Part shown: one piece after another, positions 1 through 64,000 of the stretch
Layout: the number at the start of each line of letters is the position of its first letter
Position numbering within the stretch: position 1 is the first letter of the stretch
DNA from: Rossellomorea sp. y25
GTDB lineage: Bacteria > Bacillota > Bacilli > Bacillales > Bacillaceae_B
Direction: 5' to 3'
NCBI RefSeq assembly: GCF_038049935.1
Contig: NZ_CP145886.1
Coordinates: 2,116,501 to 2,180,500 of the forward strand
Length of the DNA stretch: 64,000 nt
Translations under genes and position numbers: made by a program
The notes under the pieces: generated by a model
The model's database searches: none
The model's input: only the letters and a program-made list of their open reading frames with translations
Told to the model about the DNA's origin: nothing

Positions 1-746
1 ATATGGGCTGGGAACAGCAGATGGAGCTGGAAAAAAAGAATCCCATGTATCTCGCATATATCCATGAGCAGAACTACGTTGATTCAAAAGGGAAAATTAA
101 AGGGATCTCCCTGGGTCTTGCTATGAATACGGTAGATTATATTCGAGTCGAAGATGAAAATAAGCTCATGCACTTTGATGAGGCGAAGATTGATGACAAA
201 CAGTTAAAGGAATACGGACAGAAAATAGCTAACACCGTTGTCAGTCGAGTGAGAGCCAATAAAGAACTGAAAGATGTTCCTATAATGATTTCCTTATATA
301 AACTTCAACCATTAAATAGTGTCGTGTCAGGAAACTATATTTCAGCTGGATATGTAGACGGTAATGACAAAAGTGTAAAAAAATGGACTGATGTTACTGA
401 TAAATACTATTATTTTCCTAGTGACGAAGGGGAAGAGAAAGACCGTGATCTACATAATCGGATTCGTGATCTAGAAGATTATGTTTCGAAATATTTCTCT
501 CATCAAGATATTGAGTTTGTTGGGAAAGGCTTATACAAAAAGGACACGTTGAATAAACTTGTGATCGATGTACATACAGGTATGGTGAAAGAAACAGAAC
601 TAATTGGTTTTTCTCAGGCGATTGGCCCCGAGATCGTCGATTACTTCCCTCATACCCCCGTTTACCTTTATGTGAAGACACCAAAGGGTCTTAAAGCAAC
701 CATCGTAAAAGAAGTGGACCAAGAACCATTTGTTCAAATCCATTAG
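1..746 (+). CDS. camS: CamS family sex-pheromone lipoprotein, C-terminal part
   Basis: The frame is open from the left edge of the window to the stop at 744-746, so the gene is cut at its 5' end and the signal peptide and lipobox lie outside. About 247 residues are visible. They match the C-terminal domain of the CamS family (staphylococcal cAM373 sex-pheromone precursor, B. subtilis YerH): a segment containing MISLYKLQP, then a charged linker, then a block ending near HTPVYLYVKTPKGL. The family is a membrane-anchored extracellular lipoprotein of unclear physiological role. A strong terminator follows directly, so it ends its transcription unit. The ATG at position 3 is probably internal rather than the real start. 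Confidence 0.8.
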   Translation, partial: MGWEQQMELEKKNPMYLAYIHEQNYVDSKGKIKGISLGLAMNTVDYIRVEDENKLMHFDEAKIDDKQLKEYGQKIANTVVSRVRANKELKDVPIMISLYKLQPLNSVVSGNYISAGYVDGNDKSVKKWTDVTDKYYYFPSDEGEEKDRDLHNRIRDLEDYVSKYFSHQDIEFVGKGLYKKDTLNKLVIDVHTGMVKETELIGFSQAIGPEIVDYFPHTPVYLYVKTPKGLKATIVKEVDQEPFVQIH

Positions 747-765
747 TATAACACCAACTATTAGA

Positions 766-799
766 ACATCTCTTAAGACATTAAGAGGTGTTTTTTTTT
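766..799 (+). terminator. Rho-independent terminator after camS
   Basis: A 9-bp stem (766-774 with 783-791) and an 8-nt loop are followed by a run of T residues. It sits 20 nt after the camS stop. Confidence 0.9.
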
Positions 800-887
800 G
801 GTTTATTTATCTTATAAAAAAGATTTCTCATTTTTTTGAAATTTGGTAAAATAAAGAGTCGATGTATTAGGATACGGGGGAGAGAGT

Positions 888-2636
888 ATGAAAGTCTTTT
901 TAGATTTAAAATGGTTTTTTCTGCAAGAGAAAAAGTCTTATATCACAGGAACCATTCTACTTTTATTTGTAGCATTCCTTCAATTGATTCCACCAAAGGT
1001 TGTTGGAATAATTGTAGATAGTATGAAAGAAAATTCATTAACTCGGGAAGACATGATGAAATGGATTCTTATTCTGATCATCACAGCTCTATCGATGTAT
1101 GGACTGAGATTTGTGTGGAGGATCATGATTTTTGGTTCGGCAACCAAGCTTTCCCGCTTGCTTCGGAATCGGTTATATCATCATTTTACCAAGATGTCGC
1201 CATCCTTTTACCAAAAAAGGCGAGTCGGTGATTTGATGGCGCATGCAACAAATGATCTTCAGGCGATACAACAAACGGCCGGAGTAGGAGTATTAACGTT
1301 CGTGGATTCCATATCTACAGGAGGTTTTGTGATACTGGCCATGGCTTTTACAATCAGTTGGAAGCTTACCCTTATTGCTTTGATCCCCATGCCATTCATG
1401 GCAATCCTGACAAGTTATTATGGAACTCTTCTACATAAACGATTTCATAAAGCTCAAGAAGCCTTCTCATCCTTAAATGATAAAACGCAGGAAAGTGTAA
1501 CGGGGATTAAGGTTCTTAAAACGTTTGGGCAAGAAAAAGAGGATATCGAATCATTTAGAAAGCAATCTGAAGATGTGGTGCAAAAGAATATATCCGTTGC
1601 AAAAGTGGATTCCTTATTTGATCCCACCATTTCCATAATAGTAGGCATTTCTTTCTTTTTATCGATTGTATTTGGTTCACGGTTTGTCGTGAGTGGAGAA
1701 CTGACGATTGGAGAACTGATCTCTTTTACTACCTATCTGGGACTTCTCATTTGGCCAATGCTCGCATTCGGATGGTTATTCAACATTGTGGAGAGAGGAC
1801 GTGCTTCTTACGAACGTGTATCTCAACTCTTGAATGAAAGGGTGGACATTGAAGATCATGAAAGAGCACTGGATGTATGCCCCTCAGGAGATATTGAGTA
1901 TAAGATTGAGTCATTTTCTTATCCGGATGAAGAAGTCCATGCTTTAGAAGATATTCAATTTTCCTTAAAGAAAGGTCAAACGATTGGAATTGTAGGGAAA
2001 ACGGGAGCAGGTAAAACAACCCTCTTAAAACTATTGCTAAGGGAATTCGAAGGGTATAAGGGAGAGATAACGTTTGGGGGGCATATGATCCAAGATTATA
2101 AATTAACCCGCCTGCGTGAAAGTATTGGATATGTGCCTCAAGATCATTTTCTTTTTTCTGCCACGATTCTTGAGAATATAGCTTTCACTTATCCACTTAC
2201 CCCGAAAGAAAAAGTGGAGGAGGCGGCAGCACTTGCGCATATCCATGATGATATTGTCCATTTCAGCGACGGATACAATACTGTGGTCGGTGAAAGAGGG
2301 GTTTCCTTGTCTGGTGGACAAAAGCAAAGGATATCGATTGCAAGAGCTCTTCTAATGAATTCGGAGGTACTTATTCTTGATGATTCCTTGTCAGCCGTTG
2401 ATGCGAGGACGGAGGAATCCATCTTGACTTCCTTGAAGGAAAATCGGGCAGGAAAAACGACCATGATTACTTCTCATCGATTAAGCGCCATTCAACATGC
2501 AGACCTGATCATCGTTCTCGAAGAAGGGAAGATCATGGAGAGAGGCACTCATAGTGAATTGATGAAGAAAAAGGGATGGTATCGGGAAATGTATCTGCGT
2601 CAACAGTTAGAAGAATTAGTGGAGTATGGAGGGTGA
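888..2636 (+). CDS. ABC exporter half-transporter, YheI/BmrC-like (degenerate-site subunit)
   Basis: This 582-residue protein has an N-terminal six-helix exporter domain (about 1-310) and a C-terminal ATPase domain. The ATPase has Walker A GKTGAGKTT, a Q-loop (VPQDHF), the signature LSGGQ, Walker B ending LILDD, and an H-loop histidine (TSHRLS). The residue after Walker B is Asp where a catalytic Glu is usual, which is the hallmark of the non-catalytic site in heterodimeric exporters such as BmrC or TM287. The N-terminal sequence resembles B. subtilis YheI. The partner gene starts 3 nt downstream, so the two are surely co-translated. The likely role is drug or lipid export; the substrate cannot be read from sequence. 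The start ATG follows GGGGGAGAGAGT. Confidence 0.85.
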   Translation: MKVFLDLKWFFLQEKKSYITGTILLLFVAFLQLIPPKVVGIIVDSMKENSLTREDMMKWILILIITALSMYGLRFVWRIMIFGSATKLSRLLRNRLYHHFTKMSPSFYQKRRVGDLMAHATNDLQAIQQTAGVGVLTFVDSISTGGFVILAMAFTISWKLTLIALIPMPFMAILTSYYGTLLHKRFHKAQEAFSSLNDKTQESVTGIKVLKTFGQEKEDIESFRKQSEDVVQKNISVAKVDSLFDPTISIIVGISFFLSIVFGSRFVVSGELTIGELISFTTYLGLLIWPMLAFGWLFNIVERGRASYERVSQLLNERVDIEDHERALDVCPSGDIEYKIESFSYPDEEVHALEDIQFSLKKGQTIGIVGKTGAGKTTLLKLLLREFEGYKGEITFGGHMIQDYKLTRLRESIGYVPQDHFLFSATILENIAFTYPLTPKEKVEEAAALAHIHDDIVHFSDGYNTVVGERGVSLSGGQKQRISIARALLMNSEVLILDDSLSAVDARTEESILTSLKENRAGKTTMITSHRLSAIQHADLIIVLEEGKIMERGTHSELMKKKGWYREMYLRQQLEELVEYGG

Positions 2637-2639
2637 GAT

Positions 2640-4445
2640 ATGGATACTATACCGACTTTAACAGCCAAGGAGCAGAGGAACATATTTTTTCGTCTATTGA
2701 AATATACAAAGCCTCACAAAAAAACAATATTTTATGCATTTTCATTACTGTTGTTGACCACGATCGGTGATGTCTTTGGACCGATCATTATTAAGGTGTT
2801 TATAGACGATTATTTAACTCCAAGAGAGTTTCCATATGGACCGCTTATAGGGCTCTCAGCAACTTATTTATTCATTCAGATTGGAAATGTGTTGATCTCC
2901 TACTTTCAATTACTGAAGTTTCAGGAAATAGCCCTGAAGATCATTCAGCAACTGCGTGTGGATGTTTTTTCGAAGGTTCAAGGTTTAGGTATGAAGTATT
3001 TTGATAAGACCCCGGCGGGAAGTATTGTCTCCCGTGTTACGAATGATACGGAAGCGATTAAAGATATGTTTGTGAGCGTGTTAGTATCCTTCATTCAAGG
3101 AGCATTCTTATTAACGGGTATCTTTATTGCCATGTTTGCACTCAATAGCCAGTTGGCCATCTTCTGTTTATTCATCTTGCCAGTCATTTTTATGATAATG
3201 AAGCTATATCGCAAATTTAGTGCCATCTTCTATCAGGATATGCGTGAGAGATTAAGTCAGCTTAATGCAAAGCTTAGTGAGTCACTCCAGGGGATGTCCA
3301 TCATTCAAGTGTTCAGGCAGGAAAAAAGACTAAGAGAAGAATTCGGAGATATTAATAAAAAACATTATTTGGCAGGCATGAAGAATATTAAAGTGGATGG
3401 ATTATTATTAAGGCCCGCCATTGATCTGGTTTATGTGGCTGCCTTGATTGTTGTGCTAAGTTATTTTGGCGTAACCTCATTGAATCAGCCTATCGAAATA
3501 GGGGTTTTATATGCCTTTGTTAATTATCTGGACAGATTTTTTGAGCCAGTCAATCAAATCATGATGAGGCTTTCCATGTTTCAACAGGCAATCATTGCGT
3601 CTTCCCGTGTTTTTACGCTGCTGGATGAGGAAGAGCTTTCCCCTGTACAGAATTTGAAGAATCGTTCAAAAGAAACAATCAGTGAAGGGGAAATAACATT
3701 TGACAATGTTTCATTCTCTTATGATGGGCAGAGAGAGGTTCTTAAGAATATTTCATTTACTGCAAGACCTGGTGAAACGGTCGCTCTGGTCGGACATACA
3801 GGAAGCGGGAAGAGCTCAATCATCAATTTACTCATGAGGTTCTATGAATTCGAACGTGGCAATATTCTCATAGACGGTCAAAACATTAAATCTTATTCAT
3901 TAGAAGAGCTTCGTGGAAAAATGGGGCTTGTCCTACAGGATCCATTTCTCTTCTTCGGAACGATCAGGGATAATATTAAGCTTCACTGTGAAGCGATGTC
4001 GGATAAAGAAGTGGAGGAAGCTGCCACATTCGTTCAAGCCAATACCTTTATTGGAAAACTACCGGGAGCATATGGGCATCCAGTGGTTGAGAGGGGGTCG
4101 ACGCTTTCGAGTGGACAAAGACAATTAATCGCTTTTGCGCGTACCATTGCGACCAGACCTAAAATTCTAGTACTGGATGAAGCAACCGCCAATATTGATA
4201 CGGAAACGGAGGAAGCCATTCAAGGAGCATTATCAAGGATGAGAAAGGGAAGAACAACGATTGCCATTGCCCACAGGCTTTCTACCATTCAAGATGCAGA
4301 CCTGATCCTGGTCCTTCATCAAGGGGAGATTGTAGAGAGAGGAAGTCATCAGGAATTACTTGTTCAAAAAGGCATTTATCATAAAATGTATCTTCTTCAA
4401 AATGGTCTGGTAGATGGTATGGAAGATGCCATATCGGGCTCTTGA
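2640..4445 (+). CDS. ABC exporter half-transporter, YheH/BmrD-like (catalytic-site subunit)
   Basis: This 601-residue protein is the partner of the preceding exporter subunit, 3 nt downstream. It has six predicted membrane helices (about 20-320), then an ATPase domain with Walker A GHTGSGKSS, Q-loop LQDPF, Walker B LVLDEA with the catalytic Glu, and H-loop IAHRLS. Its signature is LSSGQ rather than LSGGQ. That degenerate signature faces the Walker A/B of the partner, whose catalytic Glu is Asp, so one of the two ATP sites is degenerate and the other (this Walker B with the partner's LSGGQ) is intact. It is shorter than B. subtilis BmrD (about 673 aa) and lacks that protein's extracellular insertion near the N-terminus. 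Confidence 0.85.
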   Translation: MDTIPTLTAKEQRNIFFRLLKYTKPHKKTIFYAFSLLLLTTIGDVFGPIIIKVFIDDYLTPREFPYGPLIGLSATYLFIQIGNVLISYFQLLKFQEIALKIIQQLRVDVFSKVQGLGMKYFDKTPAGSIVSRVTNDTEAIKDMFVSVLVSFIQGAFLLTGIFIAMFALNSQLAIFCLFILPVIFMIMKLYRKFSAIFYQDMRERLSQLNAKLSESLQGMSIIQVFRQEKRLREEFGDINKKHYLAGMKNIKVDGLLLRPAIDLVYVAALIVVLSYFGVTSLNQPIEIGVLYAFVNYLDRFFEPVNQIMMRLSMFQQAIIASSRVFTLLDEEELSPVQNLKNRSKETISEGEITFDNVSFSYDGQREVLKNISFTARPGETVALVGHTGSGKSSIINLLMRFYEFERGNILIDGQNIKSYSLEELRGKMGLVLQDPFLFFGTIRDNIKLHCEAMSDKEVEEAATFVQANTFIGKLPGAYGHPVVERGSTLSSGQRQLIAFARTIATRPKILVLDEATANIDTETEEAIQGALSRMRKGRTTIAIAHRLSTIQDADLILVLHQGEIVERGSHQELLVQKGIYHKMYLLQNGLVDGMEDAISGS

Positions 4446-4452
4446 ATGTATG

Positions 4453-4488
4453 AAAGGCAGACTCTATAGATGAAAGAGCCTGCCTTTT
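4453..4488 (+). terminator. Probable terminator after the ABC exporter operon
   Basis: An 8-bp stem (4453-4460 with 4480-4487) is extended by an inner CTC/GAG pairing and followed by only four T residues. It is weaker than the other terminators in this window. Confidence 0.5.
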
Positions 4489-4536
4489 GGTCGTTGTTAT
4501 TTATATGAGAATAGTATAATTGTATTCATTAAGGTC

Positions 4537-4713
4537 TTAGCTCATTTGAGGGGAGCGTTTTTTTATGTATAAGGAGTTGTAGCTATTTAACAGACGATCA
4601 AGTTCCTGACTAAATTGAATAGCTTGAGGTGACGTGAGTCCATTTTCAGCAACAATATCGATTAATTGAGCACGCTGTTTTTCAATTCGTTCGAGAAGCT
4701 CTTTTTTAGACAC
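4537..4713 (-). CDS. Spo0E-like aspartyl-phosphate phosphatase
   Basis: This is a 58-residue frame starting at GTG (4713), with AAAGAAAGGA placed 7 nt upstream and the TAA stop at 4537-4539. The translation carries the Spo0E family signature SQELDRLLNSY at about residues 35-45, preceded by a first helix (ELLERIEKQRAQLI), which is the two-helix hairpin layout of Spo0E/YisI/YnzD proteins. Family members dephosphorylate Spo0A~P and restrain entry into sporulation. It lies alone on the minus strand between the ABC operon and ccdA. Its length fits the family (50-90 aa). No experimental role can be inferred beyond family membership. Confidence 0.8.
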   Translation of the reverse strand: MSKKELLERIEKQRAQLIDIVAENGLTSPQAIQFSQELDRLLNSYNSLYIKKRSPQMS

Positions 4714-4979
4714 GGCTGTTTCCTTTCTTTTGTATGTCCTTACAGATGGAATACAAAACTAGTAATAACTGTAACTTTTTATTAGTATAACGAAAATGGA
4801 ACTGTTTTTCAAAGCAAAATTATTGGTTTTTTAAAAAAGAAAAGAGAGTTTAATACATTTGAAAAAGTAAAATGTTCATGTAATATAATGGTCACAAATC
4901 TTTCACACAATCATTCCTCATAGAATCGGGATTTGTTTGATAGAATAGAGATATATACAAAAATGTAGGAGTTGTAAAA

Positions 4980-5687
4980 ATGTCTGATATTAATATTTTC
5001 TTAGCATTTGGAGCGGGTTTCCTAAGCTTTATATCTCCATGCTGCCTGCCATTATATCCCGCTTTTCTTTCTTACATAACAGGAATGAGTGTCAATGAGC
5101 TCAAAACGGATAATGCAATGCTCCAAAGGAGAAGTTTATTACATACGTTATTTTTCTTAGTGGGCTTCTCGGCAATCTTTATCGCCATCGGTTTTGGAAC
5201 TTCCCTTATCGGAAACTTCTTTTTGGATTATAAGGATCTCATTCGTCAGCTTGGAGCTATCTTCATTGTCTTATTTGGCTTGGTAGTCATTGGCGTGTTT
5301 ACCCCGGAAACATTGATGAAGGACCGTCGTTTTGAGTTCAAGAATAGACCGGCAGGATATTTTGGTTCCGTGTTAATCGGAATGGCATTCGCTGCAGGCT
5401 GGACTCCTTGTACCGGACCGATTCTTGCTTCCGTTCTGGCCCTTGCCGCCTCTAATCCAGGTTCAGGTGTTATATATATGACAGCTTACGTGTTAGGGTT
5501 TGCCATTCCGTTTTTCATTCTGTCATTCTTTATTGGAAGAATGCAATGGATCAGAAAAAACAGTGGAAAGATCGTAAAGGTAGGAGGATATGTGATGATT
5601 GCAGTAGGGATCATGCTATTCTTTGATTGGATGACAGTCATCCTTGCCTATCTTACTTCCATATTTGGAGGATTCACGGGATTTTAA
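4980..5687 (+). CDS. ccdA: Cytochrome c biogenesis thiol-disulfide transporter CcdA
   Basis: A 235-residue, six-helix membrane protein that moves reducing equivalents from cytoplasmic thioredoxin to extracytoplasmic thiol-disulfide proteins, needed for cytochrome c maturation and spore cortex synthesis. The N-terminal motif SPCCLPLYP (Cys at 21-22) and [10 protein letters not shown] in helix 4 hold the conserved redox cysteines. The sequence is close to B. subtilis CcdA throughout. The start ATG follows AGGAG with a TTGTAAAA spacer. The downstream genes yneI and ccdC reproduce the B. subtilis ccdA locus. Confidence 0.95.
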
Positions 5688-5721
5688 CCCTATAATATGA
5701 GTATAGAACATACAGATTAAA

Positions 5722-5751
5722 TTGAACGATCATTACGTTTTATGGTATAGT
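5722..5751 (+). promoter_or_regulatory. Candidate sigma-A promoter for yneI
   Basis: TTGAAC (5722-5727) and TATAGT (5746-5751) are 18 bp apart, about 70 nt upstream of the yneI start. Confidence 0.5.
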
Positions 5752-5818
5752 TTAATTGGATGAATTAGGAAATATGGTTCGATAGACATCGGGTAGCGTA
5801 TATGAGGAGGAAACATCT

Positions 5819-6178
5819 GTGGCAACGATACTTGTAGTGGATGATGCGAAATTTATGAGAATGACTCTTGGAAGCATGCTTTCCTCCAGCGGTCACGAAG
5901 TTGTAGGGGAAGCTGAGAATGGACTCACAGCCGTAAAAAAGTTTCGTGAGCTTCAGCCGGATTTAGTGACGATGGACATCACGATGCCTGAGCTGGACGG
6001 AATTGAAGCGGTTAGAAGAATATTATCGGAGTTTCCTCAAGCAAAAGTTATCATGTGTTCGGCCATGGGACAACAAAAGGTCGTGGTGGAAGCCATTGAA
6101 GCGGGAGCAAAGGACTTTATAGTGAAACCTTTTGACGATGTGCGTGTGGAGGAAGCCATCAAAAGAGTTTTAGGATGA
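5819..6178 (+). CDS. yneI: CheY-like single-domain response regulator YneI
   Basis: A 119-residue receiver domain with nothing attached. The acidic pocket Asp8-Asp9, phospho-acceptor Asp53 (TMDITMPELDG) and the KPF lysine near residue 103 are all present. It starts at GTG (5819) with AGGAGG upstream, which matches the family start ATILVVDDA. It sits between ccdA and ccdC as in B. subtilis. Its kinase and output are not known from sequence; with no output domain it must act by protein-protein contact. Confidence 0.9.
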   Translation: MATILVVDDAKFMRMTLGSMLSSSGHEVVGEAENGLTAVKKFRELQPDLVTMDITMPELDGIEAVRRILSEFPQAKVIMCSAMGQQKVVVEAIEAGAKDFIVKPFDDVRVEEAIKRVLG

Positions 6179-6190
6179 TCGAATGGAACG

Positions 6191-6226
6191 GGAGAGTGAA
6201 GACTAGATTCATTCTCTCTTTTTTGT
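6191..6226 (+). terminator. Terminator after yneI
   Basis: A 10-bp stem with two G-T pairs (6191-6200 with 6208-6217) is followed by a T-run. Confidence 0.75.
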
Positions 6227-6300
6227 GTTTTCGTTTTTCTTTCATTTAGGCTATAATAGGGTAGGTATGAAAGTAGAAATTAAAAGGATGATGATGGTTT

Positions 6301-6780
6301 ATGATGATTGCTTCATCCATTGTGGCGATTTTTATGGGGTTTATGGTGATATTTATTAGAATGAAGGCTCAGAAAAGGCCTGTAAGTGGTAAGAAGATTA
6401 TTTTACCACCTTTGTTTATGAGTACTGGTGCCTTAATGTTCTTATTCCCTGTCTTTCGAGTTACTTTAGGAGAATTTCTAGAAGCGATTACGGTAGGAAT
6501 GATTTTTTCTATATTGTTGATCAAGACCTCCAAATTCGAAATTCGTGAGAATGATATTTATTTAAAACGATCTAAGGCGTTCGCATTTATTTTGATTGGG
6601 CTTTTGTTAATACGGATTGTAGCCAAGTCTATCCTCAGTGCATCGATTGATTATGGTGAACTAAGCGGGATGTTCTGGATACTTGCCTTTGGAATGATTG
6701 TACCATGGAGAATCGCCATGTATCTTCAATATAGAAAGCTGCACCAAGAGCAACAAGATTTAACAACGAATTCAATTTAA
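6301..6780 (+). CDS. ccdC: CcdC family membrane protein
   Basis: A 159-residue protein with about four or five hydrophobic helices. It matches B. subtilis CcdC (YneJ, 160 aa) in the conserved stretch KKIILPPLFMSTGALMF. CcdC is encoded with the cytochrome c maturation genes, but its exact step is unknown. An ATG at 6301 is followed by a second at 6304, and AAAAGG lies upstream. A strong terminator ends the unit. Confidence 0.9.
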   Translation: MMIASSIVAIFMGFMVIFIRMKAQKRPVSGKKIILPPLFMSTGALMFLFPVFRVTLGEFLEAITVGMIFSILLIKTSKFEIRENDIYLKRSKAFAFILIGLLLIRIVAKSILSASIDYGELSGMFWILAFGMIVPWRIAMYLQYRKLHQEQQDLTTNSI

Positions 6781-6791
6781 TTCACTGGGTA

Positions 6792-6830
6792 AATAGCAGG
6801 GTGATTCCTATCACCCTGCTATTTCTATTT
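6792..6830 (+). terminator. Terminator after ccdC
   Basis: A perfect 13-bp stem (6792-6804 with 6811-6823) and a 6-nt loop are followed by a T-rich tail. Confidence 0.9.
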
Positions 6831-6952
6831 TAGAAATTTCTTAATCTCAGATTACGATTTCTTTACAAAGGAGACCCATACGCTTAGAGAATAGTTATTT
6901 AGGGCAAAGAGAGAGATGAAGAAAATAACAAGAGATATTGGTGGGATAAGTA

Positions 6953-7432
6953 TTGTTTACGCTAGCAGATATTTGGACGTTTTTTCTGGCATTTTTTTTA
7001 ACACTGCCTTTGGTCACCATTGTCCATGAAGCAGGACATATCTTCATTGCTCGCATATTTGGTGCAAAGATAAAATTCTGCATTGGAACCGGTAAGCATT
7101 TAATCAACATTGGTCCATTAGAAGTGAGAAGAATGTATTTTATGGAAGGCTGGTGTCAATATACAGAATTGAAGTATAACAAGGTTTGGGTTCATGTCCT
7201 TATTTATATTTCCGGAAGTTTATTTAACCTGATTGCGATTTTAGCTATTAATTTCCTGATTTATGAAGGGGTCATTCCTGTTCACATCTTTTTCTATCAA
7301 TTTGTATATTTCTCCGTTTACTTTATTTTCTTTTCATTATTTCCGTTTAGAAATGGAGAAGGGAAACCAAGCGATGGACAAGCAATACTCGATGTCATTC
7401 GATACGGTAAGGCAGAGGATCCCATTGATTAA
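6953..7432 (+). CDS. M50-like site-2 protease family membrane protein
   Basis: A 159-residue membrane protein with the zinc-metalloprotease motif HEAGH at residues 25-29, inside the first hydrophobic segment, and a late SDG triplet (KPSDGQAI) that may supply the third ligand. This layout matches small site-2 protease (M50) relatives. The TTG at 6953 is chosen because it opens exactly before the first hydrophobic helix and follows GGTGGGA; the start remains uncertain. The target is unknown. It faces yneK and shares a bidirectional terminator with it. Confidence 0.75.
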   Translation: MFTLADIWTFFLAFFLTLPLVTIVHEAGHIFIARIFGAKIKFCIGTGKHLINIGPLEVRRMYFMEGWCQYTELKYNKVWVHVLIYISGSLFNLIAILAINFLIYEGVIPVHIFFYQFVYFSVYFIFFSLFPFRNGEGKPSDGQAILDVIRYGKAEDPID

Positions 7433-7450
7433 TCATATAAAAAGTGAATG

Positions 7451-7485
7451 AAAAAAAGGTAAACGACTATTGTTTACCTTTTTTT
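7451..7485. terminator. Bidirectional terminator
   Basis: A 14-bp A/T-flanked perfect stem (7451-7464 with 7472-7485) has T-runs on both strands. It serves the M50 gene on plus and the yneK unit on minus. Confidence 0.85.
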
Positions 7486-7571
7486 GCTTTCTTCCATTTA
7501 ATGTACAGAAATGCCGCACCTATAATAAAAATTAAATATAGCACAATCGGAATAATTAGTATCGATCCCAT
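7467..7571 (-). CDS. 34-residue single-helix membrane microprotein
   Basis: ATG at 7571 is preceded by AGGAAGGAAAGAGA and ends at TAG 7467-7469, inside the loop of the terminator. The product starts MGSILIIPIV, continues as one hydrophobic helix and ends in a lysine-rich tail (KWKKAKKGKQ). It begins 19 nt after the yneK stop on the same strand, so it is the last gene of that unit. The ribosome binding site, helix plus basic tail, and the terminator overlapping the stop all argue that it is real. Function is unknown. Confidence 0.65.
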   Translation of the reverse strand: MGSILIIPIVLYLIFIIGAAFLYIKWKKAKKGKQ

Positions 7572-7590
7572 TCTCTTTCCTTCCTGTCAC

Positions 7591-8016
7591 CTAGAATAAA
7601 TGTTCGTATGGGGTTACATCTATTTGCATTTCGTTTAGTTTTCTTCGAAGAAACTTATGATCCCGTTTCGGAGTCGCCAGGATATACCCTCTTATGACTA
7701 ATTCCTGAGTAATGGAAGAGGCTCTGTCTTTTAAAGCCAATTCACCAATTTTACCTGCAATTTTTTGCTTCGCTACGTCCCTGAATAATTCGGGTACGGG
7801 TGTGACTAACTCATTGAGCATTTTCTTTTCCTCATCACCCCATAAATGGATGGTTTCATTCACATAATGTTCTTCCCAATCCAAATCGGATTTTCCATCT
7901 TCTTTAGGAAATCTCTTTAAGAATTTCCTAAACATAAAGAATCCACCAATAGCAAATGAAGCTACTAAAAAAACGACCCAAAATAGTATGAAATATAAGA
8001 ACCAACCTTCAAGCAT
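7591..8016 (-). CDS. yneK: DUF2621 family membrane protein YneK
   Basis: 141 residues: one N-terminal membrane helix (about 5-29), then a soluble, charged domain. The sequence and its place next to ccdC match B. subtilis YneK (DUF2621), which also lies convergent to the ccd genes. AGGTGAAAGC precedes the ATG. The biochemical role is unknown. Confidence 0.85.
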   Translation of the reverse strand: MLEGWFLYFILFWVVFLVASFAIGGFFMFRKFLKRFPKEDGKSDLDWEEHYVNETIHLWGDEEKKMLNELVTPVPELFRDVAKQKIAGKIGELALKDRASSITQELVIRGYILATPKRDHKFLRRKLNEMQIDVTPYEHLF

Positions 8017-8217
8017 GCTTTCACCTCAATTTTTCAAAAAGCGATTGTATCGTATTCATTATAGACAAGGGAAAAGCTTGTGACAAGAATATCGCTGTTT
8101 TTACAAAAGAAGTCTATACTGTTCTCAATTACAAATGATATACTAATAAATAACAAATATCGCGAAAATTCTTTCTATTTCGATTCTTACGTTTGGATGG
8201 ATAGGGGGGCTCATAGG

Positions 8218-9543
8218 ATGAAATATAGGGGGAGAATAGTATCAGTGCTGTTTGGACTTTTACTAGTCTTAACATGGGATTTTATTTATTACTTTGTTCT
8301 GCATTATCCAGTGGATTTGAAGGTGGATTTGGTGTTCACTCTATTGATTCTCTTTATCAGCTACTATATGGGGAAAAATCATGACACCAGCCATAAAACA
8401 TTAGCTGCCTTACGAAAGAGTGAAGAGAGAGTAAAGCGTCTCAATGAAGAAATGCAGCATGTACTTCAGAGTATCGATGAAGTTGTCTTTCATACCAATT
8501 CCAAAGGAGAGTTTCAATTTCTGAATCAATCCTGGGAAGACTATACGGGTTATACGGTTAAAGAAAGTTTACATAAGAATGCACTTCATTTTATATCTCT
8601 TCATGAACGTCATGAAATTCTTAGAATGGTGAGACAAAGTATAAGCTTGAAAAAGGAGAAAATGAAAATGGACTTCTCTTATCAAAAGAGGGAGGGTCAG
8701 TTTCGTTGGGGTGAAGTGAATGTTAAGTTAAATTATAACGTAAATGGTGAGCTTCTTGGTACGGTAGGAACCATATCAGACATTACCGAAAGAGTACATA
8801 ATGAAGAAGAATTGATCGAAATGAATGAAACGTTAGCCATCGAATCTCAAAAACTATCTGTGGCAGGGCAATTAGCAGCCGGGATTGCACATGAGGTTCG
8901 AAATCCCCTAACGTCGATTAACGGCTTTCTGCAGTTATTAAGAGATGATGCAGATGAGAAGACGAAGGAATACTTAGGGATTGTCTTTTCTGAAATTAAG
9001 AGGATTGAACTTGTGCTGAGTGAGTTATTGATACTCGCAAAGCCGCAATCTGTTACATACAAACGAATTAATATTATTGAGACCCTCGATCATGTCGCGA
9101 AATTGTTAAATACGAATGCCATATTATATAATATTGAAATCCAGACCGATTTTCATGAAAGGGAGCTTCATATACGTGGAGATGAAAATCAGTTAAAACA
9201 AGTATTTATTAACTTACTTAAAAACGCCATAGAAGCAATGCCACATGGAGGAACGATTACGATAAGGGCAGACTTGTCCTCTCATAACAAGGTTCAATTA
9301 ACCTTTAAAGATGAGGGGGTAGGAATGAAAAAAGAAACGCTGGATAAACTCGGGGAGCCTTTCTTCACAACGAAGACAAAAGGCACGGGCTTAGGGCTCA
9401 CCATATGTCTGAGAATTCTTCGTGATCATGGAGCGGATATCAGGGTGCAGAGCGAGCAGGGAGAAGGGACCACCTTCCATATCATGTTTGATTCAGTTCA
9501 AGCTTCAGAGAGAAGAAGGAGGGAAACCTTACAAAACCAATGA
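8218..9543 (+). CDS. PAS-domain sporulation-type sensor histidine kinase
   Basis: From ATG 8218 (AGGGGGGC upstream) this is 441 residues; an upstream GTG at 8080 in the same frame gives an unlikely extension. There are two N-terminal membrane helices with almost no extracellular loop (about 7-50), a PAS domain (about 75-190), the H-box AAGIAHEVRNPL with phospho-acceptor His225, N-box, G1 (DEGVGM), F (EPFFTTK) and G2 (GTGLGL) boxes. The H-box and overall layout resemble the Bacillus Spo0 phosphorelay kinases (KinA/KinE). No response regulator is adjacent, as is usual for orphan kinases feeding Spo0F. Confidence 0.88.
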   Translation: MKYRGRIVSVLFGLLLVLTWDFIYYFVLHYPVDLKVDLVFTLLILFISYYMGKNHDTSHKTLAALRKSEERVKRLNEEMQHVLQSIDEVVFHTNSKGEFQFLNQSWEDYTGYTVKESLHKNALHFISLHERHEILRMVRQSISLKKEKMKMDFSYQKREGQFRWGEVNVKLNYNVNGELLGTVGTISDITERVHNEEELIEMNETLAIESQKLSVAGQLAAGIAHEVRNPLTSINGFLQLLRDDADEKTKEYLGIVFSEIKRIELVLSELLILAKPQSVTYKRINIIETLDHVAKLLNTNAILYNIEIQTDFHERELHIRGDENQLKQVFINLLKNAIEAMPHGGTITIRADLSSHNKVQLTFKDEGVGMKKETLDKLGEPFFTTKTKGTGLGLTICLRILRDHGADIRVQSEQGEGTTFHIMFDSVQASERRRRETLQNQ

Positions 9544-9546
9544 AAT

Positions 9547-9582
9547 AAGAGCCCTTATGGAATGAACATTAGGGCTCTTTCA
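9547..9582 (+). terminator. Terminator after the PAS kinase
   Basis: A 9-bp stem (9547-9555 with 9571-9579) is followed by TTT. It lies just before the 3' end of the opposing tRNA gene. Confidence 0.75.
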
Positions 9583-9608
9583 TGTGTAAGGATATAAAAA
9601 ATTTAAAG

Positions 9609-9705
9609 TGGCGGGACTGCCTGGGAATCGAACCCAGCGGAGACGGCACGCGCCTCCCAGGAGGTTTTGAAGACCTAGGCAAGCACCAGCTCAACAATCA
9701 GCCCC
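9609..9705 (-). tRNA. selC: tRNA-Sec (UCA anticodon)
   Basis: On the minus strand the 97-nt sequence begins GGGGCTGA and ends with encoded discriminator G plus CCA. The acceptor stem pairs 7 bp with one G-U, with the extra eighth position typical of tRNA-Sec. The anticodon loop is CUUCAAA (anticodon UCA). A long GC-rich variable arm is present, and the T arm is a perfect 5-bp stem around UUCGAUU (CTGGG...CCCAG). Length, long variable arm and UCA anticodon together identify selenocysteine tRNA. selB lies about 12 kb downstream at 21440. Confidence 0.95.
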
Positions 9706-10007
9706 GGAATTACGTATAGATAAGTTATACCATGGAAGAAAAATTTGTTCAAATGGTTTAGAAGATAATCGTACCATTGACCCGTGAGTAAAGTGTGATA
9801 ATCAGATAGAAAATAGGCTTTATATTTTAAATATTTATAAGATTTAAACTTTGGAGAAATTAGAAAATTCTTCTTTACCAGTCGATTCTCCCCGTGATAA
9901 GATACTTTTTGCCGGCTTATCATAAATTGAAGAAAGCGATTTCCTAAAGGAATTGCTTACCTTCTATACTTGAACATGTTGATTGAGACAGAGAGGGGAA
10001 AACAAGT
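9706..10007. other. Intergenic region upstream of selC and the lipoprotein gene
   Basis: AT-rich sequence of about 300 bp between two divergent genes, so it should hold the promoter of selC (minus) and of the lipoprotein gene (plus). An open minus-strand frame covering it also runs through the tRNA and is rejected. No conserved structure was recognised. Confidence 0.4.
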
Positions 10008-10535
10008 ATGAAAAAAGTATGGTTTTTAGGTCTGGGTCTATCCTTAGCTTTAGTTGGGTGTTCTGATTCAGGTACTGACGAAGCTAAAAAAGATGAAACA
10101 TCAAATGCAACGGAAGAGAACACAAATGTTGCTGGAGATTTAATGGATTTTTATTTGAATTTAACAACAACCGTCAATGGTGTTGATATTGATCTTAATG
10201 GTTATGAAGAAGCAATGGCAGGGGAAGCGCCTCCTGCAGGAGAAGAGTTGGAAAAAATGAAGGAAGCCGCTGCAGCATCAGCAACAGAATCTGCGAAAGC
10301 AGTAGAAGGCATGGAGATCCCTGAAGGTCTTGATGATCAAAAAGAAGCGGTGGAATCATTCAAATCCACTCTGAAAGAATCATTTGATATGAAAGCTGAA
10401 GCTCTCTCTAAAAAGGGCGAAACAGATTTAGCGGCAGCTAATGAGAAATTAAATGAAGCAGAAAACCAAATCAAAGAAATTCTTGATGAAGCAGGTTTAG
10501 TAAGCTCAAGCTTAATAAGTGATTTAAACGGATGA
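10008..10535 (+). CDS. Uncharacterised helical lipoprotein
   Basis: 175 residues with a lipoprotein signal peptide ending in LVGC (Cys18), so the mature protein is probably lipid-anchored on the outer face of the membrane. After an acidic, Asn/Thr-rich linker the rest is alanine- and glutamate-rich and predicted helical. I do not recognise the family. AGAGAGGGG precedes the ATG, and a strong terminator closes the gene as a single unit. Confidence 0.8.
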   Translation: MKKVWFLGLGLSLALVGCSDSGTDEAKKDETSNATEENTNVAGDLMDFYLNLTTTVNGVDIDLNGYEEAMAGEAPPAGEELEKMKEAAAASATESAKAVEGMEIPEGLDDQKEAVESFKSTLKESFDMKAEALSKKGETDLAAANEKLNEAENQIKEILDEAGLVSSSLISDLNG

Positions 10536-10542
10536 TAAATTT

Positions 10543-10585
10543 AAAAAGCGATTCCATGAAAATAATGGATTCGCTTTTTCTTTTT
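10543..10585 (+). terminator. Terminator after the lipoprotein gene
   Basis: A 14-bp stem with one mismatch (10543-10556 with 10566-10579) and a T-rich tail. Confidence 0.85.
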
Positions 10586-10642
10586 ATATAGTCTCCTTTA
10601 TCTCTCATTTTACCTATATAAAAGATGAGAGGAGGGAAAAGG

Positions 10643-10780
10643 GTGGAAACTATTATTTCATTCGTTTCTGAAGTAGGCTTTCCGATTGTTGTCACGATGT
10701 ATCTCCTATATCGTATTGAGACGAAGCTGGAGGCCGTGATAACGTCGATACAAACACTACCTCAGCAGTTAAAAGAATAA
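10643..10780 (+). CDS. YvrJ family small membrane protein
   Basis: 45 residues from GTG 10643 (GAGGAGGGAAAAGG upstream) to TAA 10778-10780. The sequence has the YvrJ family pattern: VGFPIVVTMYLLYRIETKL, a single membrane helix that runs into a charged amphipathic segment. B. subtilis YvrJ is of similar size and unknown function. A very strong terminator follows within 4 nt, which supports it as a genuine one-gene unit. Confidence 0.85.
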   Translation: METIISFVSEVGFPIVVTMYLLYRIETKLEAVITSIQTLPQQLKE

Positions 10781-10783
10781 TAG

Positions 10784-10827
10784 AAAGGAGGCCCCTCATT
10801 TCATATGAGGGGCCTCCTTTTCCTTTC
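10784..10827 (+). terminator. Terminator after the YvrJ gene
   Basis: A perfect 16-bp stem (10784-10799 with 10805-10820) is followed by TCC and a T-rich stretch. Confidence 0.9.
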
Positions 10828-10963
10828 TAATTATCGACGTTCAATAATAATTAAAGTGATATAGGAACAATCGTTCTATTAGGTGACATTTCTTTTCACC
10901 TATAACTTCTTAGTTTGATATAATTTAGGGAGAAACGCAATGACCGGAGAGGAGACAACAGCA

Positions 10964-12109
10964 GTGAAATTCATTCATACCGCCGATTGGCACTTAGGTA
11001 AACTGGTTCATGGCATTTATATGACAGAAGAACAACGCTATATATTAGAGCAATTGATAGAGCTCGTGAAAGAGGAGGAGCCCGATGCAGTCGTGATTGC
11101 AGGTGATCTTTATGACCGTTCCGTTCCTCCTACTGAAGCTGTAGAGTTATTGGATGAGGTTTTATTCCGGATTAATGTAGAGTTAAACACACCTATAGTA
11201 GCTGTTTCGGGCAATCACGATAGTGCAGAACGATTATCATTTGGGTCATCATGGTACAAGCATAGTCACTTTTACTTGAAAGGGAAGCTGACAAAGGATT
11301 TTACTCCAATCACGATTAATGGGGTTAATTTCCACTGCGTTCCCTATGCTGAGCCTGGTAATGTCAGACAAGTCCTTGAAGACGATTCAATCAATTCTCA
11401 TCACGCTGCAATGGAAGCGATTGTGAAACGGATTGAAGAAACCATGGATCCGAATGAACCACATGTCTTTGTGGGCCATGCATTTGTACTGGGGGGTAAA
11501 ACCACAGATTCAGAGCGCACTCTTTCTGTTGGAGGATCCGGCTGTGTAGGTGCCGATGTGTTTAAGTCTTTTCATTACACAGCCTTGGGGCACCTTCATA
11601 GTCCAGATGCTATTAAGCATGAAACGATTCGTTATTCAGGATCTCTATTAAAGTACTCTTTTTCTGAAGCGAATCAGCGAAAATCAGTGAGCATAGTAGA
11701 AATAGAAGGGGACGGGTCCTTCCATTTACGGGAAAAAGTGCTTCAACCGAAACAAGATATGAGAGAACTCGAGGGTCTTATGGAAGAACTTCTGGATCCC
11801 CAATTCTATCAATCCCAGAAAGTGGATGACTATTTAAAGATTATGTTACATGATGAAGGAACGTTAATCGATCCCATCAACCAACTGCGCCAAATTTATC
11901 CGAATGTCCTTCATTTGGAGAGAAAATTGGATCTCACCGATGCAAAAAAGAAAAATACGTTCCGCGTACTAGAGGATAAGAAAAGGTCGGAGCTTGACTT
12001 GTTTAAAGAATTCTACGGTGATATGACGACAGGTGAATTTACCGATGAAAAGGAACAAGTCCTGCAAAACGTTATTGAAAAATCGAGAAAGGAGGTCGAT
12101 CAAGCATGA
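10964..12109 (+). CDS. sbcD: Nuclease SbcCD subunit D (SbcD)
   Basis: 381 residues from GTG 10964. That start follows GGAGAGGAG at 9 nt and gives the family start KFIHTADWHLGK; an in-frame ATG at 10940 would add 8 residues. Metallophosphoesterase motifs are all visible: HTADWHLG, AGDLYDR, SGNHDS, VGHAF and LGHLHS. SbcD is the Mn-dependent nuclease (Mre11-like) that pairs with SbcC to cleave hairpins and DNA ends. The gene overlaps sbcC by 4 nt. Confidence 0.97.
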   Translation: MKFIHTADWHLGKLVHGIYMTEEQRYILEQLIELVKEEEPDAVVIAGDLYDRSVPPTEAVELLDEVLFRINVELNTPIVAVSGNHDSAERLSFGSSWYKHSHFYLKGKLTKDFTPITINGVNFHCVPYAEPGNVRQVLEDDSINSHHAAMEAIVKRIEETMDPNEPHVFVGHAFVLGGKTTDSERTLSVGGSGCVGADVFKSFHYTALGHLHSPDAIKHETIRYSGSLLKYSFSEANQRKSVSIVEIEGDGSFHLREKVLQPKQDMRELEGLMEELLDPQFYQSQKVDDYLKIMLHDEGTLIDPINQLRQIYPNVLHLERKLDLTDAKKKNTFRVLEDKKRSELDLFKEFYGDMTTGEFTDEKEQVLQNVIEKSRKEVDQA

Positions 12110-15100
12110 AGCCTCTTCAATTAGTGATGCAAGCCTTCGGACCCTATGCAGGAAGAGAAACGATTGATTTTCGTTCGTTGGGGAACCGCACAATGTTCGT
12201 GATATCAGGTAAGACAGGATCAGGCAAAACGACTATCTTTGATGGAATATCCTATTCCATCTACGGAAAGGCAAGTGGTGAAGATCGCAGTCCGACTGAA
12301 CTGAGAAGTCAATTTGCTAGTAATGATGTTATTACGGAGGTAGAGCTTACATTCAGTTTAAGAGGCAGATTGTATCGTATTTGGCGCTCCCCTCAGCAGG
12401 ATAAAAAGAAAGCAAGAGGAGAAGGCTACACAACCATCAATGCCCGATCCGAATTATACGTATACGATGAAGATGGGAAAGAACAGCTGCTGGGGGCTAA
12501 CGTCAGAGACGTGGATGAGAAGATCAAAGAGTTGATTCAACTGGATGCCAATCAATTCAGACAGATTCTTATGATTCCTCAAGGGGAGTTTCGAAAGCTC
12601 TTAACTTCAGACAGTAAAGATAAGGAGCTTATCCTGCAACGCCTATTTCATACAGAGCTCTATAAGACCATCCAGGAAAAACTGAAATCTGAGGCAGACG
12701 ACTTAAAAAAGTCAGTAGAAACCTCTATTGAAGAACGAACAAGGGAATTACTTAGAATTCATTTTGAAGAAAATGAAGAGCTTCAATCACTACTATTGGA
12801 AAATCCATTGAATGACCACCGTATTCTTCAACTTCTTCCTGCTCATATAGAGAGCATGGAAATAAGGGAGAAAGAATTGCAGCTTACCTATGAAAGTGTG
12901 CAGGAAAGAAGAGATGCCCTTCAGAAACAGCTTCAAGAGGCAGAAGGATTGGCCGATCAGTACGAGCTTCAAGAAAAACTAAGAGTTCAGAAAGAATCCC
13001 TTTTAAAATTAAAGCCTGAAATTGAATCAATCGATCGAGACATTTTATTAGCCCAGCGAGCCTCCCGTTTAGTTCCACAAGATGAGTATTGCCATAAACT
13101 CAATCGAAACTTGAAGGAACTGAAGGGTCAATTGGCTCACCTTACGGAGGAAAAGAATGCAATCTTGGAAAAGCTTATAGCAGCTAAAGAAACACTAAAA
13201 GAAGAAAAGAATAACGAAAATCTCAGGGACGCCGTTTCAAAGAAAATCACTCAACTCGAAGAAATGGAAAAAGATATAGATTCTTTGGATGTGTTGATGG
13301 AAGATACCAAAGAAATGAAAGAAAGATATGAACAGCAGCAAGACATTGTCAAAAAACAGACAGAGCAGATATCATTTTTACAAGAAGGCATAAAATCCCG
13401 GGAGAAACGACTTGAAGAAGCGGAAAATGGTCAAGCAGATTTATTTCAATTAGAAAAATCTTTGCAAGAGAATCAAGCTTTTTTAGAACAGGTAAATGAG
13501 ATAGAGAGGATAGATCAAAAATTTCAACTTGTCCATAAGCAAGAGCAAAAATTAAAAGAACAGTATCGTCACCTTCAGAAACAAAGTTTGGATGCGTCTG
13601 AAACTCTGGCCCATTTAGAAGAAAAGTGGCACTCTGCTCAAGCTGCACACCTTGCAAAAGGCCTGGTTGATCACGCTCCTTGCCCCGTTTGTGGCTCAGA
13701 GTATCATCCACATCCAGCCGCCAGGGTCGAGTCATTACCTTCTCAGGAAGATTTGAAAGCGGCGAAGGAAAAGCAGGAGGAACTCAACCAGGAAGAGAAA
13801 AGGATGGGCCTCGCAATCGTTCAAGAGGAAACCAAAATGCAGGGTATTCAGGATCAGATAGACGATATCGTTCGGAACATTCGTGAAAAGAAAAGCGACT
13901 TTAAGCGGGAAGAAATAGATGATACTCTTTCTCAAATGACTTCAGAGATTGAAGCCTTAAAACGTAAAATGGCGGAAAAGAAAAGGGAAGTCGAACAAGC
14001 AAAGGTAATGAGGGAGGAAGTAAGAAAAGGAAGGGAAAAGCTAGAAGAACTGGACGGCTCAAGGTTGAAAAATCTAGACAAGCTACAGGAGTTGAATACT
14101 CTGTTCCTTACGAAGGATACTACCCTTCAAAAGGTGAAGGAAGCTATTCCTTATGAGCTCAGATCAAAAGATCAATTTAACAAAGTGTTAAAGGAGCAGA
14201 AGCAAAGAAAAGAAGAGTTGAAGACGGCATACGAGCGCGCCCAGAAGCAATACTATGAGCTTGAGAACATGTACAGCGTAAAAGATTCACAAGTGGGTGA
14301 CAAAGATACGCAGATACAAAAAGTAGATGCCGAGATGAAAACAGAACGTGAAGCATTCCTTAAGCTTCTTACAGAACAGGGTTTTCCCCACTATAAAGCA
14401 TTTCAGGAAGCGAAAAAGTCTGAAGCAGAAGTGTTGGGTCTTCAAGAGAAGATCAAGAAATATGGTGAAGACTTGCGTTCCGTTTCCGATCGTCTTAATG
14501 ACATCGATAAGCACTTAGAGGATAAACATAAGCCTGATGTGAAAAGCATTGAAGATAACATATCACGGGTTACCGGTGAACTTAGACTTGTAAATGATGA
14601 ACTTAATAAAATCATGACAAATACGAAAGAGAATAAGCTTATCCTTTCACGGGTGACAAGCATAAACGACGGCATAAAGCATTTAGAATCCAGATATCAA
14701 ATGGTGGGACATCTGGCAGAAGTGGCCCGTGGTCAAAATGCAAATCGAATTACATTTGAAAGATATGTGCTGGCATCATTCCTTGAAGATATTCTTCAAG
14801 TGGCAAATGAACGATTAATCAAAATGACGTCGGGGAGGTATCAGCTGATTCGAAAAACAGATAAAAGCAAAGGAAACGTCCAGAGCGGTTTAGAGCTTCT
14901 CATATTTGATCAATACACGGGTCAGGAACGACACGTTAAAACGTTATCCGGAGGGGAGAGTTTCAAAGCATCGTTGGCATTGGCCCTCGGACTTGCTGAT
15001 GTCGTTCAGCAGTACGCAGGTGGCGTCTCACTTGAAACGATGTTTATCGATGAAGGATTTGGAACGCTGGATCCAGAATCTCTGGACCATGCAATTGAAG

Positions 15101-15240
15101 CATTGATGGATATTCAAAGCAGTGGCCGACTTGTAGGGTTAATTTCACATGTTCCAGAGTTAAAAGAGAGAATCGACGCACGATTAGAAGTCATATCCTC
15201 TCAAAGCGGAAGCAGGACAGAATTTCAATTTCTTGCATAG
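12106..15240 (+). CDS. sbcC: Nuclease SbcCD subunit C (SbcC)
   Basis: 1044 residues, the expected size for this SMC/Rad50-like ATPase. It has Walker A GKTGSGKTT near residue 35, long coiled-coil arms rich in Glu/Lys, the zinc-hook CPVCG (Cys526, Cys529) at the midpoint, a second coiled coil, signature LSGGESFKASLALALG, and Walker B MFIDEGFGTLD. It works with SbcD in double-strand break processing and hairpin removal. The start overlaps the sbcD stop, with GGAGGT upstream, and a terminator follows. Confidence 0.97.
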   Translation: MKPLQLVMQAFGPYAGRETIDFRSLGNRTMFVISGKTGSGKTTIFDGISYSIYGKASGEDRSPTELRSQFASNDVITEVELTFSLRGRLYRIWRSPQQDKKKARGEGYTTINARSELYVYDEDGKEQLLGANVRDVDEKIKELIQLDANQFRQILMIPQGEFRKLLTSDSKDKELILQRLFHTELYKTIQEKLKSEADDLKKSVETSIEERTRELLRIHFEENEELQSLLLENPLNDHRILQLLPAHIESMEIREKELQLTYESVQERRDALQKQLQEAEGLADQYELQEKLRVQKESLLKLKPEIESIDRDILLAQRASRLVPQDEYCHKLNRNLKELKGQLAHLTEEKNAILEKLIAAKETLKEEKNNENLRDAVSKKITQLEEMEKDIDSLDVLMEDTKEMKERYEQQQDIVKKQTEQISFLQEGIKSREKRLEEAENGQADLFQLEKSLQENQAFLEQVNEIERIDQKFQLVHKQEQKLKEQYRHLQKQSLDASETLAHLEEKWHSAQAAHLAKGLVDHAPCPVCGSEYHPHPAARVESLPSQEDLKAAKEKQEELNQEEKRMGLAIVQEETKMQGIQDQIDDIVRNIREKKSDFKREEIDDTLSQMTSEIEALKRKMAEKKREVEQAKVMREEVRKGREKLEELDGSRLKNLDKLQELNTLFLTKDTTLQKVKEAIPYELRSKDQFNKVLKEQKQRKEELKTAYERAQKQYYELENMYSVKDSQVGDKDTQIQKVDAEMKTEREAFLKLLTEQGFPHYKAFQEAKKSEAEVLGLQEKIKKYGEDLRSVSDRLNDIDKHLEDKHKPDVKSIEDNISRVTGELRLVNDELNKIMTNTKENKLILSRVTSINDGIKHLESRYQMVGHLAEVARGQNANRITFERYVLASFLEDILQVANERLIKMTSGRYQLIRKTDKSKGNVQSGLELLIFDQYTGQERHVKTLSGGESFKASLALALGLADVVQQYAGGVSLETMFIDEGFGTLDPESLDHAIEALMDIQSSGRLVGLISHVPELKERIDARLEVISSQSGSRTEFQFLA

Positions 15241-15274
15241 TCCTATTAGCACTTTGGATCATCACAATTCATTT

Positions 15275-15313
15275 AAAAAGGTCAAAGAGAATAGCTCTTT
15301 GACCTTTTTATTT
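15275..15313 (+). terminator. Terminator after sbcDC
   Basis: A 15-bp perfect stem (15275-15289 with 15295-15309) runs into a T-rich tail. Confidence 0.9.
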
Positions 15314-15423
15314 CTATAAGGAAAAGAAACGGTCGTACTCTATCCTTAATTGGGAAAGGAGGTTTGATTTCTTATATGTAGGACATAAATAGAGATAAAA
15401 CTACCTAACTTTGGAGATAAACT

Positions 15424-16503
15424 ATGAAAAGCATTCGTCCTATTTTAATTCCTCGACAGCTTATATTATTGCTCATCCTTTCAACCGGTTTATTAAATCA
15501 TGTCATGCTTATACCAAGTATCCTAAAAGCAGCCGGACGAGATGGATGGATCAGTATTATCTTAACCTATCCAATATTTTTTATCGTCACATTCCTCATT
15601 TATTACATAGTAAAGAATTCTCCACCGGAAGGGTTCTATCATCTACTTAATCAAAAGTGGAACAAATGGCTTGTTTTCCTATTCTCACTACCTATATGTT
15701 TATTTTTGTTATCAGGTGCATATATAACCTTTGTTGACTTAATAATATGGTTAAGCGCATATTTTTTAGCAGATGTTCCATCATTATTAGTGGTAGGAAG
15801 CATCTACATTATTTGCTTCTTAATCAGTTGGTCAGGGATCAAACATATGGCCATCGCGAGTGGGATATTATTGCCATTAGTTATGTTATTTGGTTTTTTC
15901 ATTGCTTTTACAAACACAAATATGAAAGATCCCAGTTTATTATTGCCAATTTTCAGTCAAGGATATGAGCCTGTCTTAAAAGGAATGATTTATGTATTAT
16001 CTGGTTTACTTGAATTATATTTGATTGTATTAATACAGCCTTATAGTGAAGGGAAGATTAAATTTCATCATTTAATCGTTCTTGGGCTAATACTTATGGG
16101 CTTGATGTTCGGGCCATTAACCGCTTCTATCATGGAATTTGGACATGTAGAATCAGCGAATATGAGATATCCAGCTTATGAACAATGGAGAATATTAGCC
16201 ATTGGGGAATTTATTACCCATTTAGATTTCTTTGCTCTCTATCAGTGGTTATGTGGGGCACTTATCAGGATTAGTTTATTCATGTTTCTGCTAGCCGTGT
16301 TTTTTACGAAAAAGAAGGCTCGTTATCGAATGTCACTAAAAGTGTTGGTGCCAATTTTTCTAGTGCTGTTAGTACTTATTTTCATTGATGTTGATTCTTA
16401 TTTTTTTTATAAGTTCTTATATATCTACTTTTTCCCTGCAACCGTTGTCCTTTTCATCGTACAAATTATTACGTCAGCAGTGATCCTCCGATTTATAAAG
16501 TAA
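15424..16503 (+). CDS. Spore germination receptor B subunit (GerAB/GerKB-type permease)
   Basis: 359 residues with about ten hydrophobic helices, of the APC-superfamily spore germination permease family (GerAB/GerKB), starting with IPRQLILLLILSTGLLNH, a typical family opening. The B subunit sits in the spore inner membrane and recognises the germinant. It is the first gene of a B-A-C operon. GGAG precedes the ATG by 7 nt. The germinant cannot be predicted. Confidence 0.92.
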   Translation: MKSIRPILIPRQLILLLILSTGLLNHVMLIPSILKAAGRDGWISIILTYPIFFIVTFLIYYIVKNSPPEGFYHLLNQKWNKWLVFLFSLPICLFLLSGAYITFVDLIIWLSAYFLADVPSLLVVGSIYIICFLISWSGIKHMAIASGILLPLVMLFGFFIAFTNTNMKDPSLLLPIFSQGYEPVLKGMIYVLSGLLELYLIVLIQPYSEGKIKFHHLIVLGLILMGLMFGPLTASIMEFGHVESANMRYPAYEQWRILAIGEFITHLDFFALYQWLCGALIRISLFMFLLAVFFTKKKARYRMSLKVLVPIFLVLLVLIFIDVDSYFFYKFLYIYFFPATVVLFIVQIITSAVILRFIK

Positions 16504-16515
16504 AGGATGTTCAAA

Positions 16516-17964
16516 ATGAAGAAGTCTTCGAAAGAAAAGCGGATAGTGGAAGAAAAAGAGGACACTTTGAAAGTGTTAACGCAATTATTTTCAAAGAGTC
16601 ATGATTTACTTATTCGAGAACATTTTTTTCACGATGAAGTCGTCACCCTGGTGTATTTTGAGAGTTTGGTCGATCGACATTATCTCGATCAATTCATTCT
16701 CCCAAAATTAGAAGAGTCTCCTGAAAAGTCCTATGCAAAAAAGATGGAGGGGAATTTCCAAGCAGTAGATGAAACGGGAAAGTCCCTGGATAAGCTCTCT
16801 ACTGCTCTATTCAATGGGTATATTTTGTTTTTCATCGATGAAAAAATTATCTCCTTACATGCAGGCAATTTTCCTAAACGGCTGCCGGAAGAATCATCGC
16901 TTGAAACATCCATCCGCGGGCCAAAAGATGGATTTGTTGAAGACTTAAATACAAATATATCTTTAATTAGGAGAAGGCTTTTCACTCCAACGCTCTCCGT
17001 GGAAAAATATAAGATAGGGACCCGCAGTCATACAGAAATCGCCATCATGTACCTGAGTGATGTAATCGATGAGCGTATTCTCAATGAGCTATATACCAGG
17101 TTAGAAAAAGTGGATATAGATGTTCTAACCAGCAATCAACAGCTGGAATCAATGCTGGATGACAACCCTAATTCAATTTTCACTAATTTCGATTATACAG
17201 GTCGCCCCGATTTTATCATTGATTCATTAGTTCAGGGAAGATTTGCCCTCTTGGTGGATGGGTACCCAACTGTTTCAATTGCGCCAATAAATCTTCTGTT
17301 ACAAACGAAATCACCAGAAGACTCTAGTATCAATTACGTATATGTATCTTTGGAAAGGATCCTGCGAGTAGCCGGGATCTTGATTTCAGCTTATTTACCA
17401 GGATTATGGGTGGCATTTTCGGCTTATAATATTGAACAAATTCCCTATCTGCTCGTGGCTACGATTTCCATGTCCAGGTTCGGCTTGCCCCTTTCCGCTC
17501 CTGTTGAGATGTTTATCGTCCTATTTTTGTTTGAGTTTTTTAATGAAGCGGGTGTCAGGCTACCCAGGGCAATTGGACAGACGGTTTCTGTACTTGGGGG
17601 GCTGATTGTGGGAGATGCCGCCATACGTGCCGGGTTGACATCGCCAACCATGCTTGTCATTGGTGCCATTACATATATTTCGTCGTTTACACTCGTCAAT
17701 CAAACATTGAAATATGGAACAACGATATTAAGGTTCATTGTATTGCTCATTAGCACTTTTTTTGGATTATTCGGTGTTGTGATGAGCTTTATTCTGACGG
17801 TTCTCTATTTAGCGACGAAATCTTCCTATGGTACTCCATTCCTTGGTTCTGTAGCTCCAATCAGTTGGAATGAATTCATTCGGTCATTTTTCCGGTTGCC
17901 TATTCAGTTTTATAAGAAGCGCACCCCTACAACGAGCCCGGATGATGATACAAGGAAGGGATAG
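16516..17964 (+). CDS. Spore germination receptor A subunit (GerAA-type)
   Basis: 482 residues from ATG 16516, which is 9 nt after AAAGG; an ATG at 16507 is only one base from that site and less likely. It has a large soluble N-terminal domain (about 1-270) with family features such as the SHDLLIREHFF start and LLVDGYPTVSIAPI, then about five C-terminal membrane helices with the conserved PTMLVIGAITYISSF region. The A subunit forms the oligomeric channel of nutrient receptors. It follows the B subunit by 12 nt and precedes the C subunit by 6 nt. Confidence 0.93.
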   Translation: MKKSSKEKRIVEEKEDTLKVLTQLFSKSHDLLIREHFFHDEVVTLVYFESLVDRHYLDQFILPKLEESPEKSYAKKMEGNFQAVDETGKSLDKLSTALFNGYILFFIDEKIISLHAGNFPKRLPEESSLETSIRGPKDGFVEDLNTNISLIRRRLFTPTLSVEKYKIGTRSHTEIAIMYLSDVIDERILNELYTRLEKVDIDVLTSNQQLESMLDDNPNSIFTNFDYTGRPDFIIDSLVQGRFALLVDGYPTVSIAPINLLLQTKSPEDSSINYVYVSLERILRVAGILISAYLPGLWVAFSAYNIEQIPYLLVATISMSRFGLPLSAPVEMFIVLFLFEFFNEAGVRLPRAIGQTVSVLGGLIVGDAAIRAGLTSPTMLVIGAITYISSFTLVNQTLKYGTTILRFIVLLISTFFGLFGVVMSFILTVLYLATKSSYGTPFLGSVAPISWNEFIRSFFRLPIQFYKKRTPTTSPDDDTRKG

Positions 17965-17970
17965 ATCATT

Positions 17971-19131
17971 ATGATCAATATGATAAGTAAGCTCATCTTA
18001 GTTGCTGCAGCACTTTTATTAACAGGATGCACGGGGTCAAAAAACATTCAGGACCTAACTTATATCGTCTCGATCGGATTGGATTATAATGAAGAGAACG
18101 AGTTATATACTGCATATCTTCAAGGCTTGAATTTTGCCAATGTAGCCAAGCAGGAGGGGAGTAAGCCGACAGAGCCTGTTCCGACTTTTGTCGGTTCTGC
18201 TTCCGGTAAAACCCTGAATATGGCTGTAAGAAACCTATATAAAGCATCGAGGCCGTCATTGTTTTTTGGACATACAAAAACTCTCGTCGTCTCAAAAAAT
18301 TTGATCAAGTTTAAATTCAAAGAAGTTCTGGAGGATGTGGGCAGAAATCGATCATTAAGGCCCAATCTTCTATTGTTTACAACTGACGAGAGCATGGAGG
18401 AAATCTTTAAGTTGAATGGTTTATTTCAATATCCTCCCGTTTATACAGTCCTTTTGACAGAAGAAACCGTAGAGGCTTTACAAGATGATATTAGTGCAAC
18501 AAGTTTAATGCATTTTCTTCGGGAGTACTATGAACCGATGGGGACAGCGTTCATCCCAAATATCAGTATCGATAAAAAATCCTGGCAAACCGATCAACCA
18601 TACCCTGTACTTTATCTGAGCGGTTATAGTCTGTTTCAACAATCACAATTCAAAGGAGACCTCCCTTCTAAACCCTCCATCATCGTTGATTGGTTGCTTA
18701 CCAAAAAGAATCAAATCGATTATCCTCTATATATTGATGATGAATTGGTATCTACATTTAAACTATTGACGAAAGAGCCTAAAATAAAGTACAAGGAAGA
18801 AAGAGGTGATTTCTCCACCTTTTCACTTGAAGTCAGCGTGAAAGCTGAGCTAATTGAAAAATTAGTGGATTCTCCATATAAAGATGTGAAAAGTACATTG
18901 GAAAAGTCTTTGGAAAATGAAATTAAAAAAGTGTATAATATTGGGTTGGAAAAGCAAGTGGATTTACTGAATGTAGGTGAAAAATGGTATAGATACCATC
19001 CACTAAAGTTTAGAAAGCTTGAAGAACAGCCTTCATTCTATTTAACAGACCATTCATTAGACGAAGTGAAAGTAAAAGTGGATATTACACATTTCAACGC
19101 CTATCGTTACGATCACAAAAGCATGGAATAG
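17971..19131 (+). CDS. Spore germination receptor C subunit (Ger(x)C lipoprotein)
   Basis: 386 residues with a signal peptide and lipobox LLTGC (Cys near residue 20), followed by the Ger(x)C start DLTYIVSIGLDYNEE. The C subunit is lipid-anchored to the outer face of the spore inner membrane and completes the GerA-type receptor complex. It is the last gene of the operon and is closed by a terminator. Forespore expression (sigma-G) is expected from the family but was not verified in the upstream sequence. Confidence 0.93.
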   Translation: MINMISKLILVAAALLLTGCTGSKNIQDLTYIVSIGLDYNEENELYTAYLQGLNFANVAKQEGSKPTEPVPTFVGSASGKTLNMAVRNLYKASRPSLFFGHTKTLVVSKNLIKFKFKEVLEDVGRNRSLRPNLLLFTTDESMEEIFKLNGLFQYPPVYTVLLTEETVEALQDDISATSLMHFLREYYEPMGTAFIPNISIDKKSWQTDQPYPVLYLSGYSLFQQSQFKGDLPSKPSIIVDWLLTKKNQIDYPLYIDDELVSTFKLLTKEPKIKYKEERGDFSTFSLEVSVKAELIEKLVDSPYKDVKSTLEKSLENEIKKVYNIGLEKQVDLLNVGEKWYRYHPLKFRKLEEQPSFYLTDHSLDEVKVKVDITHFNAYRYDHKSME

Positions 19132-19142
19132 GATCAGTGTAG

Positions 19143-19175
19143 AAAAACACCAAAATAAATTGGTGTTTTTCCCTT
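19143..19175 (+). terminator. Terminator of the ger operon
   Basis: A 10-bp stem (19143-19152 with 19161-19170) with a T-rich tail. Confidence 0.85.
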
Positions 19176-19244
19176 TTTCTCTTTCATTTTCCAGGTCATT
19201 TGAATAACATGGAAATAGTATGAATTTGAATGGAGGCATCACTG

Positions 19245-19541
19245 ATGAAAATAAGTATCTACATATTACTATTGTTAGTATCTGCCGTAGTGGCGATTGG
19301 ATGGAGCTGGAAAAGGCTTTTGGATTTTAATACCTATAAAAAACCATTCTTGGAGGGAGTCGCACTTCAATTTCTTTTTCTTCTCTTTGCATCCGTATGG
19401 TGGCTCATAACAGAGGATACTTCAGATGGGGTCATAGGTGTTTTCTATTATTTTCTTGCTTTCCTTACGATAATGGTCGTTCATGGATTTACGCTGCACT
19501 ATTTATTTTCCAAGAAAAAAATGGAGGAACGGGAAGAATGA
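19245..19541 (+). CDS. Small three-helix membrane protein upstream of coaW
   Basis: 98 residues from ATG 19245, 8 nt after GGAGG (an ATG at 19230 overlaps that site). Three hydrophobic helices are followed by a charged tail (KKKMEEREE). I do not recognise the family. The stop overlaps the coaW start (ATGA), so the two genes are translationally coupled. Confidence 0.75.
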   Translation: MKISIYILLLLVSAVVAIGWSWKRLLDFNTYKKPFLEGVALQFLFLLFASVWWLITEDTSDGVIGVFYYFLAFLTIMVVHGFTLHYLFSKKKMEEREE

Positions 19542-20359
19542 GTGTAGTCGGGGTAGATGCTGGCGGCACGTTAACCAAGATCGTGTATGAAGAAACTGGC
19601 AGAATGCATTTTAAAACATTTACCAGTGAGCAGCAAGAGAATGTGCAGCAGTGGCTTACACTCTTGGCCCAAAATCATAAACTCTTCATTACGGGAGGAA
19701 AAGCAGAGAAGTGGGGAGAGATCTTTCCACATGCACATATTGTTGGTGAATTCGAAGCAGTTTGCAGTGGAGCTAAACTGCTCCTTAAAGAGGAAAATAG
19801 TGACCTGAAACAGTTCATCCTCATAAATATAGGTACAGGGACGTCTATTTTTAAGGTTGATGAAAACGGATGTGAGAGATTACTCGGTAGTGGGTTAGGT
19901 GGCGGAACCTTTATGGGATTGGGAGGTCTGCTAACTGGAGAGTCTGACTATTACGAGCTGGTACGGTTATCAAAAGTAGGCAAACGAGAGCAAGTTGATT
20001 TAACAGTAAGAGACGTTTATGAGGCAATGAATTCTCCAGTTCCTGAACATTTGACAGCTGCAAATTTTGCTAAAGGGGATGCATCTTCTAAGAAAGCAGA
20101 CAAACTGCGGGCTCTAACAAATATGATAGCAGAAACCATTATTCTGCTTACATCTCAAGCATCTCAAGTTCTTAAGTTAGAGCATTTCGTATTTATTGGA
20201 AGTACGTTGAAATCAAATCCTGCTTTAAAAGAGGACCTTACACAATTTCAAGATATGTTATCCTACACCCCTATTTTTCCAGAGAAAGGTGCATACGCTG
20301 GAAGTCTGGGAGCGTTTGATATTGGAAGGGAAGCAGAGCTTTCACAAAATAGACAATGA
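19538..20359 (+). CDS. coaW: Type II pantothenate kinase CoaW
   Basis: 273 residues, the usual length. It opens with the actin-like ATPase phosphate loop VDAGGTLTKIVY and carries NIGTGTSIF and GSGLGGGTFMGLGGLL, hallmark motifs of type II (PanK-II) pantothenate kinases, which start coenzyme A synthesis. The ATG at 19538 overlaps the upstream stop, and GGAGGAACGGGAAGA provides the ribosome binding site. Frames extending further upstream are in the preceding gene. Confidence 0.93.
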   Translation: MSVVGVDAGGTLTKIVYEETGRMHFKTFTSEQQENVQQWLTLLAQNHKLFITGGKAEKWGEIFPHAHIVGEFEAVCSGAKLLLKEENSDLKQFILINIGTGTSIFKVDENGCERLLGSGLGGGTFMGLGGLLTGESDYYELVRLSKVGKREQVDLTVRDVYEAMNSPVPEHLTAANFAKGDASSKKADKLRALTNMIAETIILLTSQASQVLKLEHFVFIGSTLKSNPALKEDLTQFQDMLSYTPIFPEKGAYAGSLGAFDIGREAELSQNRQ

Positions 20360-20441
20360 ATATTGCCTCTGCTGATTGTTTTTTTATCCTCTTTTTACTA
20401 ACATAGAATGGGAGAGATAGATAAAGTCGGAGGAGATAAAG

Positions 20442-21038
20442 ATGTCAAAAACCAAACCATTCATTGTGGTGATGACCATCATCGGTATTCTCCTTGCAGG
20501 TTGCAGTAATAGTGACTTTCAAGCAGAAACAGATTATGAAGTGAAAGAATTTTCTTATACCAATCAAAATAATCAAGAAGTCGGTTTGAATGATTTGAAA
20601 GGACAAGTCTGGATCGCAGATTTCATATTCACTAATTGTGAAACAGTTTGTCCACCTATGACATTTAATTTAACGAAGCTTCAAGAAAAGCTGAAAGAAG
20701 AAGGAGTAGAGGAATACAAAATCGTCTCCTTCAGCGTAGATCCTGAAAATGATACACCGGACGCATTAAAAGAATATATTTCAAACTTTGAAGCAGACAC
20801 GAGTAAATGGGAACTGCTTACAGGCTATGAATTTGACGAGGTAAAGAATTTGGCCGAACATTCCTTCCGCTCGATCGTAGCCGACGATCCTAATTCCGAT
20901 CAGATGATTCATGGTACCAGCTTCTACTTGGTGAATCAAAAAGGTACTGTAGTAAAAACGTATAGTGGCAATAGTGATGTCCCATACGATGAAATTGTCC
21001 AAGATATGAAAACATTGATTAAAGAAGGATCGAAATAG
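20442..21038 (+). CDS. Sco1/SenC family copper-binding lipoprotein
   Basis: 198 residues: signal peptide with lipobox LLAGC, then a thioredoxin-fold domain with the copper ligands CETVCPP (CxxxC) and a distal His (MIHGTSFY). This is the BsSco (YpmQ) type, which supplies copper to the CuA site of cytochrome c oxidase on the outer membrane face. GGAGGA precedes the ATG. A terminator follows. Confidence 0.92.
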   Translation: MSKTKPFIVVMTIIGILLAGCSNSDFQAETDYEVKEFSYTNQNNQEVGLNDLKGQVWIADFIFTNCETVCPPMTFNLTKLQEKLKEEGVEEYKIVSFSVDPENDTPDALKEYISNFEADTSKWELLTGYEFDEVKNLAEHSFRSIVADDPNSDQMIHGTSFYLVNQKGTVVKTYSGNSDVPYDEIVQDMKTLIKEGSK

Positions 21039-21046
21039 ACTAGGAA

Positions 21047-21082
21047 GGAGAATCACAGAATGTCAGGTGATTCTCTTTTTTA
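21047..21082 (+). terminator. Terminator after the Sco gene
   Basis: A 9-bp perfect stem (21048-21056 with 21067-21075) followed by six T residues. Confidence 0.85.
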
Positions 21083-21277
21083 TTATTGAAATCCATTCCA
21101 AAATCAGGGTTTTAAGGATTATAATGATAAAAAGGGGAACCGCTATGATTGGGAATATTGTATGCCAAGGTTTATACCTAATGGAACGGTAAACCGGGAT
21201 TATGATAAAGTGAAAGTAGCGCAACTAAATTAGAGGGTAGCAGGTGAATTAACATTCGAAACTCAAAAGGTATGTTG

Positions 21278-21424
21278 ATGATTGATATAGCCATAACTTT
21301 ATTTATATTATTATGGGTATTGAAATCTATTTCAGATGGAGATGTATGGAAGGGAATCCTATTCGCCATTTGTTTTGCCATAATGGCAGGCGTCCTATTT
21401 TTCCGCTTCCAAAAGAAAAGGTAA
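21278..21424 (+). CDS. 48-residue membrane microprotein upstream of selB
   Basis: ATG 21278 is 7 nt after AAAAGG and the frame stops at TAA 21422-21424, 15 nt before selB. The product has two hydrophobic segments split by a short polar turn (SISDGDVWKG) and a basic tail (FRFQKKR). It is probably co-transcribed with selB. No family is recognised. Confidence 0.6.
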   Translation: MIDIAITLFILLWVLKSISDGDVWKGILFAICFAIMAGVLFFRFQKKR

Positions 21425-21439
21425 AGGGAAGGTGAGAGG

Positions 21440-23326
21440 ATGGGGAAACAATATTATACGATTGGAATGGCCGGACATATTGATCATGGAAAAACCACTC
21501 TCACAAAAGCCCTTACTTCTGTTGATACTGATCGATTAAAGGAGGAAAAGGATCGCAGCATCTCGATTGAACCCGGGTTTGCCCCATTATATAATGATGA
21601 AGAAATGGAGATTTCCGTAGTGGATGTTCCTGGTCATGAGCGGTTTATTCGCCAGATGATCGCAGGTGTGGCCGGGATCGATCTCGTTGTGTTAGTGGTA
21701 GCTGCAGACGAAGGTGTGATGCCGCAAACGAAGGAACATCTTGATATCCTGTCGTTACTAGGAGTTACTCACGGTATTGTCGTGCTGACGAAAATTTCGA
21801 AAGTTGATGAAGAACTACGGGATATTGCTCTTGAAGAAGTGATAGATGAGTTGAAAGGAACGGTATTTGAAAGGGCCAGTGTCTTGGTGGCAGATAGTAT
21901 TTCAGGGGAGGGTGTCGAAGAGTTAAAACAGAAAATCATTACTACATTAAGAGGCATGGCTTCAAGAAGTATCAGAGGCGATTTTCGTTTACCGATTGAT
22001 CAAGTTTTTACTTTAAAGGGTCAAGGGACAGTCGTAAGAGGGACCGTTTTTGAAGGAACCTTGGACACTGGAGAGGAAATAATCATATTACCTCAAGGAA
22101 TACATACAAAAGCGAAACAAATTCAAGCCCATCATAGGAAAGAGAGTCGTGCTTTTGCCGGTCAACGTGCAGCGATAAACCTTTCTGGAGTGGACTACAA
22201 AGAATTGAAAAGAGGAAATGTACTCGTCACATCCACTCATCTTACCGTGACCAACACGATTGATGTGTGTCTCGAAGTAATACATGCAGTAAACCATCCT
22301 ATAAAACAAAGAATGCCTGTTGTGCTCCATGTAGGAACTTCCGAAGTGATGGGGAAGCTCGTATTTTTTGATCGAAATAAAGTGGAGTCGGAAACCGAGC
22401 TTATTTTATGCCAGATCCGGCTTGATGAATCGATTGTTGTCAAAAGAGGCGATCGTTTTATACTAAGAAGACCCTCTCCAATGGAAACCATCGGAGGAGG
22501 CTGGATTATTCAGCCGAATGGTGGGAAATACAAGTTCGGAGAGGAAACGATGGCCCTTCTTCAGTCTGAACGGCACGGGACGCCTCAGGAAAGAGTTCTA
22601 AGGCTACTTGAACAATATAAATGTGTAGATGAAGATTTCATCTTAAGTGAAGCCTCTTTATCGCATAGAGAACTGCATGATTTGCTACAGGGTGATGATC
22701 AATGGGTTGTACTTTCAGAATCCAAGATCTCTCATATGAAAATAGTTGAAGAATGTGTGAAATCGATCGAACAGATTCTTCGAGAGTTTCACGAGGAGTT
22801 TCCGTTATTGCGAGGGATCAATAGTGGTGAGTTGAAACAAACTTTAAAAAGGTACACAGGAGATTTAGTGGACTATGTGATTGAACAAAAACATTGGAAG
22901 CGAAACAGTGGCTTTCTTTGTTTAGAGGGATTCATTCCTCACTTACCTACTGAATGGGAGAAACGATGCAAACAGCTCATTATCTTATTAGAGGCTGATG
23001 GGACACACGTAAAAGACATGGAAGAGTATTTTCATCAAGTAGGTATTCCTCAAAAATGGCAGTCTGATTTTTATCACTTTTTTATCCAGGAAAAGAAAAT
23101 CGTGCAATTGGATAATAAAAAAGCCTATTCTTATCAAGTTTTTATGAAAGCTGTTGAAGGCTTAAAAGAAAAGACCGGCGAAACATTCGATATAGCTGAT
23201 GCCAAAGCTGCTCTGGGATTATCCAGAAAATATATGATACCGTTTCTAGAAAAGCTGGATAAGGATGGTCTGACTTTAAGGATTCAGGGGCATCGTAAGT
23301 GGATTGGAACAAGTATGAAGGAATGA
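21440..23326 (+). CDS. selB: Selenocysteine-specific elongation factor SelB
   Basis: 628 residues, the normal SelB size. The EF-Tu-like part has G1 GHIDHGKTT (12-20), G3 DVPGHE (62-67), and two beta-barrel domains. The C-terminal third consists of winged-helix repeats that bind the SECIS hairpin, ending AKAALGLSRKYMIPFLEKLD. SelB delivers Sec-tRNA to in-frame UGA. Two GTPase motifs are atypical: the switch-I region reads RSISI instead of RGxxI, and G4 reads TKIS (117-120) where T/NKxD is usual. selA and selD are not in the window; selC is at 9609-9705. AAGGTGAGAGG precedes the ATG. Confidence 0.96.
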   Translation: MGKQYYTIGMAGHIDHGKTTLTKALTSVDTDRLKEEKDRSISIEPGFAPLYNDEEMEISVVDVPGHERFIRQMIAGVAGIDLVVLVVAADEGVMPQTKEHLDILSLLGVTHGIVVLTKISKVDEELRDIALEEVIDELKGTVFERASVLVADSISGEGVEELKQKIITTLRGMASRSIRGDFRLPIDQVFTLKGQGTVVRGTVFEGTLDTGEEIIILPQGIHTKAKQIQAHHRKESRAFAGQRAAINLSGVDYKELKRGNVLVTSTHLTVTNTIDVCLEVIHAVNHPIKQRMPVVLHVGTSEVMGKLVFFDRNKVESETELILCQIRLDESIVVKRGDRFILRRPSPMETIGGGWIIQPNGGKYKFGEETMALLQSERHGTPQERVLRLLEQYKCVDEDFILSEASLSHRELHDLLQGDDQWVVLSESKISHMKIVEECVKSIEQILREFHEEFPLLRGINSGELKQTLKRYTGDLVDYVIEQKHWKRNSGFLCLEGFIPHLPTEWEKRCKQLIILLEADGTHVKDMEEYFHQVGIPQKWQSDFYHFFIQEKKIVQLDNKKAYSYQVFMKAVEGLKEKTGETFDIADAKAALGLSRKYMIPFLEKLDKDGLTLRIQGHRKWIGTSMKE

Positions 23327-23333
23327 GGAATGA

Positions 23334-23807
23334 ATGAAAGTAGATACAGTGATGTATTCGTTAGTAATGATACAGCGTGGGGACAAAGTGCTGTTATTAA
23401 ATAGGCCGGAGCGGAAAGATTATCCCGGTTATATTGCCCCGGGAGGTAAAATTGACTTCCCCGAAAGCCCGGCAGCAGGTGCAATCCGAGAGGTAAGAGA
23501 AGAGACAGGTTTACAGGTGGAAAAATTAAGGTATAAAGGGTTAGATGAATACGTTGTACCTGGAAAGGGATTTCGATATATCGTGTATAATTACCTTGCC
23601 TATGAAACCACAGGTGAGCTCCTTGAAAACCCTCCTGAAGGTGAATTGGTTTGGGTCTTAAAGTCAGCAGCCTTAAATTTACCGATGCAGCCCTTTTTTA
23701 AACGAAAATTCCCTTTGTTTTTTGAAGAAGGAACTTTTGAAATCCACACCTCCTGGAATGGAATCGATAAAGAGACTGCTGAGGTGACGATTCGCCAGTT
23801 GTCATAA
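23334..23807 (+). CDS. Nudix hydrolase (MutT/8-oxo-dGTP diphosphatase-like)
   Basis: 157 residues with a full Nudix box, starting GGKIDFPES and ending REVREETGL, at about residues 36-59. It is 7 nt after selB and likely in the same transcript. Members of this clade are annotated as 8-oxo-dGTP diphosphatases, but substrate assignment from sequence is weak. Confidence 0.85.
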   Translation: MKVDTVMYSLVMIQRGDKVLLLNRPERKDYPGYIAPGGKIDFPESPAAGAIREVREETGLQVEKLRYKGLDEYVVPGKGFRYIVYNYLAYETTGELLENPPEGELVWVLKSAALNLPMQPFFKRKFPLFFEEGTFEIHTSWNGIDKETAEVTIRQLS

Positions 23808-23885
23808 TGCTTCTCTTTCAAACATATATCATCGTAAATAAACTAAATCATCGTTGTAGCCTAGAGGAAAGTAGGAAAAGGAATC

Positions 23886-24443
23886 ATGAAAGAATTATGG
23901 AGCGCATTTGGTTGGGTTCTTCCAATTATTGTGGTTGTGACGATTTCCCTTATCTTTGCGGTCTCCTTTTGGAAGAAGAGAAAGGGGAAGGGCAGATGGA
24001 TGAATTTACTGCCTGTTCTGTTTACGTGTATAACGATTGGAGCAATCTGTTTAATCACAATGACCCCATTGACGGGTGGAAATGTTTCAGAGGGATCTGT
24101 GAATTTTGATCCATTTTCTAATTTGAAGTTGAATTTAATTTACCGGAATCATTTAGATGTGCCCATTCGAAACTTGATGGCCAATATATTATTGTTCATT
24201 CCATTAGCCTTTTTTATTGCTTGGTGGATGAGGCAGTCAAAGCAGATTATTCTGATGGTGACATTTATCGGAGCACTTTTCTCCTTTGGAATAGAGTTTG
24301 CTCAATACTATCTTCCATTAGGAAGAGCAACGGATATTGATGATTGGATAATGAATACATTGGGTTCATTTATTGGTGGCCTCCTTTTTGTGTTCGCACG
24401 CTTAATCTATAATCTGTTGAGAATCAATAAAAAAATCAACTGA
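23886..24443 (+). CDS. VanZ family membrane protein
   Basis: 185 residues with about five membrane helices and the VanZ pattern: VNFDPFSNL after helix 2, RNLMANILLFIPLAFF, and IEFAQYYLPLGRATDIDDWIMN near the C-terminus. VanZ proteins give low-level teicoplanin resistance in some hosts; the role of chromosomal relatives in Bacillus is unknown. AAAAGGAATC precedes the ATG. Confidence 0.88.
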   Translation: MKELWSAFGWVLPIIVVVTISLIFAVSFWKKRKGKGRWMNLLPVLFTCITIGAICLITMTPLTGGNVSEGSVNFDPFSNLKLNLIYRNHLDVPIRNLMANILLFIPLAFFIAWWMRQSKQIILMVTFIGALFSFGIEFAQYYLPLGRATDIDDWIMNTLGSFIGGLLFVFARLIYNLLRINKKIN

Positions 24444-24476
24444 GAGTATTAACGTTATGTTAATGCTCTTTTTTTC
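24443..24476 (+). terminator. Terminator after the VanZ gene
   Basis: An 11-bp stem with one G-T pair (about 24443-24453 with 24459-24469) and a seven-T tail. Confidence 0.85.
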
Positions 24477-24593
24477 GGTAAATTGTAAAATAGGAACAAA
24501 AGATGCCTGGAACTTTGATATATTTTGAATGGAAATGTATAGTCCTTCTCCTTAAACAAAAGCTAACACTACATAAAAAGGAGGTGAGTTCTC

Positions 24594-25808
24594 TTGCTGA
24601 AAAAAGGACTTAAAGGAATCCTGATAACGGCTGCATTCATCGTGATTTTGTTTCTCATCATGCACTGGGATGTGAAACAAGGTGTAAAAAACTATGCGAG
24701 AACTCACCCAATGACGGAAACCCTTTCTCGTAAAGCTGAAATCAACGTCTATAATACAGGGAAGGACTTATATAAAAAATTGTTTGCGGATATTAAAACA
24801 GCAGATGAGCTGGTTTGGATTCATTTTTTTATTATCAGGGATGATCAGATTTCCAACGAGTTTTTTGATTTGCTGATTGAAAAGGCTAAGGAAGGTATAG
24901 ATGTTCGATTGTCTGTCGACTTCCTTGGTTCAGACATTAAGAAGGAAAGTATAAATAGGATGGGAGAAGGAGGGGTGAAAATTGTCAAAAGCAGGTCTCT
25001 ATCCCTGAAGAACATTTTCTATTCCCTTCATCATCGGAACCATCGCAGGCTCGTTTCCATTGATCAAAGAATTGCCTATATTGGAGGCTTCAATATGGGG
25101 GATGAATATTTAGGGAAAGACCCGAAGCTTGGGTACTGGAGGGACTATCACATACGGTTGGAGGGTGAGGCAGGAAAAGAGGTGGCACAGCAGTTTAAAA
25201 GGGACTGGGTCGAGGATGGAGCAGAAAGTATGGAGAGCGTGCATCCTACTCGTACTTCAAGTGAAAATGAGGGGAGCAACGTTCATTTCTTGTTTTCTAC
25301 AGGAGACAGTATTGTAGATAAGACAGTAAACTGGATTAACAGTTCGGAAGAGAGTATCACAATTACAACGCCATACTTTTTACCAAATGGGAAACTGGTA
25401 TCAGCTTTAAAGAAAGCAGTGAAGCGTGGGGTAAAAGTGAAAATACTCATCCCGGACAATACAGATGCATGGTTTACGAAGCCGCCAAGTTACAGGATAG
25501 AGAAAACTTTGTTAGAGAGCGGAGTGGATCTCTATTTATATGAAAAAGGATTTTTCCACGGTAAAGTGCTGGTCATCGATCATAAATGGGCTGATATAGG
25601 TACAGCCAATTGGGATCCACGCAGCTTCTACTTAAATGATGAAAGCAACTGCATCATAAGCGATGCAAAAGTTGCCGCCGAATTAGAATCACTCATCCAT
25701 AATGACATTAAGCATAGTAAAAAGCTGACCATGAAGGCTTTTAATGAACTCCCTGCCTGGGAAAAAGCGCTTCGCAAAACGCCTGATTGGATATATTTTT
25801 ATTTCTAA
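24594..25808 (+). CDS. PLD-family cardiolipin synthase (YwjE-like)
   Basis: 404 residues with one N-terminal membrane helix and two phospholipase D domains. The second HKD motif is canonical (HGKVLVID); the first reads HRRLVSID, with Arg where Lys is usual, a variant that, as far as I recall, also occurs in YwjE-type enzymes. IGGFNMGDEY and GTANWDPRS are the expected flanking motifs. It would condense two phosphatidylglycerols to cardiolipin at the membrane. The start is TTG 24594, 5 nt after the very strong site AAAGGAGGTGAG. Confidence 0.88.
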   Translation: MLKKGLKGILITAAFIVILFLIMHWDVKQGVKNYARTHPMTETLSRKAEINVYNTGKDLYKKLFADIKTADELVWIHFFIIRDDQISNEFFDLLIEKAKEGIDVRLSVDFLGSDIKKESINRMGEGGVKIVKSRSLSLKNIFYSLHHRNHRRLVSIDQRIAYIGGFNMGDEYLGKDPKLGYWRDYHIRLEGEAGKEVAQQFKRDWVEDGAESMESVHPTRTSSENEGSNVHFLFSTGDSIVDKTVNWINSSEESITITTPYFLPNGKLVSALKKAVKRGVKVKILIPDNTDAWFTKPPSYRIEKTLLESGVDLYLYEKGFFHGKVLVIDHKWADIGTANWDPRSFYLNDESNCIISDAKVAAELESLIHNDIKHSKKLTMKAFNELPAWEKALRKTPDWIYFYF

Positions 25809-25896
25809 GAATAAATATTTTTACTGAATAAGAAAATATGGTAAAGTGATTTCATATCTTAAAAAGAATACACCTTACTGAAGAAAGGGATTGTCC

Positions 25897-26076
25897 ATGA
25901 GCGAGCTCTTGTTTGTATCTTTGTTCATTCTTTCGTTATTGGCTTTTAAGTTTATTAACGTGTTAAAGAAGAAACATGTGTCAAAGTCTCATAAGTCTGT
26001 AGCAGTTAGTATCGTGATCTTTTCTGTTATCGGCATGATGTTGACGGTCCTCTTTTATCTTCCAAATGCATCTTAA
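25897..26076 (+). CDS. Small two-helix membrane protein
   Basis: 59 residues from ATG 25897, 7 nt after AAAGGG (a TTG at 25891 is too close to that site). Two hydrophobic helices are separated by a basic loop (KKKHVSKSHK). No family is recognised; it forms its own unit, with a terminator downstream. Confidence 0.7.
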   Translation: MSELLFVSLFILSLLAFKFINVLKKKHVSKSHKSVAVSIVIFSVIGMMLTVLFYLPNAS

Positions 26077-26107
26077 AGAAAGCAAGTTATACACCGATTT
26101 AAGGACT

Positions 26108-26142
26108 TAACACACGAGAGAAGCGTTCTTGTGTGTTTTTTT
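26108..26142 (+). terminator. Terminator after the two-helix protein
   Basis: A stem of about 10 bp with one G-T pair (AACACACGAGA with TTCTTGTGTGTT) and a seven-T tail. The following 190 bp up to the HAD gene hold an open minus-strand frame that is discussed as a finding. Confidence 0.75.
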
Positions 26143-26332
26143 GTTAAAAAAGATTGGTGGTCACAAATGGACAGCTATACTCAGTAAGAAGTTGTTCATC
26201 TAAACGTAGCTGCTTTCTTTCGACCGTAGATTTGATATGATTGTAGAAGGTTATTTCATGTAAGCAAGATTGTAATTTAAGCTTAAATCGTCGAACATAT
26301 AAATGTACGAAGGGCAATAAAGGAGAATATAG

Positions 26333-26989
26333 ATGAAAGCTGCAATGATTTTTGACATGGATGGAACGTTATTTCAAACGGATCGTATTCTTGAAGCTTC
26401 ACTTCATGATACGTTTCAACGACTAAGAGATGAAGGAACGTGGAAAGAGGATACACCTCTTGAAATATACAGAGAAATTATGGGTGTCCCTCTTTCTGTT
26501 GTGTGGAAAACACTTTTACCTCATCATCCCTTACATATACATGGGAAAGTGAATGATCTATTTCATGAAAAACTGATTGAAAATATTCAGAAGGGAAATG
26601 GATCTCTCTATCCACATACGGAGGAAATATTAGCTTACTTATCAGGGAGAGGTTTTCCGATCTTTGTGGCAAGCAACGGCTATCCTCATTATTTAAAGAC
26701 GGTCGTGGAGTACTTTCATTTGGATCAATGGATTTTAGAGTGCTACAGCATTCAGGAAATACATTCAGATGACAAAGGGGAGTTGATTCGAAAAATCAAA
26801 GAGGATCATAATCTTACACATGGGATTGTGATTGGTGATAGATTGTCTGACTTCAAAGGAGCAGAGGCAAATCACTTTCTTTCGATAGGTTGTGCTTTTG
26901 ATTTTTCTCAGGAAAATGAATTGCGTGAAGCGGATATTGTGGTTGAAGATCTCTTGGAGGTTAAAGATTATCTGGAGGAAATGAAATAA
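26333..26989 (+). CDS. HAD-superfamily hydrolase
   Basis: 218 residues with the four HAD motifs: FDMDGTL (nucleophile Asp8 and Asp10), VASNG, a motif III Lys region (DDKGELI) and GDRLSDFKGA. This is the phosphoglycolate-phosphatase/nucleotidase-like subgroup with a helical cap between motifs I and II. Substrate is unknown. AAAGGAG precedes the ATG. The next gene starts 13 nt later. Confidence 0.85.
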   Translation: MKAAMIFDMDGTLFQTDRILEASLHDTFQRLRDEGTWKEDTPLEIYREIMGVPLSVVWKTLLPHHPLHIHGKVNDLFHEKLIENIQKGNGSLYPHTEEILAYLSGRGFPIFVASNGYPHYLKTVVEYFHLDQWILECYSIQEIHSDDKGELIRKIKEDHNLTHGIVIGDRLSDFKGAEANHFLSIGCAFDFSQENELREADIVVEDLLEVKDYLEEMK

Positions 26990-27002
26990 AGGAGGGATAC
27001 GG

Positions 27003-27629
27003 GTGGAGGAAGAACAACTAGCCGTCTTTGATGAATACGGTAATAGGATTGGAGTAGCAAGTCGTTCCGAGGTTCATTTAAAGGGATATTGGCATGAAAC
27101 TTTTCACTGTTGGCTTGCGCATTATGATGAGAGTAGTGGAGAGACCTATATTTACTTCCAACTGAGAAGTGATAAGAAAAAGGATTTCCCTGGCTTGCTT
27201 GATATTACCGCCGCTGGACATATCTTGTCAGAAGAGAAGATTGAAGACGGCGTAAGAGAAGTTCATGAAGAGCTTGGACTTCTTATTAAGATAGATGAAC
27301 TGCAATCATTAGGAATTGTAAAAGGGGAATTAGATCAACGGGATATGATCGATCGGGAACTAACTCACGTATTCCTGTATTCCAAGCCGGTTGCATATGA
27401 CGAGTTTCAACTTCAGTTAGAAGAAGTGTCCGGTATTTTCCGTACGACTCTTCAAGACTTTAAAGCCCTCGTTCAACAAACGAAAGCGGAAATAGAAGTA
27501 GAAGGATTTCATATTAATGAAACAGGAAAAACGGACTTCATTAAGCAAAGGGTGAGTTACCATCACTATGTTCCTCATGAAAGGTCCTACCTTCTTGAAA
27601 TAATTGCGCGCATATCGGCTCATCTTTAG
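27003..27629 (+). CDS. Nudix hydrolase, isopentenyl-diphosphate isomerase-like (YfcD type)
   Basis: 208 residues from GTG 27003 (GGAGGG upstream). The domain begins like IPP isomerases (FDEYGNRIG, HETFHCWL) and has a Nudix box from AAGHILSEE to REVHEELGL. It resembles the YfcD group annotated as isomerase-like Nudix hydrolases of unknown substrate. It is likely co-transcribed with the HAD gene. Confidence 0.85.
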   Translation: MEEEQLAVFDEYGNRIGVASRSEVHLKGYWHETFHCWLAHYDESSGETYIYFQLRSDKKKDFPGLLDITAAGHILSEEKIEDGVREVHEELGLLIKIDELQSLGIVKGELDQRDMIDRELTHVFLYSKPVAYDEFQLQLEEVSGIFRTTLQDFKALVQQTKAEIEVEGFHINETGKTDFIKQRVSYHHYVPHERSYLLEIIARISAHL

Positions 27630-27725
27630 AAATTAATTCGTACTTCCCATAGTCAATATGGATAATAAAGGCTATCATAGTAATCTGGTACATACATAAT
27701 GAGATACGAAAGTAGGAGGACACAC

Positions 27726-28352
27726 TTGAACGGCACAGCACATATGGCTATTGGAGCAGCAACGGGATTTATTGTGGCGAACTCATTTGGATCTGGTCCT
27801 GACATAACCGCCACACTTGTGGCAATAGGCGGGGTATCCGGACTCATGCCTGATATGGATATTGACGGAAAGCTTAGTAACAAGGTTACTTTTTCACCCA
27901 AAATGATCAGAGCAGTGGCACAAATCATTGGTTTTTTAATGATGGTGTACAGCTATCTTGAAGGAATTGGGAAAGAACAATGGCTCGGGATTGGATATGG
28001 TGCAGGAATGATGATTCTCTCGAGTTTCATTACCCAGAGAAGGATGCTGATGATTACCGGCATCGGTGTGACAGCATGCGGTTGGCAGTTGAATGAAACG
28101 TGGTTATGGTTGTTGGGCATTTATATTTTCGTTGCCTCATTCGTTTCACATCGCAGTTATACTCACTCTGTTCTTGGAATTGTATATTATGGCATGATTG
28201 CCCATTATCTGGAGTCATCAATAATGATTGATGGAGTTTTTGAAGCGTGTGTAATCGGATATGCAAGTCATCTGATCGCGGATATGAAATTTCTCCCTTT
28301 TAATAAGAGAGGCATAAAACTTTTCCTTCCTCTTTCATCTAAAGAAATCTAA
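27726..28352 (+). CDS. YdjM-family membrane-bound metal-dependent hydrolase (DUF457)
   Basis: 208 residues from TTG 27726, 6 nt after TAGGAGG; an ATG at 27699 would add a poor N-terminus. It opens with NGTAHMAIGA and has the His/Asp-rich motifs of this family: LMPDMDID, SHRSYTHSV and SHLIADM, embedded between hydrophobic helices. The E. coli relative YdjM is LexA-regulated; the reaction is unknown. Confidence 0.82.
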   Translation: MNGTAHMAIGAATGFIVANSFGSGPDITATLVAIGGVSGLMPDMDIDGKLSNKVTFSPKMIRAVAQIIGFLMMVYSYLEGIGKEQWLGIGYGAGMMILSSFITQRRMLMITGIGVTACGWQLNETWLWLLGIYIFVASFVSHRSYTHSVLGIVYYGMIAHYLESSIMIDGVFEACVIGYASHLIADMKFLPFNKRGIKLFLPLSSKEI

Positions 28353-28369
28353 AATGTGTTTTCGCCTAC

Positions 28370-28398
28370 TTGACCATTATTTCCTGATACATTAAAAT
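28370..28398 (+). promoter_or_regulatory. Promoter of the trpS T-box leader
   Basis: TTGACC (28370-28375) and TAAAAT (28393-28398) are separated by 17 bp, directly upstream of the T-box. Confidence 0.7.
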
Positions 28399-28423
28399 AA
28401 TGGAAACACTAAAATAGTTAAAT

Positions 28424-28684
28424 GCGATGAGGAAGAAGAGTAGACGAACGAAACATTTCAGAGAGCTGATGGATGGTGAGAATCAGTATGGTGAAATCGT
28501 TGAATGGGCTTTTGAGCATCCAGGCTGAAATGAAGTAGGTTATGGCGGAGGGTCTCACCGATAAAAGAGACGATGTATCGAAGGCGACTTCTGTACATAT
28601 GAGTGCGTTTACTAAAGTGTAAGCGAATGAAGGTGGCACCACGGGTTTCTCGTCCTTTTTTAGGGGATGAGAAGCCCTTTTTGT
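28424..28684 (+). promoter_or_regulatory. T-box leader (tRNA-Trp responsive) of trpS
   Basis: The leader has the stem I start GATGAGGAAGAAGAGTA, a specifier loop in which TGG follows GAA and precedes GCTTTTGAGC, and the T-box sequence AAGGTGGCACCACG (28630-28643). It ends in a GC-rich terminator hairpin with a T tail (about 28641-28684). An uncharged tRNA-Trp pairing with the TGG specifier would stabilise the antiterminator and turn on the synthetase gene. Confidence 0.93.
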
Positions 28685-28718
28685 GTTTGGTTTTATTATT
28701 TTAGACGGGGGGATTGTT

Positions 28719-29717
28719 ATGAAAAAACAAGTTCTGACTGGTATCAAACCAACAGGCAGGATTCATTTAGGGAATTATATTGGCGCCATTAAACCGGCAT
28801 TACGATTGGCAGAGAATCAATCCTACAACACCGCTTATTTTGTTGCGGATTATCATGGGTTAACGAAGATACATGATCAGCATGAAATGAAAGAACTATC
28901 TTATGGAGTGGCGGCAGCTTGGTTAGCATTAGGGTTGGATCCTGATCGAGCGATTTTTTACCGTCAATCTGATGTACCTGAGATTTTTGAATTAAGCTGG
29001 ATCCTCGCTTGCTTTGCACCGAAAGGATTAATGAACCGGGCCCATGCATATAAATCAGTAGTTGAAGATAATCAAAAAAGGGGCAGAGAAGTAGATGCAG
29101 GGGTCAACATGGGCTTATTCACCTACCCGATATTGATGGCGGCGGATATCCTTCTATTCCAAACGGAACTGGTTCCTGTCGGTAAAGATCAAATTCAGCA
29201 TGTCGAAATTGCAAGGGACATTGCAGAAAACTTTAATAAGCAATATGGCGAAACATTTGTTCTTCCCGATTATGTGATACAGGAAGAAACATCTGTTCTA
29301 CCGGGACTTGATGGACGAAAAATGAGTAAAAGCTATAACAATACCATCCCATTATTTGAAGAATCAAAAAAGCTTCAAAAACTAATCAATAAAATCAAAA
29401 CAGATTCTTCACCCCCTGAGGAGCCTAAGGATCCTGAATCGTCCGTCATATTTTCGCTTTATAAGGAATTTGCAACATCCGATCAAGTTGAAGAAATGAG
29501 AAGGAGATTTCAAGGCGGAATAGGGTGGGGAGAAGCGAAAAAAGAGCTATTCCAAGTCATGAATTCATTTATCGAGGAACCTCGATCCAAATATGAAGAA
29601 CTAATAGCCAACCCCAAGAGGCTGGATGCCATTTTAAAAGAAGGAGCCGATAAAGCAAGAGAAAAGACGATTCCATTTATGAAAGAAATTAAAAGGAAAA
29701 TGGGTATCTTTCATTAA
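28719..29717 (+). CDS. trpS: Tryptophanyl-tRNA synthetase
   Basis: 332 residues from ATG 28719 (GGGGGGA upstream). The class I motifs are present: HLGN as the HIGH equivalent and GRKMSKS as KMSKS, plus PILMAADILLF and VPVGKDQIQHVE. It charges tRNA-Trp. Compared with the usual B. subtilis/Geobacillus TrpRS it diverges over much of its length (for instance ADYHGLTKIHD and REVDAGVNMGLF) and resembles proteobacterial-type enzymes, so it may be a second isoform. T-box control matches its substrate. Confidence 0.94.
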   Translation: MKKQVLTGIKPTGRIHLGNYIGAIKPALRLAENQSYNTAYFVADYHGLTKIHDQHEMKELSYGVAAAWLALGLDPDRAIFYRQSDVPEIFELSWILACFAPKGLMNRAHAYKSVVEDNQKRGREVDAGVNMGLFTYPILMAADILLFQTELVPVGKDQIQHVEIARDIAENFNKQYGETFVLPDYVIQEETSVLPGLDGRKMSKSYNNTIPLFEESKKLQKLINKIKTDSSPPEEPKDPESSVIFSLYKEFATSDQVEEMRRRFQGGIGWGEAKKELFQVMNSFIEEPRSKYEELIANPKRLDAILKEGADKAREKTIPFMKEIKRKMGIFH

Positions 29718-29875
29718 ATAAAATGAATCGCTCTATTTTTTTGAATTCAGCCATTCATCTGGAGTTGATTGGAGGGAATGTGCGGACCTCTGCAAGAATA
29801 TAGAAGCAGACGAAAAACGGCTCAAAAAGTTGCGTCACTATGTATGCTTCATTTTCGGATAATTCATAATTCTCA

Positions 29876-29902
29876 TTGACATTTGTTCTTCTTTGTTATA
29901 AG
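29876..29902 (+). promoter_or_regulatory. Promoter of the S-box methionine operon
   Basis: TTGACA (29876-29881) is followed by a TATAAG/TTATAA region (29896-29902) at 14-15 bp, a slightly short spacer. A TAAGTT at 17 bp is an alternative. The SAM riboswitch begins about 40 nt downstream. Confidence 0.6.
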
Positions 29903-29940
29903 TTATGGGAAAGTTATTTTTCACAAAATCATATAGTTTC

Positions 29941-30100
29941 TTATCAAGAGAGGTAGAGGGACTGGCCCGAAGACACCTCAGCAACCAGCCACAGTTTTAG
30001 GTATGGTGCTAATTCCAGCAAGTTGATGTCAACTTGGACGATAAGAGGGAGAACGAACGTACAAAACCTTCTTATTTTCATTAAGAAGGTTTTTTTGTTT
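29941..30100 (+). promoter_or_regulatory. SAM-I (S-box) riboswitch with terminator, upstream of metI
   Basis: The aptamer (29941-30056) has the class signature: TTATCAAGAGAGGTAGAGGG, ACTGGCCCGA, CAGCAACC, and the closing P1 strand GATAAGAGGG. An intrinsic terminator follows (12-bp stem 30063-30074 with 30082-30093, then a T-run). With SAM bound the terminator should form and the met operon is off. Confidence 0.96.
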
Positions 30101-30142
30101 TTTCCCTTTTCGTTTACAGGGAAAGAAAAGGAGAGAAGAATA

Positions 30143-31264
30143 TTGAAAAAACATATTGATACTTTGCTTGTCCAGGCGGGAAACCGGAAAGATCCTGCAA
30201 CGGGTGCTGTGAGCCTACCCATTCATTTATCGACTGCTTATGAACATAAGGGGATTGGGCAATCGACAGGCTATGATTACACAAGAACAGGAAATCCAAC
30301 CCGCGCAACCTTAGAAGACACCCTCACTCAATTGGAAGAAGGGCACAGAGGGTTTGCCTTCAGCTCGGGGATGGCAGCGATTCAGGCAATCCTTAGCTTA
30401 TTTTCCAGCGGGGATGAATTGATTGTTTCGAAAGACCTATACGGCGGGAGCTACCGTTTATTCGTACAGTATGAAGCACAATATAGTATCAAATTTCATT
30501 TCGTCGATACAAGTGATGCCGGCTCCATAGAAGAACAAATTTCTAAGAGAACAAAGGCCATCTTTCTTGAAACGCCAACCAATCCATTAATGAATGAAGC
30601 AAGCATTTCTGAGGTTGCTGGAATCGCAAAGTGTAACGGGTTGCTTTTAATTGTCGATAATACCTTCTACACACCTGTTCTTCAAAAGCCACTCACTGAA
30701 GGAGCAGACATAGTTATTCACAGCGCCACGAAATACTTAGGGGGCCATAATGACGTGCTGGCAGGTGTTGTGGTTGTAAACACAGAGGAGCTGGCGGAAA
30801 AAATCTGCACCATTCAAAATTCCATCGGCGCGGTTCTCTCACCATTTGATTGTTGGCTTTTATTAAGAGGGATGAAAACCCTTAGTCTCCGAATGGCTCA
30901 ACATGAAAAAAACGCAAGAAAACTAGCAAAATATCTTGAAGGGCACGAATGTGTAACGGACGTTTTATATCCGGGAAAAGGCGGCATGCTTTCCTTTCGA
31001 ATCGCAAAGGAAGAATGGGTGGATCCCTTTCTCAAACACTTAAAAGTTATTACGTTTGCTGAAAGTTTAGGAGGGGTTGAAAGCTTTATCACCTACCCCG
31101 CAACCCAAACACATGCAGACATTCCCGAAGAAGAAAGAAATAGGTTGGGTATCTGCAACAGGCTCCTGCGGTTCTCTGTAGGAATTGAATTTATTGATGA
31201 CCTGATTGAAGACCTGGAGAATGTATTTCAACAATTGGAAAAAGAGGTGCTTACGTATGAGTAA
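30143..31264 (+). CDS. metI: Cystathionine gamma-synthase / O-acetylhomoserine thiolyase MetI
   Basis: 373 residues from TTG 30143, 7 nt after AAAGGAGAG; this equals the length of B. subtilis MetI. It is a fold-type I PLP enzyme of the Cys/Met metabolism family, with YDYTRTGNPTR, FSSGMAAI and the Schiff-base lysine Lys197 in HSATKYLGGHNDV. It joins activated homoserine with cysteine or sulfide. First gene of the S-box operon; it overlaps metC by 8 nt. Confidence 0.94.
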   Translation: MKKHIDTLLVQAGNRKDPATGAVSLPIHLSTAYEHKGIGQSTGYDYTRTGNPTRATLEDTLTQLEEGHRGFAFSSGMAAIQAILSLFSSGDELIVSKDLYGGSYRLFVQYEAQYSIKFHFVDTSDAGSIEEQISKRTKAIFLETPTNPLMNEASISEVAGIAKCNGLLLIVDNTFYTPVLQKPLTEGADIVIHSATKYLGGHNDVLAGVVVVNTEELAEKICTIQNSIGAVLSPFDCWLLLRGMKTLSLRMAQHEKNARKLAKYLEGHECVTDVLYPGKGGMLSFRIAKEEWVDPFLKHLKVITFAESLGGVESFITYPATQTHADIPEEERNRLGICNRLLRFSVGIEFIDDLIEDLENVFQQLEKEVLTYE

Positions 31265-32441
31265 AAAACCATTTTCACTTCAGACGTCACTCATTCATTC
31301 TCACGGATTTGATAAAGAAACAGGAGCGGTCTCTACACCGTTACATCATGCTACAACCTTTCACCAACAGGATTTTGATCAATATGGAACATATGACTAC
31401 AGCCGTTCGGGAAATCCGACGAGGGAAACTGTTGAAGAAACGATAGCTGAATTGGAAGGTGGAGTAAGAGGCTTTGCCTTTTCATCAGGGATGGCGGCAA
31501 TCTCCACAAGCTTTTTATTATTATCGAGTGGCGACCACGTTCTAGTATCAGAAGAAGTGTACGGTGGGACATACAGAATGATTACAGAGGTCCTCACTAA
31601 ATTTGGGATTGAATATTCATTTGTGAACATGAAGGATCTTCATGAAGTGGCTTGTTCAATTAAACACAATACGAAAGTGATTTATATGGAGACACCTTCC
31701 AATCCGCTTCTGAACATCACCGATATTGAAGGAGTCGTGAAGCTTGCCAAGGCGAATGGATGTTTAACGTTTCTGGATAATACCTTCATGACTCCCCTGC
31801 TGCAAAGACCGATCAGCTTAGGTGTTGATGTTGTTCTTCACAGTGCCACTAAGTTTCTTGCCGGACATAGTGACGTCTTGGCGGGGCTCGCGGTAACGGG
31901 AAATGAAGAGATTGCCAGGAAGCTTGCTTTCTTGCAGAATTCTTTCGGTGCGGTCCTCGGTGTCCAGGATTGCTGGCTGCTCTTAAGAGGGCTGAAAACA
32001 CTGCATGTACGATTGAAGGAATCATCAGAATCGGCTTATAAGATTGCGAGCTTCTTAGAAAAGAGAAAGGAAGTAGAAGAAGTGTATTATCCAGGCTTGA
32101 GCTATCATCCCGGTCGTGAAATTCAAGTCCGACAAGCAGAGGGTCCTGGAGCGGTTCTTTCCTTCCGGTTAAAGGGTGCAGAGGAAGTGAAGCAACTCAT
32201 ACAAAATGTAAACATTCCCGTATTCGCCGTAAGTTTAGGAGCTGTTGAATCAATTCTATCCTATCCATCAAGGATGTCACATGCTTCTATGCCGAAAGCT
32301 GAACGGGAAAGGAGAGGGATTACTGATGGTTTATTACGATTATCAGTAGGACTTGAAAACGTGGATGAATTGATTAACGATCTTCAAAAAGGTTTAGATA
32401 GTATACAAAAGACCAACCGAAACAACGTTATAAATTTATAA
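31257..32441 (+). CDS. metC: Cystathionine beta-lyase MetC
   Basis: 394 residues from ATG 31257, overlapping metI. It is a second PLP enzyme of the same family, with YDYSRSGNPTRE, FSSGMAAI and PLP lysine Lys199 in HSATKFLAGHSDV. In this operon position it matches B. subtilis MetC, which cleaves cystathionine to homocysteine, completing transsulfuration begun by MetI. Reaction specificity within the family is inferred from context. Confidence 0.92.
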   Translation: MSKKPFSLQTSLIHSHGFDKETGAVSTPLHHATTFHQQDFDQYGTYDYSRSGNPTRETVEETIAELEGGVRGFAFSSGMAAISTSFLLLSSGDHVLVSEEVYGGTYRMITEVLTKFGIEYSFVNMKDLHEVACSIKHNTKVIYMETPSNPLLNITDIEGVVKLAKANGCLTFLDNTFMTPLLQRPISLGVDVVLHSATKFLAGHSDVLAGLAVTGNEEIARKLAFLQNSFGAVLGVQDCWLLLRGLKTLHVRLKESSESAYKIASFLEKRKEVEEVYYPGLSYHPGREIQVRQAEGPGAVLSFRLKGAEEVKQLIQNVNIPVFAVSLGAVESILSYPSRMSHASMPKAERERRGITDGLLRLSVGLENVDELINDLQKGLDSIQKTNRNNVINL

Positions 32442-32456
32442 AAAGGAGGGAATGTC

Positions 32457-34307
32457 ATGAAGCCGTTGCTAGAAGCACTGAAAGAGAGAATCTTGATTGC
32501 AGATGGGGCCATTGGAACGTTGTTGTATTCATATGGAGTGGACAGATGCTTTGAAGAATTGAATCTTTCCCACCCAAATGAAGTGTTGAAAGTCCATAAG
32601 GAGTATATTGATGCAGGAGCAGATATCATTCAGACCAATACGTATGGAGCCAATTATCAAAAGCTTTCCAGATACGGATTGGAGGATTCGGTTAAGGAAA
32701 TAAATACAGCTGCAGTGCGTCTAGCAAGAAAAGCCGCTGGTGTTAACACCTATATTCTGGGGACCATCGGGGGAATCAGGGGCATTAAACAAAATGTGTC
32801 GCTGGAAGAAATCAAAAGAAGCTTTCGGGAACAGCTTTACTGTTTATTATTAGAAGGTGTAGATGGCATCCTGCTTGAGACCTATTATGATTTCGAGGAA
32901 TTAACCACGGTTTTAAACATTGTCAAACGTGAAACGGACATTCCTGTCATTGCTCAAGTTTCTCTACATGAAACAGGAGTTCTTCAAAATGGAATGGAGA
33001 TAAAAGACGCACTTCAGCAATTAGAATTATTAGGGGCCGATGTTGTCGGTATCAATTGCCGCATGGGGCCATTTCATATGGTGAACTCATTAGAGGAAGT
33101 TCCATTACCTAAAAGGGCATTTCTTTCCGTCTATCCAAACGCCAGTCTGCCAAACTATGAAGAAGGTCGATTCTATTACTCTGCTGAGCCTGATTACTTT
33201 GGGGATATAAGCAATGAGTTGCGACTGCAAGGTGCAAGAATCATTGGAGGCTGCTGTGGAACCACACCTGATCACATTCGTTCTGTAGCAAGCAGATTAA
33301 AAAGCCGTGAGCCTGTTAAAGAGAAAGTGGTGAAAGCAAAAAAGGTTGTTCAGTTATCATCACCTTCAATCAGGGGAAACTTGCTGCATGAGCATGTAAG
33401 AGAAAAGAAAACACTCATTGTTGAACTCGATCCACCTAAACATCTCGACACGAAGCTGTTCTTCCAAGGGGCTGAGGCATTAAAGAAAGCTGGAATTGAC
33501 GCACTCACGCTTGCTGATAATCCGTTAGCATCTCCTCGTATTAGTAATGACGCCATTGGGAGTCTGGTCAGGTCCAAATTTGATCTTACACCTTTAGTTC
33601 ACATCACTTGCAGGGACCGTAACCTGATAGGACTTCAATCCCATCTTATGGGATTGCACACGTTGGGCATTCACAATATTTTAGCGATTACGGGTGACCC
33701 GGCGAAGATTGGAGACTTTCCTGGGGCAGCATCCGTTTATGATTTATCTTCCCTTGAACTTATTGAACTCATCAAACAAAACAATGAGGGGATATCCTTT
33801 TCCGGTAAGTCACTCCGGGAACGTACTCAATTTTCAGTAGGAGCGGCCTTTAATCCAAATTTCCGTCATTTAGACGCTTCTGTAAAAAGGCTTGAAAAGA
33901 AAAAGAAAGCCGGAGCTGACTATTTCATTTCTCAACCGATCTTTGGGAAAGAACAGCTGATTCAAGTACATGAAGCTACGAAGCATTTAGATGTTCCGAT
34001 CTTTATCGGAATCATGCCATTAATCAGTTCGAGAAATGCTGAGTTTCTCCATCATGAAGTACCGGGAATCAATGTTCCAGAAGAAACAAGAAAAAGAATG
34101 AAGGAAGCGGGAAGTGATCCTGTAGTTGCAAGAGCAGTTGGAATGGATATTGCAAAAGACTTACTTGATACAGCAATAGATCTTTTTAATGGGATTTATC
34201 TTATCACGCCTTTTGTCAGGTACGATATGAGCATTGAACTGATTCATCATATACAAGAGAAAACCAGCACAGAAAGAGAGGTTCCCTATGGCCATCACTT
34301 TGTTTGA
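32457..34307 (+). CDS. yitJ: Bifunctional homocysteine S-methyltransferase / methylenetetrahydrofolate reductase (YitJ)
   Basis: 616 residues, a fusion seen in B. subtilis YitJ (about 612 aa). The N-terminal half (about 1-290) is a zinc homocysteine methyltransferase domain, with [19 protein letters not shown] and the ligand pair GGCCGTTP. The C-terminal half (about 310-600) is an MTHFR-type FAD barrel with LAITGDP and FISQPIF. It provides methyl-tetrahydrofolate for homocysteine methylation by MetH, encoded next and overlapping by 20 nt. Confidence 0.94.
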
Positions 34308-37300
34308 AGAACAGCTTAGGAAAAAAATACTCGTACTCGATGGAGCAATGGGAACGATGCTTCAACAAGCGAATTTATCCCCAGAGGATTTTGGTGGAGA
34401 AGAGCTTGAAGGATGTAATGAAAATCTGGTTTTAACAGCGCCGGAGGTCATCTATCAGATTCACCTGGAATATTTGAAAGCAGGGGCTGATGTGATTGAA
34501 ACGAATACGTTTGGGGCAACCCCCATTGTGTTGGACGAATATGATATAGGATCTAAAGCATACGAAATCAATAAAGTAGCAGCTGAAATCGCCAAAAAAG
34601 CAGTAGAAGATGTCTCAACTTCCGAGTGGCCCAGGTTTGTTGCAGGATCTCTCGGTCCCACTACCAAAACCTTATCTGTTACAGGAGGGGTAAGCTTCGA
34701 TGACTTAGTAGACAACTACCGGGTTCAAGCAGAAGGTCTTCTCGATGGAGGAGTCGATGTCCTGTTACTTGAAACGAGTCAGGATGCGTTAAATGTAAAA
34801 GCAGCAAACCTCGGAATTCGAACTGCTTTTGAATCAAGAGGGAAAGTGATCCCCATTTTGTTATCCGGAACCATTGAGCCTATGGGCACTACACTCGCCG
34901 GCCAGAACATCGAAGCATTTTATTTATCCCTTGAACATTTAAACCCTTTGGTAGTTGGTCTAAACTGCGCAACAGGACCTGAATTTATGCGTGACCATAT
35001 CCGTTCCTTATCAAGCTTAGCCACTACCTATGTAAGCTGTTATCCGAATGCAGGACTTCCTGATGAAGAAGGAAATTACAATGAGACGGCTGATTCACTC
35101 AGTATAAAGATGAAAGGTTTTGCTGAGAAAGGCTGGGTGAATCTTGTTGGAGGGTGCTGTGGAACGACACCGGAGCATATTCGTGCCCTTTCAAATGTGG
35201 TAAAGGGATTACCTCCTCGTAAACCCAATGAGTCTCACCCTCATGCGGTGTCGGGAATTGAAGCGTTCGTCTATGAGGATGCAGACAGAAGACCGATTCT
35301 GGTCGGAGAGCGGACGAATGTCATCGGTTCACGTAAATTTAAACGATTGATTGCAGAAAATAAGATAGAAGAAGCGTCAGAGATTGCGAGAGCACAAGTG
35401 AAAAATGGAGCTCAGGTGATCGATATCTGCCTTGCAGATCCCGATCGTGAAGAAGTAGATGATATGAATGTATTTATCCAGGAGGTTGTGAAAAAAGTAA
35501 AAGTTCCACTTGTCATTGATTCAACGGATGAGAAAGTGCTAGAGACCGCTTTAAAATATTCTCAAGGGAAAGTAATCATTAACTCGATTAATCTTGAAGA
35601 CGGAGAGGAGCGGTTTGAGAAGATTACAAAGCTGATGAAGGAATACGGAGCGGCGGTTGTAGTAGGGACGATTGATGAAAAAGGAATGGGTGTATCAGTC
35701 GCACGTAAGGTAAACATTGCCCTTCGTTCACATAAACTGTTAACAGAGAAATATGGGGTTGCCTCAGAAGACATCATCTTTGACCCTCTCGTATTCCCTG
35801 TGGGAACAGGGGATCAGCAATATATCGGTTCAGCCAATGCCACCGTTGAAGGGATAAGACGGATTAAGGAAGCCTTACCTGAATGCCCTCATATCTTAGG
35901 GGTTAGTAATGTTTCTTTTGGACTGCCTCCTGTCGGAAGAGAAGTCCTCAATGCTGTGTATCTTTATCACTGTACAAAAGCGGGCCTTGATTATGCCATA
36001 GTCAATACGGAAAAACTAGAGCGCTTTGCCTCTATTCCTGAAGAAGAAGTTCGAATGGCGGAGAAACTCTTATTTGAAACGACGGATGAAACCCTGGCTG
36101 AATTTACAGCATTTTATAGAGGGAAAAAGAAAGAAGTAAAGGTACCCGTCAATACTATGAATCTAGAGGAGAGACTGGCTCATTATGTGGTGGAAGGGAC
36201 GAAGGAGGGACTGATTGCCGATTTAAATATCGCCTTGGAGAAATATGATGCTCCCCTGGATATCATCAATGGCCCCCTTATGGCCGGAATGAGTGAAGTC
36301 GGAAGATTATTTAATGATAACCAGCTGATTGTAGCGGAGGTATTACAGAGTGCCGAAGTCATGAAAGCATCCGTTGCTCATTTGGAACCACATATGGAAC
36401 AAACGGAAAGTTCATCTTCGAAAGGCAAAGTGATCTTAGCTACGGTTAAGGGGGATGTTCATGATATCGGTAAGAATCTCGTTGATATTATTCTCAGTAA
36501 TAATGGATATAAAGTGATTGATTTAGGCATTAAAGTGACCCCTCAGGAACTGATAGAAGTTATACGGGAAGAAAAGCCGGATATCGTAGGTTTGTCCGGG
36601 CTCCTTGTGAAGTCTGCCCAACAAATGGTCATTACTGCTCAAGATTTAAAACAGTCTGATATTTCAGTTCCTCTTGTAGTAGGTGGTGCGGCACTCACCC
36701 GAAAATTCACTACGAATAAAATTGGCCGGGAATACGATGGGCTGGTTCTTTATGCGAAGGATGCAATGGATGGACTTGGCATCATGAATAAGATTCAAAA
36801 TGAAGAAACAAGATTGCAGTTGGAAGAAGAGTGTCGCGATAAGTTAAGTAAGGTCGTTTCGAATGAAGATTCACCGAATCGAAATACAGCTTCTGTTGCG
36901 GTGAAAGTACGTTCAACAGTTGCAAAAGATGTAAAGGTTCATGTCCCTTCTGACTTGATTCCACATACCATAAAAGAATTTTCACTTGATCAAATTCATC
37001 CCTACATTAATCAGCAAATGCTGCTTGGGCATCATCTGGGGATTAAAGGGAAAATTTCAAGATTACTGGAAGAGGGAGACGAGCGGACGGTCGGTCTAAA
37101 AGCAGTAACAGATGAATTGTTCCAAAAAGCAAATAGGGAAGGGATGATTCAGGCAGCTGCAAGATATCAATTTTTCCCTGCTCAATCAGATGGAGAAGAT
37201 GTTGTTATTTATCACCCGGATGATTCTTCCACAGAAATAGAACGATTTCATTTTCCAAGACAAGCAGGAAATCAGCATTTATGTTTAGCAGATTACTTGC

Positions 37301-37734
37301 GGCCGGTAGAAAGTGGAGAAATGGATTATGTCGGTTTCTTTGCGGTAACGGCCGGTGTGAAAATCAGGCAGTGGGCAAGTGAGATGAAGGAAGATGGCCG
37401 ATTCCTTGAAAGTCACGCCCTGCAGGCTCTTGCCTTAGAAACAGCAGAAGGACTGGCTGAAAGAGTGCATGAAATGATGAGAAGCAGATGGGGGTTCCCT
37501 GATCCCGTTGATTTTACGATGCAGGACCGGTTCCGGACTCTCTATCAAGGACAGCGTTTTTCATTTGGTTATCCCGCCTGTCCCGAACTTGAGGATCAGA
37601 AAAAGCTGTTTAAGCTAATTCAACCTGAAAGAATTGGAATCCATTTAACAGACGGATGTATGATGGAACCAGAAGCATCGGTAACAGCGATGGTCTTCGC
37701 TCACCCTGAAGCAAGGTATTTTAATGTATTATAA
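34288..37734 (+). CDS. metH: Cobalamin-dependent methionine synthase MetH
   Basis: 1148 residues with the full four-module layout: homocysteine domain (about 1-300, GGCCGTTP), methyltetrahydrofolate/pterin domain (about 320-600, GERTNVIGS), cap and B12 domain with the cobalt ligand His725 in DVHDIGKN, and a C-terminal AdoMet activation domain (about 890-1148). It transfers methyl from 5-methyl-THF to homocysteine. The last gene of the S-box operon, it overlaps yitJ, with AGAGAGG as ribosome binding site. B. subtilis relies on MetE instead, so a cobalamin supply is implied here. Confidence 0.96.
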
Positions 37735-37747
37735 AATTCATATTAAA

Positions 37748-37778
37748 AAGGCAACTTCCAAAGTGGAGTTGCCTTATT
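37748..37778 (+). terminator. Hairpin at the end of the met operon
   Basis: A stem of about 12 bp with a bulge (37748-37760 with 37764-37775) is followed by ATTTA rather than a pure T-run. The next 170 bp show nothing recognisable. Confidence 0.65.
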
Positions 37779-37950
37779 TACTTATGGCGATAAGTTCAAA
37801 AGTCTATTCTTATTAAGCTGCTGGTAAGATCGGCAAGGACCCACTGTTTCAAAATAAAAATGGAATTTTTTGGTGATGAAAGAACTTAAAGTTAAAGGTT
37901 AGGGGATGAAGGACAATCGGCTTGTAGAGTAATAAAGGGGAAACACAGAG

Positions 37951-38148
37951 TTAGAAAGAGTGATCTTCTGTTTTAACACTTTGATTACTAAACTTCGTTT
38001 CGAGTATTTCCAGTATTCTTTCTTCTGAGAATCCTGTAATCATCGTCAGATTGACTAAACTGGGTTTGATTCCTATAGTCTCACAGAAATGATAGGCACT
38101 TTGGATAGCAAGTGATTCAATACACCTTCTTGTCAAATTGTTTTTCAT
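37951..38148 (-). CDS. Hypothetical 65-residue protein
   Basis: From ATG 38148, with GGGAG 11 nt upstream; an alternative TTG at 38166 would add six residues. The product has a Cys/Ala-containing helix (RRCIESLAIQSAYHFCETIG) and a helix-turn-like segment (LVNLTMITGFSEERILEIL). I do not recognise it. A candidate minus-strand promoter lies about 155 nt upstream (38303-38331). Confidence 0.5.
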   Translation of the reverse strand: MKNNLTRRCIESLAIQSAYHFCETIGIKPSLVNLTMITGFSEERILEILETKFSNQSVKTEDHSF

Positions 38149-38662
38149 TCTCTCATCAGCTCCCAACTATTTTGACAAATGACTAAGTAGTAGGATTACG
38201 ACATCATATTAAGATTTGCGGTTGGTTTCTAGTAGGAGATTCATATACATCGAAATAGTATATCGAGACATACCTGCTGTCTGTTTCTCAGTTAATACCC
38301 CCATTATACACTTTATATTGTGAATTGTAGAGTTGATTTTACAAAATAATGTAATGTTTTTAGAATATACTCATAATTGATCTGGATTTTTATTAAATTT
38401 GAATAGTGTAGTAAATGGTATTACTTGGGGCCGGACCTGGAATGCTCACAGATAAGTGTGTCTGAATGGAAATTTGGTATGAATGTGATATAGAATGAGG
38501 GATAGTATAAGAAAATGTCGAGAATTACAGTGAATTGATCAACTTGAACCTGTACGAAAAGTCAAATTTTTTATACGAAGTTACATGAGAAAAGAGTATG
38601 ATTTCCCAACTACTCATTGCGTCAGACAGGGAAGAAGAATAATATCATAGGAGGAATCATAC
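38149..38662. other. About 500-bp AT-rich intergenic region
   Basis: It holds a good minus-strand promoter candidate: -35 TCTACA (38326-38331) and -10 TATAAT (38303-38308), 17 bp apart. Downstream of it on minus lies a 20-codon frame (38209-38271). On plus it must hold the promoter of the RsbR paralogue, but none was identified with confidence. Confidence 0.4.
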
Positions 38663-39508
38663 ATGCACAGAAATCGGGAACTACATACATTTTTATTAAG
38701 TAAGGCTCGTCAATTAACGGAAGATTGGTATAACTCCCTGGATAAAAACACAACAAGTGGTGTTTATACTTCCTCAGATCCCAAGGTGATAGAAACTTTA
38801 AAAAAACAAAACTTTGAGTTTCACGGCATTCTTTGTAGTGTGTTTGCTGAGGATAAAGAAACGTTTAACCAGAGGATCGATGAATGGGTCTTGACCATTG
38901 CAGAGGACAAAGAACATCTAGAAACGCCAAATCACTATATTCTTAAAGAATTCATGAGGGTTAGACATCAATACCTGGAATTCTTGAAAGAATATGCGGA
39001 AACTCATATGGAAGAAAACATATTCGAACAATTCAGCCGTTGGAATCAAGTAATCATTGAAGCATTTGACCGGGCTATGTTGCGATTTGTTGAGCTGCAA
39101 ACGAAAGTGGTGGAAGAGCAGATTCAATCCCAGCAGGAAGTGATCAATGAATTAAGTTCACCTGTCATATCCTTAAATGGACATACAGCACTTTTACCCC
39201 TTGTTGGTAATATTGATCCTTCACGAGCGGAATTAATATTAGAGAATGCGTTAGAACAATGTGTTAACAAGGAAGTTTCTCAATTGTTCATCGACTTATC
39301 TGGAGTTGTATTAATAGATACGATGGTTGCCCATCAAATCTTTCAGCTAATAGATGCACTTCAGTTGATCGGTGTTAAGCCGATTCTATCTGGGCTGCGC
39401 CCAGAGATAGCACAAACAGCCGTTCAGCTTGGAGTGAATTTTGAAAACCTTACGATTACCTCAACTCTGTCACAGGCTCTGACCATTAAGAATAATGAAG
39501 TCGTATAA
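38663..39508 (+). CDS. RsbR paralogue, stressosome STAS-domain protein
   Basis: 281 residues, the size of B. subtilis RsbRB/RC/RD. The N-terminal part (about 1-155) is a non-heme globin-like sensor domain and the C-terminal part (about 165-281) a STAS domain. By comparison with RsbRA, the two RsbT phosphorylation positions correspond to Ser166 (ELSSPVI, Thr171 in RsbRA) and Thr220 (VVLIDTMVA, Thr205). The protein should join the stressosome that controls sigma-B activation. GGAGGA precedes the ATG and a terminator follows, so it is a single-gene unit. Confidence 0.9.
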   Translation: MHRNRELHTFLLSKARQLTEDWYNSLDKNTTSGVYTSSDPKVIETLKKQNFEFHGILCSVFAEDKETFNQRIDEWVLTIAEDKEHLETPNHYILKEFMRVRHQYLEFLKEYAETHMEENIFEQFSRWNQVIIEAFDRAMLRFVELQTKVVEEQIQSQQEVINELSSPVISLNGHTALLPLVGNIDPSRAELILENALEQCVNKEVSQLFIDLSGVVLIDTMVAHQIFQLIDALQLIGVKPILSGLRPEIAQTAVQLGVNFENLTITSTLSQALTIKNNEVV

Positions 39509-39520
39509 TTGAATAGAATG

Positions 39521-39558
39521 AAAAGCATTCGTACAAGGTGTACGGATGCTTTTTTTTG
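39521..39558 (+). terminator. Terminator after the RsbR paralogue
   Basis: A 14-bp stem with one G-T (39521-39534 with 39540-39553) and a T-run. Confidence 0.9.
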
Positions 39559-39666
39559 GTGGATTTCCTTCGAATAGTGACAAGGTTTACGAAAAACAGG
39601 CTTATTGAAACAGCGTACACAAGAAAAGAGAATAGAAAAAGCAATAGCTAACACTTTGAAATAAAA

Positions 39667-39699
39667 TATCTTGAATTAAAGATAATTTTTGTGTATGAT
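39667..39699 (+). promoter_or_regulatory. Promoter with overlapping MhqR-like operator
   Basis: The 18-bp inverted repeat TATCTTGAATTAAAGATA (39667-39684, one mismatch) resembles the MhqR box of B. subtilis (TATCTCGAATTCGAGATA as I recall it). It overlaps the -35 TTGAAT (39671-39676); the -10 TATGAT (39694-39699) follows at 17 bp. Repressor binding would block this promoter, giving induction by quinones or electrophiles. Confidence 0.75.
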
Positions 39700-39744
39700 G
39701 TAGATAGTAAGTAAGCAAGCATATCACAAAGGAGTGAATCTGCT

Positions 39745-40725
39745 ATGAACTTAAAACCACTTAAAGGGCAGCATCACGTTTCTGCGATTACAGCAAATGC
39801 AAAGAAAAATTACGAATTCTATACAAAAATACTAGGGCTTCGACTCGTGAAAAAATCGATCAACCAAGACGATACATCCGTCTACCATCTTTTCTATGCA
39901 GATGAAAGAGGAAATCCAGGGACGGACCTGACATTTTTCGAAATTCCACATGCGGGGCATACGTATAAAGGGACGAATAGTATTTCATTAACGGCACTGC
40001 GAGTGAACACGGATGAGTCTCTTGCTTTTTGGCAAAACCGCTTTGAAGAGAAAGGTGTCGAGCATGACGGGATTTCTCACAATAGTGGGAGGGCAACACT
40101 GAGCTTCCGTGATTTTGAAGGACAGCGTCTCATGCTTGTGTCAGATGAAAAGAACGAAGGAGTTCCTGGCGGCAAGCCTTGGGACAAGAGCCCTGTACCA
40201 GTTGAGCATGGCATTGTAGGCCTGGGTCCTGTTACGCTGACGGTCGCCCGTGGGGAAAACACGGCAATGGTATTGAGAGACGTATTAGGTTTTAGAGAAA
40301 CAAGGACTTTTCCTTCAGATGTAGATGGACAACCCGATATCCGCGTGTTTGAAACAGGGGATGGCGGTACTGGTGGAGAGGTATATATAGAAGAACGGAG
40401 CGATATTCCGCAAGAAAGACCGGGAAGAGGAAGTGTTCACCACGTCGCTTTCCGTGTTGAAGATGAAAATGAATTGCGAAAGTGGGTAGAGTGGATCACT
40501 CAAAACCGCCTGCCGAATTCAGGCTTTGTTGAAAGATACTATTTCCGTTCCCTCTACTTCCGTGAACCAAATGGCATTCTTTTCGAGCTGGCTACAGACG
40601 GACCTGGCTTTGAGACCGATGAAGATTTTGATACTTTAGGTGAAAATTTATCACTTCCACCATATTTTGAAGCACAAAGAGATTCCATAGAAGCTAAATT
40701 AAAACCCTTAGATACAAAAGAATAA
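39745..40725 (+). CDS. mhqE: Ring-cleaving (glyoxalase-fold) dioxygenase, MhqE/MhqO family
   Basis: 326 residues made of two VOC/glyoxalase modules. Metal-ligand motifs include GQHHVSAIT at the N-terminus, SVHHVAFRVED in the second half and a final Glu in NGILFELATD. The family (MhqA, MhqE, MhqO) breaks down hydroquinones and catechol-like compounds. The esterase gene downstream (14 nt) matches the B. subtilis mhqED pair, and an MhqR-like operator overlaps the promoter. The symbol is given by that context and could also be mhqO. AAAGGAGTG precedes the ATG. Confidence 0.85.
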   Translation: MNLKPLKGQHHVSAITANAKKNYEFYTKILGLRLVKKSINQDDTSVYHLFYADERGNPGTDLTFFEIPHAGHTYKGTNSISLTALRVNTDESLAFWQNRFEEKGVEHDGISHNSGRATLSFRDFEGQRLMLVSDEKNEGVPGGKPWDKSPVPVEHGIVGLGPVTLTVARGENTAMVLRDVLGFRETRTFPSDVDGQPDIRVFETGDGGTGGEVYIEERSDIPQERPGRGSVHHVAFRVEDENELRKWVEWITQNRLPNSGFVERYYFRSLYFREPNGILFELATDGPGFETDEDFDTLGENLSLPPYFEAQRDSIEAKLKPLDTKE

Positions 40726-40739
40726 AGGAGGAAGGCAGC

Positions 40740-41345
40740 ATGAAACATCTTTTTAAACAAGGAAATAAAGACTTACCCATACTTCTACTCCTTCATGGAA
40801 CAGGTGGAGATGAGCGGGACCTATTACCGCTGGCTGAGATGATTGAGCCCGATGCTTCGGTATTAAGCGTAAAAGGGAATGTGGATGAAAATGGAATGGC
40901 CCGCTTCTTTGCCCGCTTACGGGAAGGAGTGTTTGATGAAGAGGATTTAGTATTCCGAACGAAGGAATTAAATGAATTCATCGACGAGAGCGCTAATAAC
41001 TATGGATTCGATCGTCACAATATCGTTGCGTTAGGCTACTCCAATGGAGCGAATATCGCGGCTAGTTTAATGTATCATTACAAGGATGCATTAAAAGGTG
41101 GAATCCTGTTTCATGCCATGGTTCCAAGACGAAATGTCGAGCTTCCCGATTTAAGTGATGTTAATGTATTCATTGGGGCTGGTAAGCGAGATCCACTCAT
41201 TCCCCTACAAGAGACAAAAGAACTTGTGAAAAATCTTCATGATGCCGGAACACAGGTGAAAGAGTTCTGGACTGAAGGCGGTCACGAGCTTCGTCGTGAC
41301 GAAGTAGATGAAGCAAAAAGATGGTTTGAAGACAACTTTAAATAA
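40740..41345 (+). CDS. mhqD: Carboxylesterase/phospholipase family hydrolase MhqD
   Basis: 201 residues, alpha/beta hydrolase of the carboxylesterase-2 type: oxyanion region LLHGTGGDERD, nucleophile Ser in LGYSNGA, catalytic Asp near KRDPLIP and His in GGHELRRDE. B. subtilis MhqD is co-transcribed with the dioxygenase MhqE in the quinone and diamide response. AAAGGAGGAAG precedes the ATG. Confidence 0.88.
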   Translation: MKHLFKQGNKDLPILLLLHGTGGDERDLLPLAEMIEPDASVLSVKGNVDENGMARFFARLREGVFDEEDLVFRTKELNEFIDESANNYGFDRHNIVALGYSNGANIAASLMYHYKDALKGGILFHAMVPRRNVELPDLSDVNVFIGAGKRDPLIPLQETKELVKNLHDAGTQVKEFWTEGGHELRRDEVDEAKRWFEDNFK

Positions 41346-41352
41346 TTTTTAG

Positions 41353-41383
41353 AATCCGGAAGGGAAGTCTTCCGGATTTTTTA
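41353..41383 (+). terminator. Terminator of the mhqED-like operon
   Basis: A perfect 10-bp stem (41353-41362 with 41369-41378) followed by TTTTTT. It lies between converging genes. Confidence 0.9.
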
Positions 41384-41390
41384 TTATTAA

Positions 41391-42305
41391 TTAACATTCT
41401 ACCCTACCATAGGTCTTTAAAATCCGTAGCATACCAAGGGTCAATATTCCTCTCCATTCCTTTTCAGCAACTGGCCATGTCTCGTCAAATTGACCGAACC
41501 AGGACCAACTGGGATGCCAATAACCTTTCTGGTGTTGTGCTTCAATTTCGACATTCAATTGCATATGTACCTCCGCTTTTAACGCTTCATAAAACGGGGA
41601 AGCAGGATGACTGGCTATCTGCAATGGTTTGGCTACATATTCATTCCAGCGTGATGGATCGGTACAAACCGTCTTTCGTACGGAAGAAGAAAGAATTCTA
41701 TAGAGATTGGATTCCGTTTCTTCTTTCACCTCAAAAAGGAGTCGTTGATAACAGAGAAAATCATGCATTTCTATCGGATGTGGAAGATTCTTTAATTCTG
41801 TGACCGCTCTTTCAGTCCACTCTTGTAAGCGTGGATGTTCTGGGTGGAACAAGTGGAAATAACCTACTATTTCAGCGTTAGGGTTCGCCCAAGTCGTTTG
41901 AACGCGGCAATATCCCTTATCAGAATCAAAATGCCACCAGGGAGCGTGGGGAATAGAATTAACTTCTTCAGGCACAGCATGCCAGCCGTTGATTTGCTCA
42001 TCGTATGTGTCATGTAGATAGCTCATCGCTTTTTGAACGATAGGATGGCTGGCTGAAAGCTTTAAGTCTTTGGCAAACTGTAATCCAACGGTTGTTGCCA
42101 TTGGAGATGAACTATCCAAGCGGAAATCTGGCTCTAAAGAGCGGCCGAATCCTCCGTCAGCATTTTGGAAACGAGATAATTCTATGATTGCTTCCTCTTT
42201 ACTTCCTTCTTCAAAAAAATAGCTGAATATCTTTTGATCAATTGGTCTTGCATGGGTTTTGATATAGGTAGCTGCAGTATTCCATTGTTGTGTTGTCAGT
42301 TTCAT
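41391..42305 (-). CDS. Terpenoid-cyclase-like alpha/alpha-toroid protein, function unknown
   Basis: 304 residues with a QW-like repeat motif SRFQNADGGFGRSLEPD and further aromatic repeats (WWHFDSDKGY, GYWHPSWSWFGQFDETW), features of the alpha/alpha-barrel of prenyltransferases and squalene cyclases. The catalytic DxDD motif of squalene-hopene cyclases is not seen, so cyclase activity is not claimed. AAGGAGAATCC precedes the ATG. Soluble; no signal peptide. Confidence 0.75.
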   Translation of the reverse strand: MKLTTQQWNTAATYIKTHARPIDQKIFSYFFEEGSKEEAIIELSRFQNADGGFGRSLEPDFRLDSSSPMATTVGLQFAKDLKLSASHPIVQKAMSYLHDTYDEQINGWHAVPEEVNSIPHAPWWHFDSDKGYCRVQTTWANPNAEIVGYFHLFHPEHPRLQEWTERAVTELKNLPHPIEMHDFLCYQRLLFEVKEETESNLYRILSSSVRKTVCTDPSRWNEYVAKPLQIASHPASPFYEALKAEVHMQLNVEIEAQHQKGYWHPSWSWFGQFDETWPVAEKEWRGILTLGMLRILKTYGRVEC

Positions 42306-42418
42306 AAGGGATTCTCCTTTATAGTAATTTAGGTTGAATGATAAATATTCGCTACTTTAATACTTTATCTATTGGGTTATAGAATCCCTGCTTGTTACAA
42401 TATTTTGTTGGAATACAT

Positions 42419-42433
42419 AGGTCCGTCCCTCAG
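42419..42433 (+). repeat. REP-like half-site AGGTCCGTCCCTC
   Basis: A single copy of the GGTCCGTCCCT motif that also occurs at 45190, 48656, 55558 and 55665. It lies between the toroid-protein gene and ada. Confidence 0.6.
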
Positions 42434-42467
42434 TATTCGTAGAGATGAATGGAACTTCAATAATTCT

Positions 42468-42506
42468 AAAAAAACGATGCCTGATTTTCGGCGGCAGCGT
42501 TTTTTG
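42468..42506. terminator. Orphan hairpin with T-runs on both strands
   Basis: AAAAAACG and TGCC pair with GGCA and GCGTTTTTT around an 11-nt loop. No plus-strand gene ends here, so it may insulate ada or end a short transcript from either side. TATAAT at 42515-42520 just downstream may belong to the ada promoter. Confidence 0.5.
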
Positions 42507-42551
42507 ATTGGAGCTATAATAAGACTAGGATGATAAAATGGAGGAATGAGG

Positions 42552-43610
42552 ATGATTTCAGTCGAATTACAAAGGGAGTATTATCAAGCTTTAATTGAAA
42601 AAAGAACGGAATATGATGGGGTTTTTTATGTAGGGGTTAAAACGACAGGTGTATTTTGCCGCCCGACTTGTCCTGCAAGAAAACCTAAATTTGAGAACTG
42701 TGAATTCTATGAAACAGCTCAACAAGCCCTTCTGGCGTCGTTTCGACCATGTAAAAGATGCCAACCGTTAACGTACCCAAATAGTATTTCGGATGTCGTG
42801 AAAAAGCTGGTAGAGGCTGTTGAATCAAATCCTGAAAAACGTTGGAAGGATAAGGATTTTCAGGAGCTATCCATTGATGCATCAACTGCTCGGCGTCAAT
42901 TTAAGAAGCGGTTCGGTATGACCTTTGTGGAATATGCCAGAGCCCGCAGGATGGGGCTTGCCATGAAGCACATCAGGTCAGGGGCGATGGTCATAGATGC
43001 TCAACTTACAACGGGATATGAATCAAGCAGTGGATTTAGAGATGCTTTTTCGAGAATTATGGGAACAGCACCCGCTATGTCACATCAACATCAAATACTT
43101 AAAGCAGCTTGGGTTGATACGAAACTTGGACCGATGATTGGAATTTCCGACGAAGAGGCACTTTACCTGTTGGAGTTTGTTGACCGACGCGGTCTAGAAA
43201 AAGAAGTGGAAAGAATGCGGGAGAAAACAAAGGCAGCAATCATTCCCGGTACTACAGAGCCACTTCGTTCCATTGAAAAGGAATTAAATGCCTATTTTGA
43301 AGGCGCTTTATCAATCTTCCAAACCCCTTTGAAAATCACCGGAACGCCTTTTCAAGAAAACGTTTGGAGAGAATTGCAAAGGATACCTTGTGGACAAACC
43401 AGATCCTATACTGAAATCGCTGAAAATATTTGCAGCCCAGCAGCTGTTCGAGCAGTTGCAAGGGCAAATGGGTGTAATCAGCTTGCCATCATCATTCCTT
43501 GTCATCGAGTGATCAGAACAAATGGAGATCTTGCCGGCTATGCAGGAGGTCTTACCCGGAAAAAATGGTTGATCGAACATGAAAGGAAGATGAATGAAGG
43601 AAAGAAGTAA
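42552..43610 (+). CDS. ada: Ada: fused methylphosphotriester/O6-methylguanine methyltransferase and AraC-type activator
   Basis: 352 residues from ATG 42552, 7 nt after TGGAGG (an ATG at 42546 is too close). The N-terminal zinc domain has Cys36, Cys40, Cys67 and Cys70 (FCRPTC, PCKRC), an AraC helix-turn-helix region follows (RQFKKRFGMTFVEYARARRM), and the C-terminal domain holds the O6-MGMT active site IPCHRV with Cys317. This is the E. coli-type fusion (354 aa), whereas B. subtilis splits it into AdaA and AdaB. It repairs and senses alkylation damage. An AlkD-like gene follows. Confidence 0.95.
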   Translation: MISVELQREYYQALIEKRTEYDGVFYVGVKTTGVFCRPTCPARKPKFENCEFYETAQQALLASFRPCKRCQPLTYPNSISDVVKKLVEAVESNPEKRWKDKDFQELSIDASTARRQFKKRFGMTFVEYARARRMGLAMKHIRSGAMVIDAQLTTGYESSSGFRDAFSRIMGTAPAMSHQHQILKAAWVDTKLGPMIGISDEEALYLLEFVDRRGLEKEVERMREKTKAAIIPGTTEPLRSIEKELNAYFEGALSIFQTPLKITGTPFQENVWRELQRIPCGQTRSYTEIAENICSPAAVRAVARANGCNQLAIIIPCHRVIRTNGDLAGYAGGLTRKKWLIEHERKMNEGKK

Positions 43611-43666
43611 CTATTCATGTATAGGAAGAAACAAGTGAACAATTAATGTTGAAGAGGTGGTTAAAC

Positions 43667-44374
43667 ATGAATTTTGATGAAGTGATGGCAGCACTTGAAG
43701 AAATGGGGAACGAGCAGACCAAGAATACATATTTACGTCATGGCGCACATGAACCATTATTCGGAGTGAAAATTGGTGACTTAAAAAAACTGGTTAAACA
43801 TGTGAAAAATGATCAAGGGCTTGTACTAAGCCTGTACGAATCGGGCAACTTCGATGCCATGTACCTGGCGGGGCTATCTGTAAATCCCAAAAATATGAAT
43901 AAGGAAATGCTACAGGATTGGGTCGATAAAGCAGATTGGTATATGCTGGCTGAATACACTGTCGCTAATGTAACCGCGGAGAGCGCCTACGCTATTGAAT
44001 TAGCAAACGAGTGGATCAAATCGGAATATGAAATGGTGGCAACGGCTGGTTGGAGTGCCTATGCAGGGTATATTAGTATAACCTCAGATCAAGAAATCAA
44101 TATAGACGAAATCAAACAGTATCTGAAACATATTGAAAATACGATTCATGAAGAGAGAAATAGAGTACGTTACGTAATGAATGGATTTGTCATTTCTGTT
44201 GGAGCACATGTAGCTCCTTTGTTAGATGAGGCAAAACAAGTGGCGAAAAAAATTGGGAGGGTACATGTCGATGTTGGAGATACAGCATGTAAAGTACCGG
44301 TAGCTACAAGCTACATAAAGAAGATAGAAGATAAAGGCAGGGTCGGTGTGAAAAGGAAGACATGCATTTGTTAA
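43667..44374 (+). CDS. DNA alkylation repair protein (AlkD-like HEAT-repeat glycosylase)
   Basis: 235 residues from ATG 43667 (GAAGAGGTGG upstream; a TTG 21 nt earlier is less likely). It is helical, with the AlkD-like opening MAALEEMGNEQTKNTYLRHG and a conserved acidic/aromatic stretch DWVDKADWYMLAEYT. The family removes alkylated purines. Position directly after ada suggests it belongs to the same adaptive response. Confidence 0.88.
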   Translation: MNFDEVMAALEEMGNEQTKNTYLRHGAHEPLFGVKIGDLKKLVKHVKNDQGLVLSLYESGNFDAMYLAGLSVNPKNMNKEMLQDWVDKADWYMLAEYTVANVTAESAYAIELANEWIKSEYEMVATAGWSAYAGYISITSDQEINIDEIKQYLKHIENTIHEERNRVRYVMNGFVISVGAHVAPLLDEAKQVAKKIGRVHVDVGDTACKVPVATSYIKKIEDKGRVGVKRKTCIC

Positions 44375-44575
44375 ATGAAAGATAAAGTGGGTTGGAAAAG
44401 ATTTAATTGTCCGAGTTAATAGTACTAAACCATTGCTTTACCTGAAAATATGCCTGTAATTTGTGAAGGATATTAAGTGGTCCATCTATCCATTTTCATT
44501 TCTCTGTTGCACAGTGGGTAAAGAGCTACTAGACTATGAAATAGAGTCCTATACAGAATCGGGAGCAATGTACAT

Positions 44576-45181
44576 ATGAATGTTGTAAGAAAAGGTACTA
44601 TTTTAGGTGTAGCAGCAAGCATTCAAGGATTGGCCATGTCGGTTTTTTTGTTTCCTCACTTCATTCCCTCAGGTGGAGCCGCAAGTGTAAGTGTACTACT
44701 AAACTATTTGATGAATGTTCCATTTGCCATTACGCTGTGGGTATTAAATGCAGGTTTATTATTAGCGGCAGTTAAATGGTTAGGAAAAGAAAATACCATA
44801 TGGACCATGTATTGTGTGACAGTCACATCGGGTGTGGTGAATCTCACATCGTCCTTAATCACGAGTACAGTTTCAATTGTTTTCTTTGATCTCCTCATTG
44901 GCAGCATCCTTTTCGGAATAGGAATAGGCATCCTTTTCAGAATGGGAGCATCCTCAGGTGGGATGGATATTTTAGCCCTAATCATTTCAAAGCTTAGAGG
45001 ATACACCCCTGGAAAAACACTGTTTGTCATTAATGGTAATCTGTTACTTCTGACAGGAATCGTGGTAGATTTGAAAATCATCCTATTTGCTATTGCCTGC
45101 CAATTCATCGGAACAAGAATCTTGGATATCATTTGTCAGCTTGAACTCAAACGAAACTTCACCAGCATCGAAGATCATTAA
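44576..45181 (+). CDS. YitT family membrane protein, short form
   Basis: 201 residues, five or six hydrophobic helices, with the YitT/DUF161 motifs PHFIPSGGAASVSVLL, GIGILFRMGASSGGMDIL. It lacks the C-terminal DUF2179 domain found in the larger YitT at 55845. Function is unknown. The gene is closed by a repeat-containing hairpin. Confidence 0.85.
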   Translation: MNVVRKGTILGVAASIQGLAMSVFLFPHFIPSGGAASVSVLLNYLMNVPFAITLWVLNAGLLLAAVKWLGKENTIWTMYCVTVTSGVVNLTSSLITSTVSIVFFDLLIGSILFGIGIGILFRMGASSGGMDILALIISKLRGYTPGKTLFVINGNLLLLTGIVVDLKIILFAIACQFIGTRILDIICQLELKRNFTSIEDH

Positions 45182-45182
45182 A

Positions 45183-45232
45183 AGGAAGGTCCGTCCCTCG
45201 TACGTGAAGAGGGACGGACCTTCCTTTTTAGG
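45183..45232. repeat. REP-like hairpin doubling as bidirectional terminator
   Basis: AAGGAAGGTCCGTCCCTC and its exact complement face each other around a 9-nt spacer, with A- and T-rich ends. It sits between the converging YitT and MBL genes and shares the GGTCCGTCCCT core with four other sites. Confidence 0.8.
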
Positions 45233-46004
45233 ATATTTCTTTGATGATTGATTTGACTGTGTGTGTAGGCGAGTTTTCAAAGAGTGAGATGTATTGAAAG
45301 AGTTTGTTTTTTGGCAGCAGGTGATTACGAATTTCTTTAGGCGATTTTCCCTCCAGGTGGGCTTTGGTGACGGCTTCTTGAAGGTTGATAAGATAGTCTC
45401 GTTTTTTCTCTAAAAGCTTTCTCCCATGCTTCAAGTACCCCTGATGTGAACAATACACTTCTTGAAAGGAATACTGCAGTGTTTTGTCTATTGATCGAAT
45501 GAGTTCTGGTACAGACTCGAATGAAAAATTAGAAGTAGGAGAATGGAATAAATATAAATCCCCAGAAAAGCAAATGCCCTTCTCTTCATCAATGAGAACA
45601 ATGTGATCCTCAGCGTGTCCAGGTGTATGAACAATTCTAAAGGAGTGTTTCGACGTTTTAAATACTTCCTTCTGAAGTGGTAAAGGGTGAAACGCTGGAC
45701 GATTATGCCAGAACATAGCTCTGTAAAAAGGAAGTTTAGTATTGTCATTGCACTTTTCCACCCCTAAAGGATGAATCCATTGAGGAATGGAGTAAAACCT
45801 TTCAATCCAAGAACTATTACCAGTATGATCCTCGTGGTGATGAGTGTGAATGACTTCTTTAATCTGGAGCTCTTTAAAAATAGTACGTACTTCATTTTTC
45901 ATACTGTATGGTCCCGTATCAACAAGAACATCATCGACTTTAAAAATATAAACGGGCATCTTCTGACCTAATGTTTGAACGTTTAATTTAAATGATTGTA
46001 TCAA
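45228..46004 (-). CDS. MBL-fold metallo-hydrolase
   Basis: 258 residues from TTG 46004 (AAGGGG 8 nt upstream). Metallo-beta-lactamase-fold motifs: THHHEDHTG (zinc ligands), a His in HTPGHAEDH, Asp in FSGDLYL, and a late His in SHQGYLKHG. The substrate is unknown; the group includes hydrolases of thioesters and lactones. The stop lies inside the REP-like terminator hairpin. Confidence 0.87.
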   Translation of the reverse strand: MIQSFKLNVQTLGQKMPVYIFKVDDVLVDTGPYSMKNEVRTIFKELQIKEVIHTHHHEDHTGNSSWIERFYSIPQWIHPLGVEKCNDNTKLPFYRAMFWHNRPAFHPLPLQKEVFKTSKHSFRIVHTPGHAEDHIVLIDEEKGICFSGDLYLFHSPTSNFSFESVPELIRSIDKTLQYSFQEVYCSHQGYLKHGRKLLEKKRDYLINLQEAVTKAHLEGKSPKEIRNHLLPKNKLFQYISLFENSPTHTVKSIIKEIS

Positions 46005-46180
46005 TGCAGTTACCCCTTATGTATAAGTGTTATAGTACATAATTCGAATGAAAGTTTTAAATTCCTGCATGAATATATATTTAAGTGCGAATTTCCTTGT
46101 ATAGGTCAATTCGGAGGGTAGATATGGTATAATTCCCTATAAGTGGAATATCAGGCGTTTTTTAAAGGGGTTTTCAATGT

Positions 46181-46357
46181 ATGAAGGTGAAACAGAAGTC
46201 TTTACTTGTAATCCTTACGATTCTGATGGTGATTACCATCGTAATGCTAGATAAAATGGGTTTAAAAAAGGCAATTGAAGCGTGTGAGAGCAACGAGGGT
46301 TTAGCAGAGGTGGAAGAAGGGATCCTTTCTTGGAATGTTTCATGTGAAGAAAAGTAA
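46181..46357 (+). CDS. 58-residue membrane-anchored small protein
   Basis: ATG 46181, 10 nt after AAAGGGG, to TAA 46355-46357. There is one N-terminal hydrophobic helix (LLVILTILMVITIVML), then a soluble acidic segment with two cysteines (EACESNEG and VSCEEK) that could form a disulfide outside the cell. No family is recognised. It lies 65 nt upstream of another small membrane protein gene. Confidence 0.65.
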   Translation: MKVKQKSLLVILTILMVITIVMLDKMGLKKAIEACESNEGLAEVEEGILSWNVSCEEK

Positions 46358-46422
46358 CTCCTCAAGTGTTAAAAATGGTACACTAGAGAGTAGAGTAGAT
46401 GTTTTACATAGGGGGAAATGCT

Positions 46423-46716
46423 TTGCAGAAGTGTAATGTATGTAAGAATCAGTTTCAATGGAAAGAGTTATTATTCTCCATTTGGAGATCTTATAAACCT
46501 ATTGAGTGCAGTCAATGTGGTAAAAAGCATACAATAAATTTTGCCTCAAAATTTTTTGTTTCATTTCTAATCATCGTTCCAGCAGTTGTATTCGGATTAT
46601 TGATTGCACCTGAACAAGGGTTATCAAAACCGATGACTTTTGGTGTGATCGTAGGTTTGGCGTTTGTGATCTCGTTGATTCTACCGTTGTTCGTTAAATA
46701 CGAGTATAAAAAATAA
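46423..46716 (+). CDS. TIGR04104-type zinc-ribbon membrane protein (CxxC-x20-CxxC)
   Basis: 97 residues from TTG 46423, 6-8 nt after AGGGGGAA. Two zinc-binding pairs, CNVC and CSQC, about 20 residues apart, are followed by two membrane helices. This is the family named after the cxxc_20_cxxc pattern, of unknown function, in Bacilli. A terminator follows. Confidence 0.8.
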   Translation: MQKCNVCKNQFQWKELLFSIWRSYKPIECSQCGKKHTINFASKFFVSFLIIVPAVVFGLLIAPEQGLSKPMTFGVIVGLAFVISLILPLFVKYEYKK

Positions 46717-46722
46717 TAGTAA

Positions 46723-46755
46723 AGAGAGCTGCCGACCTGGGTAGCTCTTTTTTTG
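46723..46755 (+). terminator. Terminator after the zinc-ribbon protein
   Basis: AGAGCT pairs with AGCTCT, extended by GCC/GGT, then seven T residues. Confidence 0.8.
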
Positions 46756-46763
46756 GAAATTGA

Positions 46764-46901
46764 TTAATGTCCGTTATTTAATTCTTCTAACACTTCTTTA
46801 GTGCGGTAGTAAGGCATATGAAAGAAAATGTATCCCAATCTCATAATTAGGTTTGGATCTACATTTTGTTTTAGTACATTCTTGAGAGGGAATTTATTCA
46901 T
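46764..46901 (-). CDS. Possible 45-residue protein
   Basis: An open frame from ATG 46901 to TAA 46764-46766. The product begins MNKFPLKNVLKQNVDPNLIM and ends YYRTKEVLEELNNGH, a plausible soluble helical composition. No ribosome binding site is obvious, and it starts 17 nt from the divergent GNAT-like gene, so one of the two starts may be wrong. Low confidence. Confidence 0.3.
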   Translation of the reverse strand: MNKFPLKNVLKQNVDPNLIMRLGYIFFHMPYYRTKEVLEELNNGH

Positions 46902-46917
46902 AAGTTACACTGTTAAT

Positions 46918-47313
46918 ATGGGAATTGTGTGCAAAGTAAAATTTGAAGATTGGCGTTCCATAATTGAGGAAAAGGTTGAAGTGAATGAAGCCCAAATCAA
47001 AATGATGGAAGAATACTATTCATCCGTTGACTTTGACTTTTCCATTGCGTTTTTTTACGAGGAACAGATGATTGGCGTCATGGGCATAACGTTACGTGAA
47101 GATACAAAGTATAGTGAAGTATTGTCATTTGGGGTTTTACAAGAATTCAAGACTCATAAGGGTAAAATGATTTGTGTGTTGATGAACGAGGCAAGGTCAA
47201 GGGGAGCCGAAACCATTACGTTTCATGCGTCAGATATTCCTGAAAAGGATATCCAAAAGGAATTGGGTTTAAGTGAGCTCACGAAAGATGTCATGATGGT
47301 GAAGGAAGTATAG
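46918..47313 (+). CDS. GNAT-like acetyltransferase
   Basis: About 131 residues from ATG 46918, the first start that gives a sensible N-terminus; no strong ribosome binding site is seen and an in-frame TTG upstream at 46879 is possible. The fold-like elements are FDFSIAFFYEEQMIGVMGITLRE (the central strands) and VLQEFKTHKGKMICVLMNEARSRG (motif A region). Assigned to the GNAT superfamily by this pattern only; substrate unknown. Confidence 0.55.
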   Translation: MGIVCKVKFEDWRSIIEEKVEVNEAQIKMMEEYYSSVDFDFSIAFFYEEQMIGVMGITLREDTKYSEVLSFGVLQEFKTHKGKMICVLMNEARSRGAETITFHASDIPEKDIQKELGLSELTKDVMMVKEV

Positions 47314-47628
47314 GCTTCTTGTTACCGAGCTGAAAATTAGATGGCCACATGTCGATAAATGTAAGGGATTTCTAAAAATGGCAGGTATTCTCCCATTCAT
47401 CACAAAATGTTCGGAATTTCTTCAGCTATTATATGACAAAGCGACTTCATATAGTTTAGAATGATAGATAATTAAGGTAAGGCTTCAAGAGTTTAGAGTG
47501 CATCAAGCAATTGTATTGAAAATCGATTTTTACATTAAAGAATAGTTAATAGAAGTAAAACGGTTCTCGAATAATTGGCTGATTCATTCATTCTTTTGGT
47601 AGGTTATGCTGTTTTAAGGAGAGAATTG
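47314..47628. other. Intergenic region, nothing recognised
   Basis: About 315 bp of AT-rich sequence without a convincing frame, hairpin terminator or conserved leader. The promoter of the following hydrolase gene must be here. Confidence 0.4.
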
Positions 47629-48426
47629 ATGCTAGAATACAATGTTCATCAAGGAGTCGGCAAAGAATATGTGGTGTTTCTTCATGGAATTGGAGGAAAC
47701 TCGAGAATTTTCGGTAAGCAGCTCGATATATTCAAAAAATATTATAATGTAATAACGATTCATTTGCCCGGGCATGGGGAGTCCCCAAGCGTAGAATCAT
47801 ATAATGAAAAGTTTACAATTGATTTAAATGTGCGTGAAGTTCTTAAGGTATTAGATCATCTTAAAGTGGAACGTGCTCATTTTATTGGAATTTCTTTAGG
47901 ATCGGTTCTAATTCACGCTTTATTACAAGCTGCTCCAAACAGAGTAAAAAGTGCCGTCTTAGGGGGATGTATCACTAGATTCAATTTATTATCCAATACA
48001 CTACTTAAAATTGGTGATGCAGTGAAAAACATGATCCCATTCATGTGGTTGTATAAAATTTTCGCCTACATCATGATGCCTAAAAGCAATCACAGAATTT
48101 CGAGAAAGTTATTCATTCGCGAAGCAAAGAAAATGAATCGTAATGATTTTCTCGGATGGTATCGTCTGACACCCTTTGTGAAATCAACGTACGCTTCTGT
48201 GCAGGAAAGGGCTTCTCATGTTCCTAAGCTTTATATTTCCGGGAAAGAAGATCATCTATTTGTTCAGTCACTTGATCAGGATACAAAGGGAGATCCCTCA
48301 GCTACGAAAGTGTTCATTGAGGATTGTGGACATGTGTGCAATGTAGAGAAGCCAAGTGAATTTAATCGACTGGCTCTTGATTTCATTTATAAGAACCAAG
48401 ACGTTCCATTGCGTAAGGTTCAATAA
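47629..48426 (+). CDS. Alpha/beta-fold hydrolase
   Basis: 265 residues from ATG 47629, about 7 nt after AAGGAG; frames reaching further upstream lack a binding site. Motifs: HGIGGNS (oxyanion), HLPGHGES, nucleophile Ser in GISLGS, an Asp near GKEDHLF, and catalytic His in DCGHVCNVEKP. This is a typical esterase/lipase-like hydrolase with an unknown substrate. Confidence 0.87.
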   Translation: MLEYNVHQGVGKEYVVFLHGIGGNSRIFGKQLDIFKKYYNVITIHLPGHGESPSVESYNEKFTIDLNVREVLKVLDHLKVERAHFIGISLGSVLIHALLQAAPNRVKSAVLGGCITRFNLLSNTLLKIGDAVKNMIPFMWLYKIFAYIMMPKSNHRISRKLFIREAKKMNRNDFLGWYRLTPFVKSTYASVQERASHVPKLYISGKEDHLFVQSLDQDTKGDPSATKVFIEDCGHVCNVEKPSEFNRLALDFIYKNQDVPLRKVQ

Positions 48427-48433
48427 AGCAAAA

Positions 48434-48470
48434 AATTTCCCATTTCCTTATTGAGATGGGAGTTTTTTTA
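48434..48470 (+). terminator. Terminator after the hydrolase
   Basis: TCCCAT pairs with ATGGGA around a 12-nt loop, followed by a seven-T run. Confidence 0.75.
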
Positions 48471-48518
48471 TAGATGTATGTTAGTTGCAAACTTGATTTA
48501 TATAGTTATAGAGTGGAG

Positions 48519-48565
48519 AAATCTCTGTTAAGTAATCTGATTGATTCTTAACGGGGATTTTTTTG
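48519..48565 (+). terminator. Second, orphan terminator hairpin
   Basis: A 14-bp stem with G-T pairs (48519-48532 with 48547-48560) ends in seven T residues. It lies 90 nt after the previous terminator with no gene between. Confidence 0.6.
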
Positions 48566-48655
48566 TCATGGGGTTAAATACTTAGAGCAAGGGAATGGGG
48601 AGGGATGGAATATTTCGATTGTGTTAAGGGCGATGATTGCTAGATATCTTTGGGG

Positions 48656-48668
48656 AGGTCCGTCCCTT
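48656..48668 (+). repeat. REP-like half-site AGGTCCGTCCCTT
   Basis: A single copy of the GGTCCGTCCCT repeat, in the 280-bp leader region of the YwaF-like gene. Confidence 0.6.
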
Positions 48669-48745
48669 AAAGGAATTGAGGAAGGATTAAGAGAATATAG
48701 TATAGATGGGTGTTCGAAGGGGAGTTGAGGGGTTTGGTGAAAGAG

Positions 48746-49465
48746 ATGATGAATTTTAGATATGAGGAGTATCCTTTTGAGTTGTTTTCGGTATCCCATG
48801 TGGTAGCAATGATTGTCTCGTTTGGATGTATGATCGGTTTGTATGTGTTCAGAAATCAACTAAACGGCAGGGGTAAGAGTGTGTTTAAATGGCTTCTGGT
48901 GGTGCTTATGGTTTTGAGTGAAGCATTATTTCAGATTTGGTACTTTATCAATGATCATTGGGATGTAGCCATTAATTTGCCGTTTCAATTATGTTCCATC
49001 TCATTGTATCTGTGCACGATCATGCTCATAACGAAAAGCTATAGAATCTTTGAAATCAGTTTTTTTGCCAGTATGACGGGTGCTTTTATTGCCATCGTGA
49101 CACCTGAGTTGTTTTTTGGTTTTCCTCATTTTCGTTATTTTCAATTTTTCTTAGCACATCTGACGATCGTTATATCCTGTTTGTACATGGTATGGATAGA
49201 AGGCTTCACAATAACGTTCCGATCTATGGTTAGGGCATTCATCGCTTTAAATCTGATCGCTGTTTTCGTGTTTTTGTTGAACAGACTGGTTGGAGCAAAT
49301 TATATGTTTCTTTCTCATAAACCGTATAATGCAAGTCCCATAGATTATTTAGGCGAGTATCCCTGGTACCTCCTTGCTCTTGAAGGTGTCGCCCTTATAT
49401 TATTCATCCTCCTTTATTTACCGTTCTATCTCTTAAGAAAAAGGAAGAGTGTAGGGGAATTGTAA
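48746..49465 (+). CDS. YwaF-like (TIGR02206) integral membrane protein
   Basis: About 239 residues with six or seven membrane helices, of the YwaF/TIGR02206 family: the FELFSVSH start, NLPFQLCSISLYL, and the end of a water-facing segment with YLGEYPWYLL. The start is uncertain: ATG 48746 gives a family-like N-terminus, while GTG 48737 and GTG 48710 are in the same frame. Function unknown. Confidence 0.78.
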   Translation: MMNFRYEEYPFELFSVSHVVAMIVSFGCMIGLYVFRNQLNGRGKSVFKWLLVVLMVLSEALFQIWYFINDHWDVAINLPFQLCSISLYLCTIMLITKSYRIFEISFFASMTGAFIAIVTPELFFGFPHFRYFQFFLAHLTIVISCLYMVWIEGFTITFRSMVRAFIALNLIAVFVFLLNRLVGANYMFLSHKPYNASPIDYLGEYPWYLLALEGVALILFILLYLPFYLLRKRKSVGEL

Positions 49466-49528
49466 ATATATGAAACTTTCTCGGGTATCAATCCGTCTAT
49501 TAACATATAAGAAAAGACAGGTGTAGGT

Positions 49529-50083
49529 ATGATGAGTAATAGTATGATCATAAGTATTATCATTTTGGTTTCTTATGGACTGGGAAGTATAACAGGTGCT
49601 TATTATATAGTGAAAATGTTTACCGGTGAAGATATCCGTAAACTGGGAAGCGGAAATGTCGGTGCGACGAACGCAGGTAGAGCAATAGGGAAAAAAGGAT
49701 TTCTTCTGACGCTCCTGATTGATGCCGGGAAAGTGATTCTTGCAATCATGATCACGGCACAACTGGCAGAAGGCGAGAGTTACTTAGTTCTCAGTTCGAT
49801 ATTTGCCATGATCGGACATTTGTTTCCAATCCAGCTTGGATTTCACGGGGGAAAGGGAGTAGTTGCTTATTTAGCATCTGCCTTATTTCTTAGTCCCCTT
49901 ACCATTGGGATTTTCGCCATCACTATGGGAATCTTATATCTAATTTTGAGAAGATACCCCATGGCCGGTTTTCTTTCAATGGCAAGCATTCCGATTACGG
50001 CGTATGTGCTTGAGGGTTCATTCACCATTTCAATCGGATTATTGTCACTATTTGTTTTTGTACTATGGGCTCATAAACGATGA
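49529..50083 (+). CDS. PlsY-family acyl-phosphate:glycerol-3-phosphate acyltransferase (paralogue)
   Basis: 184 residues, five membrane helices, with the three PlsY motifs: GSGNVGATNAGR, a GHLFPIQLGFHGGKGV segment, and a late helix segment before WAHKR. PlsY acylates glycerol-3-phosphate at the first step of phospholipid synthesis. Its neighbours (a GNAT/aminotransferase fusion and an LtaS-type enzyme) are unlike the usual plsY context, so I read it as a second, specialised copy. It starts at ATG 49529 after GTGTAGGT, with a second ATG 3 nt on. Confidence 0.88.
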   Translation: MMSNSMIISIIILVSYGLGSITGAYYIVKMFTGEDIRKLGSGNVGATNAGRAIGKKGFLLTLLIDAGKVILAIMITAQLAEGESYLVLSSIFAMIGHLFPIQLGFHGGKGVVAYLASALFLSPLTIGIFAITMGILYLILRRYPMAGFLSMASIPITAYVLEGSFTISIGLLSLFVFVLWAHKR

Positions 50084-50117
50084 AGCAGCAATCTGTCGAT
50101 ACATAGGAGGTACGAGA

Positions 50118-51728
50118 ATGGACAACCTTTCTCTTCAGTATAAAATAGCAAGTGAATCATATGAGTTTCAACAAATTTATACATTGAATTATGAGACCTT
50201 TGTAGAAGAAATACCTCAGCACGAAGGAAATCAAGAACGCAAACTGATTGATAAGTTTCACGATGAAAATACATATGTGATTGCTAAAGATCAAGGTGAA
50301 GTGGTGGGCATGATTGCAGTTCGTGCCAAGCGTCCCTTCTCATTGGATTTAAAACTGAGAAATCTTAATGAATATTTGCCGACTGATGCTGTCCCTTGTG
50401 AAATTCGCTTATTATCTGTAAAGGAAGCGTATAGAAGTACGAGGGTTTTTTATCAATTATGTGAGCGTTTAGTATCTTATTGTTTGGAGAAAGGATATAC
50501 GATGGCTCTCATTTCAGGGACGGTTCGTCAGCTGAAATTGTATAAACGAATAGGTTTCCAGCCCTTTGCCGATCTAGTAGGGGAGGAAGGGGCAAAATTC
50601 CAGCCAATGTATTTAACCCGTCATAGCTTCGAAAATTCGACGAAAGCCTTTCAGCGATTAATGATTCGCAAAACAGAAAAATCAGTTCCGCTTTCTTTCC
50701 TTCCAGGGCCGGTTCCACTTCATGGAAAGGTAGAAGAAGCTTTCAAAAGAGAACCCGTTTCTCATAGAAGCACGATGTTTATTCATGAAATGGAAGAAGT
50801 AAAAAGATCATTATGCGAGATAACAAACGCAAACTATGCAGAAGTTGCAGTGGGAACGGGTACCCTATCTAATGACATGGTTGCAGCTCAGCTGAAATGT
50901 TTGTCAGGCAGCGGCCTTATCCTGGCAAACGGAGAATTTGGGTACCGGTTGATTGATCACGCATACCGGTTTGATTTACATTTTCAAACGTTTGAAAAGG
51001 ATTGGAATGAACCCATTTCATTGGTCGAAGTGGAAAGCCTACTCCAGAAAAATCAGAACATAAAATGGCTTTGGACGGTTCATTGTGAAACGTCGACAGG
51101 CTATTTGTATGACTTGGACGGGCTACTTTCTTTGTGTAAAACGTATGGAGTAGAGCTATGCGTCGATGCCTGTAGTTCTGTTGGGACCATTCCAGTGAAC
51201 TTCAAGGAAGTGTACTTTGCCACAACAGTCAGTGGGAAGGGGTTAGGCTCTTATCCCGGCCTCGCTATTGTATTTCATAGGGACGATATACAATCCAGCA
51301 CATCAATTCCAAGGTACTTGGATATGGGAATGTACGAGGTGAATGGAAGCATCCCATTTACCCACTCATCTAACCTAGTAAGGGCACTAAAGGAGGCACT
51401 GCATTTTATTGAGTATGAAATGCATGAAAAATTAGCTCATAAAGTACGGTGTGTGTTAACACTAGGAGGATTTCATATACTAGGTGATAAAAACTATTCC
51501 CCAGGAGTGATTACAATTGCACTAGAGAGGGAACAGTGTAGTAGACAGTTTGGAGATGTTTGTAAAGATAGAGGTATTTTATTAAGCTACGAAAGTGACT
51601 ATTTGGTTAAGAGGAACTGGGTGCAGGTGGCACTCATGGGAACACAAAACGAACGAAAGGTTTTGAAAGCAATGAACATACTCAACAAAGAATATCAAAG
51701 CAATGTCGATTCAAGGGCTGTTAAATGA
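50118..51728 (+). CDS. GNAT acyltransferase / class-V aminotransferase fusion protein
   Basis: 536 residues from ATG 50118, 6 nt after AGGAGG. The first 190 residues or so are an N-acyltransferase-like domain (EIRLLSVKEAYRSTRVFYQLCERL is the acyl-CoA/acyl-donor helix region). The rest is a fold-type I, class-V PLP domain of the serine-pyruvate/alanine-glyoxylate type: FLPGPVPL opening, HR pair, GTGTLSND cofactor loop, VDACSSVG and the Schiff-base Lys374 in TVSGKGLGSYPGL. The two domains in one chain suggest that an amino product is made and acylated. It is 34 nt after plsY and overlaps the LtaS-type gene by 4 nt. Confidence 0.85.
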   Translation: MDNLSLQYKIASESYEFQQIYTLNYETFVEEIPQHEGNQERKLIDKFHDENTYVIAKDQGEVVGMIAVRAKRPFSLDLKLRNLNEYLPTDAVPCEIRLLSVKEAYRSTRVFYQLCERLVSYCLEKGYTMALISGTVRQLKLYKRIGFQPFADLVGEEGAKFQPMYLTRHSFENSTKAFQRLMIRKTEKSVPLSFLPGPVPLHGKVEEAFKREPVSHRSTMFIHEMEEVKRSLCEITNANYAEVAVGTGTLSNDMVAAQLKCLSGSGLILANGEFGYRLIDHAYRFDLHFQTFEKDWNEPISLVEVESLLQKNQNIKWLWTVHCETSTGYLYDLDGLLSLCKTYGVELCVDACSSVGTIPVNFKEVYFATTVSGKGLGSYPGLAIVFHRDDIQSSTSIPRYLDMGMYEVNGSIPFTHSSNLVRALKEALHFIEYEMHEKLAHKVRCVLTLGGFHILGDKNYSPGVITIALEREQCSRQFGDVCKDRGILLSYESDYLVKRNWVQVALMGTQNERKVLKAMNILNKEYQSNVDSRAVK

Positions 51729-53578
51729 GTCGGATAACCCTTTTTTTCTCCCGTTTTAAAACATATAAACTAGTAGGGTTTGCCCTTGTAACCCTATGGT
51801 TAAAGACCGCTTTAGTTTCCCTTATTGGATTTAATTTGCATATAGAATCCTTCTTGGACTTATTACTTATCTTATTCAATTCCATTGGTTCGTTAATGAT
51901 ATTAGTCGGGTTCAGTTTTTATTTCTCAAAAAAGATAAAACCCTCTGTTGTCGTCCTTGCCATGGGGATTGCAACTGGTCTACTATACGGTGATCTATTG
52001 TATTTTAGGTTTTACTCCGATTTTGTAACCGTTCCGATTCTATTTCAGTTTAAAAATGTAGGGGGCATCGGGCCAAGTACATTTGAACTGATGAGTCCTT
52101 GGGACCTTCTCTTAATTACAGATTTCCTTCTGCTCGGATGGTTATTAAAGAAAAAGTGGACTCATCCCGTTAATGTGTCAAAAAGGTGGAAGCTTTCATA
52201 TATCGGATTAAGCCTCCTGTTACTACTCGTTACAGTTGGATTAGGGCTAGTGAAATCACCGTATTTATTTGCTGAATCCTACGACAGAGAGCAAATGGTC
52301 AAATCAGTGGGACCTTATAATTATCATTTATATGATATTGGGGTCGAATCTACGGTTCCATTCACTAAGATGCTTGCCAGTAAATCAGATACAAAAGCAT
52401 CCCTTAAATATACACAATCCAAGAAGCGTAATGAGTCAGACTTATTTGGAGTTGCAGAAGGAAAAAATGTCGTATTAATCAGTATGGAATCTACACAGAA
52501 TTTTGTCATCAATCAAAAAGTCAACGGAGAAGAAATCACACCGTTCTTGAATTCTTTAATTAAGGATAGTTTTTATTTCAATCAAATTTATGACCAGACT
52601 GCACAAGGAAAGACGTCAGACTCTGAGTTTATGATTGATACAGGATTATATCCCTTAGCTAGTGGATCAGCTTTTGTTCGTAAACCTGATAACCGTTATA
52701 AAAGCATGCCCCATATTTTGAAACAGAAAGAAGATTATTATGCCGCTGTTTTTCATGGGAATGATCGTTCGTTTTGGAATCGTGATGTGATGTACGAATC
52801 GTTAGGATATGATCGCTACTTTTCGAAAAGAGACTTCAATGTATCTGAAGATAACTCAGTCAATTATGGAATAAAGGATATTCCGTTCTTCCAACAATCT
52901 ATTTCATATCTTGAAAAATTGCCGCAACCATTTTATACGCGTCTCATAATGCTGACGAATCACTTTCCCTTTTTATTAGAAGAAGAAGATAAACTTATTC
53001 CAGAGGCTTCCACAGGGGAGGATGTTGTTAACCGTTATGTCACCACGGTACGTTACGAGGATGAAGCGATAAAGACATTATTTAACAAGCTTAAAGCAAA
53101 CGGAATGTATGAGAACACTGTATTTGTACTTTATGGAGACCATTATGGCATCTCAGAAAAATATGAAAATGGAGTGTTCGAGCTTTTGGGGCAGGAAGAT
53201 ACCCCGGTGAATCATGTGAAGCTTCAGCAGGTACCCCTCATTATCCATGTCCCGGGAGAAAAAGGGAAAACGATTGAGACCATAGGGGGAGAAATCGATA
53301 TTCGTCCAACCATTCTTCACTTATTGGGGATTAAGATGAAAGATAATCTTTCATTTGGTCATAACCTGTTCACTAGAAAGGAAGATCATCCAGTCATTTT
53401 CAGGGATGGAGATTTTGTTACAGAAAAGTACGTCTTTAAAGACAATGTTTGCTATGACAAGAATAGTGAAACATCCGCTACTGAATCATTATGCGAGCCG
53501 TTCAAAGAAACGGTAAGAAAAGAGTTGGGGATGTCGGATGATATCATTTATGGAGATTTGTTGAGGTTTTTGGAATAG
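51725..53578 (+). CDS. LtaS-type lipoteichoic acid synthase / phosphoglycerol transferase
   Basis: 617 residues: five N-terminal membrane helices (about 15-180) and an extracellular sulfatase-fold domain. The nucleophile is Thr297 in AQGKTSDSEF, matching Thr300 of S. aureus LtaS; FHGNDRSFWNR and YGDHYG provide the metal and substrate ligands. LtaS-type enzymes polymerise glycerol-phosphate from phosphatidylglycerol onto a glycolipid. The 4-nt overlap with the GNAT/aminotransferase gene shows tight coupling. Whether it makes polymer or a single transfer (LtaP-like) cannot be read from sequence. Confidence 0.92.
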   Translation: MSRITLFFSRFKTYKLVGFALVTLWLKTALVSLIGFNLHIESFLDLLLILFNSIGSLMILVGFSFYFSKKIKPSVVVLAMGIATGLLYGDLLYFRFYSDFVTVPILFQFKNVGGIGPSTFELMSPWDLLLITDFLLLGWLLKKKWTHPVNVSKRWKLSYIGLSLLLLLVTVGLGLVKSPYLFAESYDREQMVKSVGPYNYHLYDIGVESTVPFTKMLASKSDTKASLKYTQSKKRNESDLFGVAEGKNVVLISMESTQNFVINQKVNGEEITPFLNSLIKDSFYFNQIYDQTAQGKTSDSEFMIDTGLYPLASGSAFVRKPDNRYKSMPHILKQKEDYYAAVFHGNDRSFWNRDVMYESLGYDRYFSKRDFNVSEDNSVNYGIKDIPFFQQSISYLEKLPQPFYTRLIMLTNHFPFLLEEEDKLIPEASTGEDVVNRYVTTVRYEDEAIKTLFNKLKANGMYENTVFVLYGDHYGISEKYENGVFELLGQEDTPVNHVKLQQVPLIIHVPGEKGKTIETIGGEIDIRPTILHLLGIKMKDNLSFGHNLFTRKEDHPVIFRDGDFVTEKYVFKDNVCYDKNSETSATESLCEPFKETVRKELGMSDDIIYGDLLRFLE

Positions 53579-53585
53579 CAAGCAG

Positions 53586-53616
53586 AAACCCCGGCTCTAT
53601 TGTAGAGTCGGGGTTT
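53586..53616 (+). terminator. Hairpin ending the plsY-GNAT/AT-ltaS operon
   Basis: A 14-bp stem with one G-T pair (53586-53599 with 53603-53616) and a 3-nt loop, but only TTT at the base. It probably terminates the operon. Confidence 0.65.
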
Positions 53617-53673
53617 GTAATGGGTATACACTTATCAATAATATAATTATGTAAACCGTATTGCGTTCTTTAT

Positions 53674-54051
53674 TCATTCCCGATTTTCTAACAGACCGTA
53701 TTTCTCAATCCGATTTTCGGAATTCATTTTGTAGAATCTTCCATTAAATCCGATGACTTCTAGACTAAATATGCGGTTCGGGTCATTCAGGCTTATGTAG
53801 TGTCTATTTATATGTAATGTAAATAGTCCAGGAGAAAAGGCTCCGTTTCCATTTGCAAGCTTAATCCTCTCTGTGATGTTGCCATTACCACTTTCCAATT
53901 CAATGATAGAGCAGTCTTTATTGCAATCAATAGTGTATTCTTCTTGCAGCCAAAGGGTAAAATCTTTTTCTGTCGGCTTATTGAGAATGGTTATACTGCA
54001 AAGTGTTACGATTAGACCTATTAGAAATAGGAATGTCCATCTTTTGCTCAT
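53674..54051 (-). CDS. Single-helix protein, DUF4359-like
   Basis: 125 residues from ATG 54051, 8 nt after GGGAGG; a longer frame from 54114 lacks a site. An N-terminal membrane helix (FLFLIGLIVTLCSITIL) is followed by NKPTEKDFTLWLQEEY, which resembles the NPSxxDY start of DUF4359 proteins, then a beta-rich soluble domain with a close Cys pair (CNKDC). The family name is tentative. Confidence 0.6.
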   Translation of the reverse strand: MSKRWTFLFLIGLIVTLCSITILNKPTEKDFTLWLQEEYTIDCNKDCSIIELESGNGNITERIKLANGNGAFSPGLFTLHINRHYISLNDPNRIFSLEVIGFNGRFYKMNSENRIEKYGLLENRE

Positions 54052-54141
54052 TGTATTTAGCCTCCCATCAGGTTGTGAAAGAACTGGAAAATCTTGATGA
54101 ATTAAGTGTATCATAGATTAAGAGAGATGAGATTTTTTAAT

Positions 54142-54175
54142 AAAAAAGCTTAGGTTAAAATACCCTAAGCTTTTG
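54142..54175 (-). terminator. Terminator of the KinB-like kinase gene
   Basis: An 11-bp stem (about 54144-54154 with 54164-54174) has a T-run on the minus strand, 8 nt after the kinase stop. Confidence 0.8.
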
Positions 54176-54182
54176 GTGAGAA

Positions 54183-55436
54183 TTATTGTTTAGTTGTGAG
54201 AGGTAGACGGATCTTCACGACGGTGCCATTATTCAACTCACTTTCGTACTCAATCATTCCACCCATTTCACGAATGATTTTATTCGTCACCATGCTTCCA
54301 AGGCCGGTGCCCTTTGTTTTCGTGGTGTAAAAAGGTAACCCGATCTTTTTCAACTCATCCCCAGTCATTCCTTTTCCCGTGTCTGAAATATTGATTACCA
54401 CATTGTCCCTGGAAGAGTCTTCTTTTAAAAAGATGATGATTTCCCCATTTTCATCAATGGATTCAATACCGTTCTTTATGACGTTCATAATCGCTTGCTT
54501 CATATGATGCTCATCACCCTTAATATAATGGGTGCCATTTTGATGGAATAGTATCGATGTATTCGAATAGGAGGCAAATGGTCTTAGTAAGTCGACACAG
54601 TCCTGAATCACTCTTTCCAGGTTGATTGTAGACAGCTGAAATTCACCAGGTCTTGCTACGCTAAGATAATCTGTGATGATTTTATTCGTACGATCTAATT
54701 CATTTAGAATAAGAGGAGAGTACCTTTTAAACTGTTCATCCTCAGTGTCCTCGCTTAGATGCTGGATGAACCCTCTGACGGTTGCAAGGGGATTTCGAAT
54801 CTCATGGGCGATAGAAGCTGCCATCTGGCCCACCATATTCAATTTATCGAGATACACCATTTCTTCGATCTGTTTGTTCGTTCGAATCAAATGTTCAATA
54901 ATGAACACCAGAGCTAGAAAAGTAAAATAGAAAACAGAGAAATAAATAAAATAAAACGGCAAATGAAGAATAGGAATATAGTTGTTTATAATCGTGATGT
55001 AAAACAATGAATGAACCAGGAAGATGATTGTACTCCCCAATAATTTATATTGTGTATCTAATAACAGCCTACGAAAGAGAATGCCTATTACAAATGCCAG
55101 AACTGAGACCGCTATTCCAACCATGACATATGGACCGCCTATTAAATAGCGGAAGATGATCACGCATCCTAAAACGATCGATCCTGATAATAAACCGGCA
55201 TAGATTGTCGCAATTAAAATGGCGATCATGCGTAAGTCAAAGTGAGTTTCTCCAAGGGTTTCAATCGGATAGAGCATACACAGTAAAGCCCCAAAGGATG
55301 CGATAAGACCATAAGTGATTTTATGTTTAAAATGTGGAACTTGTTTCTCTTTAAATGGAAATAATACGTTAGCATTATACGTAAATGAAAACAATATTGT
55401 AATATTGACCAACAAAGTTTTGATTAATGTAATCAA
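54183..55436 (-). CDS. KinB-like membrane sensor histidine kinase (5TM-5TMR_LYT)
   Basis: 417 residues from TTG 55436, with GGAGG 7 nt upstream. The N-terminal 180 residues are a multi-helix LytS/KinB-type membrane sensor domain (GLIASFGALLCMLYP, FRYLIGGPYVMVGI). The kinase core has the H-box SIAHEIRNPL with His211, N-box, G1 DTGKGM, F LPFYTTK and G2 GTGLGS. Size, helices without an extracellular domain and the H-box resemble B. subtilis KinB (428 aa), which feeds the sporulation phosphorelay. No regulator is adjacent. Confidence 0.87.
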   Translation of the reverse strand: MITLIKTLLVNITILFSFTYNANVLFPFKEKQVPHFKHKITYGLIASFGALLCMLYPIETLGETHFDLRMIAILIATIYAGLLSGSIVLGCVIIFRYLIGGPYVMVGIAVSVLAFVIGILFRRLLLDTQYKLLGSTIIFLVHSLFYITIINNYIPILHLPFYFIYFSVFYFTFLALVFIIEHLIRTNKQIEEMVYLDKLNMVGQMAASIAHEIRNPLATVRGFIQHLSEDTEDEQFKRYSPLILNELDRTNKIITDYLSVARPGEFQLSTINLERVIQDCVDLLRPFASYSNTSILFHQNGTHYIKGDEHHMKQAIMNVIKNGIESIDENGEIIIFLKEDSSRDNVVINISDTGKGMTGDELKKIGLPFYTTKTKGTGLGSMVTNKIIREMGGMIEYESELNNGTVVKIRLPLTTKQ

Positions 55437-55554
55437 AGAAAAGCCTCCAAAACCTAATTTACCTGGAAACAGAAAACAGTTCCAGCTTATCCAAAATATG
55501 AATATACAAGTATTAAAAATACTTCATTTTCCCCTTCGAGTCAAATTTAATGGC

Positions 55555-55677
55555 AGAGGGACGGACCTTGAAATGTTAAATAGAGAATGGCTGGATAACT
55601 TGATTAGAAGGATTAAAACAAAGTATTCGTTAAGCCAATGGAAGTTGGACTGTGCTCATTTAGAGGTCCGTCCCTTA
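55555..55677. repeat. REPIN/MITE-like element with 19-bp terminal inverted repeats
   Basis: AGGGACGGACCTTGAAATG at the left end and its near-complement at the right (2 mismatches in 19) bound about 120 bp. The core inverted repeat is the same GGTCCGTCCCT found at three other loci. It lies in the roughly 400-bp gap (55437-55844) between the KinB-like kinase and the second YitT gene; the remainder of that gap should hold both promoters. Confidence 0.7.
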
Positions 55678-55844
55678 CTATAAGCAGGTATTTTGGAGGG
55701 GATAATAGAATATATAAGTTATACAAGCTTGTTTTAGGGAACTTAAGGGTATTGGTTTTCTGTTTGTTACATAGATCATTTTGATTCCAGTGAGATGAGT
55801 TCAGTAGTTGTCGCGTGATGTTTATCTTTGGAGGAGGAATGAAG

Positions 55845-56747
55845 ATGATTGAAGGACAGGTAATAAATCAATTGCAGCAAGTGAAAGTAAAGCATAAAAA
55901 GATTCCCCTTAAAGAGGTAGTGAAAAGAGCTGTCCTCATTACCATCGGGGCGATGATTATGGCAGTTGGTCTTGAAATATTTCTAGTCCCGAATCAGGTC
56001 ATTGATGGAGGAATCGTTGGCGTCTCCATTATGCTCTCCCATATTACAGGCGTTAAACTTGGTCTTTTCATCTTTATTCTCAACATCCCCTTTTTCTTCA
56101 TCGGTTATAAACAAATCGGAAAAACCTTCGCATTCTCTACACTTTACGGCATTATTATACTGTCGATTTCAACTACTTTTCTTCATCCGGTAGCTGCCTT
56201 CACACAAGACATTCTACTGGCTTCTTTATTCGGAGGAATCGTTCTTGGAATAGGAGTGGGTATGGTCATTCGTTACGGTGGATCCCTGGATGGTACGGAA
56301 ATTCTTGCTATCTTATCAAGTAAAAAGCTGCCCTTCTCTGTAGGTGAAATTATTATGTTTGTCAATCTATTCATTTTGGCTTCCGCCGGATTTGTATTTA
56401 GCTGGGATAGAGCCATGTATTCACTTCTGGCCTATTACGTAGCTTTTAAAATGATTGATATTACCATTAAAGGGTTGGACGAATCCAAATCGGTTTGGAT
56501 CATAAGTGAAAATTATAAGGAAATCGGTGATGCTCTCTTACACAGACTGGGGAGAGGAGTGACCTATTTGAAGGGGGAAGGAGCCTTCTCAGGAGATGAC
56601 AAAAAAGTGATATTCTGCGTCATCACACGTCTGGAGGAAGCCAAACTTAAAGACATCGTCGCTGAACATGATCCATCCGCTTTTCTAGCTATTGCTGATA
56701 TAGCAGAGGTAAGGGGGGGGAGGTTCAAAAAGAAAGATATTCATTAG
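55845..56747 (+). CDS. YitT family protein with DUF2179 domain
   Basis: 300 residues from ATG 55845, 7 nt after GGAGGAGG. Five or six membrane helices with the YitT motifs LVPNQVIDGGIVGVSIML and GMVIRYGGSLDGTEIL, then a soluble C-terminal DUF2179 domain (about 210-300: ESKSVWIIS, GVTYLKGEGAFSGDD). Full length for the family. The role is unknown. Confidence 0.9.
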   Translation: MIEGQVINQLQQVKVKHKKIPLKEVVKRAVLITIGAMIMAVGLEIFLVPNQVIDGGIVGVSIMLSHITGVKLGLFIFILNIPFFFIGYKQIGKTFAFSTLYGIIILSISTTFLHPVAAFTQDILLASLFGGIVLGIGVGMVIRYGGSLDGTEILAILSSKKLPFSVGEIIMFVNLFILASAGFVFSWDRAMYSLLAYYVAFKMIDITIKGLDESKSVWIISENYKEIGDALLHRLGRGVTYLKGEGAFSGDDKKVIFCVITRLEEAKLKDIVAEHDPSAFLAIADIAEVRGGRFKKKDIH

Positions 56748-56752
56748 GTCAG

Positions 56753-56790
56753 AAGCACAGTATAGGGAAGCCCTTTACTGTGCTTTTTGT
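56753..56790 (+). terminator. Terminator after yitT-like gene
   Basis: A 15-bp stem with one mismatch (56753-56767 with 56771-56785) and a T tail. Confidence 0.9.
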
Positions 56791-56949
56791 TGATTTGACT
56801 CAGAAAATTGATTTTAGACTCCTTTCGTGAACATTTTGGCTGATGATTCATTGGAAGTGCTCTGATCAATAGCGTACATTTCCTTATTGTCGTCCCCTGT
56901 CGGTTATAGTATGATAAGCTAGATTATCACGGGAGGGGAGGGGAAAAGT

Positions 56950-57261
56950 GTGAAGAAAATCATGTTGCTTGTGCTATTTTGCTGTTGTGGAATTTTTCAG
57001 CAGATAGACGCCATACAGGCTCATAGTGGAGAAGAAGTCATTCAGGATCAAGCGCAGATGGCCTTTCTTGACGATGATTCTTTCTCATTAACTCCTCCTC
57101 TAGTGACGAAGAAAATAGAAGATAAAAGTAGAATTCCTTTTAAAAGAATTCTACCTCTAACTTCTCCCATTCATTCCAATGACCGACTCTATTCCCATTA
57201 CCGTGGGGATTCAACCGGCTTTGAGGTCATCGTGAAATATCACTCCAACTATCTTTCGTGA
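56950..57261 (+). CDS. Small secreted protein of unknown function
   Basis: 103 residues from GTG 56950, after GGGAGGGGAGGGG. There is a signal peptide (KKIMLLVLFCCCGIF) with a possible cleavage near DAIQA, then a polar mature part. A promoter candidate, TTGTCG and TATGAT 17 bp apart, lies at about 56890. It precedes uppP by 45 nt. No family is recognised. Confidence 0.65.
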   Translation: MKKIMLLVLFCCCGIFQQIDAIQAHSGEEVIQDQAQMAFLDDDSFSLTPPLVTKKIEDKSRIPFKRILPLTSPIHSNDRLYSHYRGDSTGFEVIVKYHSNYLS

Positions 57262-57306
57262 CTGTCCTATAAACAGAATGAATAAAAGATAGAGGAGAAT
57301 TGATAA

Positions 57307-58128
57307 ATGGACGTCATCATGTTAATAAAAGCATTCATCTTAGGTTTGGTTGAGGGGTTAACGGAGTTTGCCCCTGTATCTTCTACTGGTCATATGATTG
57401 TAGTAGACGATTTATGGATCAAATCAAAAGAGATATTGGGTAAATATCCGGCAAATACGTTTAAAGTTGTGATTCAATTAGGATCAATTTTAGCAGTTGT
57501 CATTGTATTTAGAGAAAGATTTAAAGATTTGCTCGGATTTAAACACCGTACCGCAAATAAATCATCCAATTTAAAATTAACCCATATTCTGGCTGGATTA
57601 ATTCCTGCAGTGATCCTGGGCTTGTTATTTGAGGATTATATCGATGAGCATCTTTTTTCGCTTAATACAGTTCTGGCTGGTTTAACAATCGGTGCTTTCC
57701 TCATGATTGCAGCGGATTTGTTTCGTCCCAAGATTGTCACAGTGGAGAATGTCGATCAGATAACCCATAAAAAAGCGCTGATGATTGGGCTTATTCAATG
57801 CTTATCATTATGGCCAGGTTTTTCTCGGTCGGGTTCGACCATTTCCGGAGGGGTTTTACTTGGGTTAAGCTACCGGGCAGCATCAGATTTCACATTTATT
57901 ATGGCGGTTCCGATCATGTTGGGAGCAAGTTCCCTTTCTCTAATGAAGAACTGGATGTACTTCACCCCTGAATTTCTACCGTTTTTATTGGTTGGATTTC
58001 TAAGTGCATTTCTATTCGCTTATCTGTCAATACACTTTTTTCTTAAAGTAATCAATAAGATCAGGTTAATTCCTTTTGCCATTTATCGACTGGTTCTGGT
58101 CGCGATAATATTTCTTGTTTTTTACTAA
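57307..58128 (+). CDS. uppP: Undecaprenyl-diphosphate phosphatase UppP (BacA)
   Basis: 273 residues with about eight helices. It carries both catalytic motifs of the family: LGLVEGLTEFAPVSSTGHMI near the N-terminus and WPGFSRSGSTISGG in the second half. It recycles the undecaprenyl carrier for cell-wall synthesis and gives bacitracin tolerance. TAGAGGAG precedes the ATG. Bacilli often have more than one copy. Confidence 0.95.
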   Translation: MDVIMLIKAFILGLVEGLTEFAPVSSTGHMIVVDDLWIKSKEILGKYPANTFKVVIQLGSILAVVIVFRERFKDLLGFKHRTANKSSNLKLTHILAGLIPAVILGLLFEDYIDEHLFSLNTVLAGLTIGAFLMIAADLFRPKIVTVENVDQITHKKALMIGLIQCLSLWPGFSRSGSTISGGVLLGLSYRAASDFTFIMAVPIMLGASSLSLMKNWMYFTPEFLPFLLVGFLSAFLFAYLSIHFFLKVINKIRLIPFAIYRLVLVAIIFLVFY

Positions 58129-58136
58129 AATCACTC

Positions 58137-58165
58137 TTGACAGTTAGAAAATACTACCATATAAT
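58137..58165 (+). promoter_or_regulatory. Strong promoter of the thrS tandem T-box leader
   Basis: Consensus TTGACA (58137-58142) and TATAAT (58160-58165) are exactly 17 bp apart. Confidence 0.9.
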
Positions 58166-58208
58166 TTCAATAACAATTTTATTCTAAATTGAATATACTA
58201 TACGAAAG

Positions 58209-58447
58209 CAAAGATGAGGACATGATTCATTCTGTTTTTTCTTGATCAGAGAGCAGGGTCACCGGCTGAGAGCCCTGAAGAGAAAGGAATGACTTACCAC
58301 CTCGGAGCTATTATGGTGAAATGTCAGTATCCATAATCGGGAAAACCGTTATCTTACTTAAGCGAAGAGTACTATTTTACACTTCGGAATTAGGGTGGAA
58401 CCACGACCGCACTCGTCCCTTGGTTAGGGATGGGTGCGGTTTTTTTA
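58209..58447 (+). promoter_or_regulatory. First T-box leader (tRNA-Thr) of the ThrRS gene
   Basis: Stem I start AAGATGAGGA, specifier ACC in CTTACCACCTCGGAGC, T-box AATTAGGGTGGAACCACG (about 58388-58405), then the terminator stem ACCGCACTCGTCCCT and complement ending in a T-run near 58447. Confidence 0.94.
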
Positions 58448-58460
58448 TTAATTGAATAAA

Positions 58461-58703
58461 AAGTGATGAAGAGGACACGAATCATTTACTGCTTTTCTTA
58501 CCAGAGAACAGGGTCACATGGCTGAGAGCCCTGAAGAAAAGGAAATGATTTACCACCTTGGAGCTATTATGGTGAAATGTCAGTATCCATAATCGGGAAA
58601 ACCGTTATCAACTTTGAGCGGAGGGCTTTTGTTCAGCACTTCGGAATTAGGGTGGTACCACGACCGCATTCGTCCCTTGACAGGGATGAATGCGGTTTTT
58701 TAT
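58461..58703 (+). promoter_or_regulatory. Second, tandem T-box leader (tRNA-Thr)
   Basis: A near copy of the first leader: the region from GGAGCTATTATGG to AACCGTTATC is identical. The specifier ACC lies in TTTACCACCTTGGAGC, the T-box is AATTAGGGTGGTACCACG (about 58645-58662), and the terminator ends near 58703. Confidence 0.94.
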
Positions 58704-58730
58704 ATGAAAAAATGATTAGGAGGAGACAAA

Positions 58731-59954
58731 ATGTCAATTCAATCTGAAGTGGAAAAGCGAAATCACAGGAAATTAGGTCAGGAGCTGGAGCTGTTTGTAT
58801 CGATGGAGGAAGCACCAGGGATGCCCTTTTATTTACCGAAAGGGATGCTACTACGTAATGAGTTAGAAGACTTTTGGAAGAGGGAACATCGGAAAGCAGC
58901 ATACCAGGAGATTAGGACTCCCATTATGATGAAGCAGGAGCTATGGGAAAAGTCGGGGCACTGGGATCATTACCATGAGAATATGTATTTCTCAGAGGTA
59001 GATGATCAGAAATATGCAATCAAGCCAATGAGTTGCCCAGGGGCAGTCTTGATCTATAAAAGCAAGAGAAGAAGTTATCGTGAATTACCCCTTCGTTACG
59101 CTGAGCTGGGATTAGTTCATCGACATGAGCTATCGGGTTCATTAAGCGGATTATTGAGAGTCCGTTCCTTCACTCAGGATGATGCTCATCTATTTGTTAG
59201 GGAAGATCAAATTCGGTCGGAGCTTCATAAAGTATTGGATCTTATCGATCTTTTCTATAGTAAATTCGGGTTTGACTATAAGGTCGAGCTTTCGACTCGG
59301 CCGGAAGATTTTATGGGCTCCGTCGAATTATGGGATCAAGCCGAAGGAGATCTGGAAGCTGTATTGAAAGAGAGAGGAGTCAATTATCAGATCAATAAAG
59401 GAGACGGTGCTTTCTACGGGCCTAAAATAGACTTTCATATACTGGACGTTCTTGGGCGAAGCTGGCAATGTGGTACGGTCCAACTTGATTTCCAAATGCC
59501 TGAAAAATTCGAGTGTGAATATATTGGCGAAGACAATGGAGCAGTCAGACCGATTATGATTCACCGAGCCATTTACGGTTCAATCGAACGCTTTATGGCA
59601 ATCATCATTGAACATTTCGGAGGAGATTTTCCCCTTTGGTTAGCTCCCCACCAGGTCAAAATCCTTCCGATCTCCGACGCACATCTCCAATATGCTCAAA
59701 GTGTGAAGTCTCAATTAGAAAGAGAAGGGTTTAGGGTAGAAATCGATGATCGTGTAGAAAAAGTCGGTATGAAAATCAGAGAAGCAGAGATGCAAAAAGT
59801 TCCATATATGATGATAATAGGGGATAAGGAGGTCGAAAGTGATACTATTTCGTTACGTAAGAGAAAGGAAGGAAACGTAGGTGTGTTGGAGTTAAATGAG
59901 GTTATGGTGAAATTACAAGAAGAGGTAAATGGCTTGGGTAGTAAGGCCAACTAA
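58731..59954 (+). CDS. Threonyl-tRNA synthetase lacking TGS and editing domains
   Basis: 407 residues, against about 640 for bacterial ThrRS. It begins near the catalytic domain (KRNHRKLGQELELF) and keeps everything needed for aminoacylation: zinc ligands Cys102 (MSCPGA), His153 (TQDDAHLF) and a His in MIHRAIYGS, motif 2 arginines (GLLRVRSFTQ), motif 3, and the anticodon-binding domain (WLAPHQVKILPI). The N-terminal TGS and serine-editing domains are missing. The start is sound: ATG 58731 follows AGGAGGAGAC. The gene sits behind two tandem T-boxes, like B. subtilis thrZ, and is probably a second, inducible isoform. Confidence 0.93.
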   Translation: MSIQSEVEKRNHRKLGQELELFVSMEEAPGMPFYLPKGMLLRNELEDFWKREHRKAAYQEIRTPIMMKQELWEKSGHWDHYHENMYFSEVDDQKYAIKPMSCPGAVLIYKSKRRSYRELPLRYAELGLVHRHELSGSLSGLLRVRSFTQDDAHLFVREDQIRSELHKVLDLIDLFYSKFGFDYKVELSTRPEDFMGSVELWDQAEGDLEAVLKERGVNYQINKGDGAFYGPKIDFHILDVLGRSWQCGTVQLDFQMPEKFECEYIGEDNGAVRPIMIHRAIYGSIERFMAIIIEHFGGDFPLWLAPHQVKILPISDAHLQYAQSVKSQLEREGFRVEIDDRVEKVGMKIREAEMQKVPYMMIIGDKEVESDTISLRKRKEGNVGVLELNEVMVKLQEEVNGLGSKAN

Positions 59955-59967
59955 TTCAAAAATCCAC

Positions 59968-59996
59968 TTGAACATTTCCTGTATTTTCTATACAAT
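59968..59996 (+). promoter_or_regulatory. Promoter of the second pyrH leader
   Basis: TTGAAC (59968-59973) and TACAAT (59991-59996) are 17 bp apart. Confidence 0.65.
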
Positions 59997-60029
59997 GAGA
60001 GAAGGAAAATTCTGAATAGTGCGAGAGGG

Positions 60030-60127
60030 GGAGAAGGAATGTTAATCAATCATCAATCATATTTCAGCATTTCTTCTCCTATAAAAAGAACTAAAAGGGT
60101 ATTCATTCCCTTTTTAGTTCTTTTTTT
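60030..60127 (+). promoter_or_regulatory. Attenuator-like leader of the second pyrH gene
   Basis: Two structures are visible. First, GGAGAAGGAATG (60030-60041, the ribosome binding site and start codon of a leader frame) pairs over 12 bp with CATTTCTTCTCC (60068-60079). Second, an intrinsic terminator follows (60083-60099 with 60108-60125, then T-run). The layout suggests control by translation or by termination; the signal is unknown. Confidence 0.6.
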
Positions 60128-60146
60128 ATGTCCAGGGGAGGAATAG
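60039..60146 (+). CDS. Putative 35-residue leader peptide upstream of pyrH
   Basis: ATG 60039 follows GAGGGGGAGAAGG and the frame runs through the terminator hairpin to TAG 60144-60146, 2 nt before the pyrH start. The peptide has a polar first half (LINHQSYFSISSP) and a hydrophobic second half (FIPFLVLFL). Translation of this frame would melt the first hairpin and probably the terminator, so it could be the sensing part of the leader. Coding status is inferred only from position and binding site. Confidence 0.45.
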   Translation: MLINHQSYFSISSPIKRTKRVFIPFLVLFLCPGEE

Positions 60147-60148
60147 TG

Positions 60149-60877
60149 ATGAGATACAAGCGTGTGTTAATTAAATTAAGTGGTGGAGCGTTGGCGGATA
60201 AGGAAGGAAATAATTTTGGCACTGAAGAGCTTGATCACATTGCAGGCGAAATCATGTCGATCGTCAATATGGGGATTGAAGTTTCCATAGTTGTGGGCGG
60301 GGGCAATATATTTCGAGGAAGTCTGGCAGATACTTGGGGGATTGAGCGGGTAGAAGCTGATAGCATTGGTACTCTTGGAACGATCATCAACAGTTTAATG
60401 CTTAGAGGTGTGCTGAAAAGTAAGACCGACAAAGAAGTTCGAGTGATGACCTCTATCCCAGTATCAACGGTTGCCGAACCTTATATTCGCCTTCGTGCCG
60501 TTCACCATCTTGACAAAGGATACATTGTCATATTCGGTGGAGGAAACGGTCAACCTTTCGTAACGACGGATTACCCCAGCGTTCAGCGAGCAATCGAAAC
60601 GAATAGTGAGGCCATCCTGGTAGCAAAGCAGGGAGTAGATGGTGTTTTCACAAGTGACCCAAAACGGGATAAAAAGGCGAAGATGTACCATAATTTAAAT
60701 TATGATGACGTTGTAACGAATAATATTAAAATCATGGATCAATCAGCTCTGCTTTTAGCAAGGGACTATAAACTCCCTGTACACATTTTTAATTTCGACC
60801 AGGCAGGAATCATGGAGAAAATATGCTCAGGTCAGAAGCGGGGAACACTTATTAATCATGAAGAGACAAGACTTTGA
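60149..60877 (+). CDS. pyrH: UMP kinase (PyrH), stand-alone second copy
   Basis: 242 residues from ATG 60149, 7 nt after GGGGAGG; the upstream ATG at 60128 has no site. Amino-acid-kinase fold motifs: KLSGGALAD, VVGGGNIFRG, GGGNGQPFVTTD, KQGVDGVFTSDP. Hexameric PyrH phosphorylates UMP to UDP. The housekeeping pyrH lies between tsf and frr in Bacilli; here the gene is isolated behind its own leader, so it is probably an additional copy. Whether another pyrH exists in this genome is not visible. Confidence 0.92.
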   Translation: MRYKRVLIKLSGGALADKEGNNFGTEELDHIAGEIMSIVNMGIEVSIVVGGGNIFRGSLADTWGIERVEADSIGTLGTIINSLMLRGVLKSKTDKEVRVMTSIPVSTVAEPYIRLRAVHHLDKGYIVIFGGGNGQPFVTTDYPSVQRAIETNSEAILVAKQGVDGVFTSDPKRDKKAKMYHNLNYDDVVTNNIKIMDQSALLLARDYKLPVHIFNFDQAGIMEKICSGQKRGTLINHEETRL

Positions 60878-60940
60878 GAAGATGAAGATAACTATGATTT
60901 TATGAAAATGATCGGATTGGGATAGGTAAGGTGAAAAATA

Positions 60941-61360
60941 ATGGAGATCAATATTTATCACAAATTTGATTCGAATAAGCTGGATGAGATATGTGAAGTG
61001 TACCAGTCAGCAGGATGGTTGAAGCACTCAAATGAAGTAATTACCAAGGTTTTTCAAAGAAGTGATATAGTATCTTTCGCTATAAGTGATGGTAGGATCA
61101 TTGGAGTTGGAAGAGCCCTTACGGATGGCGTATTCAATGCCGCAATATATGATGTGGTCGTTCATCTAGAGTATCAAAAAATCGGAATCGGAAGTCTCAT
61201 AATGAGTGACCTATTAGAGCAGTTAAAAGATGTTTCTTGCGTTCAATTAATCTCAACAACCGGTAATGAAGAGTTTTATAGAAAACATGGAATGAAGAAA
61301 CTGAAAACGGGTATGGCTAGATATTTGAATTCAAGTTTGACGGGTGAGTATTTGGATTAG
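60941..61360 (+). CDS. GNAT family N-acetyltransferase
   Basis: 139 residues with a clear GNAT motif A (YDVVVHLEYQKIGIGSLIM, with Q-x-x-G-I-G) and a C-terminal FYRKHGMKKL strand. It starts at ATG 60941 (TAAGGTG upstream), 63 nt after pyrH, and may be co-transcribed with it. Substrate unknown. Confidence 0.85.
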   Translation: MEINIYHKFDSNKLDEICEVYQSAGWLKHSNEVITKVFQRSDIVSFAISDGRIIGVGRALTDGVFNAAIYDVVVHLEYQKIGIGSLIMSDLLEQLKDVSCVQLISTTGNEEFYRKHGMKKLKTGMARYLNSSLTGEYLD

Positions 61361-61373
61361 GGGGCATTGAAGA

Positions 61374-61406
61374 AAAGAGACAGCCACGTGTGACTGTCTC
61401 TTTGTT
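61374..61406. terminator. Bidirectional terminator between GNAT and phhB
   Basis: A 10-bp stem AAAGAGACAG (61374-61383) with CTGTCTCTTT (61394-61403). T-rich on both strands; it ends converging units. Confidence 0.85.
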
Positions 61407-61699
61407 TACACCATTTCCTTATAGAGCTTTTCAAACTGAGTGGCCACATCGAAGTCCAAATCTGTCAGACCATTTTCACTCCAGGAAGTCAACTCTACAA
61501 TAACCAATTTGTATTGAATCGTTATAAAAGGATGGTGATTCACTTGCTCGGCTGCCTCTGCCAGTTTGTTGACGAACCGTATTCCTTCAAGGTAATCTTT
61601 GAACCGATAGCGCCGTTCAATCCATTTCTCTTCTTTAATGCGCCATTTCTCAAGAGTTTCAAGTTTATGAGAAATGGCAGCTTCACTTAACTTCTTCAT
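61406..61699 (-). CDS. phhB: 4a-hydroxytetrahydrobiopterin dehydratase (pterin-4a-carbinolamine dehydratase)
   Basis: 97 residues, the usual size. The active-site motif is EQVNHHPFITIQY, followed by LTSWSENGLTDLDFDVA. It regenerates the pterin cofactor oxidised by the aromatic hydroxylase. It overlaps the hydroxylase gene by 4 nt (ATGA) downstream of it, so the two are coupled. Confidence 0.93.
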   Translation of the reverse strand: MKKLSEAAISHKLETLEKWRIKEEKWIERRYRFKDYLEGIRFVNKLAEAAEQVNHHPFITIQYKLVIVELTSWSENGLTDLDFDVATQFEKLYKEMV

Positions 61700-63423
61700 A
61701 CCATAACTCCTTTCCTTCCATACATGACATCTAGGCCATTTTGAATGAGACGTGCAAACCGATCCTGCTTACTTAAAGCATATAAGTCTTTCAGAAGCTC
61801 TTCCTTTAACTGAGACCCCGGCTCGTGAATCTGCAGTAGTTCGATAACTTCAAGTCTAAGCAGCCACTCTTCAGGGAAATCCTCTTTCAGCCTTCCTACT
61901 ATACTATGAATAAGATCTCTGGAAAAGGCTACCTCTCTCAGTTCTCTGACCTCTCTGAAGAGACTGTCCAATGGTGTAAGATCATGACATCTGCCATCCT
62001 CTTCTTTGATAAGAGGGTCTTCTCCGAAGAAAGCATCATAATCTGCCGCATGTGGCCGTGCTGAAACAATTTCACTGCCTACTGCCAAATCGTATGTTCC
62101 CCATGAAGGATGGAATAAAACGTGTTCACCCAAAGTCACCATACATTCATCAATTGATATGAGAACAAGATGATGATGGTGAAAGACGAGATTCGTCACA
62201 TGTCCAGAGACTTCAATTCCACCATCAAATGTGATTTGCATTATTTTATTCATCTCAATGCCAAGCTTCCTTAAAACCGCTTCGGTCTGATTCTCAAGAA
62301 TGGTACCATCCTGAAGGATACCAATAGGTGCACCGAAGCCATCAGCATGATGATCTGTCCCGTGATGATCCAGTTGCTCGTTTTGGATGGAAAGTGAAGT
62401 AGGTCCTGCGGTTTTGACGTAGATAGCTTCACCATGCTCATTTTTTATGACTTCTTTGAAGATACCGGTGACTTGTAATCCTGAATTGTATTCGATATGA
62501 GCAAGTTGATTAGAATGAATCGCTTTCTCTATAGCTTCTGTTCCACCTTTACGGAAAGCCATGGTCTCTCCGAATTTCTCGACTTCTTCAATGAGTTGTT
62601 CGAAACTTTCACAAACAAATAATTGAGTTTGCATGGAGGTAACATCATAGCTAGTATGGATGGCATCTTCGATGGTGAATGGCCTTTTGATCACTTCACT
62701 TGATAAACAGTGCTTGCTTTCTCCAACCGATGAAAGCAGTCCTGCACCGAAGATCTTCGGTTGATGAAAATTACCAATTAAACCGAATTCCACTGTCCAC
62801 CAAAAGATTCGTGAAATTTGTTCTGCTTCAGATAGACCGGAAACGGCCTCTTGCTTTTTAATTAACATCTGCTTTGCTTCTTCAATTTCTTTCTCAGTGG
62901 AGCTTGGATCCTCCATTACAATGGATAAATGCCTGGTTGCTTCAAATGCTTCGTGTTCTTCTTCAGAGGCAAAAGCGTTTGCTCCTATATTGCCGATTAT
63001 CTTTACAAATCGGGAATAGGTTTCATCAAACAGAATGGGAGCGTGTCCGGCTGCTTCATGCAATATATCAGGAGCAGGGGTGTATTCGATATTCGATTTT
63101 TGACGAATATCTGTAGCTATCGGAAGAATACCGTGAGCTTGGAAATCAAAGAACGCTGTGCCAGGGATCAAACCGTCTACAATTGCAGCCCCCCAGCCAA
63201 TTTTCCCTAAGTGCCTGTTCATATCACTTACCTTAGGAATTTCGTCTATGTTAATACCGGAGGCTTTTAATCCTTCAGTGAAAGCTTCATGTGCGGTATC
63301 TTCAAGAAAGTGATGATTCTGTCTCATCACATAACGCCACACGGCGTGATCGATAGGAGTGTATGAATGATAATGCTGTTCAGCTACAAATTGGCGTAAA
63401 TGACTTGGAATGGTTTGGTTCAT
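61696..63423 (-). CDS. phhA: Phenylalanine 4-monooxygenase (aromatic amino acid hydroxylase)
   Basis: 575 residues. The biopterin-dependent hydroxylase domain covers about the first 300, with iron ligands His122 and His127 in LHEAAGHAP and Glu212 in WWTVEFGLIG. The remaining 270 residues or so are an extension not found in the compact proteobacterial PhhA (about 260-300 aa), but the long form is known in Bacilli. It converts phenylalanine to tyrosine. AAGGAGAATTT precedes the ATG, and a T-box leader lies upstream. Confidence 0.93.
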   Translation of the reverse strand: MNQTIPSHLRQFVAEQHYHSYTPIDHAVWRYVMRQNHHFLEDTAHEAFTEGLKASGINIDEIPKVSDMNRHLGKIGWGAAIVDGLIPGTAFFDFQAHGILPIATDIRQKSNIEYTPAPDILHEAAGHAPILFDETYSRFVKIIGNIGANAFASEEEHEAFEATRHLSIVMEDPSSTEKEIEEAKQMLIKKQEAVSGLSEAEQISRIFWWTVEFGLIGNFHQPKIFGAGLLSSVGESKHCLSSEVIKRPFTIEDAIHTSYDVTSMQTQLFVCESFEQLIEEVEKFGETMAFRKGGTEAIEKAIHSNQLAHIEYNSGLQVTGIFKEVIKNEHGEAIYVKTAGPTSLSIQNEQLDHHGTDHHADGFGAPIGILQDGTILENQTEAVLRKLGIEMNKIMQITFDGGIEVSGHVTNLVFHHHHLVLISIDECMVTLGEHVLFHPSWGTYDLAVGSEIVSARPHAADYDAFFGEDPLIKEEDGRCHDLTPLDSLFREVRELREVAFSRDLIHSIVGRLKEDFPEEWLLRLEVIELLQIHEPGSQLKEELLKDLYALSKQDRFARLIQNGLDVMYGRKGVMV

Positions 63424-63458
63424 ATTAAATTCTCCTTATTTCAAGATGTTATTTAGCG

Positions 63459-63476
63459 CTTAAACGCTTTTATGCG
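63459..63476 (-). promoter_or_regulatory. Second copy of a candidate operator
   Basis: CTTAAACGCTTTTATGCG matches the promoter-proximal palindrome at 63756-63773 in 17 of 18 bases. It lies between the T-box terminator and the phhA ribosome binding site. Confidence 0.5.
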
Positions 63477-63497
63477 CGAAAGTGGATACATACAAAA

Positions 63498-63742
63498 AAT
63501 CCCTGCTGAATAAATCAGCAGGGACGAAAAAGATCGCGGTACCACCCTTGTTGTAAGCAAATTGCCTACCACTCGAATTGATAACGGACAATAACCGTCT
63601 TGTTCCACTACAGAACAAGAAGCTCAAGAAACGTAATTCATGATTTTCCTATGTACTAGTTCCCAGCACCACTAGCTCTCTATAACAGGGAGGAGATCAC
63701 TACTTCAAATCCATCACAGCTCTTCACAAATATGTATGATCA
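63498..63742 (-). promoter_or_regulatory. T-box leader of phhA, probably tRNA-Tyr
   Basis: On minus: stem I with AGCTAGTGGTGCTGGGA, a specifier region GAATTACGTTTCTTGAGC, the T-box AAGGGTGGTACCGC (63536-63549), and a terminator stem CCCTGCTGA/TCAGCAGGG (63501-63523) with a T-run. TAC (63633-63635) is the likely specifier, which fits tyrosine limitation inducing Phe-to-Tyr conversion. The spacing to GAGC is one base longer than in the Trp and Thr leaders here, so the register is not certain. Confidence 0.85.
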
Positions 63743-63748
63743 AGATGC

Positions 63749-63783
63749 TTTATATCTTAAACGCTTTTAAGCGTTAAAGTCAA
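63749..63783 (-). promoter_or_regulatory. phhA promoter with an embedded palindrome
   Basis: The inverted repeat AACGCTT-TT-AAGCGTT (63760-63775) lies in the promoter. Candidate elements on minus are -35 TTGACT (63778-63783) or TTAACG (63772-63777) with -10 TATAAA (63749-63754; 17 bp from the latter). A repressor bound to the palindrome would block initiation. Confidence 0.6.
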
Positions 63784-63850
63784 GCGGCATTTTTAAGGAG
63801 TATAAATAATATAACTCAAGTGGCCTTGAATCAATAATGCCAGATAGATA

Positions 63851-63880
63851 AAAACGCCAGGAAATACTGGCGTTTTTAAT
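63851..63880. terminator. Terminator before the phhA control region
   Basis: A 10-bp perfect stem (63851-63860 with 63867-63876). It has T-rich flanks on both strands and ends the partial gene on minus. Confidence 0.85.
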
Positions 63881-64000
63881 TTATAGAATTTGCGTTTTTT
63901 CCTTCGGGTCCTGAAGTTTCATTTGTTCTAATTCGAGTCTCATTTTCTGCGTTTCAATCACAAAATTTTCGTGTTTCAGTTTTTCCAGTTCGAGTTGGTC
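63881..64000 (-). CDS. C-terminal end of a coiled-coil protein (partial)
   Basis: The frame is open from the right edge of the window to TAA 63881-63883, 39 residues. The visible sequence is Glu/Lys/Leu-rich with heptad-like spacing (LELEKLKHENF, MRLELEQMKLQ), so it is a coiled coil or long helix. The gene continues beyond the window and its identity cannot be judged. Confidence 0.65.
   Translation of the reverse strand, partial: DQLELEKLKHENFVIETQKMRLELEQMKLQDPKEKTQIL

Follow-up and report, generated by a model that had tools for sequence, protein, structure and literature searches.

Gene Organization of the Locus

The window is the whole 64,000-nucleotide stretch of Rossellomorea sp. y25 DNA that was analyzed, and all coordinates are positions within it. 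In it, three open reading frames and a hairpin follow one another on the forward strand:

49529..50083, +, PlsY paralogue, 184 aa, proposed O-acyltransferase (PF02660, 124 bits)
50118..51728, +, bifunctional N-acyltransferase and class-V PLP aminotransferase (the fusion), 536 aa, proposed N-acyl serinol synthase
50118..50645, +, AHL-synthase/FeeM-like acyltransferase domain, N-terminal, about residues 1–176 of the fusion
50682..51719, +, PhnW/AGXT-like aminotransferase domain, C-terminal, about residues 189–534 of the fusion (PF00266)
51237..51239, +, Lys374, predicted PLP lysine of the fusion (Lys in 79 of 79 aligned relatives)
51624..51626, +, Gln503 of the fusion, in the Arg column of 1vjo, 7e7g, and 9os7 (Gln in 79 of 79)
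51725..53578, +, LtaS-type membrane glycerophosphate transferase (predicted), 617 aa, operon-specific clade (PF00884, NF053595)
53586..53616, +, hairpin directly 3' of ltaS, likely operon terminator by folding energy

The three frames were confirmed, with ATG at 50118 as the start codon of the fusion, as was the tight packing described in an earlier note on this DNA (a gap of 34 nt between the PlsY paralogue and the fusion and an overlap of 4 nt between the fusion and ltaS). Pfam assigns the products, in order, to G3P_acyltransf, to FeeM/GNAT plus Aminotran_5, and to Sulfatase. The hairpin has a folding energy of -23.3 kcal/mol (z -4.69), and equal stability was reached in 0 of 200 shuffles; it is missing from the list of a consensus terminator scan.

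Conservation of the Neighborhood

Among the named loci, which are the best 80 of 555 relatives, 65 carry plsY, fusion, and ltaS in the same order on one strand, each neighbor lying within 1000 nt of the fusion. This order is not due to chance. The earlier note had named a neighborhood not conserved in related genomes as one of two outcomes that would refute its reading; the reverse was found, and the operon is real and conserved. By predicted starts, fusion and ltaS are separated by at most 10 nt in 71 of 72 loci, excluding one with a broken fusion (L109). The fusion is carried by 33 of the 36 genomes of the genus, own genome counted, and among these 33 it is split over two frames in one and contains an internal stop in another.

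A PlsY-like gene is located upstream of the fusion in 69 of the same best 80 loci. Eleven named loci have no adjacent plsY, and all eight of the genomes followed among them encode a PlsY of the fusion-linked type elsewhere. In a hand-picked set of 42 distant loci, 37 have the PlsY-like gene ahead of the fusion, as far out as Desulfitobacterium, whereas LtaS lies 3' of the fusion in only six and is absent nearby in 36; the conserved core is therefore the PlsY-fusion pair. Besides PlsY, no family was constant across lineages within three genes on each side of the fusion. Over 75 loci, the distance matrix of the fusion is correlated with that of PlsY (0.88), a value reached in 0 of 2000 permutations; shared species history would produce such a correlation as well.

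The Fusion Protein

The earlier description of the middle protein as an acyltransferase-like domain joined to a class-V PLP aminotransferase agrees with Pfam, and Lys374, located in an SGKG motif, is invariant. Glu95 of the fusion is conserved too. By hmmscan, the N-terminal domain scores 28.6 bits against PF13444 (cut-off 22.4) and 38.8 bits against FeeM (cut-off 27), and both families are matched by 26 of 26 fusion members at E ≤ 0.01. Its fold is that of AHL synthases and FeeM (2g0b, 5w8c), enzymes that transfer acyl chains onto amines. Judged by fold and family, an acyl-donor site is probable; its absence was the second outcome that the earlier note had named as refuting its reading. The nearest named families of the aminotransferase domain are PhnW and the alanine-glyoxylate aminotransferases. 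Its best Foldseek match is 7e7g, a 2-aminoethylphosphonate (AEP) transaminase, and its scores against the PhnW-type equivalogs are 141.8 of 360.8 bits (PhnW-AepZ) and 94.4 of 400.8 bits, both below cut-off. At Gln503, all 79 relatives have Gln, and the PDB relatives 1vjo, 7e7g, and 9os7 have Arg. The Arg of this column binds the alpha-carboxylate of the substrate in the class-V aminotransferase fold.

According to a passage in PMC9605164, which cites work from 2017, hm-NAS genes of Desulfitobacterium hafniense DP7 and Bacillus sp. 2_A_57_CT2 expressed in Escherichia coli yielded N-palmitoyl serinol. An excerpt of PMC9762135 places the hm-NASs in PFAM13444. The fusion is very probably this known N-acyl serinol synthase, an identity to which the secondary sources and a single-copy argument point. 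Seven of eight genomes searched, including two Desulfitobacterium and five Cytobacillus, contained exactly one PF13444 match, the fusion, but the search missed the fusion of the window itself, which hmmscan places above cut-off, so other copies could have been missed too. Strain 2_A_57_CT2 is presumably a Cytobacillus-type strain. The gene set is consequently not wholly uncharacterized, and the earlier view that no pathway with these genes had been characterized has to be revised for its middle member. The enzyme is known; literature searches found no report of its pairing with PlsY and LtaS.

The PlsY and LtaS Paralogues

The first and third proteins look like paralogues because they score below the NCBIfam equivalog cut-offs, at 106 bits against 137 for PlsY (TIGR00023) and 660 bits against 970 for lipoteichoic acid synthase (NF053595, the best match of the third protein). 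The genome has two PlsYs, the operon copy being the lower-scoring one. Nineteen PlsYs not linked to the fusion form one clade (99/99) with the window PlsY outside, and L287, a fusion-linked PlsY, adjoins this clade with weak support (65/74). The G3P phosphate clamp of PlsY consists of Ser35, Arg45, Lys104, and Asn180 in a passage of PMC5700162. The window PlsY keeps the residues aligned with Ser35, Arg45, Lys104, and His177 and has Ala at Ser142; three of the four clamp residues are thus kept, and the protein ends before Asn180. The Asn180 column holds Asn in 19 of 19 unlinked PlsYs vs. 3 of 21 operon PlsYs, and by regular expression the motif is missing from 68 of 70. Of the PlsYs in distant pairs, 16 of 32 retain Asn180, as do two of eight distal ones. 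Since the window PlsY keeps most of the clamp and many distant pair PlsYs keep Asn180, G3P is possible as the acceptor. Among the 19 unlinked PlsYs, Ser35 is missing in three and Arg45 in three, so changes in the clamp also occur outside the fusion-linked group. Judged from their sequences, the fusion-linked PlsYs are separate from other PlsYs, with the same family and most pocket residues, and have partly lost the clamp. The window PlsY is proposed to be an O-acyltransferase that would use an acyl-phosphate donor and act on serinol, serinol-phosphate, or an N-acyl derivative.

Residues 17–616 of the LtaS-type protein align to the LtaS profile, and the nearest solved chains are 2w8d, 4uoo, and 2w5q, which we take to be the LtaS of Bacillus subtilis, Listeria, and Staphylococcus aureus, respectively. 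All 10 of the positions that we take to be active-site residues are present in the window protein and are kept across 23 operon LtaS rows, with Thr replaced by Ser in four. Architecture and active site are those of LtaS; the operon proteins, however, form a separate clade (100/100) against 21 paralogues, and the genome encodes three further LtaS-type proteins.

A Proposed Serinol-Lipid Pathway

The reading that we favor, with a probability of about 0.55, is that the product of the operon is a membrane lipid built on serinol, which would serve a dedicated LtaS as anchor or donor in Bacillaceae-type bacteria. Serinol is a nitrogen-bearing relative of glycerol. The aminotransferase domain would convert dihydroxyacetone (phosphate) to serinol (phosphate), and the AHL-synthase/FeeM-like domain would acylate the amine with a long chain taken from ACP or CoA to give N-acyl serinol (phosphate). 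The PlsY paralogue, acting either before or after N-acylation, would use acyl-phosphate to attach a second chain to a hydroxyl; the resulting N,O-diacylserinol (phosphate) would be the amide counterpart of diacylglycerol or phosphatidic acid. The set of aminotransferase, PlsY, and N-acyltransferase would parallel GpsA-PlsY-PlsC. In Bacillaceae-type bacteria, the dedicated LtaS may then make polyglycerolphosphate with this lipid, or with a derivative resembling phosphatidylglycerol, in the role of anchor or donor. The observed basis is the domains and fold, the conservation of operon and pair, the separate PlsY and LtaS clades, and the residue changes; we infer the O-acylation by PlsY, the use of the lipid by LtaS, the order of the steps, and the match to the hm-NAS genes. 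For the first step there is precedent in RtxA and Cj1437, which transaminate DHAP to serinol phosphate according to passages in PMC3222319 and PMC11800397. The invariant Gln503, where the three PDB relatives have Arg, also speaks for this chemistry, although the changed column makes it harder to see how an amino-acid donor would be bound. The LtaS step may be wrong, given its absence from 36 of the 42 distant loci and the three other LtaS-type proteins. The earlier note had proposed an amino- or N-acyl-bearing lipid loaded onto, or replacing, the LTA anchor; the N-acyl-bearing lipid is still the best reading, and the LTA link becomes secondary and less certain, since the core is the PlsY-fusion pair and LtaS joins it in some lineages (six of 42 distant loci).

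A wider version is offered tentatively, as possible rather than probable. In many Bacillota, serinol phosphate would replace G3P in a second full route to a phospholipid core, with the aminotransferase in place of GpsA, the PlsY paralogue adding the O-acyl chain, and the N-acyltransferase in place of PlsC. The amide lipid would resist hydrolysis and serve as the foot of a second kind of LTA made by the operon LtaS, and the GPR119-active N-acyl serinols would be intermediates or breakdown products.

N-acyl serinol may instead be the end product, a secreted amphiphile or signal, with PlsY (making lysophosphatidate from G3P) and LtaS (making ordinary LTA) merely co-regulated. The free N-palmitoyl serinol reported from E. 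coli, the retention of Ser35, Arg45, Lys104, and His177 in PlsY, and the intact LtaS active site would suit such an account, which we nevertheless consider rather unlikely: the pair persists across classes despite differing flanks, a linked-type PlsY is retained in all eight followed genomes in which the pair is apart, and the PlsY is distinct from the housekeeping copy, Asn180 being missing in 18 of 21 operon members. In GlsB/GlsA and OlsB/OlsA lipids, an amine is N-acylated and then O-acylated, and another amine could be treated likewise here, with the aminotransferase only supplying an amino acid. The name of FeeM refers to the synthesis of N-acyl amino acids, and O-acylation by GlsA yields a diacylated amino-acid lipid in a passage of PMC10666787; the invariant Gln in the carboxylate-binding column and the reported serinol product nevertheless make this route improbable. 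Less probable by far is a phosphonolipid route, in which 2-aminoethylphosphonate or the corresponding aldehyde would be the substrate of the aminotransferase and a phosphonate headgroup would be added by the operon. The kinship with PhnW and alanine-glyoxylate aminotransferases suggests it, but the fusion scores under the PhnW cut-offs, the same Gln and the N-palmitoyl serinol reported for hm-NAS speak against it, and PEP mutase (TIGR02320) was above cut-off in none of 13 genomes, own included, and sub-threshold in four.

Significance and Comparison with Known Systems

N-acyl serinols of commensals act on GPR119, a human hormone receptor, and the literature passages on these compounds do not explain why bacteria make them. 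The serinol-lipid operon, if true, would explain this production; a role as structural lipid rather than signal is suggested by PlsY as a frequent partner and by the dedicated LtaS of Bacillaceae-type bacteria. Predicted from it are a class of glycerolipid analogues with an amide linkage and a class of LTA anchors, and the fusion-linked PlsY with the fusion would be a marker pair for finding producers.

The hm-NASs of strain 2_A_57_CT2 (MIBiG BGC0001683), D. hafniense DP7, and Gemella are very probably of the same family as the GNAT and PhnW-like fusion; the literature passages present them as makers of free, host-active N-acyl amides, and in these a PlsY/LtaS partnership is unmentioned. In an excerpt of PMC12795557, phosphonate clusters of sponge symbionts show a weak match (score 0.16) to the 2_A_57_CT2 cluster, a resemblance that a PhnW-like domain could cause and that fits the probable identity with the fusion. 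FeeM and the AHL synthases share the N-terminal fold but are stand-alone and, by entry titles, have other amines as acceptors. RtxA, in its N-terminal part, and Cj1437 are likened to the fusion by the proposed reaction; in passages on them they supply rhizobitoxine or capsule, not lipids. The ancillary domains of Mycoplasma penetrans MetRS (9os7) resemble the fusion in that about 180 residues precede a class-V aminotransferase-like domain, but are linked to a tRNA synthetase, by entry title, and have Arg where the fusion has Gln; the Foldseek alignment of the two extends over 469 columns.

Operon Organization and Conservation

The operon consists of three genes on the forward strand, followed by a hairpin:

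49529-50083, + strand, PlsY family member (Pfam, NCBIfam)
50118-51728, + strand, fusion of a GNAT/FeeM domain and a class-V aminotransferase (Pfam, NCBIfam)
51725-53578, + strand, LtaS-type protein (Pfam, NCBIfam)
53586-53616, stable hairpin 3' of the three genes

The plsY and fusion genes are separated by 34 nt, and the fusion and ltaS genes overlap by 4 nt. All three proteins fall under the NCBIfam equivalog cut-offs of PlsY, PhnW, and LtaS. The genome (4.63 Mb, single contig) also codes for a second PlsY, scoring higher than that of the operon, and for three more LtaS-type proteins. The closest named relatives are mostly Rossellomorea.

Relatives of the fusion in named genomes were analyzed for the best 80 of 555, counting a neighbor when it lay on the same strand and within 1000 nt of the fusion. 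PlsY was upstream in 69 of these 80 loci and LtaS downstream in 73; PlsY alone was found in 4, LtaS alone in 8, and neither in 3. The packed three-gene operon described in the earlier note is real and also conserved, with all three genes in order in 65 of the 80. Any upstream gene of locus L071 would be out of view because the locus begins at a contig end, and the stretch for L078 stops 1.7 kb past the fusion. The fusion and ltaS overlap or lie at most 10 nt apart in 71 of 72 loci, and the median spacing from plsY to the fusion is 5 nt. Genes flanking the operon on both sides are common mainly to Rossellomorea-type loci. One of the upstream genes (48710-49465, 63 nt from plsY) encodes a TMEM164/TIGR02206-family membrane protein and adjoins plsY only in Rossellomorea and close Bacillus-named loci among the best 80 of 555; LhaT, of the same superfamily, has been tied to lipoprotein N-acetylation (PMC12345273). 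Further upstream (47575-48426) is an alpha/beta hydrolase with a weak match, one of many to hydrolase families, to OlsI, an ornithine-lipid O-acyltransferase.

Of 42 hand-picked stretches around remoter fusions, 37 had a PlsY-like gene upstream in the same orientation and five did not (L268, L269, L271, L272, and L273). LtaS was downstream in six, the copy at L298 being only a fragment. The remaining families within three genes of the fusion on either side were limited to near relatives or recurred at scattered places. The conserved core is the PlsY-fusion pair. Near the pair in the Desulfitobacterium loci (D. dehalogenans, G421, and G381, a genome with the same genus label) no LtaS was found, and the next gene is presumably MscL-like, as read from its sequence. 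The plsY of D. dehalogenans (L154, 8450-9120) is split by one in-frame stop, with the fusion intact. In one Bacilli family (f196; L274-L279, L284, and L285) a very divergent, long-branched PlsY of about 170-180 aa adjoins the fusion.

Product of the Fusion

The fusion is probably an N-acyl serinol synthase (probability about 0.75). Genes for such synthases (hm-NAS) from D. hafniense DP7 and Bacillus sp. 2_A_57_CT2 have been reported to yield N-palmitoyl serinol in E. coli (PMC9605164), Gemella has been named as another source (PMC11271093, PMC10666787), and hm-NASs have been assigned to PFAM13444 (PMC9762135). The fusion was the sole PF13444 match in seven of eight genomes searched. The eighth, that of strain y25 itself, gave no match, yet hmmscan places the domain over the family cut-off, so the genome search was not fully sensitive. 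Transamination of DHAP to serinol-phosphate is known for RtxA and Cj1437. A serinol skeleton thus agrees with the chemistry, the precedents, and the gene content. The earlier note's proposal of an envelope-lipid pathway was right in kind; the middle enzyme is very probably already known. The new part is the proposed two-gene lipid module of PlsY and fusion, its specialized PlsY, and the dedicated LtaS. That enzymes of the host might turn N-acyl serinols into phospholipid-like products by O-acylation has been raised as a speculation in a 2025 review (PMC12594153); the PlsY-fusion gene pair suggests that the bacteria carry out this step themselves.

Proposed Specialization of PlsY and LtaS

Among 80 PlsYs compared in a tree, one clade (99/99) holds the 19 that are not linked to a fusion, and the other 61, fusion-linked or distal, lie outside it; the L287 PlsY adjoins the unlinked clade with weak support (65/74). 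The fusion has no plsY next to it in 11 named loci; eight of these were traced into their genomes, and all eight genomes carry a linked-type PlsY at another place. Of the positions considered, which include the glycerol 3-phosphate clamp defined from PlsY structures (PMC5700162), Ser35, Lys104, and His177 are each kept in 61/61 linked and distal PlsYs and Arg45 in 57/61. Asn180 is kept in 3/21 operon, 16/32 distant, and 2/8 distal PlsYs, whereas all 19 unlinked PlsYs have it; three of the latter lack Ser35 and three lack Arg45. The y25 operon PlsY ends ahead of position 180. With the clamp partly kept and Asn180 often lost, the acceptor pocket is changed rather than abolished, as would be expected, short of proof, for a serinol-type acceptor. 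It is reasonably likely that this paralogue acts on the substrate or product of the fusion.

A single clade (100/100), separate from 21 paralogues of eight genomes, unites the 23 operon LtaS proteins, and these keep the catalytic residues. Distances of fusion and LtaS correlate at 0.90 (45 loci), and those of fusion and PlsY at 0.88 (75 loci) or 0.86 on the 45 LtaS loci; shared ancestry contributes to both correlations. This coupling is most simply explained if LtaS acts on the proposed lipid, but that is the weakest step of the proposal, and use of the lipid by LtaS is put forward only tentatively.

Distribution of the Fusion

The fusion was found in 33/36 genomes of a genus sample, 47/299 of an order sample, and 9/82 of a sample of Desulfitobacterium's class. 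Four of 398 genomes in a phylum sample were over threshold, one of them through the aminotransferase part alone. A frame change or a stop disrupts the fusion gene in a few close relatives (L109, 10001-11609; G035:C1:809287-810895; G005:C3:1487188-1488792), and certain strains may therefore be able to do without the pathway. Fusions with about 50-54% identity to that of Desulfitobacterium occur in records (P0144, P0162, P0164, P0199, and others) bearing the names Sumerlaea, Limisphaera, Verrucomicrobia, and Acidobacteria.
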